A DNA stretch of 40,321 nucleotides from Acidobacteriaceae bacterium (lineage in GTDB: Bacteria; Acidobacteriota; Terriglobia; Terriglobales; Acidobacteriaceae), in contig PLIO01000070.1 of NCBI GenBank assembly GCA_003140075.1, forward strand, positions 37,040 through 77,360. Reading direction: 5' to 3'. The notes under the pieces were generated by a model. It saw only the letters and a program-made list of their open reading frames with translations, had not been told where the DNA came from and made no database searches. Positions 1 to 40,321 of this stretch are shown piece after piece; the stretch's first letter is position 1; each line of letters begins with the position of its first letter. Position numbers and translations under genes: made by a program.

Positions 1-404
1 TAGCGATAGCGATCGCGCTTTCGCGGCCGGACGGGACATAGCATCAGTTCTTTGCTCCTCGTTTTCAGCACGACGGACGAAGGGAGAATGTACCACGCAT
101 TTTCTGGGATTACATAGGCCGCGAAGAAGTCGACCTTCTTTGTGGTATAGCGCTTGCCTTTGCGGTTGGGTTTGAAGGCGCAAAGGTAACCGTTGCCAAG
201 CCGGTAGCTCGTCGACTTTACTTGCATTCTGAAAAAATGACGGCCGTGCTCCACCCCCATGTCGTAGGAGGACGAATCTCCCCAGGGCTTTAAGACCTTA
301 AAGCCTTTGCGCAGCGCCTGCGCTACGAACTGGGCTTCCACCCATTCGCCCCGCTCTTTAAAATTGCTGAACCCGTCGCACTTCGGCATTGCTGCACGCC
401 TCAT
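1..404 (-). CDS. PD-(D/E)XK endonuclease, PDDEXK_5 'group I intron-associated' type (partial, 3' end outside window)
   Basis: I translated the minus strand from an ATG at 404; the frame stays open for 134 codons to the left edge, so the C-terminus is missing. The family-typical start KERGEW (residues 16-21) is followed by YDMGVEHG with Asp48 and by RMQVKST (residues 59-65) with Gln61 and Lys63. This gives the D...QxK form of the PD-(D/E)XK nuclease core. VDFFAAYV (91-98) and WYILPSS (104-110) are further family landmarks. A second in-frame ATG lies at 389; neither has a strong ribosome site. The family was named from homing endonucleases of group I introns, but many members stand alone, and I see no intron here. 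Substrate is unknown. A perfect terminator hairpin lies 17 nt upstream of the start. Confidence 0.85.
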   Translation of the reverse strand, partial: MRRAAMPKCDGFSNFKERGEWVEAQFVAQALRKGFKVLKPWGDSSSYDMGVEHGRHFFRMQVKSTSYRLGNGYLCAFKPNRKGKRYTTKKVDFFAAYVIPENAWYILPSSVVLKTRSKELMLCPVRPRKRDRYR

Positions 405-410
405 TTCGCC

Positions 411-452
411 CAAAAAGAAAAAGGCGCAGCCATGGGCTGCGCCTCGTTTTTC
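411..452. terminator. Bidirectional intrinsic terminator just upstream of the endonuclease start
   Basis: A perfect 10-bp GC-rich stem (422-431 with 435-444, loop ATG) is followed on the plus strand by CGTTTTTC. On the minus strand it runs straight into CCTTTTTCTTTTT. On the minus strand the T-tract ends only a few bases before the ATG at 404, so it sits in the leader of the endonuclease gene. It could act as an attenuator, or end a transcript arriving from the right. Confidence 0.8.
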
Positions 453-463
453 TAAGTTTTCAC

Positions 464-492
464 TCTATACTTTCAGTATATCAATTTGAAAA
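464..492 (-). promoter_or_regulatory. Possible promoter of the endonuclease gene, overlapping an inverted repeat
   Basis: Reading leftwards, TTTTCA (487-492) and TATAGA (464-469) are separated by 17 nt. A TATAC-TTTCA-GTATA inverted repeat (466-480) overlaps the -10 box. The expected start near 457 would place the terminator hairpin inside the leader. The -35 box is poor, so this is tentative. Confidence 0.3.
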
Positions 493-518
493 GGGCAATT
501 GGGACAGGTTTGCCGGAA

Positions 519-617
519 TTATATCTCCATTGCCATGCGCGAGTTAGGATCGATCATGTAGTTTTTGCCCATTGACAGCACTTTGAGGTCAAGGCTCCGT
601 CGAACCCTCTCCGTCAA
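519..617 (-). CDS. Possible 32-residue small protein or remnant of a gene 3' end
   Basis: A short minus-strand frame opens right after a TAA and can start at TTG 617; it ends with TAA at 519-521. The peptide includes LDLKVLSMGKNYMIDPNSR, which looks more like real coding sequence than random translation, and the bidirectional terminator follows about 75 nt downstream. I do not recognise a family. It may be a real small gene, the tail of a decayed gene, or chance. Confidence 0.22.
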   Translation of the reverse strand: MTERVRRSLDLKVLSMGKNYMIDPNSRMAMEI

Positions 618-680
618 TTCCGTTTAGCCCGGCGACCAGAGATAATCGTAAGGAGAATCTGCGCCGCGGAGAGCCTCGCA

Positions 681-1997
681 ATGATCGCCGCGGTAGATCG
701 CCAGAGCCCGACTCCGATGAAGTCCCTGCTCACGCCCGGCATTTGTCTCGTGGCCGTTGTGGCCCTGCTGCACACCGGGCTGCTCACGCCCAGCGCCGCG
801 CTCATCAGCTATGCCTTCTACGGCGCATCGATCGTGGGACTGCTGCTGGCCTGGCGATTTCATTCCAGCCGCATCTTCTCGGCGCTGCTGGTTCTGTTCC
901 TCGCCCAGCAGGCAATCTCCTATTTCTCTTCTGGGCATGTCGCAGCCAGCGGACCCGGAAACACGGCTCTGGCCGCAGTCGGTTTGCTCTTGCCGCTTAA
1001 CTTTGTTCTCTTGTCGATCGAGGAGGAAAAAGGATTCACGTTCTCGAACATCGCGCCGGCGGCATTATTGCTGTTTGTGGAGTCGGTAATCGTAGCGGTG
1101 CTGTGCCGGCCCGGAACTCTGGCTGCTCCGCGCGCTGTGCATCATGCTCTCGCGCCCGCACCGCTGCCTTTCGCCACGCTGTTGGCATTCGCTGCGGCAG
1201 CCGTGGTGTTGCTCATCCGCTTTCTGCTGTTTCACAAGCCCGTGGAGAACGGCCTGCTCTGGGCGCTCGCAGCTTGCTTCTTATCGCTGCGCTTTGGAGG
1301 AGTAGGACGAATGCCCGCAGCTTACTTTGCCACCGCAGCGTTCATACTCGCGGCTTCGATCGTCGAGACTTCTTATCTTCTCGCCTATCACGATGAGCTC
1401 ACCACGCTGCCTTCGCGCCGTGCCTTTCACGATGCCTTGCGCCGCCTCGCGCCGCCGTACTCGATTGCGATGGTCGACATCGATCACTTCAAGCGCTGCA
1501 ACGACACGTACGGTCACGACACAGGAGATCAGGTGTTGCGGCTGGTCGCGTCACGGCTGGAGCGGGTTTCCGGCGGAGGACAGGCTTACCGCTGCGGCGG
1601 AGAAGAGTTCGCCATCGTATTTCCGGGCAAGACGGCTGTTGACGTCTTCGATCATCTGGAGAAGCTGCGCGCGACCATCGAAGCCAGCACGCTGAAACTC
1701 CGCGGCAAAGAACGCCGGCAGGAAGCGCGCGGTCCGGATCGCCGCACCTCACGCCCTCGCACACGCACGCAAACCGGCCACGCGATTCGCCAGCTCTCGC
1801 GGCCGGTTTCGTCCACGGAGATATCGGTCACCGTCAGCATGGGGGTTGCTACTTCGTCGGAAGGTTGGTCTACGGAAGAGGTGGTGAAGGCGGCTGACAA
1901 AGCTCTTTACCGCGCCAAAGCCGCCGGACGCAACCGGATCGAAACCGCCGCTTCAGCCCGACGCCGTGCACGCACGAAAACCGCCAGCATAGCCTGA
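681..1997 (+). CDS. Membrane-bound diguanylate cyclase (GGDEF domain)
   Basis: The protein (438 aa) should make cyclic di-GMP from two GTP at the inner membrane. The N-terminal half (about 18-235) is a run of hydrophobic segments, consistent with about six to eight membrane helices of an unclassified sensor. The GGDEF domain runs from about 236 (DELTTLPSRRAF) to 423, with MVDIDHFKRCND at 264-275 and an intact active-site GGEEF at 306-310. The RxxD product-inhibition site expected just before GGEEF is absent (the sequence there is RVSGGGQAYRC). A basic, proline-containing stretch of about 40 residues (338-376) is inserted before the last strand (ISVTVSMGVA). The ATG at 681 is used; MKSLLTPG 12 codons later is an alternative start. 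It stands alone on the plus strand. Confidence 0.9.
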   Translation: MIAAVDRQSPTPMKSLLTPGICLVAVVALLHTGLLTPSAALISYAFYGASIVGLLLAWRFHSSRIFSALLVLFLAQQAISYFSSGHVAASGPGNTALAAVGLLLPLNFVLLSIEEEKGFTFSNIAPAALLLFVESVIVAVLCRPGTLAAPRAVHHALAPAPLPFATLLAFAAAAVVLLIRFLLFHKPVENGLLWALAACFLSLRFGGVGRMPAAYFATAAFILAASIVETSYLLAYHDELTTLPSRRAFHDALRRLAPPYSIAMVDIDHFKRCNDTYGHDTGDQVLRLVASRLERVSGGGQAYRCGGEEFAIVFPGKTAVDVFDHLEKLRATIEASTLKLRGKERRQEARGPDRRTSRPRTRTQTGHAIRQLSRPVSSTEISVTVSMGVATSSEGWSTEEVVKAADKALYRAKAAGRNRIETAASARRRARTKTASIA

Positions 1998-2108
1998 AGC
2001 GGAAGAGAATCAGAGGTTTGACAAACGTCCGGCCCGGAACGTCACTTCAGGGCGGGAAGCATGACGCCCCGGGCGCGTACGTTTTCGCAAGCACCACAGG
2101 CCGTGCGG

Positions 2109-2270
2109 TCAGCCCGCGGTAGAAGGTGGGATCGAGCTTTTCCGACCGCTGCCGACGCAGGCCGGACACTTCACCCGGATAAAGGCAATGCCCTCGGACT
2201 TGCCGCTGATGTCCACCGGCTGGGCAATGTATCCGGTACCGCCGCAGCGCGGGCAGTCCTTCGGATCCAC
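2109..2270 (-). CDS. Small zinc-ribbon protein (two CxxC pairs, DnaJ-like CxxCxGxG motifs)
   Basis: A 53-residue minus-strand frame starts at GTG 2270, directly after an in-frame TGA, with a purine-rich GAGGGGG ribosome site a few bases upstream. It carries CPRCGGTGY near residues 6-14 and CPACVGSG near 35-42. These are two CxxC pairs, each followed by a G.G motif as in the zinc-binding repeats of DnaJ. Between them lies a short beta-like stretch. The four cysteines should bind one zinc ion. Function and partner are unknown. It lies alone between the diguanylate cyclase and the GlcG-like gene, pointing leftwards. The cysteine pairs are the main support, since the frame is short. Confidence 0.6.
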   Translation of the reverse strand: MDPKDCPRCGGTGYIAQPVDISGKSEGIAFIRVKCPACVGSGRKSSIPPSTAG

Positions 2271-2426
2271 TCATCCCCCTCAGTTGGCCCTGAGTGTTTC
2301 ACCAATTCGTGTGCGCCACGGCAAAAAGTTAATTGTGTTACGAAATACGAACAAAGCTGGAGGTTGCGGGAAAGTGAGGGTTCAGGGCCGCCGGTCATCC
2401 CAGCGCGAGCCGACAAATCGAACCCG

Positions 2427-2846
2427 TTAGGAGCCGCCGATCAGTTCTGCGCCGAGGGTGGCTAACATGACATCTTCGTTTGAGGACAGGCCGCTGACCG
2501 CAACCGCCCCGACTACCTCGCCATTCTTCCAGACCGGAAGGCCGCCACCCCAGCCCACGTATTTGGGATCGCCGTAGAAGGAGATGTCGTGGCCCTTTTC
2601 TGGGTGTCTGATTTTTTCGCCGATTTCCCTGGTGGGCTTGCGCTCGCGCGCGGCGGTCCAGGCTTTGTTCATGGCGATGAGGATGGAAGAGACAGGAGCG
2701 CCATCCATGCGGGCAAAACAGATGAGGTCGCCGTGGGAGTCGGCAACGGCGACGGAGGCGGCTTTCTGCATTTGCGAGGCTTTTTCTACGATGAGGTCGA
2801 TGGCGCGTTTGGCTTCGAAGTAGTCAAGGGTTTGGAGGGTGCGCAT
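2427..2846 (-). CDS. GlcG/HbpS-family (heme-degrading-like, DUF336) protein
   Basis: The 139-residue protein matches the compact alpha/beta fold of the GlcG/HbpS family (PF03928). It has an N-terminal helix with repeated Ala/Lys, then the strand block SVAVADSHGDLICFARMDGA, the AWTAARERKPT segment, and the typical C-terminal GGLPVWKNGEVVGAVAVSG before SSNEDVMLA. Members bind heme or small ligands, or act as accessory proteins; the name does not fix a reaction. I chose ATG 2846. A TTG 15 nt upstream would add five residues (reading M-Y-P-L-C), but neither start has a convincing ribosome site. There is no signal peptide, so it should be cytoplasmic. It is separated from the TonB gene by a clear terminator. 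Confidence 0.85.
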   Translation of the reverse strand: MRTLQTLDYFEAKRAIDLIVEKASQMQKAASVAVADSHGDLICFARMDGAPVSSILIAMNKAWTAARERKPTREIGEKIRHPEKGHDISFYGDPKYVGWGGGLPVWKNGEVVGAVAVSGLSSNEDVMLATLGAELIGGS

Positions 2847-2946
2847 ACACAAAGGATACAACGGCTGGGCTGGGGAGATTCAGGAACTGCGACGGGCTGA
2901 GATACCGCGATCAGAACATCAGGGAAAGTCGCTGATTGAACGAAAA

Positions 2947-2979
2947 AATCCGGGCCAGGATTGCTTCCTGGCCCGGATT
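2947..2979 (-). terminator. Intrinsic terminator of the TonB-receptor gene
   Basis: A 14-bp perfect stem (2947-2960 paired with 2966-2979, loop TTGCT) begins 18 nt after the stop of the receptor gene. On the minus strand it is followed by TTTTTTCG, the signature of a rho-independent terminator. Confidence 0.88.
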
Positions 2980-2996
2980 AGTTTGTTAGAACCGGA

Positions 2997-5900
2997 TTAG
3001 AACCGGACTACCATCGCGAACTGAATCAGACGCGGGTTGCCATAGGTATTAGTAACCTGCCCGAAACCGTTACCAGCAGGGGTGGTGGGAGTCGCGGGGG
3101 TTCCGTTGAAACCCTCACCCGGAATTCCGAACTGAGGATGGTTGAAGAGGTTGAAGAACTCTGTCCGGAATTCGACGCCCACTTTCTCCGCAATCGTAGT
3201 TCTCTTGAAGATGGCGAAGTCAAAGTTCTTGGCCCCGTCACCGCGAAGGGTTGCGTCCACGCGCGACTCGCTGCCGAATCCCCAGTCTGGAGGGGTAGCG
3301 AAACAATCGGTGTTAAACCAGTTGGCAACGGTGCCGCCGCCCGCTTTCTTGTCACATCCGGGAACGACATCGGGACGTACGTTTGCCACGCCCAGGTTGG
3401 CCGCCTCTAGAGGGGTGGAACCGGAATAGCTGATCTTCAGCGGGAAGCCCCGTTGGAAGGTGGTTATGCCGTCAATACCCCAACCGGAAACTACCTTGTC
3501 GGCAACGCCGGTCATGCCGGAGAGATAGGCTTTACCGTGGCCGAAAGGCAGATCAAGCACGTAGCTGATAACCAGCCGTTGCGAAACATCTTGGGAAGAA
3601 AGTGATTTTTCTCCCGCCAGATTGTTCCAGTCCTGAACCCCTCCAACGCCTCCGGTTCCCGACGCTCCACCTTCGAGCCAACTGGTGAGTGTATCTGTAT
3701 TGCTCAGCAGTTTGGCATTAGTATAAGCCGCCAGCAGGGTGCCACCACCCTGGAAGCGACGCGTTACCGTCGCCTGCAGTGAATTGTAGGTGCTGCTGCA
3801 ACAGCCGTATCCGGCGAGGGATATGTTGTTGTATTCCGGATAGGGCCGGTCAAGCTGGCCCGCAGGGATGGTCGCTCCGGCCAGCCCAGCGTATAGACTT
3901 CCAACCAAAGGGTTAGCGACCGGCGTGGTGAGGGCCGTGGTTTGCGAGAGGAAAGAATCGGGTATCTGGTTGATGTCCGTATTGTACTGCTCCAGATGGA
4001 CGCCGTGGGAGCCGGCAAACGCCACATCGGCAAAGAATCCGGCGGGCAACTGGCGCTGAATGTCGAAGTTGTACTGCTCGACATAACCGTACTTGGGATC
4101 AGCCCACGGCGCAAGAGTCGGTGAACCGTTGGCGTCCGCGGTAATAGAGGCACTCACAGTCCGCCCCGGGGGTAGCCCGATGCCTGCCGCACCGAACGGT
4201 CCGGAATTGTCTCCGCAAGTGGGTGCGGTACCGTTGAAGGTACAACCTACGCCACCCGCCGTCGTGCCATTTAACGTGCTGAACGGGGTGAGGTATCCGT
4301 TCGTAGTTGCGGTAAATGGTGTGGTTGCGAGGTTGATCACATCATTGTCCGGATTCAGACCGAACGATACATAGTTCGGGATGAAAAACACGCCGTAGCC
4401 ACCGCGGATCACGGTCTTGGAGTCGACGCTGTAGGCGAAGCCGAGCCGTGGCGAGAACGCCTTCTTGTCCAATGGCAGGTTGTTGTCGCTCGAGTTCGGG
4501 CCAGTTCCGACGAGCTGGGCATCACCTGGGCAGGTTGTTCCCGCGCCCGCGCAACCCGTAACTGTGGCGTTGGTGGCGCTTGGATCCCAGTAGCTCAGCC
4601 GGTTGTAACGTTCCGACCACGTTCCAGGCAATTCGTAGCGCAGCCCGATGTTTAAGGTAAGTTTGCTTCTTACGTGCCAGGTGTCGTCGACGTACAACGC
4701 CCGATAGGTTTGCTTGCCAGCGGTAAGAGCGGGCACCTGTGCCGCACCCTCGGTCTGGTTCACGAAGGTCCCCTGGTTCTCGGAAAGGCCCAGCAGGAAA
4801 TCCGCGAAGGCGGCCTGGGTAGAGGTCACAAGATTGGCTCCGCCGGTGCTAGACGTCCAGACACCGCCAAAACCGAAAGCGCCACTGGCGATGTTGGTCT
4901 GGTAGTAGTTATCCAGGCCCAACTCGTACTGACCGCCAGCTTGAATCGTATGTTTGCCGCGGATCATAGTAAGTTGCGGCGAAATATTGTACTGGGTGTT
5001 GTGATCGCCAATGGCACTATTGCCCTGCGATCTGCCTACATCATTGGGGTACGGGAAGGCTGGCGTTGGAGGTGTGCGGATAGCTGGGGCAGGACTGTTG
5101 TAGGCCTCCGACCAACCGAGGGTAGTGAGGTCGAAACCTGACAGGATGGGAGATCGCAAATAGATAAATCGACTGCCTGCGAGGTTAATGTTAAGGATGG
5201 TCGTCGGCGTGAAGGTGTGGTTGATACCGATGGACAGCGCTTTGGTGTGATAATTCTCAGCGCAGCGATCGTTGCATAGGCCCGTGCCAAATGGATTGGT
5301 GGGCAAATCGAGCAAGCCGAAATAGGAGAAGCGTGCAAACAGGCTTGTAGAGCTGTTAATGACCTGGTCTCCGCGGGCCACAAATTGGTTAGTGTTGCCG
5401 CCGGAGCTGCTGGCGCTGGTGAAATTATTGGCGCCGGTGAACTGGGTCTGGGGCAGGTTGGGTGGAATATAATAAGTATCCCACATTTTTGTGGTTGCCT
5501 GACTCCAATATGCCGATGGGATCTGGTTGTTGGGGAAGGGATTGCGGTTGCCGGCTGCGTCCAACGTGTACGGGTTGTAAATCTGATCGGGGGAAGTGGG
5601 TTCGCCGTTGACCGTGGTGACGTTGTCGCCGCAAATGGCGCTACCGTTGACAACGGGCCCGGTGAAACCCGACGCGCACAGCGAGGAGAAGTCACCTTGC
5701 CGCATTCCGCCGGTGACGCCGGCAGGAGTGAATGCGCTGGACGCCGTAACGGGAACCGTGGTGGTCAGCACCGCGCCGGTTCGCAACCGGAACTGCTCCC
5801 AACTCACGAAGAAAAAGGTCTTATCTTTGATCACCGGGCCACCGAACGTGAAGCCGTACTGGTTCTGCACGTAGGGCGGCGGAGTATTTGGCTGGTCATT

Positions 5901-6743
5901 CGCTATTTCCAGCCCCTTGTTGAAATACTCGTTCGAGTTCAGCGCCTTGTTGCGCAGGTACTCATAGCCGGAGCCATGGAATTGGTTGCTGCCCGACTTG
6001 GTGCTTATATTCATCACGCCGCCGGAAAACTTGCCCCACTCGGCGCCCAAGTTGTTGTACTGCACCTTGAACTCGCCGACCGAGTCCTGGGTCGGAATGA
6101 TGATCGGCAGGTTGATATAGCCGATGTTGAGGGGTTGACCATCCAGGTACTCCGCGCTCTGATTCCCGAACGATCCGCCAATCTGGTAGTTGCCCCAACT
6201 GAATGGGTTCTGGCTCACGGGCGTACCGCCGGACCCGCCCTGGGCAATCGCCGCCGGGGAAACCGTGATCAAGTTGAAGATGTTGCGACCGTTCAGAGGC
6301 AGTTCTTCGGCCTTGCGCTGTTCAACTACCTGGCCGAGCGAAGAAGTCTCGGACTGGATCAACGGGGTTTCGCCGGTCACTTCGACGACCTGGCTGACTT
6401 CGCCGACCTGGAGCGCGGCATCAATGTGCGTGTCCTGCTGCACTTCGACCGAGATCCCGGCGCGGACGAAGTGCTTGAAGCCCTGTTTTTCCACGTCGAT
6501 CCGGTACTGGCCGGCGAACAGATTTACAAAGGTAAAGAGGCCGTCGCTGCCGCTGGACTGGGTGCGCTTCTCGGCTGTGCCCAGGTTGGTCAGGGTCACT
6601 TTGGCATCGGTAACGATGGCGCCGGAAGTGTCGGCGACTGATCCACTTATGGAACCGTAGGTGCTTTGACCATAGAGAGGAAGGGATGCGGAAACCAGGG
6701 TGGCGATCGAAAGCAGCAGTGTCCAGAGTATGCGACGTGGCAT
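2997..6743 (-). CDS. TonB-dependent, Oar-like outer-membrane receptor with carboxypeptidase-regulatory N-terminal domain
   Basis: The 1248-residue protein begins with a signal peptide (1 to about 25, ending LPLYGQ). A carboxypeptidase-regulatory-like beta-sandwich follows (about 27-110), then a plug domain with ELPLNGRNIFNLI and QDSVGEFKVQYNNLGAEWG. A long barrel ends in MVVRF with a terminal Phe, as in many outer-membrane proteins. This architecture is the large acidobacterial family of TonB-linked receptors that import glycans or other bulky ligands. I chose ATG 6743 because it starts the signal peptide and has GGAAAGAG upstream; a frame extension of 26 codons further upstream lacks a signal. 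The gene diverges from a LacI regulator with a palindromic operator between them, and a beta-mannosidase-type enzyme is encoded nearby. A mannose-containing glycan is therefore a reasonable but unproven ligand. Confidence 0.93.
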   Translation of the reverse strand: MPRRILWTLLLSIATLVSASLPLYGQSTYGSISGSVADTSGAIVTDAKVTLTNLGTAEKRTQSSGSDGLFTFVNLFAGQYRIDVEKQGFKHFVRAGISVEVQQDTHIDAALQVGEVSQVVEVTGETPLIQSETSSLGQVVEQRKAEELPLNGRNIFNLITVSPAAIAQGGSGGTPVSQNPFSWGNYQIGGSFGNQSAEYLDGQPLNIGYINLPIIIPTQDSVGEFKVQYNNLGAEWGKFSGGVMNISTKSGSNQFHGSGYEYLRNKALNSNEYFNKGLEIANDQPNTPPPYVQNQYGFTFGGPVIKDKTFFFVSWEQFRLRTGAVLTTTVPVTASSAFTPAGVTGGMRQGDFSSLCASGFTGPVVNGSAICGDNVTTVNGEPTSPDQIYNPYTLDAAGNRNPFPNNQIPSAYWSQATTKMWDTYYIPPNLPQTQFTGANNFTSASSSGGNTNQFVARGDQVINSSTSLFARFSYFGLLDLPTNPFGTGLCNDRCAENYHTKALSIGINHTFTPTTILNINLAGSRFIYLRSPILSGFDLTTLGWSEAYNSPAPAIRTPPTPAFPYPNDVGRSQGNSAIGDHNTQYNISPQLTMIRGKHTIQAGGQYELGLDNYYQTNIASGAFGFGGVWTSSTGGANLVTSTQAAFADFLLGLSENQGTFVNQTEGAAQVPALTAGKQTYRALYVDDTWHVRSKLTLNIGLRYELPGTWSERYNRLSYWDPSATNATVTGCAGAGTTCPGDAQLVGTGPNSSDNNLPLDKKAFSPRLGFAYSVDSKTVIRGGYGVFFIPNYVSFGLNPDNDVINLATTPFTATTNGYLTPFSTLNGTTAGGVGCTFNGTAPTCGDNSGPFGAAGIGLPPGRTVSASITADANGSPTLAPWADPKYGYVEQYNFDIQRQLPAGFFADVAFAGSHGVHLEQYNTDINQIPDSFLSQTTALTTPVANPLVGSLYAGLAGATIPAGQLDRPYPEYNNISLAGYGCCSSTYNSLQATVTRRFQGGGTLLAAYTNAKLLSNTDTLTSWLEGGASGTGGVGGVQDWNNLAGEKSLSSQDVSQRLVISYVLDLPFGHGKAYLSGMTGVADKVVSGWGIDGITTFQRGFPLKISYSGSTPLEAANLGVANVRPDVVPGCDKKAGGGTVANWFNTDCFATPPDWGFGSESRVDATLRGDGAKNFDFAIFKRTTIAEKVGVEFRTEFFNLFNHPQFGIPGEGFNGTPATPTTPAGNGFGQVTNTYGNPRLIQFAMVVRF

Positions 6744-6794
6744 AGGTGACTCTTTCCGGTGCAGAAATTCTTTAAATTTTAGAGCGGGAGGATT

Positions 6795-6821
6795 TTTTAA
6801 TATAAGAACCACCGTTGTCAA
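6795..6821 (-). promoter_or_regulatory. Possible promoter of the TonB-receptor gene
   Basis: On the minus strand a perfect TTGACA (6816-6821) lies about 75 nt before the start codon. The matching -10 box is weak: TTAAAA at 15 nt spacing, or TATATT too close at 11 nt. The -35 is convincing, the -10 assignment is not. The LacI palindrome lies 25 bp upstream of the -35. Confidence 0.35.
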
Positions 6822-6846
6822 GAAGAAAATAGTACTTTTAGCTTAT

Positions 6847-6862
6847 GGGTTAACGTTAACCC
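6847..6862. promoter_or_regulatory. Palindromic LacI-family operator
   Basis: GGGTTAACGTTAACCC is a perfect 16-bp palindrome with the central CG step common in LacI-family operators. It lies in the divergent region between the TonB-receptor gene and the lacI-type gene, so binding could control both. The site overlaps the predicted -35 box of the regulator gene, which suggests autorepression. Confidence 0.78.
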
Positions 6863-6878
6863 TGAATGGTGGTATGCT
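6850..6878 (+). promoter_or_regulatory. Possible promoter of the LacI-family gene, leaderless transcript likely
   Basis: TTAACG (6850-6855, inside the operator) and TATGCT (6873-6878) are 17 nt apart. The expected start near 6885 is practically at the ATG at 6887. That would make the mRNA leaderless and would explain the lack of a ribosome site. Confidence 0.4.
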
Positions 6879-6886
6879 TGGCGGTC

Positions 6887-7897
6887 ATGTCCGTAACCAT
6901 GATGGACATTGCGAAGGACCTGAAGGTCTCAGTGGTAACGGTTTCGAAGGTTCTGCGAAACCAAGGGCGTATCAGCGATGCCACCCGGAAGCGGGTGCTG
7001 CGCCGCGCCAAGCAACTAAACTATCAGATGAACTGGGTGGCGCGCAGCCTGGTGACACGGCGCACCTACACCATCGGGTTACTGCTGCCGGAATTCACAC
7101 ATTCTTTTTTCGCTGAGGTTGCCCGGGCCGTGGCAGAGACGGTTCGTCCGCACGGCTATCATGTGGTCATTTCATGTTTCGAAGAGGATCCCGAACTAGA
7201 GACCAGCGAGGCCGACTCCATGCTGGCGCGGCAGGTGGATGGGCTGATTATCGCGTCTGCGCAGCCGTCGCGGTCTGTGGATTTGTTTCAACGGATTCAA
7301 GAGCGGAAGGTACCTTATATTCTGATTGACCGGCCGATGGCCGGCCTCCGCGCTTGCTTCGTTGGAGTCGACAACTACGCCATCGGGAAACTGGCAACGG
7401 AACATCTTATCGAACGAGGCTGCCGCTGTGTCGCGCACTTGCGCGGTCCCGAAGTGGGAATCGCCACGGGGCGCCTGGAAGGCTACCGCCGGGCTTTGGC
7501 CGAGCGCGGCTTTCACGGTTATCCACGTTACGTCGTAGACGGAGGGCACGCAGACGGCACCGGGTACGAGGGTATGCGGCACTTGCTCGGAGTGCGCCCG
7601 CTTCCGGACGGAGTGTTTTGTTATAACGATCCGGTTGCAATCGGAGCGATCAAGGCAATCCTGGAGACTGGCTTGAAGCTGCCCGACGATATTTCAGTGG
7701 TTGGCGCGGGCAATATTCACTACTCCGATGTGCTGGCGGTTCCGCTGACCACGATCGATCAGGGAACGTGCCGGATGGGAGTACTCGCCGCCGAATTGCT
7801 GATGGAGCGAATCGCGCCGAAGCGTTCGATACGGCCGGTGAAGATTCTAATTCCGCCGACGCTGGTGGAGCGCGAATCGACTCGGCGGCAATCGTAG
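6887..7897 (+). CDS. LacI/GalR-family transcriptional regulator
   Basis: The protein (336 aa from ATG 6887) has an N-terminal helix-turn-helix (MMDIAKDLKVSVVTVSKVLR, about 5-24) followed by the RISDATRKRV helix and hinge. It then has a periplasmic-binding-protein-like effector domain (about 60-330) with TIGLLLPEF, LIDRP, GVDNYAIGKLATEHLI and FCYNDPVAIGAI. The C-terminus LIPPTLVERES is typical of the family. It should bind a sugar or sugar phosphate and release or bind DNA accordingly. ATG 6887 fits the usual short leader before the HTH; starts at 6866, 6899 or 6902 are possible. It is the first gene of a plus-strand series with the FG-GAP, TPR and GH2 genes, and diverges from the TonB receptor. 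The palindrome in between is its probable target. Confidence 0.93.
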   Translation: MSVTMMDIAKDLKVSVVTVSKVLRNQGRISDATRKRVLRRAKQLNYQMNWVARSLVTRRTYTIGLLLPEFTHSFFAEVARAVAETVRPHGYHVVISCFEEDPELETSEADSMLARQVDGLIIASAQPSRSVDLFQRIQERKVPYILIDRPMAGLRACFVGVDNYAIGKLATEHLIERGCRCVAHLRGPEVGIATGRLEGYRRALAERGFHGYPRYVVDGGHADGTGYEGMRHLLGVRPLPDGVFCYNDPVAIGAIKAILETGLKLPDDISVVGAGNIHYSDVLAVPLTTIDQGTCRMGVLAAELLMERIAPKRSIRPVKILIPPTLVERESTRRQS

Positions 7898-7981
7898 AAC
7901 AAGCGCGGAAGCATTCAGGCGGAGAGCGAGTGTGCAGGGACGCCGCTGCCGCGATATGCCAGGCGACTGAAGGGGCTTAAG

Positions 7982-9622
7982 TTGCTGAACGTTCCGCTGC
8001 GCGTAACATTTGTTTTGACGTTGGTGCTGTTGGCCGCGGCCTCCACGGGACCGATTTTCGAGGTCAGGCTGCCGCGGGGTGTGGATTTCACGCTGGAGAA
8101 CTCGCCGACCCCGAAAAAATATTTGATTGAGACGATGCCTGGCGGAGTGGCGCTGCTGGACTACAACAACGACGGTTTGTTGGACATTTTTTTCGTGAAC
8201 GGCGGCCACGTCACGAGCCCGATGAAAGGCACTGACAACTTCGAGCGGCACGACCCGCGCTATTGGAATCGCCTGTACCGGCAAAATAAAGACGGGAGTT
8301 TTACGGACGTGACGCAGCAAGCCGGCCTGGCAAACGTGGCAGACGGAGACTACGGCATGGGCGTAGCCGTGGGTGACTACGACAACGACGGCTATCCCGA
8401 CATCTTTGTGACCAATTACGGGAAAAATATTCTCTACCACAACAACGGAGACGGCACTTTTACGGATGTGACCGAGAAAGCGGGAGTAGCAGGGGGCGGG
8501 TGGTCGGTTTCAGCTGGATTTTTCGACTACGACAACGATGGGAAGCTCGATCTTTTTGTGACTCGCTACATGGATTGGGACACGCAGCACAGCAAAGATT
8601 GCGGCGGCAATTTTCATACTTATTGTCCGCCCGGGGAATTTCCGCGCACTACAAATATTCTTTATCACAACCGGGGAGACGGCACGTTTGAGGATGTGAG
8701 TCAACGCTCGGGAATTGCCGCCAAAAAGGGTCACGGCCTGGGTGTGGCGTTTGCGGATTATGATGGCGACGGATTCACGGACATCTTTGTGGCGAACGAT
8801 GGCATGCAGCAGTATCTTTTCCATAACAACGGCAACGGCACATTTACCGAGGTCGGAATGGAAGCGGGTGCGGCGCTGAATCAGGATGGCGGGCCGCTTT
8901 CCGGCATGGGCGTGGTGTTTCAGGATTACGACAACGATGGCCGGCCTGACATCATCGTGACCACTTTGCCGCGCCAGACCTACCCGGTGTTTCACAACGA
9001 CGGGAACGGCTCTTTCAGTGACCGAGGTTTGCAAACCGGAGTGACCATGCTTTCAGGAATCACTTCCGGCTGGGGCGTTGGCCTGGAAGATTTCGACAAT
9101 GATGGGCAGAAAGATTTGTTCATCACCCAGGGACACGTTCTCGATAACGTGGAGGTCATCGACCCTTCGTTGCACTACCTGGAACCGACACTTGTGGCCC
9201 TGAATCACAACGGGCGGTTCGAGCGGGTTGATTCGGGAAGCGACGCGCTGGTCTCCGGGCGCGGAGCCGCATTCGGCGACCTTAATAATGACGGATGGAT
9301 CGACGTGGTAACGACGGTACCGGGGGCACACCCTCAGTTCTTTTTTAACCGGGGTGGAAGCGCGCACTGGCTGACGATTACACTGCGGGGCACGCGGAGC
9401 AACCGTGATGGCCTGGGCGCGCGAGTAGAAGTGAACGGGCAAACGCGTTTCGCGACTACCGCCGGGAGCTATGAATCCGCGAATGATAAGCGCCTGCATT
9501 TCGGACTGGGCACGGCCGAGAAAGCAAAAGTGGAAGTCGATTGGCCATCTGGGATTCACCAGACTTTGAATGATGTTCATGCCGACCAGTTCCTGGAAGT
9601 GCGCGAACCGGAGAAACCGTGA
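7982..9622 (+). CDS. CRTAC1-type secreted FG-GAP/VCBS repeat protein with ASPIC/UnbV C-terminal domain
   Basis: A TTG start at 7982 with GAAGGGG upstream gives a 546-residue protein. It has a signal peptide (about 1-22), then six or seven FG-GAP/VCBS repeats, each marked by a calcium-binding loop such as DYNNDGLLDIFFVNGG, DYDNDGYPDIFVTNYG and DFDNDGQKDLFITQG. These should fold as a beta-propeller. The last roughly 90 residues (HWLTITLRG ... NRDGLGARVEV ... VDWPSGI) form an ASPIC/UnbV domain. The family is common in Acidobacteria and Planctomycetes; its biochemical role is not established and may be binding of an extracellular ligand. The neighbours suggest a role in glycan handling. The stop overlaps the start of the TPR gene by 4 nt. 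Confidence 0.92.
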   Translation: MLNVPLRVTFVLTLVLLAAASTGPIFEVRLPRGVDFTLENSPTPKKYLIETMPGGVALLDYNNDGLLDIFFVNGGHVTSPMKGTDNFERHDPRYWNRLYRQNKDGSFTDVTQQAGLANVADGDYGMGVAVGDYDNDGYPDIFVTNYGKNILYHNNGDGTFTDVTEKAGVAGGGWSVSAGFFDYDNDGKLDLFVTRYMDWDTQHSKDCGGNFHTYCPPGEFPRTTNILYHNRGDGTFEDVSQRSGIAAKKGHGLGVAFADYDGDGFTDIFVANDGMQQYLFHNNGNGTFTEVGMEAGAALNQDGGPLSGMGVVFQDYDNDGRPDIIVTTLPRQTYPVFHNDGNGSFSDRGLQTGVTMLSGITSGWGVGLEDFDNDGQKDLFITQGHVLDNVEVIDPSLHYLEPTLVALNHNGRFERVDSGSDALVSGRGAAFGDLNNDGWIDVVTTVPGAHPQFFFNRGGSAHWLTITLRGTRSNRDGLGARVEVNGQTRFATTAGSYESANDKRLHFGLGTAEKAKVEVDWPSGIHQTLNDVHADQFLEVREPEKP

Positions 9623-10695
9623 TCCGAGGAATCTTATTATTGTGGCTGGCGTGGCAGGTTGCATCGCCGCAAGCTGCCGAGCACATGCAGGCGGGAATTG
9701 CCGCAGACAAGCAGCGGAATTTTGCGGTGGCTATCGCGGAGTTTAAGAAGGTAACGGAACTCGACCCCGCATTCGCGGATGGCTTTATCAGTCTCGGGCA
9801 AGCCTACATGGAGAATGGCGATTACGGCTCGGCCATCGCGCCGCTCAAACATGCGTTGAAGCTGAATGCGGACTCGCTGCCAGCTCACCAGTTGCTAGGG
9901 TATGCCCTGCTTGCTCAAGGTTACGCGGGAGAAGCAATTCCACACCTGCAGCTTTCGCCGGATAAAACCGCGCTGGGGATTGCGGAAATCCAGACCGGGC
10001 AATTGCCGGAAGCAGTCGCCAATCTGCAGGCGGCGCAGACGGCGCACCCCAACGATCCAGATATTCTTTACTACCTCGGCCGCGCCAGCGGTTTGCTATC
10101 GAAGCAATCGATTGACACTTTGCTGGCGGCTTATCCGGATTCCGCTCGGGCGCACCAGGCAATGGCGGAAAACTACTTTGTGCTGCGGCGGATGCCGGAG
10201 GCGGAAAAAGAGTATAGCGAAGCGTTGCGGCTGCGGCCGGGTCTGCCTGAGGCTCACCTTGCGCTGGGCGAAGTATATGCGGGCGCTTTCCAGTGGGACA
10301 AAGCAGAAGAAGAATTCCGGACGCAAGCCAAGCTGCAGCCGGGAAACGCTGAAGCCGCTTACCGCCTGGGACAGGCGTTGTTGGAGCAAGGCAAAGCGCA
10401 CGAGGCGCGGGTGGAGCTGTTGCGCGCCGACGGACTGACGCCGGGCATGCCGGAGACGCTCTACTCGCTCGGAAAAGCGGCTTCGCTGGAAGGCGACGCC
10501 GCCGCTGCCGAGAAGGCGTGGACCAAGCTTCTTTCTATCGAGAAGCAGAGTTCGCTGGCGGCGCAGGCGCATTTCGGATTGGCGGGGCTTTATCGTAAGC
10601 AGGGGAAGACGGCGGAGGCGCAGCGGGAAATGCAGGAGTTTCAGAGTTTGCAGAGCGCGGGGCAGACGGGTGGGAAGCAGGAATCACAGCATTAG
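9619..10695 (+). CDS. Secreted tetratricopeptide-repeat protein
   Basis: The gene starts with GTG inside GTGA, overlapping the stop of the FG-GAP gene, so the two are probably translationally coupled. The 358-residue product has a signal peptide (about 1-19) and then at least seven TPR units, for example FAVAIAEFKKVTELDPAFADG, YGSAIAPLKHALKLNADSLP and PEAEKEYSEALRLRPGLPEA. TPRs are protein-binding scaffolds. Together with the UnbV protein it probably forms a complex in the periplasm or on the cell surface; this is inferred from gene pairing. The tail after about residue 340 is polar and disordered. Confidence 0.92.
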   Translation: MIRGILLLWLAWQVASPQAAEHMQAGIAADKQRNFAVAIAEFKKVTELDPAFADGFISLGQAYMENGDYGSAIAPLKHALKLNADSLPAHQLLGYALLAQGYAGEAIPHLQLSPDKTALGIAEIQTGQLPEAVANLQAAQTAHPNDPDILYYLGRASGLLSKQSIDTLLAAYPDSARAHQAMAENYFVLRRMPEAEKEYSEALRLRPGLPEAHLALGEVYAGAFQWDKAEEEFRTQAKLQPGNAEAAYRLGQALLEQGKAHEARVELLRADGLTPGMPETLYSLGKAASLEGDAAAAEKAWTKLLSIEKQSSLAAQAHFGLAGLYRKQGKTAEAQREMQEFQSLQSAGQTGGKQESQH

Positions 10696-10786
10696 CGGGG
10701 CGTTGCGCAGTTTAAACAAGCAGCGGGAAAAAGTGCAGGGAAGATCACCTCAGGCTCTGAAGCGCGAATACATTTTTGTCGCTTAT

Positions 10787-10806
10787 CGCAGCGCTGAAGC
10801 GCTGCG
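10787..10806. repeat. Perfect hairpin (REP-like) in the TPR/GH2 intergenic region
   Basis: CGCAGCGC-TGAA-GCGCTGCG forms an 8-bp stem with a tetraloop and no T-tract, so it is not an ordinary terminator. It resembles the short GC-rich dispersed palindromes of acidobacterial genomes, but I cannot count copies here. The rest of the gap (10696-10881) holds a GTTGATCAAC palindrome (10830-10839) and a related GGTTGATGTTGAT about 15 nt further on, a possible operator. Confidence 0.5.
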
Positions 10807-10881
10807 CCACCCAAAATCAAGTTGGAGCAGTTGATCAACAATCAAGTCAGAGCGGTTGATGTTGATAAGGAGCACTTGAAA

Positions 10882-13539
10882 ATGGAAGTGATTCAGCGTG
10901 GAGTCCTTCGTGGCCTCGTGGTTACAATGTCTGTCTTCTCCGTGTGTCTGTTTTTTTGCTTACTGGTGGTGTCGCCGGTGAACGCGGCGGAGCCGGCTTC
11001 GCGGAATCTGGATGCGGGCTGGCAGTTTCGAGCGGTAGCTAACACAGACAGATCCGATGTGAAGGAATGGCATCCGGCGCAGGTGCCGGGGGTGGTTCAG
11101 ACCGACCTGTTAAACAGCAAGCTAATTCCTGACCCGTTCGATCGCGATAATGAGTTTCATCTGCAGTGGGTCGGGCTGGCCGACTGGGAGTATCAGACCA
11201 CATTTCAACTCGATGCGGCTGCGCTGGTGCACGACCACGTTGATCTGGTCTTCGAGGGATTGGATACATTTGCCGACGTCTACCTAAATGATCAATCGAT
11301 TCTCCACGCCGACAACATGTTCCGCCGTTGGAGAATTCCTGCCAAGGCGGTGCTCAAGCCGGGCGCAAACACGCTGCGAATTGTTTTCCATTCGGCAGTC
11401 GAGAAGATGATCCCCTACTCCAAGTCGCTGCCTTACATTCTGCCTTCCATCTCGACCCACAATTATGGAAACGAAGAAAATATTGCGACCGCTCCCTACA
11501 CGCGCAAGGCTCCGTACAACTACGGCTGGGATTGGGGACCGCGCTTCATGACCGAAGGGATATGGAAGGCGGTGCGTCTGGAAACCTGGGACGCGCTGCG
11601 AATTGAGAACTTCCATATTCATCAGGAGAGCATCACCGCCGATCTGGCCAACGTCACCGCCGAAGTTGAAATCGAAGCGACCCGGGCCACGACGGCGAGT
11701 CTCGCCCTAGCTCACGATGAGATGTCTGGACCGCAGACCGCGGATGGAAACCAGACACTGCAATTGAATGCCGGCATCAACCATGTTTCGTTTCCGCTGC
11801 GGATTGCTTCGCCGAAGCTCTGGTATCCGGTTGGATATGGCGCTCAGAACCGTTACAAGTTTTCGGCTACGATCCGCATTGGCCGCGACCTTGCGGCTCA
11901 TACTGAAACGAAGACCGGATTGCGCTCTCTCGAGTTGCGCCGCGTTGCCGATCAGTGGGGGAAGAGTTTTGAGTTTGTGGTGAATGGCATTTCTGTTTTC
12001 GCCAAGGGCGCGGATGTTATTCCGTTCGACAGCTTTCCCAATCGCGTGACTCCCGAGATTCATCGCAACATCCTTCAGGCTGCCCGCGACGCGCATATGA
12101 ATATGGTGCGTGAATGGGGCGGCGGGTATTACGAGTCCGACGATTTCTACGATATCTGCGACGAACTCGGCATTATGGTCTGGCAGGAATTCATGTTCGG
12201 TGGGGACATGATTCCCGGCGATGTGGCTTTTCAGGAAAATGTGCGGCAGGAGGCGATCGACCAGATCAAGCGGTTGCGGGATCACCCCAGCATCGTGATC
12301 TGGTGCGGAAATAATGAGGTGGAAACTGGCTGGTGGCACTGGGGCGACCGTCAGGAATTCAAGGCGTCCATCTCTCCCGATCAGCGCGACCGGGTTTGGC
12401 AGGATTACGTGATCATGTTCGCTGACATTCTCAAGGGCGCGGTTACGCAGTATGCGGATCCCACGCCTTACACGCCCAGCTCGCCGAGTGCGGATTTTGA
12501 AGAAATTCCTGACAATCAGCACAACGGCGATATGCACTACTGGGCGGTGTGGCACCAGCAGGCGCCGAAGGAGGACTATACCAAGCAATTCCCGCGGTTT
12601 ATGTCGGAATACGGGTTTCAATCGTTTCCCGAGATGCGAACCATCCACACGTTTGCCAACCAGCCTGGGGACTTCGATATCCGCTCGACTGTCTTGCAAG
12701 CGCATCAGAAGAACAAAGGTGGAAATGAGCGCATCCTGACTTATATGTTGCGCGAATATCGCGAGCCCAAGGATTTCGCATCGTTTGTTTATCTGAGCCA
12801 GGTGCAGCAGGCGGAGATCATCAAGATCGGCGCCGAGCATTTGCGTAGACAGCGGCCGCGCACGATGGGATCGCTCTATTGGCAGTTGAACGATTGCTGG
12901 CCGGTGGCTTCGTGGGCCAGCATCGATTACTACGGACGCTGGAAGGCTCTGCACTACTACGCCCGCCGCTTCTACGACGATGTGCTGATCTCGCCCTTCC
13001 TGCACGACGACAAAGTAGACGTATATGTGGTCTCAGACAAGCTTGAGCCGCTTACTGGAACCGTTCACACGCGGCTGCTCGACTTTTCTGGAAATGTGTT
13101 GGTCGACCAAACGAAAGAGGTTCAAATTCCGGCGCAATCGAACGCGATTTATTTCAGTGTGGATAAGGCGGCTACGGCGGCGAAAGGCGATCTTCACAAG
13201 AGCTTCCTGGTGTTTGATCTGGATGTCGCGGGGAAGAGAGTGTCGCGTAACCTTATATTCTTTGGCGCGACGCATGACCTGGAATTGCCAGTTGCACCAA
13301 AAATCGAGACGACTCTCACCAAAACCGGGGATGACTACACTTTGACCCTACAGTCATCCCAGCTCGCCCGGGACGTGTATGTATCTTTCGGGGACCTGGA
13401 TGTTCAGAGCGCGGACAATTATTTTGATTTGCTTCCAGGCGATCCGGTCACGATTCGTCTGAAGTCTGCCGCGGCGCAGGAACAGCTTAGAGCGGCTCTA
13501 AAAGTCACGTCTCTCACGGAAGCTTTCAATTCGAATTGA
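10882..13539 (+). CDS. Secreted glycoside hydrolase family 2, beta-mannosidase type
   Basis: The 885-residue protein starts at ATG 10882, with AAGGAG nine bases upstream; a frame extension to TTG 10822 has no such site. A signal peptide ends near VSPVNAAEPA (about residue 37). Next come the GH2 jelly-roll sugar-binding domain (DAGWQF, ADWEYQTTF, NYGWDWGPRF), Ig-like domains, and the TIM barrel. The acid/base Glu lies in WCGNNEVETGW (about E479) and the nucleophile in FMSEYGFQSFP (about E576). The WDWGP motif and overall layout match exo-beta-mannosidases rather than beta-galactosidases. It should remove terminal beta-mannose from oligosaccharides in the periplasm. It follows the LacI, UnbV and TPR genes after a 186-nt gap, so it may have its own promoter while belonging to the same regulon. 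Confidence 0.92.
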   Translation: MEVIQRGVLRGLVVTMSVFSVCLFFCLLVVSPVNAAEPASRNLDAGWQFRAVANTDRSDVKEWHPAQVPGVVQTDLLNSKLIPDPFDRDNEFHLQWVGLADWEYQTTFQLDAAALVHDHVDLVFEGLDTFADVYLNDQSILHADNMFRRWRIPAKAVLKPGANTLRIVFHSAVEKMIPYSKSLPYILPSISTHNYGNEENIATAPYTRKAPYNYGWDWGPRFMTEGIWKAVRLETWDALRIENFHIHQESITADLANVTAEVEIEATRATTASLALAHDEMSGPQTADGNQTLQLNAGINHVSFPLRIASPKLWYPVGYGAQNRYKFSATIRIGRDLAAHTETKTGLRSLELRRVADQWGKSFEFVVNGISVFAKGADVIPFDSFPNRVTPEIHRNILQAARDAHMNMVREWGGGYYESDDFYDICDELGIMVWQEFMFGGDMIPGDVAFQENVRQEAIDQIKRLRDHPSIVIWCGNNEVETGWWHWGDRQEFKASISPDQRDRVWQDYVIMFADILKGAVTQYADPTPYTPSSPSADFEEIPDNQHNGDMHYWAVWHQQAPKEDYTKQFPRFMSEYGFQSFPEMRTIHTFANQPGDFDIRSTVLQAHQKNKGGNERILTYMLREYREPKDFASFVYLSQVQQAEIIKIGAEHLRRQRPRTMGSLYWQLNDCWPVASWASIDYYGRWKALHYYARRFYDDVLISPFLHDDKVDVYVVSDKLEPLTGTVHTRLLDFSGNVLVDQTKEVQIPAQSNAIYFSVDKAATAAKGDLHKSFLVFDLDVAGKRVSRNLIFFGATHDLELPVAPKIETTLTKTGDDYTLTLQSSQLARDVYVSFGDLDVQSADNYFDLLPGDPVTIRLKSAAAQEQLRAALKVTSLTEAFNSN

Positions 13540-13568
13540 CTTCGAGTTCGCCCAGCGATTGTGCGGGG

Positions 13569-13611
13569 AATGAGGCTGCGTAGTTTTGGGTTTGCCTCCG
13601 GCAGCCTCATT
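13569..13611. repeat. Inverted repeat with 21-nt loop after the GH2 gene
   Basis: AATGAGGCTGC (13569-13579) and GCAGCCTCATT (13601-13611) are perfect 11-bp inverted repeats. The arms lie 30 nt after the GH2 stop. No T-tract follows on either strand, so a terminator role is uncertain; a protein-binding site or structured RNA are alternatives. The remaining gap up to 13829 shows no convincing gene. Confidence 0.5.
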
Positions 13612-13829
13612 GCCTTGCGCGTGCAACTGGGCGATGATCCGCCAAACCTGGGTTTTTCTCGTATTTTTTCCAGAATCAAGGCCCACCCAGCCCTCCCGGT
13701 CACACGCCCGCAATAGCCCATCGGCGGCTTCTGTCATGCACTTTCGAGACCTTTCGCGGTCGGGGTCCAGCAGGCAGACTTGTCCGTTCGACAACAGGAG
13801 CCGACAGAACACAGCTTATTCGACCAAAC

Positions 13830-15473
13830 ATGGGCCACCTCCCCACTCGTTGGAATGCGCTCGTTGTCCTGCTTGCCCTGGCCACCATGGTGGGCTGTCA
13901 GGGACTGAGCACGGGCAAACCTGGTTCGCAAGGCACGCCAAACCCCGCGCCAATCGGGTTGACGGCCACACCGGCCAGCGTTAGCTTCGGAAACGTGCAG
14001 ATCGGCACGAGCCAAAGTCAGTCCGATTCACTTACGAACACCAGCGCAAGCAGTATTACCATCTCGGAAGCGGACGTTACCGGGACTGGTTTTTCTACCA
14101 CCGGCCTGAATTTACCCTTGACGCTGGCGGCCGGAGCAAGCACGACTTTTAGCGTGGTCTTCAGCCCAACGTTAGCTGGCAGCGTAAGCGGAAATCTGGC
14201 TCTCACCAATGATGGAGCAACGAGTCCGGTGAATATCGCGCTTTCCGGGACGGCGGTCACAGTGGGGGATCTTACCGGAAATCCAACCAGCTTCAGCTTC
14301 GGCAGTGTGCAGGTGGGTAGCAACCCGACGCAGCCCGAAACTTTGAAGAACTCCGGGGGCGAGAATCTCACAATTTCTCAGGCGTCTATTAGCGGTGCGG
14401 GCTTCAGCTACACGGGGCTGAGCCTGCCGATGACGCTGGCGCCAAACCAGAGCACGACATTCGGGGTGGTTTTCGCGCCGACGGTTGCGGGCGCCAGCAA
14501 CGGCACGCTCTCAATCACCATGAGCGGATCGAGCACTACGTTGGACATTGCTGTTTCTGGAACTGGAACGACGCCAACGGTCCCAGCTATCCTGAGCGCA
14601 ACGCCCGGCAACTTGACGTTTACGAACGTGCAGATCGGCCAGAACCAGACGCAAACCGAGACGGTAAATAACGTTGGCGGCGTGAGTGCGACGATCTCGC
14701 AGGCGTCGGTTTCCGGTACGGGCTTCAGCATCTCGGGCATAACCACGCCGGTGACATTGGCGCCGGGGCAAAATGTGTCTTTCAGCGTAACCTTTGCGCC
14801 GCAATCCTCGGGGAATTTCAGCGGAAGCGTCTCCCTTGCCTCGAATGCTTCCAACCCGACGCTGAGCATGAGTCTGAGCGGGTCCGCGATTGGGCAGAGT
14901 CAAGGCACGTTGAGCGTCAGTCCCGTCAACGTAGGGAGCGTGACGGTCGGGACTAGCGGGACTCAGACCGGAACCCTGACCGCAACCGGTGCGAGCGTAT
15001 CGGTCTCCTCCGTCGGCCTGACCGGCACCAACCTTTCGGAGTTTTCCATCAGCGGGCTCTCGTTTCCGCTGACGGTTACTACGAGCCAGCCAATTAACTT
15101 TACTGTAACGTTTACGCCGGGCGCGAGTGGAGCGGCCTCGGCCTCGGCGACATTTAACAGCAATGCCTCGAACTCGCCGATCACTGCAACCCTGACGGGC
15201 ACGGGAACGCAGGCGCCAGTTCATAGCGTCAACTTATCGTGGAAGTCCAGCGGTTCGCCGGGCATTACGAGCTACAACGTCTATCGCGCGGTTTATGGGA
15301 CGAACGCCTGCGGTTCGTATTCGAACATCGGTTCCACCTCGAGTTCCGTTACGGCATATACAGACAATGTGGTGGCTGACGGCACAACCTACTGCTATGC
15401 GACGACGGCGGTGGACCCCAGTGGCGAAAGCGGATATTCCAACATCACCCAGGCAGTGATCCCGCCTCCGTAA
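13830..15473 (+). CDS. Lipoprotein with four choice-of-anchor-D (ASH/HYDIN-type) Ig repeats and a fibronectin type III tail
   Basis: The 547-residue protein has a lipoprotein-like signal (hydrophobic stretch to MVGC, Cys23). A short Gly/Pro linker leads to four tandem beta-sandwich repeats of about 100 residues. The first begins SVSFGNVQIGTSQSQ, the second SFSFGSVQVGSNPTQ, the third LTFTNVQIGQNQTQ, and the fourth diverges (VNVGSVTVGTSGTQ). Each carries an FxVxFxP-type strand such as FSVVFSPTLAG. The C-terminal 85 residues are a fibronectin type III domain (VNLSWKSSG, YNVYRA, YCYATTAVD). The protein is probably anchored at the outer membrane and exposed, as an adhesin-like or matrix scaffold protein; no enzyme motif is present. 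Codon use is Thr/Ser/Gly-rich as expected for such repeats. The start lacks a clear ribosome site. Confidence 0.88.
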   Translation: MGHLPTRWNALVVLLALATMVGCQGLSTGKPGSQGTPNPAPIGLTATPASVSFGNVQIGTSQSQSDSLTNTSASSITISEADVTGTGFSTTGLNLPLTLAAGASTTFSVVFSPTLAGSVSGNLALTNDGATSPVNIALSGTAVTVGDLTGNPTSFSFGSVQVGSNPTQPETLKNSGGENLTISQASISGAGFSYTGLSLPMTLAPNQSTTFGVVFAPTVAGASNGTLSITMSGSSTTLDIAVSGTGTTPTVPAILSATPGNLTFTNVQIGQNQTQTETVNNVGGVSATISQASVSGTGFSISGITTPVTLAPGQNVSFSVTFAPQSSGNFSGSVSLASNASNPTLSMSLSGSAIGQSQGTLSVSPVNVGSVTVGTSGTQTGTLTATGASVSVSSVGLTGTNLSEFSISGLSFPLTVTTSQPINFTVTFTPGASGAASASATFNSNASNSPITATLTGTGTQAPVHSVNLSWKSSGSPGITSYNVYRAVYGTNACGSYSNIGSTSSSVTAYTDNVVADGTTYCYATTAVDPSGESGYSNITQAVIPPP

Positions 15474-15648
15474 GTCTTCCGCGAACTCCGGATTGGTCAA
15501 GTGGCAGTCTCCGACGGCTGTTTTCGACACCAATGGTCGGGTTTCTGACGGAAGACCAGCGGCGCATATATCGCTCATCTCATTGAAATCAAATAATCTT
15601 GGGTGATGTTGCAATTGGCTGCAACGGGGGTCGCAGAAATTATCAGTC

Positions 15649-15676
15649 TTGACAGTTTTGGGCTCCGCGTTAGAGT
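15649..15676 (+). promoter_or_regulatory. Predicted sigma-70-type promoter of the PEP-CTERM gene
   Basis: TTGACA (15649-15654) and TAGAGT (15671-15676) are 16 nt apart, about 70 nt before the ATG at 15746. The -35 is perfect and the -10 moderate. Confidence 0.5.
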
Positions 15677-15745
15677 CAAACAAGCAGTTGTATACAAGCC
15701 AACCTTCCCCCACCTTTAAGTTTTATCCAAAAAGAGGAGAAGTCA

Positions 15746-16150
15746 ATGATGAAGTCGATTACCAGCTTTCCGGCGTGGGTAGCTTTTGCAGCGCTTTTAT
15801 GTTTTGCACCGAGCGCTTTTGGTCAGGGCACGAGCAACATAAAGGCGACGGGGTCGGGATATACCTTTCTGAACGACGCGCCATCGAGCTTTTTGGCGTT
15901 CACGTTAGGCCCTCGCGCTCCCAGGAGTGGCAACCAAGGGGCGAACAACGGGTGCGGCAACCAAGGTTGGGCCGATAGAGGCTGGGATGGCTGGGCTTGG
16001 GGGGGCGGTGGCAACAATGGAGGCGGCGGGTGCTCGTCCGTGCCCGAGGGCGGGACGGCGTTGCTGTATGTGTTGCTGGCTGGCCTTTGTTGCGCAGGGG
16101 CTATCGTTGTGCGGTCGCGGCGAAAAGCGTCTTTGAGCGAAACCAACTAA
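15746..16150 (+). CDS. Small Gly-rich PEP-CTERM sorting-signal protein (VPEGG type)
   Basis: The 134-residue protein has a signal peptide (1 to about 26, ending SAFGQ) and a low-complexity Gly/Asn/Trp-rich middle (about 59-96). Its C-terminus has the tripartite exosortase sorting signal: VPEGG (99-103), a hydrophobic helix (104-122) and a basic tail RSRRK (123-127). An exosortase should cleave at the motif and release the protein into the extracellular matrix. The strong AGAGGAG ribosome site precedes the ATG by seven bases; a second ATG follows directly. No exosortase gene is in the window, but the FemAB-like, ExeA-like ATPase and kinase genes downstream are of the types associated with PEP-CTERM exopolysaccharide loci. 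Confidence 0.85.
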   Translation: MMKSITSFPAWVAFAALLCFAPSAFGQGTSNIKATGSGYTFLNDAPSSFLAFTLGPRAPRSGNQGANNGCGNQGWADRGWDGWAWGGGGNNGGGGCSSVPEGGTALLYVLLAGLCCAGAIVVRSRRKASLSETN

Positions 16151-16753
16151 TACACACTCTTGGCAGGTTCGTCCGGACTCCGCCAGCCCGGACCGATTCG
16201 AAATCCACACGGCGTGCACAATTCGGGCACGCCGTTGTCTTCATCCTCTGCCTTTTTCTCGCCGACATCCTTCTGCAGCTCGTCTTACGCAAACTCTCAG
16301 GCGACCTCAAGATAGTGAATTAATGTAGCAAGTCATGGACATAAAGTGCAAACTCTTGCGCACCTGTCAGCAAGTGACTTTCTAGGAGTTCGCGCATTGT
16401 GTTCCTCGAATGGAGAAGCATCTACGGTCGGCTTTGGCCTGCGACTATTTGGTGTAAGTAGCTGTTAAGCCAATCAGTTCAATTGCGCAGGGGCCTTTGG
16501 AAGAGGGTGCCAGGCAGGCAAGCGAGATCCCGGAGCAGTAGAGCACACCCAAGACCATGGAAAGGTCGGCCTGTCACCAAACAGGAAGTAACGACCCTTT
16601 GGGTACTTTATACTCCTTGCAACGATCTGCAATCCCATGTAAGCTGATTGTCATCAGGGCAAGCCGACTTATCAAGTCGGTTGCGGTTCTCCCCCGGCCC
16701 GATGGTTCCGAGGTAATTTCTCTGCAGGTCGCGAGCAAGACTCGAAGAGTCTC
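16151..16753. other. Gene-free region before the exopolysaccharide operon
   Basis: I find no convincing protein gene in these roughly 600 bases; short frames lack ribosome sites and family resemblance. The clearest structure is the hairpin CCGACTT-ATC-AAGTCGG (16664-16680), preceded by GGGCAA and followed by TTGCGG. AAGAGTCTCTT (16745-16755) is a short palindrome just before the next promoter. A structured RNA is possible but I cannot assign one. Confidence 0.5.
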
Positions 16754-16781
16754 TTGACAGGCGGTAGCATGGTTCTATAAT
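16754..16781 (+). promoter_or_regulatory. Consensus sigma-70-type promoter
   Basis: TTGACA (16754-16759) and TATAAT (16776-16781) both match consensus exactly, with a 16-nt spacer. Transcription would start near 16788, giving a leader of about 280 nt before the NusG-like gene. The spacer contains the ops-like sequence listed separately. Confidence 0.7.
16760..16771 (+). promoter_or_regulatory. Match to the RfaH ops element (GGCGGTAGCNT)
   Basis: GGCGGTAGCATG matches the E. coli ops consensus at every fixed position, 300 nt before a gene for an RfaH/UpxY-like NusG paralogue. It lies inside the spacer of the sigma-70-type promoter, so it could work as ops only on a transcript coming from upstream. 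Chance or a different function remains possible. Confidence 0.35.
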
Positions 16782-16820
16782 CCCTATAGGAATAGTAGTG
16801 ATTTCAATAACAGATCACTT

Positions 16821-16838
16821 TTGGCATTCGACCTGCAT
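16821..16838 (+). promoter_or_regulatory. Sigma-54 (-24/-12) promoter upstream of the exopolysaccharide operon
   Basis: TTGGCATTCGACCTGCAT has the invariant GG and GC separated by exactly 10 nt. It agrees with the consensus TTGGCAC-N5-TTGCAT except at one base of the -24 box and one of the -12 box. Transcription would start near 16850, 220 nt before the NusG-like gene. PEP-CTERM-associated loci are known to use sigma-54 with dedicated activators. Confidence 0.62.
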
Positions 16839-16931
16839 CACTCCCGTTGGAGTTGAGCACGGTGACCCGGAAACGGAAATATCCGATTTGAGCGATTGAA
16901 CGATTTTTGAGTAGCGCCCCAGTTGAAATAA

Positions 16932-17002
16932 GCAGGAAAACAGCATTCCCCCCAGTTTCCTGCCCAACGTGGTTATCCCCCTTGGATCTCATCGTTGAGA
17001 TC
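16932..17002 (+). other. Two hairpins in the leader of the NusG-like gene
   Basis: GCAGGAAA (16932-16939) pairs with TTTCCTGC (16956-16963). GATCTCA-TCGT-TGAGATC (16985-17002) is a 7-bp stem with a tetraloop. Neither is followed by a T-tract. They could be pause or antitermination signals within the 5' leader. Confidence 0.4.
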
Positions 17003-17070
17003 TCGACAACGAACAGACTTGTGATTTGAATTTTGGGGTCACCCTGAGAAGTGACTTAGAGGGCGAAGCT

Positions 17071-17622
17071 ATGGCCGTAGGCAGTGCATGGGCGATTCCC
17101 GAAACGGTTCGATTGGCCGTACCGGAAACAGAAAACTGGTATGCGCTACAGACCCGCTCCCGCCACGAAAAAATTGTGGTGCAGCGGCTGGAAGAGAGAG
17201 GCGTGACCACCTTTCTGCCGGTGGTCACCGAGGTGCACCGCTGGAGTGACCGCAAGAAGTCGGTGCAGATGCCGCTGTTTCATTGTTACGTGTTCGCGAA
17301 ATTTGCGCCGAACCGGGAGGAACGCCTGCGCGTTCTCCGCGTGGATGGAGTATTCGGCCTGGTCGGGGGCAGAGGCGAGGGCGCGCCCATTCCGGACGAG
17401 CAAATCGCTGCGGTGCGCAGTCTGGTGGGAGGGCAACTACCCTGGTCGGTGCATCCCTTTCTCAAGCTTGGGCAGCGAGTGCGGATTCGCAGCGGAGCGC
17501 TCGATGGCATGGAAGGCATACTGGTGTCGCGCAACGGCGACCGCAGCCTGGTCATTTCCGTGGATGCAATCCAGCGTTCGCTGGCGGTTCGTGTGGAAGG
17601 ATACGAAGTCGAAGCGGTCTGA
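17071..17622 (+). CDS. NusG-family transcription antiterminator (RfaH/UpxY-like paralogue)
   Basis: The 183-residue protein has a NusG N-terminal domain (about 21-118) starting ENWYALQTRSRHEKIVVQRL, with LPVV, PLFHCYVFAK and DGVFGLVG. A KOW domain follows (about 128-183) with GQRVRIRSGALDGMEGILV. It lacks the features of housekeeping NusG at the start, and its position at the head of an exopolysaccharide operon fits specialised paralogues such as RfaH, UpxY and LoaP, which keep RNA polymerase going through long polysaccharide operons. ATG 17071 has GAGGG eight bases upstream; a TTG extension to 17026 is unlikely. A long leader with tandem promoters precedes it. The response-regulator gene follows after 48 nt. 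Confidence 0.9.
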   Translation: MAVGSAWAIPETVRLAVPETENWYALQTRSRHEKIVVQRLEERGVTTFLPVVTEVHRWSDRKKSVQMPLFHCYVFAKFAPNREERLRVLRVDGVFGLVGGRGEGAPIPDEQIAAVRSLVGGQLPWSVHPFLKLGQRVRIRSGALDGMEGILVSRNGDRSLVISVDAIQRSLAVRVEGYEVEAV

Positions 17623-17670
17623 AGTTGTCCCGAACTTAGGTTTCTTTCCCCTGTAAGGATCCATTTACCC

Positions 17671-19272
17671 TTGACGGAAAGCCGAATCGAAACAATTCGC
17701 TTGCTGGTGGTGAGCCGGGACCCGGGGGTTCTTCGTCTGCTCTGGTCCATGGAGGAGCCCAACTCCTGGCATCTGGAAACTGCGGCGAGTGGCTGGGATG
17801 CGATGGAGCTGATGCAAACCGGCACCGCGCCCCACCTACTGCTGCTGGACCTTCCCCGCGGCGATGCCGACGGGCTTCACCTTCTGCGCTGGTTGCGGCG
17901 GCTGCGCCCCGGTCTTCCCGTCCTCGTGCTGTGCTACCGGGACGATGCGGGCCGAGAGAAAGAAGCCACCCGCATGGGCGCGGGAGAAATTCTGGTGCGG
18001 CCGTTCGACGAGCGCCAGCTTGAATCGGCCATCTGGCGGCATCTTGCCCCGGCGGGAAACGGGACGGCGGGAAACGGCCGGGTGGAGATCGTCAGCGAAA
18101 ACGTCGAACCGCTGGGCGAGGACGCCTTCTTCGTCAGCGCCAGTCCGATCATGCAGAAGCTGCGCGCCCAGGCTGCGCTGCTGGCGCAAACCGATGTCCC
18201 GGTGCTCATCGTGGGAGAGGGAGGGACCGGGAAGTACACGGTGGCCAGCCTGATTCACAAGCTCTCGGTGCGCTCCGGTTTCAAGCTGGTGAAAGTGAAT
18301 TGTGCGGAAATGCCGGAGAGTCTGCTGGAAGTGGAGTTGTTCGGCGACGATGCGGCCGCTCGGCCCACCACTTTCGGAAGGCTGGCGGCGGGGGAAAAAG
18401 GAACCATCTACCTCGACGAAATCGCCGAGATGCCGGCCGCACTGCAATCCCGGCTGCTGCAGAGGTTGCAGAATCAAAGTTTGCACAGCCAGACTTTGCA
18501 CAACCCGGCTTTGCACAATCAGGCTCCGCAAAAGCAGGGTTCGCCAAACGGCGAGTTGCGCCGGCCGGCCGGCAACGACGCGGTGGCCGCCGATGTAAGG
18601 ATCCTGGCGGCGAGCAGCGCCAACCTGGAACGTGCCCTGGCCGAAAAGAAACTCCGGGAGGACTTGTACTACCGCTTGAGCGCCTTCACCGTGCACGTGC
18701 CCGCTTTGCGCCAGCGGACCGACGAGATTGCCATCCTGCTGCGCTACATGATGCACAAGCTGGCCCGGCACTACAACCTTCCGGCGCGCGGATTTACCTC
18801 TTCCGTGCTCGACGCCTGCCAGCGTTATTCCTGGCCGGGGAACCTGAAAGAGCTGGAAACGTTCGTGAAGCGCTACCTCGTGGCGGGCGACCAGGATTTG
18901 ACATTCGGGGAGATGGGCTTCGACCCGGCCGATCCTGCCGAGAACGCTGCTCCGTCGCGGGAGGCGAGACCGGCGGAGACTGCCTGGGGCGACAAGGAAT
19001 CACGGCAGGATCCAGCCAAGCCGGAATCGCTGAAGTCGCTGATCCAGGGCATCAAGTCGGAAGCGGAACAGAACGCCATCGGGGCGGCGCTGAAGCGGAC
19101 CGGCTGGAATCGCAAAGCGGCGGCGCGCCTGCTGCGGGTCAGCTACCGCACGCTGCTGTACAAGATCGATCAATACCACATGCGCGCGCCCGACGCCTAT
19201 CTTTCGCCGCCGCCGGTCGACGAGTTTTCGCTATACGGCAACGAGGGCAAAGACAACGGGAAGGCAAGTTGA
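17671..19272 (+). CDS. Sigma-54-activator-like response regulator, degenerate (no GAFTGA, altered receiver)
   Basis: The 533-residue protein has a receiver domain (about 8-124), an AAA+ domain (about 150-400) and a C-terminal Fis-type HTH (about 463-500). The receiver keeps Asp60 (LLLLDLP), but the acidic pair is changed (VVSRDP) and the conserved Lys is Arg110 (VRPF). The AAA+ core has Walker A GEGGTGKY (182-189), Walker B TIYLDE (245-250), the REDLYYRL segment and WPGNLKELE. The GAFTGA loop that touches sigma-54 is absent: ELFG (222-225) runs through DDAAARPTTF straight to GRLAAGEKG. The second surface loop is enlarged to about 40 residues by tandem repeats (268-307). Start is TTG 17671; no ATG or GTG fits before the receiver. 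Position resembles PrsR-type regulators of PEP-CTERM loci, but normal sigma-54 activation is doubtful. Confidence 0.88.
   Translation: MTESRIETIRLLVVSRDPGVLRLLWSMEEPNSWHLETAASGWDAMELMQTGTAPHLLLLDLPRGDADGLHLLRWLRRLRPGLPVLVLCYRDDAGREKEATRMGAGEILVRPFDERQLESAIWRHLAPAGNGTAGNGRVEIVSENVEPLGEDAFFVSASPIMQKLRAQAALLAQTDVPVLIVGEGGTGKYTVASLIHKLSVRSGFKLVKVNCAEMPESLLEVELFGDDAAARPTTFGRLAAGEKGTIYLDEIAEMPAALQSRLLQRLQNQSLHSQTLHNPALHNQAPQKQGSPNGELRRPAGNDAVAADVRILAASSANLERALAEKKLREDLYYRLSAFTVHVPALRQRTDEIAILLRYMMHKLARHYNLPARGFTSSVLDACQRYSWPGNLKELETFVKRYLVAGDQDLTFGEMGFDPADPAENAAPSREARPAETAWGDKESRQDPAKPESLKSLIQGIKSEAEQNAIGAALKRTGWNRKAAARLLRVSYRTLLYKIDQYHMRAPDAYLSPPPVDEFSLYGNEGKDNGKAS
18466..18555 (+). repeat. Degenerate 15-nt tandem repeat inside the AAA+ domain
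   Basis: Six consecutive 15-nt units in frame (18466, 18481, 18496, 18511, 18526, 18541) share the pattern TTGCACAAYCMGGCT, decaying towards the 3' end. They encode the pentapeptides LQNQS, LHSQT, LHNPA, LHNQA, PQKQG and SPNGE. The array replaces the short loop that normally follows the Walker B helix and points to expansion by replication slippage. Confidence 0.8.
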
Positions 19273-19316
19273 AGCGCGTGCCGAATACATCTGGAGTAAA
19301 CCGGCAAGGAGCCGCT

Positions 19317-19937
19317 ATGACCATGAAGGCATGCAGGCAGTGCGGTGGACGACTGGCTATGCTGTTGGTGTGCGCTCTGTTCACCGGCTCACTGTTGGCG
19401 CAAACCAGCGCCGCGGGCCACGAAACGGACGCTTCGGCCGGAAAACCGCACGACGACAGGTTCGTGATCGGCAACGACGACGTGCTGGCCATCAACGTCT
19501 GGAAGGAGCCGGATATCTCGCGCTCGATTCCGGTGCGCTCGGACGGAAAAATCTCGCTGCCGCTGGTGGGGGAAGTGCAGGCCGCCGGGCTCACGCCGCT
19601 GCAGCTCGAAAAAGATATCGCTGGCCGGCTGAAGAACTACATCTCGGAGCCGGAAGTGACGGTGATGGTCGAGACGGTCAACAGCCAGAAATTCAACATC
19701 CTGGGCCAGGTGGTGAAGCCGGGGTCGTATGGGATCGCCAATTCGCCGACCGTGCTGGACGCGATTGCGCTGGCCGGCGGCTTCCGCGATTTCGCGAAAA
19801 AGAAATCGGTGTACGTTCTCCGCCAGGGTCCGAGCGGAGAGTCGCGCCTCCCGTTTAACTACAAGGAAGTGAGTCAAGGCAAGAATATGGCGCAGAACAT
19901 TAAGCTGCAGCCCGGCGATACGATCATCGTTCCGTAA
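19317..19937 (+). CDS. Polysaccharide export protein (Wza/GumB family, Poly_export plus SLBB)
   Basis: The 206-residue protein has a signal peptide (to about LLAQTS, residue 29). A polysaccharide-export domain follows (about 43-125: FVIGNDDVLAINVWKEPD, VRSDGKISLPLVGEV, LKNYISEPEVTVMV), then one SLBB domain (about 130-200: FNILGQVVKPGSYGI, LDAIALAGGF). It should form the outer-membrane export channel in the Wzx/Wzy pathway. Its short length, with one SLBB unit, matches the XrtA/GumB-like subgroup rather than full-length Wza. ATG 19317 has AAGGAG six bases upstream; a TTG overlapping the previous stop is in frame but less likely. Beta-barrel and chain-length genes follow. Confidence 0.93.
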   Translation: MTMKACRQCGGRLAMLLVCALFTGSLLAQTSAAGHETDASAGKPHDDRFVIGNDDVLAINVWKEPDISRSIPVRSDGKISLPLVGEVQAAGLTPLQLEKDIAGRLKNYISEPEVTVMVETVNSQKFNILGQVVKPGSYGIANSPTVLDAIALAGGFRDFAKKKSVYVLRQGPSGESRLPFNYKEVSQGKNMAQNIKLQPGDTIIVP

Positions 19938-19955
19938 GCACTATTAGCCATCGTT

Positions 19956-21338
19956 ATGAGAATCTCGGGTTCAGTCCGGTTGGGGTTGGTCGTGCTGGCC
20001 AGCCTTCCCGTTTGGCCGCAGGAGCAGCCCACCGCTCCCGTCCCGGCGGTGACCGGCCCTGTGATTTCCGTCTCCCTGAACAGCGACCCCGGCGAAGACC
20101 GCATGCTGACGCCTCCTCCGGTCAGCGGACAAATCTATCCTTTGTCCTTTGCCTCCGAGGAGCGGGCGAACTACCTGCGCGGCGGCGTGACTTTCACGAC
20201 CGCCTACTCCGACAACGTGCTGGGGGCAACCAGCGCCACTCCGGTAAGCGACGTGAGTTACTCGATTTGGCCGACCATCGCGCTCGACGAAACCACGTCG
20301 CGGCTGCACACGGTCTTCAGCTACGCTCCGGGATTCACGTTCTATCAGCGCACCAGCGCCTACAATGAGGCGGACCAGAATCTGGCGCTGAACCTCGACT
20401 ACCGGCTGAGCCCGCATGTGACGGTCAGCGTGCGCGATGGGTTGCAAAAATCCTCCAACGTATTCAACCAGCCGGATCAGGGCCTGGCCGGCGGCGTTTC
20501 CGGCGGGGCTCAGGGTGGGAACGATTCGGTGATTGCACCGCTGGCCGACCGGCTGAGCAATACCGGCAACGTGGGCATCACCTATCAGTTCAGCGCCAAT
20601 GCGATGATCGGGGCGAGCGCGACGTTTACCAACCTGCACTACCCGAATCCGACGGAGGTGCCGGGGCTCTACGACGCGGCCACGCGGGCGGGATCGGTCT
20701 TCTATAGCTACCGGCTCTCCAAACAGCACTATATTGGGGCGACCTATCAATATCAGCAACTGCTGTCGTACCCGAATTACTCGGGCGCAGGAACGAACCA
20801 GACCGAGACCGATGGCGCCTACCTGTTCTACTCGTACTATCCGGCGCCCACGTTTTCGTTCTCGCTGTTTGGCGGTCCGCAATACTACAACGCCGGCCTG
20901 CAATACCCCGGCGTGGGCCAGTCCACGGTGCCGGCCGCGCAAGCCTGGTCGCCGGCGGGCGGGGCCAGCCTGAACTGGCAGGCGCAGCGCACCAGCCTGG
21001 CCGCGAGCTACGCGCACAGCGTCAGCGGCGGGGGCGGGCTGATTGGCGCGGTCGAACTCGATAGCGCGAATGCCTCGTTGCGGCAACAGTTGACGCGCCA
21101 CGTCAGCGCCGCGCTGGCCGGAGGCTATGCAAACAATGGCGTTCTCGCCGTTTCCTCCCTGGGCGGGCATTCCGTTTCCGCCAGCGCGGCCCTGCAGCGG
21201 ATGGTGGGCGAGCATGTAAATCTGCAGGCCGGCTACACCCGGCTGCACCAGACGTATAGCTTCTTTTCCGCGAATCCCGATACCAACCGGGAGTGGGTTT
21301 CGATTTCCTATCAATTTGCCCGACCGCTGGGCAGATAG
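19956..21338 (+). CDS. Outer-membrane beta-barrel protein of the exopolysaccharide locus
   Basis: The 460-residue protein has a signal peptide (about 1-21, ending PVWPQ), a short Pro-rich segment, then alternating amphipathic strands rich in Tyr, Phe and Ser typical of a large barrel (for example GVTFTTAYSDNVLG, GNVGITYQFSANAMIGASATF, VSISYQFARPL). Proteins of this sort accompany the export protein in PEP-CTERM-type and related loci and may help pass the polymer through the outer membrane; no enzymatic motif is seen. The gene begins 18 nt after the export gene and ends 17 nt before the chain-length gene, so it is co-transcribed. The family assignment rests on fold features and position. Confidence 0.82.
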   Translation: MRISGSVRLGLVVLASLPVWPQEQPTAPVPAVTGPVISVSLNSDPGEDRMLTPPPVSGQIYPLSFASEERANYLRGGVTFTTAYSDNVLGATSATPVSDVSYSIWPTIALDETTSRLHTVFSYAPGFTFYQRTSAYNEADQNLALNLDYRLSPHVTVSVRDGLQKSSNVFNQPDQGLAGGVSGGAQGGNDSVIAPLADRLSNTGNVGITYQFSANAMIGASATFTNLHYPNPTEVPGLYDAATRAGSVFYSYRLSKQHYIGATYQYQQLLSYPNYSGAGTNQTETDGAYLFYSYYPAPTFSFSLFGGPQYYNAGLQYPGVGQSTVPAAQAWSPAGGASLNWQAQRTSLAASYAHSVSGGGGLIGAVELDSANASLRQQLTRHVSAALAGGYANNGVLAVSSLGGHSVSASAALQRMVGEHVNLQAGYTRLHQTYSFFSANPDTNREWVSISYQFARPLGR

Positions 21339-21355
21339 TTCCGAGAACATAAATT

Positions 21356-22978
21356 ATGGCTATGGCTGAAGATCTCGAAGAGAAAAATCCGGCCGGCTTC
21401 GATCTCCCGCACTATTTGGGAATCGTGCGCCGCCGTCACATGCAGTTCCTGATCCCGCTGCTTCTGGGGTGGCTCGCTGTCTGGGGGGCCAGCTGGGTTC
21501 TGCCCTCCCGGTATCGCTCGAGCACGCTGATTCTGGTGGAGCAGCCTACCATGCCGAAGGACTACGTCACGCCCAACGTGAACGACGACCTGCAGGACCG
21601 GCTGCGCAGCATCACGCAGCAGATTCTGAGCCGCACCCGTTTGCTGCACATCATCGATCAGCTCGACCTGTACGCCGACGGGCACGGCCACCTCTCCCCC
21701 GACGACAAGGTGGAGCGTATGCGCAAAGATATCGAGATTGAACTGGTGCGCGACGGCGAGGGCCGGGTCAGCGCCTTCAACGTGTACTACTTGTCGCACG
21801 ATCCGCGCGTGGCCCAGCAGGTGACCAGCGAACTCACCAACCTGTTCATCAGCGAGAACCTGGAAGTGCGGCAGCAGCAGTCGGAAGACACCACGAAATT
21901 TCTCGAAGGCCAGCTGGAGACCGCCCGGAAAACCTTGTCCGATCAGGAAGAAAAGATTCGCGAGTTCAAGGGACAGCACGTCGGCGAGCTGCCGGCGCAG
22001 GTGGCAAGCAACCTGCAGATTCTGGCCGGGATGCAGTCCCAGTTGCAGACCGAAGAAGATGCGCTGAATACCGCGAAGCAACAGCGTGTCTACCTGGAAA
22101 CGCTGGTGAATCAATACCGCTCTTTACAAGGTCTGGGGCAGGGTTCGCCGAAGGGCGAGGGTGGAACCACGGTAGGATTGCCGGCGATCGATGAGGAATT
22201 GGACAAGCTGCGGGCGCAGCTGGCCGATCTCAGCTCGCATTACACCGACCGCCATCCCGACGTGCGCAAGGTGAAAGAGCAGATCGCCAAGACGGAAAAG
22301 ATGCGGGACCAGATCGTCGCCAGCCTGAAAACCAAGGCCGCCGCCCCGGCCGACCCCAATGCTGCGGCTGCGGACGCGGCGGACGTGAGGGATGCCTCGT
22401 CTCCGATGGTGCAGCTACAGGGCCAGGTGCAAGCCAACCGGGTGGAGATCGCCAACCGCGAGCGCAGCGTGGCCGAGCTCGAGGCCAAGGTTACGGGCTA
22501 CCAGGCGCGGCTGAATCAGGAGCCGGTGCGCGAGCAACAGCTCTCCGATCTGACCCGGGGCTACGATCAGTCCAAAGCGAATTACGACGAACTCCTGAAG
22601 AAAAAGAACGAGTCGGCCATGGCCACCAGCATGGAACTGCTGCAGCAGGGCGAGCGCTTCCGCATTGTCGACCCGCCCAGCCTGCCCATGAAGCCCGACT
22701 TCCCCAATCGCCTGAAGTTCTGCATGATCGGGCTGGGCGTCGGATTGGCTCTGGGCACGGTGGTCGCCGGGGCGTTCGAAATGATGGATGACCGGATCTA
22801 TGACGAGAAGGAGTTGCAGAAGCTGCTGCCGGTTCCGGTCATTTCGGAAATTCCGGCGCTGGCCTCGGCGGCGGACGAGCACCTGGAACGCCGGCGGCTG
22901 TGGTTGGGCTGGGTGACGGCAGCGTGTGTGTCGGCTGCAATTTTGCTGGGGTCGGCCCTGAGCTACTTGCGCGGTTAG
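21356..22978 (+). CDS. Chain-length determinant / polysaccharide co-polymerase (Wzz/GumC type)
   Basis: The 540-residue inner-membrane protein has a first membrane helix at about 31-49 and the Wzz domain directly after it (YRSSTLILVEQPTMPKDYV). A long periplasmic coiled coil follows (about 170-420; KFLEGQLETARKTLSDQEEKI, VANRERSVAELEAK-like heptads). The Pro-rich PPSLPMKPDFPNRL signature leads into the second helix (about 455-474), and a third hydrophobic segment closes the C-terminus (515-537). It should set polymer length and link the Wzy polymerase to the export channel. It lacks a fused kinase; a separate CpsD-like kinase is encoded two genes downstream. Confidence 0.93.
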   Translation: MAMAEDLEEKNPAGFDLPHYLGIVRRRHMQFLIPLLLGWLAVWGASWVLPSRYRSSTLILVEQPTMPKDYVTPNVNDDLQDRLRSITQQILSRTRLLHIIDQLDLYADGHGHLSPDDKVERMRKDIEIELVRDGEGRVSAFNVYYLSHDPRVAQQVTSELTNLFISENLEVRQQQSEDTTKFLEGQLETARKTLSDQEEKIREFKGQHVGELPAQVASNLQILAGMQSQLQTEEDALNTAKQQRVYLETLVNQYRSLQGLGQGSPKGEGGTTVGLPAIDEELDKLRAQLADLSSHYTDRHPDVRKVKEQIAKTEKMRDQIVASLKTKAAAPADPNAAAADAADVRDASSPMVQLQGQVQANRVEIANRERSVAELEAKVTGYQARLNQEPVREQQLSDLTRGYDQSKANYDELLKKKNESAMATSMELLQQGERFRIVDPPSLPMKPDFPNRLKFCMIGLGVGLALGTVVAGAFEMMDDRIYDEKELQKLLPVPVISEIPALASAADEHLERRRLWLGWVTAACVSAAILLGSALSYLRG

Positions 22979-22990
22979 CGATATCACATC

Positions 22991-23965
22991 ATGTATAAAG
23001 CCTTTTACGGTCTGAAGCGCAATCCGTTCGAGATCACTCCCGATCCTTCGTTCCTGTTTGCCACCCGCAGGCACAACGAAGCTTTGGCGGCTCTCTATTA
23101 CGGCGTCCGGCGGCACAAAGGGTTCGTGGTCTTAACCGGAGAGGTGGGAACCGGAAAAACTCTTCTGCTGCGCTGCCTGCTGCAATTGCTGAAGCAGAGC
23201 GACGACGTCAAGTACGCCTACGTATTTAACGGACGGCTCTCGCCGCTCGAGTTCCTGCAGTACATTGCCGGCGATCTCGGGTTGCCCGCGGCGGGCAAAA
23301 ACAAGAGCGAACTGCTGCTGCAGTTGGCGGGATACGTGGTATCGCGGGGCGAGAAGAAACTGACCACGGTGCTGGTGGTCGACGAAGCGCATCACTTATC
23401 GACCGACATTCTGGAAGAAATCCGGCTTTTGACCAACCTGGAGACCGCCGACGAGAAGCTGTTGCAGATTCTTCTGGTGGGGCAGCCCGAACTGGACGAA
23501 AAACTGGACTCGGTCGAGTTGCGGCAACTGAAGCAGAGAATCGCGCTCCGTTCCCACCTGGCCGCGCTCGACGTGAACGAAACCAAGGGCTACATCGAAC
23601 GCCGGCTGCAGCTGGGGGGCAGTCCCCGGGCCGCTTCGCTGTTTCCGCCGGAAACCGTTGCTGCGGTGCACCGGCACTCCGGGGGAATTCCGCGGCTGAT
23701 CAACACCATCTGCGAGAACGCGTTGATTGCGGCCTACGCGCGGCAGGCGGCCTGCGTGGCTCCGGACATGATCGACACCATCGCCAAAGACTTCCGCCTC
23801 GGAGTTCATACTCCGAGGGAGGAAAAGAAGAAAACGCCGGATGAACTCGACTTCCGCAAAGCGGCCAAGACGTTGCTCGAACTATACGCCCACCTGCAGG
23901 GCGAGCAAGCGCGGGAAGGGGAAGAGGAACTGGCGGCCCGTCTGCCGGTGGTGACTAAACAATGA
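22991..23965 (+). CDS. ExeA-like AAA ATPase of the exopolysaccharide/PEP-CTERM locus
   Basis: The 324-residue protein starts MYKAFYGLKRNPFEITPDP, the hallmark of the ExeA/GspA-related ATPases found in XrtA-type loci. It has Walker A GEVGTGKT (50-57), Walker B VLVVDEAHHL (127-136), sensor-like ILLVGQPEL, and the SGGIPRLINTICENALIAAY helix near 235-255. The C-terminal region after about 265 is charged and lacks a membrane anchor or peptidoglycan-binding domain. The reaction is ATP hydrolysis; what it remodels is not known, and export-complex assembly is a plausible inference. The stop overlaps the start of the kinase gene by 4 nt (ATGA). Confidence 0.92.
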   Translation: MYKAFYGLKRNPFEITPDPSFLFATRRHNEALAALYYGVRRHKGFVVLTGEVGTGKTLLLRCLLQLLKQSDDVKYAYVFNGRLSPLEFLQYIAGDLGLPAAGKNKSELLLQLAGYVVSRGEKKLTTVLVVDEAHHLSTDILEEIRLLTNLETADEKLLQILLVGQPELDEKLDSVELRQLKQRIALRSHLAALDVNETKGYIERRLQLGGSPRAASLFPPETVAAVHRHSGGIPRLINTICENALIAAYARQAACVAPDMIDTIAKDFRLGVHTPREEKKKTPDELDFRKAAKTLLELYAHLQGEQAREGEEELAARLPVVTKQ

Positions 23966-24882
23966 GCCATATATTTGACGCATTACAAAGATCGGAAACG
24001 GAACGCGCGGAAACGGAACGCGCCGGGGGCGATTCGCTTCTCCTCGAACCATCCACCTACTCGGTCGCGACCGAACTGCTGCAGATCGCGGAGCGCAAGC
24101 GGCGAGGTGCGAATGCGGCGAGCAGCGCTCCGCTCGACTACCCGGATTCCCTGGATCGGTTTCCCGCGCTGCCGGTTTCGATCCTGCCCAACAGCCGGTT
24201 GGTCGCGGTCGGGGAAGAGGAAAGCCTGGGGGCGGAGAAGTTCCGCTTCCTGGCGGTTCGCTTAAGGCAGCTGCGGCAAAGCCGTCCACTAAAGAAGGTC
24301 TTGATTACCAGCACGATTCCCCAGGAAGGCAAGAGCACGGTCGCGGCCAACCTGGCCTGCACCCTGGCGCGGAGGAAGCAGCATAAGACGCTGCTGGTCG
24401 AGGGCGATCTGCGGCGGCCGACCGTGGCCCAGAAATTCGGGCTGGGCCGGGTTCCGGGCTTAAGCGAATGGCTGCGGGGCGAAACCGAAACCATGAACGT
24501 TTACCGGCTGGAAGCTCTGGGGCTTTGGGTATTGCCGGCCGGGAGTGCCCCCGAAAATCCGCTGGAGCTGATGCAGTCCGGCAAGCTATCCCCCACTATG
24601 GAGCAATTGACAGCCTGGTTCGACTGGGTCATCATCGATTCTCCGCCGCTGTTGCCGCTGGCCGACACCAGCATCTGGGCCCGGCTGGCGGACGGAGTCC
24701 TATTGGTTACGCGAAAAGGCGTCACCGAGAAGCAGCAACTACAGCGCGGGCTGGAAACGCTGGAGCCCGCGAAGCTGCTGGGAGCGCTGGTGAATGGTTC
24801 CACCGACGCGGCTCACAGCGACTATTATCAACGGTACGGCCCGGCGGCATCCTCCCCAGAGTTCCCCCACTCGAAGAAGTAA
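23962..24882 (+). CDS. CpsD/CapB-family bacterial tyrosine kinase
   Basis: The 306-residue cytoplasmic protein begins MSHIFDALQRSE, the short motif typical of XrtA-linked kinases. It carries Walker A TSTIPQEGKSTVAANLA (116-132), Walker A' LLVEGDLRRP (144-153; the usual VDADLR reads VEGDLR) and Walker B VIIDSPPLLPL (223-233). The C-terminus has a small tyrosine cluster (Y288, Y289, Y292), the expected autophosphorylation sites. With the Wzz-like protein it should regulate polymer length by cycles of phosphorylation. Overlap with the ATPase gene (ATGA) indicates translational coupling. The 123 nt after it hold no gene. Confidence 0.93.
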   Translation: MSHIFDALQRSETERAETERAGGDSLLLEPSTYSVATELLQIAERKRRGANAASSAPLDYPDSLDRFPALPVSILPNSRLVAVGEEESLGAEKFRFLAVRLRQLRQSRPLKKVLITSTIPQEGKSTVAANLACTLARRKQHKTLLVEGDLRRPTVAQKFGLGRVPGLSEWLRGETETMNVYRLEALGLWVLPAGSAPENPLELMQSGKLSPTMEQLTAWFDWVIIDSPPLLPLADTSIWARLADGVLLVTRKGVTEKQQLQRGLETLEPAKLLGALVNGSTDAAHSDYYQRYGPAASSPEFPHSKK

Positions 24883-25005
24883 GCGATGGCACGCAAGGCG
24901 CCATGAAGCCTTGTGGCTCAGTATCTCCCCCGGACAAACAAACCCAGCTGTTGGCTGATTCAGTGGCAATTATTTCTGAAGCAGGCGAACAGGCGGAGGA
25001 AATCC

Positions 25006-25530
25006 ATGAACGTACGGCGCTCCAATACGAGTCCACACTTGAGTCCGCGTCCGGCCAAAGCGGTATCGGCAGCGAGCGGCACTACTTTGCAAGAGGAGGA
25101 TTTTCTCCGGGTGATCTGGCACGAGAGAAAGCGGGCGGAACGCTCCCAGAAGCCCTGCCTTCTGATGCTGATCGAGATGGAAACCCAGTTTCCCTTCGAG
25201 CAGAGGGGCGAGCCGCTGCGGAAGATATTGTCCACCCTGGCCGCGACCACCCGAGAGACGGATGTGACCGGCTGGTACAAGGACGACAGCGTGATCGGCG
25301 TGATGTTCACGGAAATCACCGTCGAGGATGGAAGTTCGGTGGTGACGACCGTGATGAGCCGGGTGAGCGAAGCCCTGCGCAGCCGCCTGAGTGCGCAGCA
25401 ATTCAACCAGGTGAGCATCTGCTTCCATCTCTTTCCGGAGGAACGCGACGAGCGGATGGCGGCGACGCCGGGCAATCCGCCTCTGTATCAGGATCTGGCA
25501 ACGCGCGACGAGGCCGGGAGGCTGGTGTAA
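25006..25530 (+). CDS. Stand-alone degenerate GGDEF-like domain protein
   Basis: ATG 25006 with GGAGGA seven bases upstream gives 174 residues. The fold pattern matches GGDEF domains (HERKRAERSQKPCLLMLIEME, TRETDVTGWYKDDSVIGVMF, VMSRVSEALRSRL), but the catalytic GGDEF position reads YKDDS, so it should not make cyclic di-GMP. The same domain occurs as the N-terminal part of the sugar transferase at 28547-29683, where the shared stretch TRETDVTGWYK is identical and similarity continues over about 130 residues. It may act as a partner or ligand sensor of that enzyme; this is inference. The ATP-grasp gene starts 2 nt after its stop. Confidence 0.82.
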   Translation: MNVRRSNTSPHLSPRPAKAVSAASGTTLQEEDFLRVIWHERKRAERSQKPCLLMLIEMETQFPFEQRGEPLRKILSTLAATTRETDVTGWYKDDSVIGVMFTEITVEDGSSVVTTVMSRVSEALRSRLSAQQFNQVSICFHLFPEERDERMAATPGNPPLYQDLATRDEAGRLV

Positions 25531-25532
25531 GA

Positions 25533-26768
25533 GTGAAGCCCACCGTCCTGATTGCGACGACGTCGCGCTGGTTCCCGACGGCCCGCCTGGCCATGGCATT
25601 GGCCCACGCGGGGTGTACCGTGGACGCCGTCTGCCCGGCCCGCCATCCGCTGCGCAGGATGAGAGCAGTGCGCCGAACCCATGCCTACCGGGGCCTCATG
25701 CCGTTGCAGTCGTTTGCGCGCGCGGTGGCAGCAGCGCAGCCGGACTTCATTCTTCCCGGCGATGACCTTGCGACCACTCACTTGCACCAGCTCTACGATC
25801 AGGAGCGGCAACGGGGTGAGGCCGGGCGATCGACTTGCGCGCTGATCGAGCGCTCCCTGGGTGCGCCGGAAGGGTTCCCGGTGGTGTATTCGAGAACCGC
25901 TTTCATCGATCTGGCGCGGAAGGCGGGCATGCGGGCTCCCAGAACCGAAGTGATCGCGAACCTCAATGACCTCAGAAAATGGGTGGCCAAGGTGGGGCTT
26001 CCGACGGTGCTGAAGGCCAACGGCACCTCCGGCGGCAACGGCGTCCGGGTCGTTCATACTCTCGAAGAGGCCGAACATGCCTTTCGCGCCCTGCAGTCTC
26101 CTCCTCTTCTGGCCCGGGCAGTAAAGCGGGCTCTGGTCGATCAGGACAAGACGCTGGTCTGGTCCTCTCTGCTGCGCCGCCGATCGGTGGTGAACGCCCA
26201 GGAATTTGTGGCTGGCCGCGAAGCGACCAGTGCGGTCGCCTGCTGGCAGGGCAACGTTCTGGCGGGCCTGCATTTCGAAGTGATCCACAAGCGGGATGCG
26301 GCCGGGCCATCGAGCGTTCTGCGCCTGATCGAGAACGCGGAAATGTCCGCCGCCGCCGAGAAAATAGCCGGCCGGCTGCAACTTTGCGGGCTGCACGGTT
26401 TCGACTTCATGCTGGAGGCGCACAGCGGAAACGCGCACCTGATCGAAATCAATCCGCGCGCCACGCAAGTCGGACACCTCGCGCTGGGGCCCGGACGGGA
26501 CTTGCCTGCGGCTTTGTGTGCCGCGCTGTCGGGGGAACCCGTCCATGCGGCTTCGAAGGTGACCGAGAGCGACACCATCGCCCTGTTCCCCCAGGAGTGG
26601 ATGAGGGATCCGGCCAGTGAGTATCTGACCTCGGGCTATCACGATGTTCCCTGGGAGGAGCCGGAGCTGATTCGCGCCTGCGTGGGGAAACGCTGGAAGC
26701 AGAAGCTTCCCCATCCGAAAGAGAATCCGGCGCCGAGCCTGTCGCCGGTCCGCCTGCCCCGTCTATGA
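25533..26768 (+). CDS. ATP-grasp domain protein (carboxylate-amine/thiol ligase-like)
   Basis: GTG 25533 follows the previous stop by 2 nt, with GGGAGG about ten bases upstream, giving 411 residues. The N-terminal part (about 1-120) is a Rossmann-like pre-ATP-grasp region (VLIATTSRWFPTARLAMALAHAG, DFILPGDDLATTHLHQLYD). The central ATP-grasp fold has LPTVLKANGTSGGNGVRVV and the metal-binding LIEINPRATQVGHLALG near 305-320. Such enzymes join a carboxylate to an amine or other nucleophile through an acyl phosphate. The substrate is unknown; polysaccharide or amino-acid modification is suggested by the neighbours (aspartate kinase next, FemAB-like downstream). The stop overlaps the aspartate kinase start (ATGA). 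Confidence 0.85.
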   Translation: MKPTVLIATTSRWFPTARLAMALAHAGCTVDAVCPARHPLRRMRAVRRTHAYRGLMPLQSFARAVAAAQPDFILPGDDLATTHLHQLYDQERQRGEAGRSTCALIERSLGAPEGFPVVYSRTAFIDLARKAGMRAPRTEVIANLNDLRKWVAKVGLPTVLKANGTSGGNGVRVVHTLEEAEHAFRALQSPPLLARAVKRALVDQDKTLVWSSLLRRRSVVNAQEFVAGREATSAVACWQGNVLAGLHFEVIHKRDAAGPSSVLRLIENAEMSAAAEKIAGRLQLCGLHGFDFMLEAHSGNAHLIEINPRATQVGHLALGPGRDLPAALCAALSGEPVHAASKVTESDTIALFPQEWMRDPASEYLTSGYHDVPWEEPELIRACVGKRWKQKLPHPKENPAPSLSPVRLPRL

Positions 26769-28396
26769 AAACTTCCGCCCATCATCGTCCGGCGCGCAGC
26801 GGCTTTCAAAGCCGGCATTTCCTGCAGCATCCTGCAGGGCCGGATCAGGAGCGTGCGCAAGAACAGGAAGAAGTTCGCCGCTCCCTGCGGAAGCCGATTC
26901 GGATCCTGAAATTTGGCGGGACATCAGTAGGCGACGCCGCGGCGATCGGCAAGGTGGTGGAAATTATCCGGGATGCAGTGCGGCAGAGTCACGTGGTCGC
27001 GGTGGTCTCCGCAATGAGCGGCGTGACCAACCAACTGGTTGCAGCCGCCAATCAAGCCGAGGCAGGCGACTACCAGACAGTGACGGCGATTCTCGGAGAA
27101 CTGCGCCAGCGGCACACCGCAGCGGCCAGTTCATTGATCCATTCGACAGCGGAGCGGAGCGCGATCGACCGGAAGGTGACGAGTTTGTTGCAGGAAGCCG
27201 ACCGCCTGTGCCAGGGTACGATGCTGCTTGGCGAGTTGACCCCGCGGGCGCGCGATGCCATATCGAGCCTGGGTGAGCGCCTGTCTGCGCCTCTGGTCGC
27301 CGCGGCGCTGGCCGAAGGCGGAGTGGCCAGTGCGGCGATCGAAGCCACGCAACTGGTCGTCACTGACTCCTGCCACGGTGCCGCCGACCCGCTGATGGAT
27401 TTGACGCGGGAGCGCTGCCATACCGGGCTGCAGCCACTTTTGGAACAGGGCATGGTCCCGGTGGTGACCGGCTTCATCGGCGCCACGCCGGAAGGCGTAC
27501 TCACCACTCTCGGCCGCGGCGGCTCGGATTATTCCGCGACCATCCTGGGAGCGGCGCTGCACGCGGACGAGGTTATCATCTGGACGGATGTGGACGGTCT
27601 GCAAACCGCCGACCCGCGCTTGGTGCCCGGGGGACGCACGATCCCGGAAATTTCCTATCGCGAGGCGGCCGAACTGGCCTACTTCGGCGCCAAGGTTCTG
27701 CATCCGAAGACTCTGCGTGCGGTCATGGCGCTCGGAATTCCGCTCTGGATTCGCAACACCTTCGCTCCGGAACGGCCGGGAACGAAGATCACGCCCGCAG
27801 GCCCCCCGAGCGTTGCCGCAGTGAAGGCGCTCACCGCCAGCAGCGACGTGGCCTTGATCCAGGTTGGCGGTCCGGGCCTGGCCGAGGTACAAGACGTTCT
27901 GGGGCGCACGTTCCGCACCGCCGCGGCGGTGCGAGCCGATGTGCTGCTGATCTCGCAAGCCTCGTCGCAGAACGACCTGTGCCTGGTGATTTCATCCGCA
28001 CTCGGCAAGTGCCTGGTCGAAGCGCTGTGGCATGAGTTTGCGCATGACCTGGCGCATGCATCCACCAACCACATCACCCTCGACGCGACGGTGGCGATGG
28101 TTACGCTCGTCGGTCAAAACATGAAATCTGTTCCCGGAATGGTCGGCCGTGCGTTCGGAGCGCTGGGCCGGGAAAACGTGAACATCGTTGCGATCGCACA
28201 GGGCTCCTCGGAGTGCACCCTCTCGTTCGTGGTAGCGAAAAAAGACGTGAACGTGGCGCTGGCCAGCATCCATCAGGAATTCCGGCTGGGGAACCCCTTA
28301 AGCATGGCGACGGCCGCAACCACGGGCGAGCGGGAGAACTACTATCCGCCGCGCCCGCCGATGGAGACCAGCTTCCATCCCAATCAGGAACAGTAG
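26765..28396 (+). CDS. lysC: Aspartate kinase (ThrA/LysC-like, ACT domains) inside the exopolysaccharide operon
   Basis: The 543-residue protein phosphorylates the beta-carboxylate of aspartate, the first step to lysine, threonine, methionine and diaminopimelate. It shows KFGGTSVG (49-56), GRGGSDYSATILGAAL, IWTDVDGLQTADPR and LAYFGAKVLHPKT of the kinase domain, and tandem ACT regulatory domains with VGQNMKSVPGMVGRAFGALG near the C-terminus. It resembles the kinase half of ThrA but has no homoserine dehydrogenase part. The first 45 residues are a His/Gln/Arg-rich extension without family counterpart; no other start codon lies between ATG 26765 and the kinase motif, and the ATGA overlap with the ATP-grasp gene supports it. 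An amino-acid biosynthetic enzyme here is unexpected: it may supply aspartyl phosphate or a derived amino acid for polymer decoration, or simply be a displaced copy. Confidence 0.92.
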   Translation: MKTSAHHRPARSGFQSRHFLQHPAGPDQERAQEQEEVRRSLRKPIRILKFGGTSVGDAAAIGKVVEIIRDAVRQSHVVAVVSAMSGVTNQLVAAANQAEAGDYQTVTAILGELRQRHTAAASSLIHSTAERSAIDRKVTSLLQEADRLCQGTMLLGELTPRARDAISSLGERLSAPLVAAALAEGGVASAAIEATQLVVTDSCHGAADPLMDLTRERCHTGLQPLLEQGMVPVVTGFIGATPEGVLTTLGRGGSDYSATILGAALHADEVIIWTDVDGLQTADPRLVPGGRTIPEISYREAAELAYFGAKVLHPKTLRAVMALGIPLWIRNTFAPERPGTKITPAGPPSVAAVKALTASSDVALIQVGGPGLAEVQDVLGRTFRTAAAVRADVLLISQASSQNDLCLVISSALGKCLVEALWHEFAHDLAHASTNHITLDATVAMVTLVGQNMKSVPGMVGRAFGALGRENVNIVAIAQGSSECTLSFVVAKKDVNVALASIHQEFRLGNPLSMATAATTGERENYYPPRPPMETSFHPNQEQ

Positions 28397-28546
28397 ACCG
28401 ACCCACGGGCAGCCGAAACCCAACCCAGCGAAAATAATCCTCTCCCTGCAGATTTTCAGAAACCACCCTGCCCAAATGTCCAAGCTACCTGCTCGACCAT
28501 TCGCTGCTTCATCGGACAAAGTGGAGCAGCGCCAGGGAGACAAGTT

Positions 28547-29683
28547 GTGAAGTTAAATCGATCCCATGCGTCTGTGGCTTCGCCACAGCTTCGGTCTACA
28601 CCGGCTCAAACCTTCAGCGTCCTGAGTGAAGAGTCCTTTCATCGCATGATTGCGCTCGAGAGAAAACGAACCGAGCGCTCGGGGCAACCCTTTCTGCTGA
28701 TGCTGCTGGACGCGGGAAACTGCCTGCCTTCCGACAAAACCGGAAAGGTGCTGGCCCGCATCCTTGCTGCCCTGTCGTTGTCGACGCGCGAGACCGATGT
28801 GACGGGTTGGTACAAGGAGCATTCCGTCGTGGGAGTCATGTTCACCGACATCAGCGCCGAAGACCGGGAATCGATTGTGGGCACGATGATGAGCCGGGTG
28901 AGCGAGACCCTGCGCAACAATTTGAGCCTGGAGAAATTCAGCCAGGTCAGCATTTCGATGCACGTTTTCCCGGAGGCCTGGGATCAGGAGAGCACCCACG
29001 GCAACCCGACTCTCTATCCCGACTTTGTAAACCGCCACCGGACGCAGAAGTTCGGCCGCATGGCCAAGCGCGGCATGGACATCGCGGGCAGCGCGGCTGC
29101 GCTGGTCCTGTTATCTCCCGTTTTTCTGGTGGTCGCGGTGCTGGTCAAGCTAAGTTCCGAGGGGCCGGTTCTGTTCCGGCAGGAGCGGCTTGGGCAATTC
29201 GGCGAGCCCTTCACGTTCCTCAAATTCCGCTCGATGTATGCCAATAACGACCGCAAAATCCATCAGGAGTTCATGAAGCGGGTCATCAAAGGCGATCACG
29301 ACGGCCGGGCGGAGGGAGGGAACAAGTCGGTGTACAAGATGACCAACGACCCGCGCATCACCAAGATCGGATCGATTCTGCGCCGCACCAGCCTGGACGA
29401 ACTGCCGCAATTTATCAACGTGTTGCGGGGGGAAATGTCGCTGGTGGGGCCGCGACCGCCGATCGCCTACGAATGCCATGAATATGACATCTGGCATCGC
29501 CGCCGGGTGCTCGAAGTCAAGCCGGGAATCACCGGCCTGTGGCAGGTCCGGGGACGGAGCCGGGTGCGCTTTGACGACATGGTGCGTCTGGATCTGCAGT
29601 ACGTGCGTACCTGGTCGCTGTGGCTGGACGTGCAAATCCTGGCGCAGACGCCCAGAGCCTTATTTAGCGATGACGCCTTTTAG
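28547..29683 (+). CDS. Undecaprenyl-phosphate sugar transferase with N-terminal degenerate GGDEF-like domain
   Basis: GTG 28547 with AGGGAGA upstream gives 378 residues. The N-terminal roughly 160 residues repeat the degenerate GGDEF-like domain of the small protein encoded at 25006-25530 (ERKRTERSGQP, TRETDVTGWYKEHSVVGVMF). The C-terminal part (about 165-378) is a bacterial sugar transferase: one membrane helix (AALVLLSPVFLVVAVLVKL), then GPVLFRQERLG, FLKFRSMY, LRRTSLDELPQFINVLRGEMSLVGPRPP and KPGITGLWQVRGR. It should start each repeat unit by moving a sugar-1-phosphate onto undecaprenyl phosphate. The usual membrane N-terminus of WbaP-like initiators is replaced by the GGDEF-like domain, which may confer control by a nucleotide or by the small homologue. 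Confidence 0.92.
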   Translation: MKLNRSHASVASPQLRSTPAQTFSVLSEESFHRMIALERKRTERSGQPFLLMLLDAGNCLPSDKTGKVLARILAALSLSTRETDVTGWYKEHSVVGVMFTDISAEDRESIVGTMMSRVSETLRNNLSLEKFSQVSISMHVFPEAWDQESTHGNPTLYPDFVNRHRTQKFGRMAKRGMDIAGSAAALVLLSPVFLVVAVLVKLSSEGPVLFRQERLGQFGEPFTFLKFRSMYANNDRKIHQEFMKRVIKGDHDGRAEGGNKSVYKMTNDPRITKIGSILRRTSLDELPQFINVLRGEMSLVGPRPPIAYECHEYDIWHRRRVLEVKPGITGLWQVRGRSRVRFDDMVRLDLQYVRTWSLWLDVQILAQTPRALFSDDAF

Positions 29684-29727
29684 TCTCGGGATGTTTCCCG
29701 CCAGTGAGGTGGGCACCATTTACCCCC

Positions 29728-29748
29728 ACGATCAGCTCGGTTGATCGT
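29728..29748. other. Short hairpin between sugar transferase and FemAB-like genes
   Basis: ACGATCA-GCTCGGT-TGATCGT is a 7-bp perfect stem with a 7-nt loop, 45 nt after the sugar-transferase stop. There is no T-tract; a processing or partial termination role is possible. Confidence 0.35.
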
Positions 29749-29786
29749 CGCACCCTATGCGTTTGTAGTTTGAGGAGAAGAATACC

Positions 29787-30908
29787 CTGACCGCGACCTC
29801 TGTAGTTGAGTGCCGGAGCCGTGCCGAACAGACACTATCGATTGTTGAGCCCAAGGCAGCCTATTGCATCGAGCCCTTGAGTGACCGTCGCTGGGAGGAA
29901 TTTGTGGGGAGACATCCCCGGGCCTCCGTGTTTCACTCTTCGGCATGGCTGCAGGCGCTTTCCCGCACCTACGGATACCAGCCGATCGTGTATACGACGT
30001 CTCCGTCCGGCCAGGAACTGCGCAACGGCATGGTGTTTTGCCGAGTGGAGAGCTGGCTCACCGGGCGGCGGCTGGTTTCGCTGCCCTTCTCGGATCACTG
30101 CGAGCCTCTGGTAGACACGGCAGACGCACTGGACGCCATGGCGTCCGCTCTGGAGCAGGAATGCCGTGGCAGGCAATGGCGTTATGTAGAAGTCCGGCCT
30201 CTGCAGCGGTTCGAAATGGCGACTTCCCTGGCGCATGCCACCGTACCCTACACTTTTCATCAGCTTGATCTCCGGCCGGACCTCAATGTGCTGTTTGGCA
30301 ACTGCCACAAGAATTCGACCCAGAGGAAAATTCTCCGGGCGGAGCGCGAAGGTCTGCAGTATCGCGAAGGAGCCACGGAAGAGTTGCTGGATGCCTTTTA
30401 CCGGCTGCATACCATCACCCGGCAACGGCACCAGCGTCCGCCCCAGCCCCGCAAATGGTTTGTCAATTTGCGGGAGAGCTTTGGGGATGCGCTCAAGATT
30501 CGGGTGGCGTTCCAGGGCGAGCGGCCGGTAGCGGCCGTGCTGACCATCCGCCACAAGGATACTCTGGTGTATAAGTACGGCGGCAGCGACTCCCGCTTCA
30601 ACAATCTCGGCGGCATGCATTTCCTGCTCTGGCGAGCGATCCAGGAGGGAAAAGCAGCGGGGCTGCATTTCTTCGACTTTGGGCGGACCGAAGCCGCTCA
30701 GCATGGGCTCATCACCTTCAAGAAACGATGGGGCACCACGCAGTCCAGTCTCACTTATTTCAGGTACGGCCTTTCGGACGACATCAGCCACATGTTCGAG
30801 GCGTCCGGTGCAAGCTGGAAATCCAGAGTGGCGAAGTACTTGCTCGCCCACATGCAGCCTCGCGTTCTTTCTTTCGCGGGCCGGGTTCTGTACCGGCACG
30901 TGGGATAG
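29787..30908 (+). CDS. FemAB-like GNAT acyltransferase, PEP-CTERM/XrtA-system type
   Basis: The protein has a FemAB-like double-GNAT layout: RRWEEFVGRHPRASVFHSSAW near the N-terminus, QRKILRAEREGLQY, the RQRHQRPPQP segment, VAAVLTIRHKDTLVYKYGGS, and LHFFDFGRTEAAQHGLITFKKRWG near the C-terminus. Homologues add amino acids from aminoacyl-tRNA to cell-wall peptides; in PEP-CTERM loci the acceptor is not known. The frame has no ATG or GTG at its start. A CTG at 29787 follows GAGGAGAAG at the right distance and keeps the first beta-strand (AAYCIEPL), giving 373 residues. The TTG at 29877 would cut that strand and has no ribosome site. I therefore favour CTG, though automatic callers would use TTG (343 residues). 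Confidence 0.85.
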   Translation: MTATSVVECRSRAEQTLSIVEPKAAYCIEPLSDRRWEEFVGRHPRASVFHSSAWLQALSRTYGYQPIVYTTSPSGQELRNGMVFCRVESWLTGRRLVSLPFSDHCEPLVDTADALDAMASALEQECRGRQWRYVEVRPLQRFEMATSLAHATVPYTFHQLDLRPDLNVLFGNCHKNSTQRKILRAEREGLQYREGATEELLDAFYRLHTITRQRHQRPPQPRKWFVNLRESFGDALKIRVAFQGERPVAAVLTIRHKDTLVYKYGGSDSRFNNLGGMHFLLWRAIQEGKAAGLHFFDFGRTEAAQHGLITFKKRWGTTQSSLTYFRYGLSDDISHMFEASGASWKSRVAKYLLAHMQPRVLSFAGRVLYRHVG

Positions 30909-30924
30909 GCCGATGGGGTTAAGC

Positions 30925-30956
30925 GATTAAGAGATTAAGAGACCGGGATTAAGAGA
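30925..30956 (+). repeat. Three copies of GATTAAGAGA between FemAB-like and GT2 genes
   Basis: GATTAAGAGA occurs at 30925-30934, 30933-30942 and 30947-30956, the first two overlapping by two bases. The array follows the FemAB-like stop by 16 nt. It may be a slippage product or a protein- or RNA-binding site. Confidence 0.6.
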
Positions 30957-30994
30957 TTAGAAATGACTTACGGTTTCGACGAATCGAGTTCCAG

Positions 30995-32038
30995 ATGTCA
31001 AGGTCAAGAATGTCACAGATGATAGCCGAATCGAATCCGCTGCCGCAGCTGCGGCCCCGGTCGCAGACTGGTCCCGCGCAGGTTGCGGTGGTCATCGTGG
31101 TGTGGAACGCCAAGCGGTATGTGGTGGAGTGTCTCGAATCCTTGCGCGAGCATTGCGGCGAGGTGTGCCCGGAAGTGATCGTCGTCGATAACGCTTCGAG
31201 CGACGGAACTCCGGAGCTGGTGGCGGAAATGTTTCCGGAAGCGAAGCTGATTCGCAACCCGGAGAACTTTGGCTTCGCCAAGGCCAACAACATCGGGATC
31301 GCGCAGACCTCGGCGGATTACATCTGCCTGGTGAATTCGGACGTAAAGTTTCTGGACGATTGCATTTCGCCCATGGTCCGCTACCTGTCGGAGCATCCCG
31401 GGGTGGGCATGCTGGGACCGAAGATGCTGGCGGCAAGCGGAGAAGTACGACGCTCGACCATGCGCTTTCCCACTGTCTGGAACAATTTCTGCCGGGCCAT
31501 CGGACTCGATTCCCTGTTCAAGAGGTCGCGCTCGTTTGGCGGGCTGTTGATGTCCGATTTCGATCATCAGACGACGGCGCCGGTGGAAGTGCTGAACGGC
31601 TGGTTTCTCGCGGTCTCCCGAACCGCAATCGAACGGGTCGGCCTGCTCGATCCGCAGTTTTTCATGTACGGAGAAGATGTCGACTGGTGCTATCGCTTCC
31701 GCCAGGCCGGAGAGAGAGTTGTTTTCTTCGCCGAAGCCGGCGCGATCCACTATGGCGGAGCGAGTTCCTCGAACGCGCCGCTGCGCTTCTATCTGGAGCT
31801 GTACCGGGCCACCTGGCAGTATTGGCGCAAGCATCACGGCGGCCTGGCTCGGCTGGGGTTTCTGGTGGCGTTTGCCATCCATCATTCGCTTCGCCTGCTG
31901 GGCTCGGCCTTTATTTATCTATGTGCGCCCTCGCAGCGGCCCAATACGGCGGCCCGCTTCAAGCGCAGCCTGGCCTGCCTGCAGTGGGTGGGCGCGGCCA
32001 AGTTCCGGCGCCTGGAGACCAGCGGGAAAGTCGCGTGA
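30995..32038 (+). CDS. Family 2 glycosyltransferase (WbbL/rhamnosyltransferase-like)
   Basis: The 347-residue protein has a GT-A fold: the nucleotide-binding strand VAVVIVVWNAKRYVVECLESL (about 30-50), VIVVDNASSDGTPEL, NFGFAKANNIGI, the metal-binding NSDVKF, and the acceptor-side motif FFMYGEDVDWCYRFRQAG typical of WbbL-like rhamnosyltransferases. The C-terminal 60 residues carry a hydrophobic or amphipathic segment that may touch the membrane. It should add a sugar to the lipid-linked repeat unit on the cytoplasmic side. ATG 30995 is used; ATGs at 31010 and 31019 are possible and the first has an AAGG upstream. The sugar donor cannot be told from sequence. Confidence 0.9.
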   Translation: MSRSRMSQMIAESNPLPQLRPRSQTGPAQVAVVIVVWNAKRYVVECLESLREHCGEVCPEVIVVDNASSDGTPELVAEMFPEAKLIRNPENFGFAKANNIGIAQTSADYICLVNSDVKFLDDCISPMVRYLSEHPGVGMLGPKMLAASGEVRRSTMRFPTVWNNFCRAIGLDSLFKRSRSFGGLLMSDFDHQTTAPVEVLNGWFLAVSRTAIERVGLLDPQFFMYGEDVDWCYRFRQAGERVVFFAEAGAIHYGGASSSNAPLRFYLELYRATWQYWRKHHGGLARLGFLVAFAIHHSLRLLGSAFIYLCAPSQRPNTAARFKRSLACLQWVGAAKFRRLETSGKVA

Positions 32039-32089
32039 TCAGAGGGATCACCCACCCTCCATCGGACCGTTTTAGCCTTCACCAAGATC

Positions 32090-33955
32090 ATGTACGAAAC
32101 AGAAGCCAACTCCAGCGTTGAGAGCCCGGCCCAATTTCCGGCCGAGGTGATGCGTTCGTTCGATCAGCTCCGAGGACGGATCGCATCCCGCACCGTGCTG
32201 CCCTGGAGCGAGCACTGCACGGAGTGCGTTTGGCCCACCTGCTATACCACCTGCGATCTGTACAGCCCGCGGCAGGATGGAAGATGCCGCCGCTTTGCCG
32301 ACGGCATGGTGCGGATCGACTCGCCCTCGGCCGCGAACTCTTATCTTCTGAAGATCCGCTTCAAACGCTGGGGAAAATTGTGGACTCCGGGCAACGTCCG
32401 CCTGCATCCGGCGGAGCAGGCGGAAAAGCTCGAACGCCGCGACTACCGGATCGGAAACGCCCTGCGGCGGTTCCCTCTGCCCACGCTGGTCAAGATCACG
32501 GTCACGACCAAGCGCTACGGCTTCAAGAAAAGAATTGCCAGTCCGGCGACCGACGGCGGCGAACTCCCGACCTGTTTCCTGGTGGAATGCTACAACCCGG
32601 AGGCGCACAACGTCCGGCTGTCGCTGACCATGCGTGCGGCCGATGAGCGCTCCAACATGCCGTTCCAGAAGCTGATCGAGCTGACCCCGGGCTTTCACCG
32701 CATCCGGGTTCCGCTCGAGGAAATCGCCGCGCTGGTCGATCTTCGGCATCCGTTTGGCATCGACCTGATCCCCAACGACGAGGCGGAGGAGACAACGCTG
32801 TACTTTGGCCTGATGGAGTTTGTGATCGAGTTAGCGGAAGCTCAGAAAACGGGCACGAATGGCGGGGCGGGCAAGAGTGGTAAGACTGGCAAAACCAAGG
32901 CCGACGGAAAGATCAAATGCATCGTCTGGGACCTCGACAACACGCTGTGGGAAGGTGTGCTGATCGAGGACGGAGCGGAGCGTCTGCGCCTGAAGCCAGG
33001 CGTGGCCTCGATCATTCAGCAACTCGACCAGCGCGGCATTCTGCACTCGATCGCCAGCAAGAACAATTCCGAAGACGCGCTCCAGGCGCTCAACAAATTT
33101 CAGTTGGAGCAATACTTCCTGTGTCCACAAATCTCCTGGAAGCCGAAAAGCGAGGGTATCAAAACCATCGCCCAGCAATTGAACATCGGCCGCGACAGCC
33201 TGCTGTTTATCGACGACTCCGAATTTGAACTGGGAGAAGTCAAGTCGGTCTGCCCCGAAGTGCGGGTGCTGAACGCGGATCAATACCTGACGCTCGCAGA
33301 AAGGGACGAATGCCAAGTCCCGGTGACCGCCGAAAGCCGGGAACGGCGCCGGCTGTATCAAGTCGAGGCCAGCCGGCAGACGGTGGCCCAGAGTTTCAGC
33401 CACGACTATATGGCATTTCTCCGGCACTGCGAGATTCAGCTGACGGTCCGGCCCATGAGCGAAGAGAATCTGGAGCGCGTCCACGAACTGACCCAGCGTA
33501 CCAACCAGATGAATTTCTCCGGCAACCGTTACGACCGCGAAGTGCTGCGCCAGCTGCTGGCAAACCTCGACCTGGATACGTTTGTACTGAGTTGCGAAGA
33601 CCGGTTTGGCAGCTATGGGGTGATCGGCTTTTCCATCGTGGATCGGCGCGAACCCCGCATGACCGACCTGATGTTCAGCTGCCGCATTCAATCGAAGCGC
33701 GTGGAACACGCGTTTCTGTCGTCCGTGATGCAAAGGTATGTCGCGGAGACGGGAAAAGATTTCTACGCCAACTACCGCAAGACTCCGCGCAACGCCCCCT
33801 CGGGACAGGTGTTTGCCGACCTCGGGATGGAGGAGATCGAGACGCGGGATGGAGTTTTATCCCTCCGGTTCCCGAAAGAAAGAGAAGTCCCGGACGACGG
33901 CGTGATTCAGGTCGTGGTGCAGGACACACAAGAAGCCATGGTGACGCCGGCGTGA
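32090..33955 (+). CDS. FkbH-like HAD-IIIC phosphatase/acyltransferase with N-terminal Cys cluster and beta-sandwich
   Basis: The 621-residue protein has an N-terminal Cys cluster (C43, C46, C51, C55, C66) that could bind zinc or an Fe-S centre, then a beta-rich domain (about 85-250; FLVECYNPEAHNV, GFHRIRVPLEEI). A Gly/Lys/Thr-rich linker (255-274) leads to the HAD-IIIC core with VWDLDNTLWEGV (nucleophile D281) and SLLFIDDSEFEL. The C-terminal FkbH-type GNAT-like domain carries NQMNFSGNRYDREVLRQLL and YGVIGFSIVDR. FkbH proteins make glyceryl-carrier protein from 1,3-bisphosphoglycerate; no carrier protein gene is visible here, so the role is probably modification of a sugar with an acyl or glyceryl group. 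The stop overlaps the deacetylase start (GTGA). Confidence 0.88.
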   Translation: MYETEANSSVESPAQFPAEVMRSFDQLRGRIASRTVLPWSEHCTECVWPTCYTTCDLYSPRQDGRCRRFADGMVRIDSPSAANSYLLKIRFKRWGKLWTPGNVRLHPAEQAEKLERRDYRIGNALRRFPLPTLVKITVTTKRYGFKKRIASPATDGGELPTCFLVECYNPEAHNVRLSLTMRAADERSNMPFQKLIELTPGFHRIRVPLEEIAALVDLRHPFGIDLIPNDEAEETTLYFGLMEFVIELAEAQKTGTNGGAGKSGKTGKTKADGKIKCIVWDLDNTLWEGVLIEDGAERLRLKPGVASIIQQLDQRGILHSIASKNNSEDALQALNKFQLEQYFLCPQISWKPKSEGIKTIAQQLNIGRDSLLFIDDSEFELGEVKSVCPEVRVLNADQYLTLAERDECQVPVTAESRERRRLYQVEASRQTVAQSFSHDYMAFLRHCEIQLTVRPMSEENLERVHELTQRTNQMNFSGNRYDREVLRQLLANLDLDTFVLSCEDRFGSYGVIGFSIVDRREPRMTDLMFSCRIQSKRVEHAFLSSVMQRYVAETGKDFYANYRKTPRNAPSGQVFADLGMEEIETRDGVLSLRFPKEREVPDDGVIQVVVQDTQEAMVTPA

Positions 33956-34764
33956 GTATCCGCTCTGGACTCGGTGCGGCGCGCCGCCGCGTGCTCGGTT
34001 CGCTATATCGGCGCAATGTTGCTCTGGGAAGCTGCGGGCCCATCGTGTCGTTCAGCTTCGACGATTTTCCCCGCACCGCTTATTCCGCCGGTGGCGCGAT
34101 CCTCGAGGGTTTCGGAGTGCGAGGAACCTACTACACCGCCTGCGGGCTGCGGAACACCGCCAATGAACTCGGGGAGCAGTTCCGCTCCGAGGACATCGAT
34201 TCGCTGCTCGAAAAAGGACATGAGTTGGCCAGCCACACCTTCCAACACGTTTCCAGCCGCTCGGTTTCCACGGCTGAGTTTTGCGACGATGTGGAGCGCG
34301 GGAGCGCGGCCATTGCACAGTTGACCGGAGTGGAGTCTACGAATTTCGCGTACCCCTTCGGTGACGTTACGCTCGCGGCCAAGCGCACCCTGGGCCGCGG
34401 CCTGACCAGCGCGAGAAGTATTTTCCCCGGTCTTAACGGGCCCGACATTGACCTCAACCTGCTGCGGGCGAACAGCCTGTACGGCGGCCTCGATCGGCTC
34501 AGGCAGGTGGAAGAACTCATCCGGAAAAATACCGAGCGCAAGAGCTGGTTGATTTTCTACACCCACGATGTGCGCCCGGCGCCTTCGCCGTTTGGCTGCA
34601 CTCCGGCGCTGTTTGAAGCGGCGGTGTCATGCTCGGTGCGAAGCGGCGGCCGCATTCTGACCGTGCGGGATGCGCTGGCGAAAATCGGAATTCACGAAGT
34701 GAATCGGAAGGGGCAGGTCAGGGGGCAGGCCAAGGATCAGGCCAAGATGTGCGTTCCCGCATGA
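33952..34764 (+). CDS. Polysaccharide deacetylase (NodB/CE4 family)
   Basis: GTG 33952 overlaps the FkbH-like stop in GTGA, giving 270 residues. The NodB motifs are IVSFSFDDFPRTAY (catalytic and metal-binding Asp37-Asp38) and GHELASHTFQHVS (metal ligands His95 and His99). NFAYPFGD and WLIFYTHDV follow. The enzyme should remove N- or O-acetyl groups from a polysaccharide. No signal peptide is seen, so it may act on lipid-linked intermediates inside the cell or be exported in an unusual way. It belongs to the same coupled gene string as its neighbours. Confidence 0.9.
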   Translation: MSIRSGLGAARRRVLGSLYRRNVALGSCGPIVSFSFDDFPRTAYSAGGAILEGFGVRGTYYTACGLRNTANELGEQFRSEDIDSLLEKGHELASHTFQHVSSRSVSTAEFCDDVERGSAAIAQLTGVESTNFAYPFGDVTLAAKRTLGRGLTSARSIFPGLNGPDIDLNLLRANSLYGGLDRLRQVEELIRKNTERKSWLIFYTHDVRPAPSPFGCTPALFEAAVSCSVRSGGRILTVRDALAKIGIHEVNRKGQVRGQAKDQAKMCVPA

Positions 34765-34789
34765 TCGCTTCCATGTCTTTCCCTTACAG

Positions 34790-36106
34790 GTGCGTCCGGT
34801 GAGAGATCTGCTCGAAGATACGGTGGCGGCGCATCCCGCGGTGTGCGGCGCGGCGGAGGGGAGTGCTGCGCGAGTGTCCGGCACCGACGCCCGTAAGCTC
34901 AACGTTCTTCTGATCGCCGCCGGCTGCGACAGCGGGGCGGTCGGGGAGTCCTGGAGCTCCTTCCAGTGGGTGAGCCGGATTGCGCGACGCCATCACGTCA
35001 CGCTGCTGGTCTCCCGCAATAGCCGCAAGCCGTCGACGGCTCCGCAATTGCCCGGGGCGCGAGTGATCGACTGGCCCGATTTCCGCCTGTTCGAAAGGTG
35101 GGAGCGCTTCAACAGCATGCTGAAGCCGGGCTACGTCGGTTTCTACGTGCAAGCCCGCCGCTGGCTTAAGAATCGTCTCCAGTCCGGCGAGAAATTCGAT
35201 CTGGTGCACCAGATCTCGCCGCTGGCGCTGCGCTATCCAAGTCCCGCCGCCGGCCTGGGCGTGCCGCTCATCATAGGACCGCTGGGAGGAAGCCTTGAAA
35301 ATCCCAAGGCCTTTGGGGCGGAGCTGAGTGGGGTGGCGTGGTACACCAAGCTTCGGTCTCTCGACCAATGGCGGCTGCGCCATGATCCCTGGTTGCGGCA
35401 CAGCTACGCTCACGCCGATCGCATCATTGGCGTCGCGCCCTATGTTAAGAGCCTTCTCGGCGACTTGCCTGCGCGGGAAGTGGAACTGATGAGCGAGACC
35501 GGAGTTACGCATCTTCCGCCGCCACGCATTCCGGCAAGAGAGGGATCGAGGCGTCCGCGATTGCTGTTTGTGGGCCGGGTGGTTCGCTCCAAAGGCGTGC
35601 GCGACGCGATCCGGGCTCTGGCAAGACTCCGGGATCTCGACGGCCTCATGCTCGACGTGGTAGGGGACGGCGATGACCTTGCCGCCTGCAAAGAAGAAGC
35701 GCGGGAGCTCGGCGTTAGCGACATGATCACATTTCACGGGAGGCTGCCGCGCCAGGACATCGATGCGTTTTATGCCCGAGCCGACGTATTCGTTTTCCCC
35801 AGCTTCCGGGAGCCGAGCGGCAACGTCGTCCTCGAGGCGATGAGCCACGGTCTGGCCCTGTTGGTGGCCGACCGGGGCGGGCCGGGATTCGTGGTCGACG
35901 ATAACTGCGGCTTCCGCGTCCCCGTCGTCGACCCCAAGCAATTTGCCGACGGAATCGCGAAATGCATTCGCAAGCTGGCTACGGAGCCGGACTTGATCGT
36001 CACCCTGGGGACCGCTGCGCGGGAAAGAGTGACGCGGCAGTTCCTGTGGGATGCCAAGATTGACCGCATGATGGAACTCTATGACCGGGTTTTGGCGGAA
36101 TGTTAG
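34790..36106 (+). CDS. Family 4 glycosyltransferase (GT-B)
   Basis: The 438-residue protein (GTG 34790; GTG 34799 is equally possible) has an N-terminal Rossmann half with LNVLLIAAGCDSGAVGESWSSF and FDLVHQISPLA. The C-terminal half has RLLFVGRVVRSKGVRDAIRAL and the EX7E-type motif EPSGNVVLEAM inside the donor-binding region. It should transfer a sugar from a nucleotide donor to the growing repeat unit on the inner face of the membrane. The first 35 residues are not part of the fold and may be a poorly chosen start. It ends the tightly spaced glycosyltransferase group. Confidence 0.9.
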   Translation: MRPVRDLLEDTVAAHPAVCGAAEGSAARVSGTDARKLNVLLIAAGCDSGAVGESWSSFQWVSRIARRHHVTLLVSRNSRKPSTAPQLPGARVIDWPDFRLFERWERFNSMLKPGYVGFYVQARRWLKNRLQSGEKFDLVHQISPLALRYPSPAAGLGVPLIIGPLGGSLENPKAFGAELSGVAWYTKLRSLDQWRLRHDPWLRHSYAHADRIIGVAPYVKSLLGDLPAREVELMSETGVTHLPPPRIPAREGSRRPRLLFVGRVVRSKGVRDAIRALARLRDLDGLMLDVVGDGDDLAACKEEARELGVSDMITFHGRLPRQDIDAFYARADVFVFPSFREPSGNVVLEAMSHGLALLVADRGGPGFVVDDNCGFRVPVVDPKQFADGIAKCIRKLATEPDLIVTLGTAARERVTRQFLWDAKIDRMMELYDRVLAEC

Positions 36107-36307
36107 GAATTGAGTTCACTGTTTGCAACCAGGAGTTTGAAGGCTGTGGGATGTCCGGGAACGGAACACATTAGTACATCCCAATTTGGAACATCCGTAC
36201 ATGTCCGCTCGCTCCGGTCCGATCTGCCCTTTCGACCCCTAGTCTTGCCCAGGATGGCTTTGTACCCTAGAGTCCGACAGTCAAAAAAGATCGGCACGGG
36301 GGCATCC

Positions 36308-38008
36308 ATGGGTTGGCTTTTTCGTTGCATCGTTTTTGCGCTGGTGATGTTGGGAACGGCGGGCATTCTTTCCGCTTCGAGTGTGGGCGGAACTTGTCCG
36401 ACGGGTTCGAATTATCTGAATCCGGCAACGAACGCGCAGACCACACTCTCCGGTTTGGGAGTCACAACCTGCTATTTCATCGCCGCGAGCGGAGCCGATA
36501 CGAATAACGGAACCAGCGAATCGACGCCCTGGGCGCATGTCCCGGGAATGGCGGGCTGCACCAGCGCCTGCGCCGCGGTCACGCCGGCGGGGGGAGTTGG
36601 ATTCATCTTCCGCGGCGGCGATACCTGGGGATCGACCAACTATTTTGTGATCAAGAACGGCGGCTCCAGCGGCTCTCCCGTCTACTACGGCGTGGACCAG
36701 ACCTGGTACACGGGAAGCGTATGGAACCGGCCTATTTTCAGCATTGCCGGCAGCCTGCCCAACGTAAATTCGTACGGCGAATCGCTGATCTTCGATTTTG
36801 AAGCGGGCTGGGTGACGGTGGACTGGTTTGAAATTACGGGAGGAACCTGCAGCACGACGCCGGTATCGCAGAACTACTTCTGGAACAGCGGTACCTACGA
36901 CGGCATCGTGGTCACCAACGGCTACTTTCACGCGTTTCAGCCCCCGGCGGGAGGATGCGGGTCGGTCAAAGTTGGCGACGGCAACAATCCGGGGGTGTGG
37001 ATTTACTCTCAAATCGCTTCCAGCACTTCCAGCTGTCACGGCGCCTTCGAGTACAACGTGGTCGATGGCACCGACGGATCGGGCGCGAAGGGATATCTGA
37101 CGATCGCCGCCGATCCTTCGCCGTGCGCGACATTCGCCTACAACGTGATTCACGACGTGTGCTCGGGAATCGGCGGGAATTTAACCACCGTCCACGACAA
37201 TTCCATCGGCAACTTCGGCGGCCAGATCGGGCAATTCGAGTGCGCCTCGTCCTCGACCATTCACAATCACGCCATCCGCTCGAACAACGACGCCTCCATC
37301 TACAACAACAACCTGTACGCGACCGAGGGCGAAGTCATCAGCATCAATCCGCAGTCGGGCGGCCCGGGATCGGCGATCTATAACAACGTCCTGTGGGACA
37401 ACAACGCCTCGGCCATCGACATCGGGGATAACGGGACCGGCACGTCGGGTTCGGTAAACATTTTCAACAACACCATCGAGCAGCAAACCGGCGGATCGTT
37501 TGACTATGGAAATTGCATTAACGTGGAGAACGACATCGGTACCCTGCTGATCGAAAACGAGCATCACATTTTCGCCTCCGGCTCCTCGACCGGATGCATC
37601 CTGGCGGCGAATTCCCCGTTCAATACAGGCGGGAAAGGCAAGGCCACCACGCTCATCTACAATTCCTCGAACGACCTTTTTCAGACTCTAACCCAGGCCA
37701 ATGCCGCCGGCTACACCAGCACGCAGGTTTCGGTCTATTCGCCGACGGCCGCCAGCAGTCCGACCGTGGGCATGGGCGTAACCGGAATCGCATCCGGGGA
37801 AGCGGTCGACACCACCTACGCCTGTACGCAGGCGACCTTGAGTGGAGTCGTTCAAGTGTCATGCCCGGTGTTGCCCGTGGTCGCCCGCGCTACCAGCGGA
37901 GGGTGCACGGCAGGCGTGCTGGGTTGCGCGGACGTTGGGGCTTACGAATTCAGCTCGGGACAAGGCTTGCCGAGTGCTCCAACCGGACTGCAGGCATCGG
38001 TGCAGTAG
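36308..38008 (+). CDS. Secreted right-handed parallel beta-helix protein
   Basis: ATG 36308 (GGGGG six bases upstream) starts a signal peptide (1-24, ending GILSAS), giving 566 residues. The 200-nt gap before it holds no gene. The protein has CYFIAASGADTNNGTSESTPWAHVPGM, the start of the choice-of-anchor-Q/beta-helix class, then repeated Asn-rich turns (YNVIHDVCSG, TVHDNSIGNFGG, IYNNNLYATEGEV, AIYNNVLWDNNAS, IFNNTIEQQTGG) typical of a pectate-lyase-like beta-helix. It ends ADVGAYEFSS followed by a short PSAPTGLQASV tail, where longer relatives carry a fibronectin domain. No catalytic residues can be fixed, so lyase, hydrolase or matrix-binding roles are open. Its place between polymer-synthesis genes suggests it acts on the exopolysaccharide. 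Confidence 0.85.
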   Translation: MGWLFRCIVFALVMLGTAGILSASSVGGTCPTGSNYLNPATNAQTTLSGLGVTTCYFIAASGADTNNGTSESTPWAHVPGMAGCTSACAAVTPAGGVGFIFRGGDTWGSTNYFVIKNGGSSGSPVYYGVDQTWYTGSVWNRPIFSIAGSLPNVNSYGESLIFDFEAGWVTVDWFEITGGTCSTTPVSQNYFWNSGTYDGIVVTNGYFHAFQPPAGGCGSVKVGDGNNPGVWIYSQIASSTSSCHGAFEYNVVDGTDGSGAKGYLTIAADPSPCATFAYNVIHDVCSGIGGNLTTVHDNSIGNFGGQIGQFECASSSTIHNHAIRSNNDASIYNNNLYATEGEVISINPQSGGPGSAIYNNVLWDNNASAIDIGDNGTGTSGSVNIFNNTIEQQTGGSFDYGNCINVENDIGTLLIENEHHIFASGSSTGCILAANSPFNTGGKGKATTLIYNSSNDLFQTLTQANAAGYTSTQVSVYSPTAASSPTVGMGVTGIASGEAVDTTYACTQATLSGVVQVSCPVLPVVARATSGGCTAGVLGCADVGAYEFSSGQGLPSAPTGLQASVQ

Positions 38009-38118
38009 CCTGGAATTTTTTCTTTCAGACTCATCGAAATCTCGCTTGGCGCTGCTGATTGGGATGCAGCGCCGAGTTCGTCCCGGACTAGAAACCTTGC
38101 GTAGCCTGGAATTCCAGG
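38005..38118. repeat. Direct repeat pair and hairpin in the gap before the polymerase gene
   Basis: GTAGCCTGGAATT occurs at 38005-38017 and again at 38101-38113. The second copy is part of a CCTGGAATTCCAGG palindrome (38105-38118). Between them GGCGCTGC (38048-38055) and GCAGCGCC (38066-38073) form an 8-bp stem with a 10-nt loop. The first copy is followed by TTTTTCTTTC. No gene lies in 38009-38204. Confidence 0.55.
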
Positions 38119-38204
38119 CGCTAACTTTCTAGCTTCCGCTTCATCGCACTCTCCCCCGAGACGATCCGCGATTGGCGACTTGACGACCTCGAAAAATTTA
38201 GTCA

Positions 38205-39629
38205 ATGCACGACCACCTGAAATTCGGCGGAGGGACATCCCTGACCTTCCTGAATCCCGCAGTCCTGGTCGCGATACTCATCGCGGGCGCGGTGATCTGC
38301 TTCGGATCAAGAAAGAAAGCGATGGCGGCGTTCCTTGGCGCCTCCCTCCTTATTCCCTTGGACCAGGTTTTGCTGATTGGGCCGGCGCACTTTCCCATGC
38401 TGCGGATTCTGATCCTGTTCGGCATCGTTCGAATACTCCGGGACAAAGCGGCTGCGAAGTTGCGCGTGTTCAGCCAGGGGATTAACAAGATTGACGTTGC
38501 CGTTATTTTGTTCACCCTTTTGGTCGCGGTGAATGGGGTCCTGTTGTTTCCGGAGTCCGCAGCTTTTATCAATCAAATGGGGGCCGTCTACCAGGTCTTC
38601 GGTTTGTACTTCTTGCTGCGGTTCCTGATTCGAGACGAGAGCGATGTCTTGCACGCGATTCAGACGCTGGCCTGGGTCGCCGCGATCATTGCCGTCATCA
38701 TGACGTACGAAGTCGCGACCGGGCACAACCCTTATGCCGTCCTGGAAGGGGCGCGGGTTGCGAATTATGCGTCGCTCGAGCTGCGCGAAGACCGTTTCCG
38801 CGCGCAGGGGCCGTTTGCCCACTCCATTCTGGCGGGGACTTTCGGTGCGGTGCTGGTGCCCTTGTTCATCGGATTGTGGTGGAGGGGCAGGAAGTATCGC
38901 ATGGCCGCAGTGACAGGAATTGTTGCGGCCACCATGATTACATTGGCTTGCAACTCCAGCACCCCTGTGTTGGGCTATGCCGCCGGGGTGTTGGCTCTTT
39001 GCCTGTGGCCGATGCGGCGATGGTTGCGCACCCTGCGCTGGGGAGTCGTTCTTAGCCTGGTTGCGCTGCAATTAACGCTGAAAAATCCAGTCTGGCACTT
39101 GATCACCCGGATCGATATCACGGGCGGGTCGTCTTCCTGGCACCGCTTTATGCTGATCGATCAATGCATCCGCCATTTCGGGGATTGGTGGCTCATTGGA
39201 GTGAAGGACACGAGCAGCTGGGGCTTTGATATGTGGGACACCGCCAATCAATACGTCAGCATTTGTGACAATTCCGGGCTTCTTCCTTTTATTCTGTTTC
39301 TGGCAGTCCTGGTTTATGGCTTCAAGTACCTGGGACGGGCGCGGCTCGCGGCCGCAAAAGAGAAAGAAAAAAAGACGGCGCTCTTTCTTTGGGCGTTGGG
39401 GTCGGCATTGTTTGCCAATGTGATTGCGTTTTTCGGCATCTCTTACTTCGATCAGACCATGGTGGGGTGGTACGCGCTGCTGGCGATGATCCCGGCGGCG
39501 ATTGCGGTACGCGCGAAAAAGCAATTGACGCCAGAACCCCTCGTCGCTCCCGCGCACGAGGCAAACCTGGTCTCACAAGTCACAGAAGACAACTTCGATC
39601 TGGACGCGCAACGATACCTCACACAATGA
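38205..39629 (+). CDS. O-antigen ligase/polymerase family membrane protein (Wzy/WaaL type)
   Basis: The 474-residue protein has about ten to twelve hydrophobic segments (for example LVAILIAGAVICFG, VAVILFTLLVAVNGVLLF, VAAIIAVIMTYEVA, VTGIVAATMITLACNSSTPVLGYAAGVLAL). It also has a large periplasmic loop with RIDITGGSSSWHRFMLIDQCIRHFGDWWLIGV, where the WHR motif of the Wzy_C family is found. It should polymerise repeat units in the periplasm from undecaprenyl diphosphate carriers, or ligate polymer to an acceptor; the Wzx, Wzz and export genes nearby favour polymerase. There is no clear ribosome site before ATG 38205. Its stop overlaps the flippase start (ATGA). Confidence 0.88.
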   Translation: MHDHLKFGGGTSLTFLNPAVLVAILIAGAVICFGSRKKAMAAFLGASLLIPLDQVLLIGPAHFPMLRILILFGIVRILRDKAAAKLRVFSQGINKIDVAVILFTLLVAVNGVLLFPESAAFINQMGAVYQVFGLYFLLRFLIRDESDVLHAIQTLAWVAAIIAVIMTYEVATGHNPYAVLEGARVANYASLELREDRFRAQGPFAHSILAGTFGAVLVPLFIGLWWRGRKYRMAAVTGIVAATMITLACNSSTPVLGYAAGVLALCLWPMRRWLRTLRWGVVLSLVALQLTLKNPVWHLITRIDITGGSSSWHRFMLIDQCIRHFGDWWLIGVKDTSSWGFDMWDTANQYVSICDNSGLLPFILFLAVLVYGFKYLGRARLAAAKEKEKKTALFLWALGSALFANVIAFFGISYFDQTMVGWYALLAMIPAAIAVRAKKQLTPEPLVAPAHEANLVSQVTEDNFDLDAQRYLTQ

Positions 39630-40321
39630 AATCAATCTCCTCATCTTCGAGTCCGGCGTCGGTGCACAGCCTTGCCCACACCATCGGGCGCAATACCGTC
39701 TTTGGAGTGATCGCCAGATTTGCCCAGGTAGCGACCCGGCTGATCACGATTCCAATCGTGATTGCCCATCTCGGCCTGGGCGGCTATGGCATCTGGGCCA
39801 TCATCATGACCACCGCGGCCTACATGCGCTTTGGCAGCGTGGGCATCAAATCGGCATTCCAAAAATACGTGGCTGAAGCGACCGGCAATGGCGACTTCGA
39901 AACCGCGAATAAGCTGCTCAGCACAGGTTGCGCCGCCATGCTGGTGCTTTCGGTGGCGGTGCTGATTCCGGTGGCGTGGTTCTCGACCGCGCTGGCGCGG
40001 GCCGCCGGAGTGCCGCCGGAGTTTCTGCACTCCGCAGCACAGTCAACTTCCGTGCTCGCCTTGATCATGGTCCTGTCCAACGTAGGGGCCGTGTACGAGG
40101 CGATCGTGATGGGCGGACACCGCATTGACCTGGCCCGGAATTACACGACTTTTTTCACCGTGGCCGAAGCGGTGGCGATTGTCATTCTTCTGCATTTCGG
40201 CTACGGCCTGTTTGCCATGGCGTCGGTGATGGCCGGCTCCGAAGTCGGATTCGTGCTGTGCTGTTATGTCAGCTCGAAGAGGATTGTGCCGCAGGTGCGC
40301 GTGGCCCGGGAATTTGTCACG
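39626..40321 (+). CDS. Polysaccharide flippase, Wzx/MATE-like (partial, 3' end outside window)
   Basis: I translated the frame from ATG 39626 (ATGA overlap with the polymerase stop) for 232 codons to the right edge without a stop. The N-terminal half shows the Wzx pattern: IGRNTVFGVIARFAQVATRL, IPIVIAHLGLGGYGIWAIIMTTAAYM, then FQKYVAEATGNGDFETANKLLS and repeated membrane helices (AAMLVLSVAVLIPVAW, TSVLALIMVLSNVGAVYEAIV, VAEAVAIVILLHFGYGLFAM). It should flip the lipid-linked repeat unit across the inner membrane. About half of a typical flippase lies beyond the window. Confidence 0.88.
   Translation, partial: MKSISSSSSPASVHSLAHTIGRNTVFGVIARFAQVATRLITIPIVIAHLGLGGYGIWAIIMTTAAYMRFGSVGIKSAFQKYVAEATGNGDFETANKLLSTGCAAMLVLSVAVLIPVAWFSTALARAAGVPPEFLHSAAQSTSVLALIMVLSNVGAVYEAIVMGGHRIDLARNYTTFFTVAEAVAIVILLHFGYGLFAMASVMAGSEVGFVLCCYVSSKRIVPQVRVAREFVT

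What the first reader, a model, noticed from the sequence alone, without database searches (positions are those of the whole stretch)
25533..30908. Possible amino-acid decoration module: ATP-grasp, aspartate kinase and FemAB-like transferase
An ATP-grasp ligase overlaps an aspartate kinase gene (ATGA), and a FemAB-like protein follows two genes later, all inside an exopolysaccharide operon. Aspartate kinase is normally a housekeeping biosynthetic enzyme; coupling to an ATP-grasp ligase suggests supply and attachment of aspartate or a derived amino acid to the polymer. This is the best candidate for an undescribed system here.
Basis: inference. Interest (0 to 1): 0.7.

Follow-up and report, generated by a model that had tools for sequence, protein, structure and literature searches.

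The report
Aspartate-pathway module in slime-polymer locus
Some uncultured soil acidobacteria carry, inside the genes that build their outer sugar coat, a spare copy of the enzyme that starts lysine, threonine and methionine synthesis, paired with an amino-acid-joining type of enzyme and often travelling with homoserine-using genes, which points to a dedicated supply line for an unknown amino-acid-based coat part or small molecule.

Summary
An ATP-grasp ligase (25533-26768) overlaps a complete aspartate kinase (AK, 26765-28396) by ATGA, with a FemAB-like gene two genes on, in an exopolysaccharide (EPS) operon. The AK is the only one in the assembly, but contigs break exactly where relative G015 keeps a lysine-sensitive lysC (asd-lysC-dapB-dapA-dapD), so this is most likely an assembly gap. 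The window AK belongs to another AK lineage. In 17 of 62 public ATP-grasp loci an AK lies directly downstream, and all 17 genomes have a further AK match (some partial). In one species the AK is fused to the EPS phosphoglycosyltransferase. The ATP-grasp gene co-occurs with an N-hydroxylase-fold flavoenzyme and, in 8 of 13 same-genus genomes, with O-acylhomoserine enzymes; in the window's own genome these lie about 18 kb downstream, with an AMP-ligase, carrier-thioesterase and exosortase beyond. Best reading: a pathway-dedicated aspartokinase, like Ask_Ect (ectoine) or FUB3 (fusaric acid), feeding a homoserine-family amino acid that the ATP-grasp enzyme ligates. Whether the product decorates the polymer or is a free metabolite is undecided.

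The parts
25533..26768 (+). ATP-grasp carboxylate-amine ligase (411 aa)
   Evidence: PF02786, PF02222 and PF02655 over Pfam cut-offs; K161, G168, G170 and E305-x-N307-x-R309 invariant in all 18 aligned sequences; AlphaFold model pLDDT 87.6; Foldseek hits the biotin carboxylase/PurK/PurT fold
26765..28396 (+). pathway-linked aspartate kinase with ACT domains (543 aa)
   Evidence: PF00696, ACT_9 and TIGR00657 over cut-off; K49, S82, T88, E171, R251, D255 unchanged in every linked row that covers them (the catalytic role of these positions is recalled); own clade apart from generic AKs of the genus
26765..26768 (+). ATGA stop/start overlap of ATP-grasp and AK
   Evidence: CTATGAAAAC; the same overlap is possible in L133, L134, L135, L141, L144, L148, L154
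28547..29683 (+). polyprenyl-phosphate sugar-phosphate transferase with an unassigned N-terminal domain; fused to AK in L055/L136
   Evidence: PF02397 226 bits; TIGR03025 295.7 against cut-off 295.55; fusion
29877..30908 (+). FemAB-like aminoacyl/acyl transferase
   Evidence: PF13480 and PF02388 over cut-off; TIGR03019 122 bits, below cut-off 260
33952..34764 (+). polysaccharide deacetylase; start not settled
   Evidence: PF01522 52.5/23.1 on the longer frame 33310-34764
24913..25530 (+). stand-alone 205-aa relative of the N-terminal part of the 28547-29683 protein, just before the ATP-grasp start
   Evidence: no Pfam match at E 0.1; similarity seen by eye in the translations

Best explanation
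The AK is a pathway-dedicated accessory aspartokinase. It makes beta-aspartyl phosphate outside the control of the lysine-sensitive housekeeping enzyme (inferred). Housekeeping Asd and homoserine dehydrogenase carry the flux to homoserine (inferred; one relative has an asd next to the AK). The linked MetA and MetY convert homoserine to an O-acylhomoserine and then to a gamma-substituted amino acid (inferred from families). An N-hydroxylase-fold flavoenzyme and a carrier/AMP-ligase set may tailor it (inferred). The ATP-grasp partner, whose gene overlaps that of the AK, ligates the resulting amino acid to an amine or carboxylate acceptor (fold and conserved residues shown, substrate inferred). 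Because the set sits in an EPS locus with an exosortase and a FemAB-like transferase, the acceptor is most simply a sugar or lipid-linked sugar of that locus (weakest step).
For: ATP-grasp/AK adjacency in 17 of 62 loci, with a further AK match, some partial, in 17 of 17 of those genomes. Linked AKs form one clade (80/100) far from the genus's generic AKs. AK site residues unchanged. In 37 same-genus genomes: ATP-grasp and FAD enzyme 13 both/0/2/22 (Fisher p 3e-8); linked-type AK with ATP-grasp 10/3/0/24 (p 8e-7); linked-type AK with close MetY 7/3/2/25 (p 3e-4). FAD enzyme, MetY and MetA lie on the window's own contig at C95:83897-87629. Around the pair: AsnB, FAD enzyme and MetY in L145; AsnB, FAD enzyme, MetY, MetA and asd in L148; FAD enzyme, MetY and MetA in L154. 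In another family (f2) an AK lies near an FAD enzyme, in G047 with MetY, AsnB and carrier-thioesterase. AK-phosphoglycosyltransferase fusion in G012.
Against: 45 of the 62 ATP-grasp loci show no AK within the flanks held, and G027/L139 and L192 keep the ATP-grasp in an EPS locus without it, so the ligase does not need the AK. Close MetY is found in 8 of 13 ATP-grasp genomes of the genus. In the window's genome the FAD-MetY-MetA genes are about 18 kb from the AK with EPS genes between. MetY of L148's genome has one stop in the matched stretch. No homoserine dehydrogenase was noticed in the cluster (not searched by model), and asd in one locus only (one of six genomes). Two of the 17 linked AKs look partial or split. 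Fisher tests treat related genomes as independent and ignore assembly gaps. Nothing measures feedback control, substrate or polymer composition.
Confidence: 0.62

Rival explanations
1. The set makes a free specialised metabolite (an NRPS-like, homoserine-derived compound); the EPS genes are only neighbours in an accessory island, and nothing is attached to the polymer.
For: AMP-ligase, P450, ThDP enzyme, PP-binding-thioesterase, class IV aminotransferase and aldehyde dehydrogenase follow MetA on the window's contig. G047 has MetY, AsnB and carrier-thioesterase. L141 and L154 carry the pair without visible EPS genes. Fusaric acid clusters use AK + homoserine O-acetyltransferase + O-acetylhomoserine (thiol-)lyase (PMC6738028, passages).
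Against: The EPS tyrosine-kinase gene lies upstream on the same strand in 11 of the 17 AK-linked loci, and in 7 of them the AK is next to the phosphoglycosyltransferase gene; AK is fused to that enzyme in G012; in 5 loci the pair lies within amino-sugar genes.
Confidence: 0.4
2. The AK acts only with its ATP-grasp partner: it supplies beta-aspartyl phosphate, or phosphorylates another carboxylate, for direct transfer, without the homoserine branch.
For: Overlapping genes; MetA/MetY are within the flanks held in only 3 of the 17 AK-linked loci; ACT domain eroded in the L212 AK (ACT_9 15.1 against cut-off 27) and lower in the G012 fusion (44.7) than in the window (96).
Against: ATP-grasp enzymes make their own acyl phosphate (general knowledge); AK site residues unchanged; MetY is further along the ATP-grasp contig in G000, G001, G012, G015, G026 and G464.
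Confidence: 0.15
3. The window AK is simply this organism's housekeeping lysC, moved next to EPS genes.
For: Only AK found in G000 by PF00696, ACT_9 and AK protein searches.
Against: Contig C63 ends inside asd and C84 begins before dapB, leaving out exactly the lysC of the operon seen in G015; all nine other same-genus genomes with a linked-type AK also have a generic AK match (some partial); the window AK fails the AK3 model that this lysC passes (354 and 537 against cut-off 455).
Confidence: 0.06
4. Chance neighbourhood of a ligase and a duplicated AK, kept by shared descent.
For: The linked AKs are one clade, so the pairing may be a single event.
Against: Kept while the linked AKs diverged to 49-85% identity with the window's and the flanks changed; AK near the FAD enzyme in another family where this ATP-grasp was not found.
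Confidence: 0.08

Closest known systems
Ask_Ect, the aspartokinase of ectoine clusters (PMC5924519, passages read)
   Same: Extra aspartokinase in a gene cluster that drains the aspartate pathway; found in only part of the clusters (133 of 510 there).
   Different: The neighbours here are an ATP-grasp ligase, EPS genes and, further off, MetA/MetY; ectoine genes are not among those annotated (not searched for). Feedback properties unknown.
FUB3/FUB5/FUB7 of fusaric acid clusters (PMC6738028, passages read)
   Same: Aspartate kinase, homoserine O-acyltransferase and O-acetylhomoserine (thiol-)lyase with an NRPS-like enzyme.
   Different: Fungal, with a polyketide synthase; here bacterial, with ATP-grasp, an N-hydroxylase-fold enzyme and an EPS locus; MetA matches the O-succinyltransferase model.
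Wbp/Vim linking-sugar pathway (PMC7468200, passages read)
   Same: FemAB-like and deacetylase genes (VimA- and VimE-like in kind); WbpB-like genes with WbpD- and/or WbpE-like ones flank the pair in 5 loci; AsnB beside the pair in L145 and L148; exosortase on the window's contig.
   Different: Serine or glycine there; here a dedicated aspartate-family supply is proposed. The Wbp-like set is not in the window. The relatives reach general family models but not the specific ones (UDP-GlcNAc 3-dehydrogenase 172 against 450, NeuD 87 against 161; TIGR03108 359 and 364 against 817).
Ornithine/diamine N-hydroxylating monooxygenases (DesB, SidA, PvdA)
   Same: Predicted fold of the FAD partner (TM about 0.72 to DesB) and PF13434 over cut-off.
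   Different: About 13-17% identity in the top matches; by sequence profile the best matches are ferredoxin/thioredoxin reductases; substrate unknown.

Membership tests
Aspartate kinase | AA_kinase plus ACT domains over curated cut-offs, site residues kept | tested here: met
Housekeeping lysine-sensitive LysC (AK3) | passes NF006570 | tested here: not met
   354.2 against cut-off 455; lysC of relative G015 passes with 537.4
Housekeeping LysC | lies in the asd-lysC-dapB-dapA-dapD operon (as in G015) | tested here: not met
   window AK is in the EPS operon; the operon's own lysC site falls in the C63-C84 gap
Pathway-dedicated aspartokinase (Ask_Ect / FUB3 kind) | additional to a housekeeping AK | tested here: met
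   17 of 17 AK-linked public genomes and 9 of 9 other same-genus genomes with linked-type AK have a further AK match, some partial; the two sets overlap; in G000 itself the site is in a gap
Pathway-dedicated aspartokinase (Ask_Ect / FUB3 kind) | clustered with enzymes that use aspartate semialdehyde or homoserine | tested here: met
   MetA and MetY (L154, G000) and asd (L148) over model cut-offs; about 18 kb away in the window's own genome; close MetY in 8 of 13 ATP-grasp genomes
Pathway-dedicated aspartokinase (Ask_Ect / FUB3 kind) | relaxed feedback inhibition | not testable with these tools
   needs enzyme assays
ATP-grasp carboxylate-amine ligase | ATP-grasp domain, fold and conserved ATP/Mg-type residues | tested here: met
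ATP-grasp carboxylate-amine ligase | amino acid as a substrate | not testable with these tools
   no NCBIfam model reaches its cut-off among the 25 shown of 26; no close solved relative
FemAB, XrtA/PEP-CTERM type (TIGR03019) | score over curated cut-off | tested here: not met
   122 against 260.35; PF13480 and PF02388 are passed
Exosortase/PEP-CTERM EPS locus | exosortase gene on the locus | tested here: met
   L208:1597-2580 (C95:98597-99580, outside the window), PF09721 143.6 against 25.7; NCBIfam exosortase models below cut-off
Exosortase/PEP-CTERM EPS locus | PEP-CTERM-type substrate proteins | tested here: inconclusive
   a simple regex scan of the window, its three flanking loci and the fetched relatives gave one weak candidate, in L206, none in the window's genome; whole genome not scanned
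Wbp/Vim linking-sugar pathway | WbpB, WbpE, WbpD beside VimA/VimE-like genes | tested here: inconclusive
   WbpB-like gene next to the ATP-grasp in 6 of 62 loci, 5 of them with AK (a seventh match at 20% identity in L150 not counted); only weak 27% hits to the WbpD-like query in the G000 flank

The most novel reading that the evidence does not exclude
The locus makes the long-sought group to which an exosortase conjugates its proteins, as a sugar carrying a dedicated, non-protein, homoserine-family amino acid (perhaps N-hydroxylated): the AK and MetA/MetY make the amino acid, the ATP-grasp and FemAB-like enzymes mount it on the amino sugar, and the exosortase uses it as the acceptor.
Probability: 0.17. 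Interest if true: 0.88.

Novelty: new variant of a known kind. Interest (0 to 1): 0.6.

Why it matters
Dedicated aspartokinases are known from ectoine and fusaric acid clusters. I found no report of one wired to an ATP-grasp ligase in an exopolysaccharide/exosortase locus; the searches behind this statement are (open PMC papers only, listings and abstracts). If the product is mounted on a sugar, it gives a concrete chemical handle on what exosortases attach proteins to. If it is a free metabolite, it is an uncharacterised homoserine-based cluster in uncultured peat and soil acidobacteria.

Tried and rejected
Rejected: that the window AK is lysC (assembly gap). Rejected: that FemAB is a fixed part of the ATP-grasp/AK module. 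Considered: a rhizobitoxine-like pathway; none of the 11 papers listed held the word aspartokinase, not pursued. An ATP-grasp substrate could not be read from sequence or fold. The PEP-CTERM regex scan found nothing in the window or its flanks. A term search in Haft 2006 (PMC1569441) gave no passages. The long-branch AKs of family f2 (L212, L220) cannot be placed safely in the tree, so an independent recruitment of AK there is not claimed; the L213 AK was dropped from the tree because its matched piece (296 aa) was under 300. Counts and 37/40/48 overlap: most same-genus genomes with the ATP-grasp appear again among the 62 public loci under other handles.

Full report
Setting. The window is contig C95:37040-77360 of a 5.77-Mb, 276-contig genome. 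The named relatives with the closest ATP-grasp genes are peat and soil Acidobacteriaceae / Candidatus Sulfotelmatobacter-type metagenome genomes (taxonomy). The operon runs from a NusG-type gene (17026), through an export protein (TIGR03027-like, below cut-off), a weakly Wzz-like protein and a tyrosine kinase (TIGR01007 over cut-off), to the ATP-grasp, AK, phosphoglycosyltransferase, FemAB-like, GT2, FkbH, deacetylase and GT4 genes.

The observation. The ATP-grasp and AK genes are as described. The ATP-grasp frame is open further upstream (to 24468), but close homologues start at 25533. The two genes overlap in CTATGA. The same overlap is possible in L133, L134, L135, L141, L144, L148 and L154.

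Is it the housekeeping AK? PF00696, ACT_9 and AK-protein searches of the assembly find one AK only; the other PF00696 matches are of other sizes, one lying between genes that look like tsf and frr and so probably pyrH (by eye). In relative G015, however, a lysine-sensitive lysC sits in asd-lysC-dapB-dapA-dapD, each gene passing at least one specific model. In the window's genome C63 ends inside asd and C84 starts just before dapB, so lysC is most likely missing through a contig break. The nine other same-genus genomes with a linked-type AK (53-81% identity to the window's) all also have a generic AK match, and all 17 public genomes in which AK adjoins the ATP-grasp gene have a further AK match (several are partial).

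Family tree. In a 76-row tree the 19 linked-type rows (the window, the 17 AK-linked loci, and L062 of G016, which lies on another contig than its ATP-grasp) form one clade, support 80/100, beside AKs of other acidobacterial families (G055, G135, G145) and far from the generic AKs of the same genus. This suggests acquisition from outside the genus or an old paralogue (inference). Site residues are unchanged in every row that covers them.

Pairing. A pattern-based scan of one genome per species with the ATP-grasp alignment gave 62 loci. AK is directly downstream in 17, all among the 27 with at least 58% ATP-grasp identity and none among the 35 others (the cut was chosen after seeing the data). 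So AK looks like a lineage-specific addition to an older ATP-grasp family. It can be absent: G027/L139 and L192 keep the ATP-grasp in an EPS locus without AK. In L138 and L141 the AK is split or partial. In G012 (L055 = L136) AK and the phosphoglycosyltransferase are one 876-aa reading frame.

The wider set. In 23 of 62 loci an FAD enzyme lies near the ATP-grasp gene. Its predicted fold matches N-hydroxylating monooxygenases best over full length (DesB, putrescine N-hydroxylase, DfoA, SidA; TM about 0.7, about 13-17% identity in the top matches). By sequence profile the strongest matches are ferredoxin and thioredoxin reductases over part of the protein, so its function is not settled. Beside the pair: AsnB, FAD enzyme and MetY in L145; AsnB, FAD enzyme, MetY, MetA and asd in L148 (MetY there with one stop in the matched stretch); FAD enzyme, MetY and MetA in L154. 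In the window's own genome FAD enzyme, MetY and MetA lie at C95:83897-87629, about 18 kb beyond the AK, followed by AMP-ligase, short-chain dehydrogenase, P450, UDP-GlcNAc 2-epimerase, ThDP enzyme, carrier-thioesterase, class IV aminotransferase, aldehyde dehydrogenase and an exosortase. In G001, G012, G015 and G026 the FAD enzyme is likewise on the ATP-grasp contig, 20-23 kb from it, with MetY next to it. Close MetY is an accessory gene: 9 of 37 same-genus genomes have it.

Co-occurrence in 37 same-genus genomes (from; G011 with a 44% ATP-grasp and G031 with a 39% FAD enzyme counted as positive): ATP-grasp with FAD enzyme 13 both, 0 and 2 alone, 22 neither (p 3e-8); linked-type AK with ATP-grasp 10 both, 3 ATP-grasp alone, 0 AK alone, 24 neither (p 8e-7); MetY with ATP-grasp 8/5/1/23 (p 3e-4); linked-type AK with MetY 7/3/2/25 (p 3e-4). 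These p-values ignore relatedness and incomplete assemblies.

Another family of the order (f2). In G039, G045 and G047 an AK lies near an FAD enzyme; G047 (L213) has MetY, AsnB and carrier-thioesterase by models over cut-off, with MetA- and AMP-ligase-like frames recognised by eye. The L212 AK is highly diverged with an eroded ACT domain, and its place in the tree is unsure.

Meaning. Two known cases work alike: Ask_Ect of ectoine clusters (PMC5924519, passages) and FUB3/5/7 of fusaric acid (PMC6738028, passages). The EPS side resembles the Wbp/Vim linking-sugar pathway, whose authors note that VimA matches TIGR03019 and speculate that exosortases use an amino-acid-modified sugar (PMC7468200, passages). 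In L137, L142, L143, L156 and L159 the pair has a WbpB-like gene upstream and WbpD-like and/or WbpE-like genes downstream (no WbpD-like hit in L142; L156 and L159 end early); L192 has that gene set with the ATP-grasp alone. Shown: the pairing, the distinct AK lineage, intact site residues, the co-distribution. Inferred: relaxed feedback, homoserine branch, ligase substrate, polymer attachment.

Noticed in passing
window 17026-17622: A NusG-type gene (PF02357) heads the EPS operon and is seen at that place in L053-L057 too, like specialised NusG factors of long operons (recalled).
   Followed up: partly
window 24913-25530 and 28547-29050: Two copies of a domain without Pfam match, one alone and one at the N-terminus of the phosphoglycosyltransferase; by eye it recalls a degenerate GGDEF-like domain (not tested).
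   Followed up: partly
L055:6565-9195 (= L136): Single reading frame joining aspartate kinase and the EPS phosphoglycosyltransferase in G012.
   Followed up: yes
L163, L164, L166, L176, L177, L182, L183, L188, L194 and others: The ATP-grasp gene with the N-hydroxylase-fold FAD enzyme, without AK in view, in acidobacteria and also in proteobacterial and verrucomicrobial records: a wider two-gene set.
   Followed up: partly
L074 (G012) and L076 (G011): A second, diverged generic-type AK in two genomes, apart from both the main generic AKs and the linked AK in the tree.
   Followed up: no
L200:8574-11554 and beyond (G472:C257): The other AK of G472 (59% identity to the window's) lies close to a frame that by eye starts like homoserine kinase, hinting that this AK type may serve threonine synthesis in related families.
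   Followed up: no
L215:11836-19901 (G031): A very long open frame, over 2,600 aa, beside a FAD enzyme and a second ATP-grasp type; its start recalls a polyketide synthase (not scanned).
   Followed up: no
L144, L147, L151, L152, L158: A second ATP-grasp type (weakly PRK06849-like in L144) near a FAD enzyme.
   Followed up: partly
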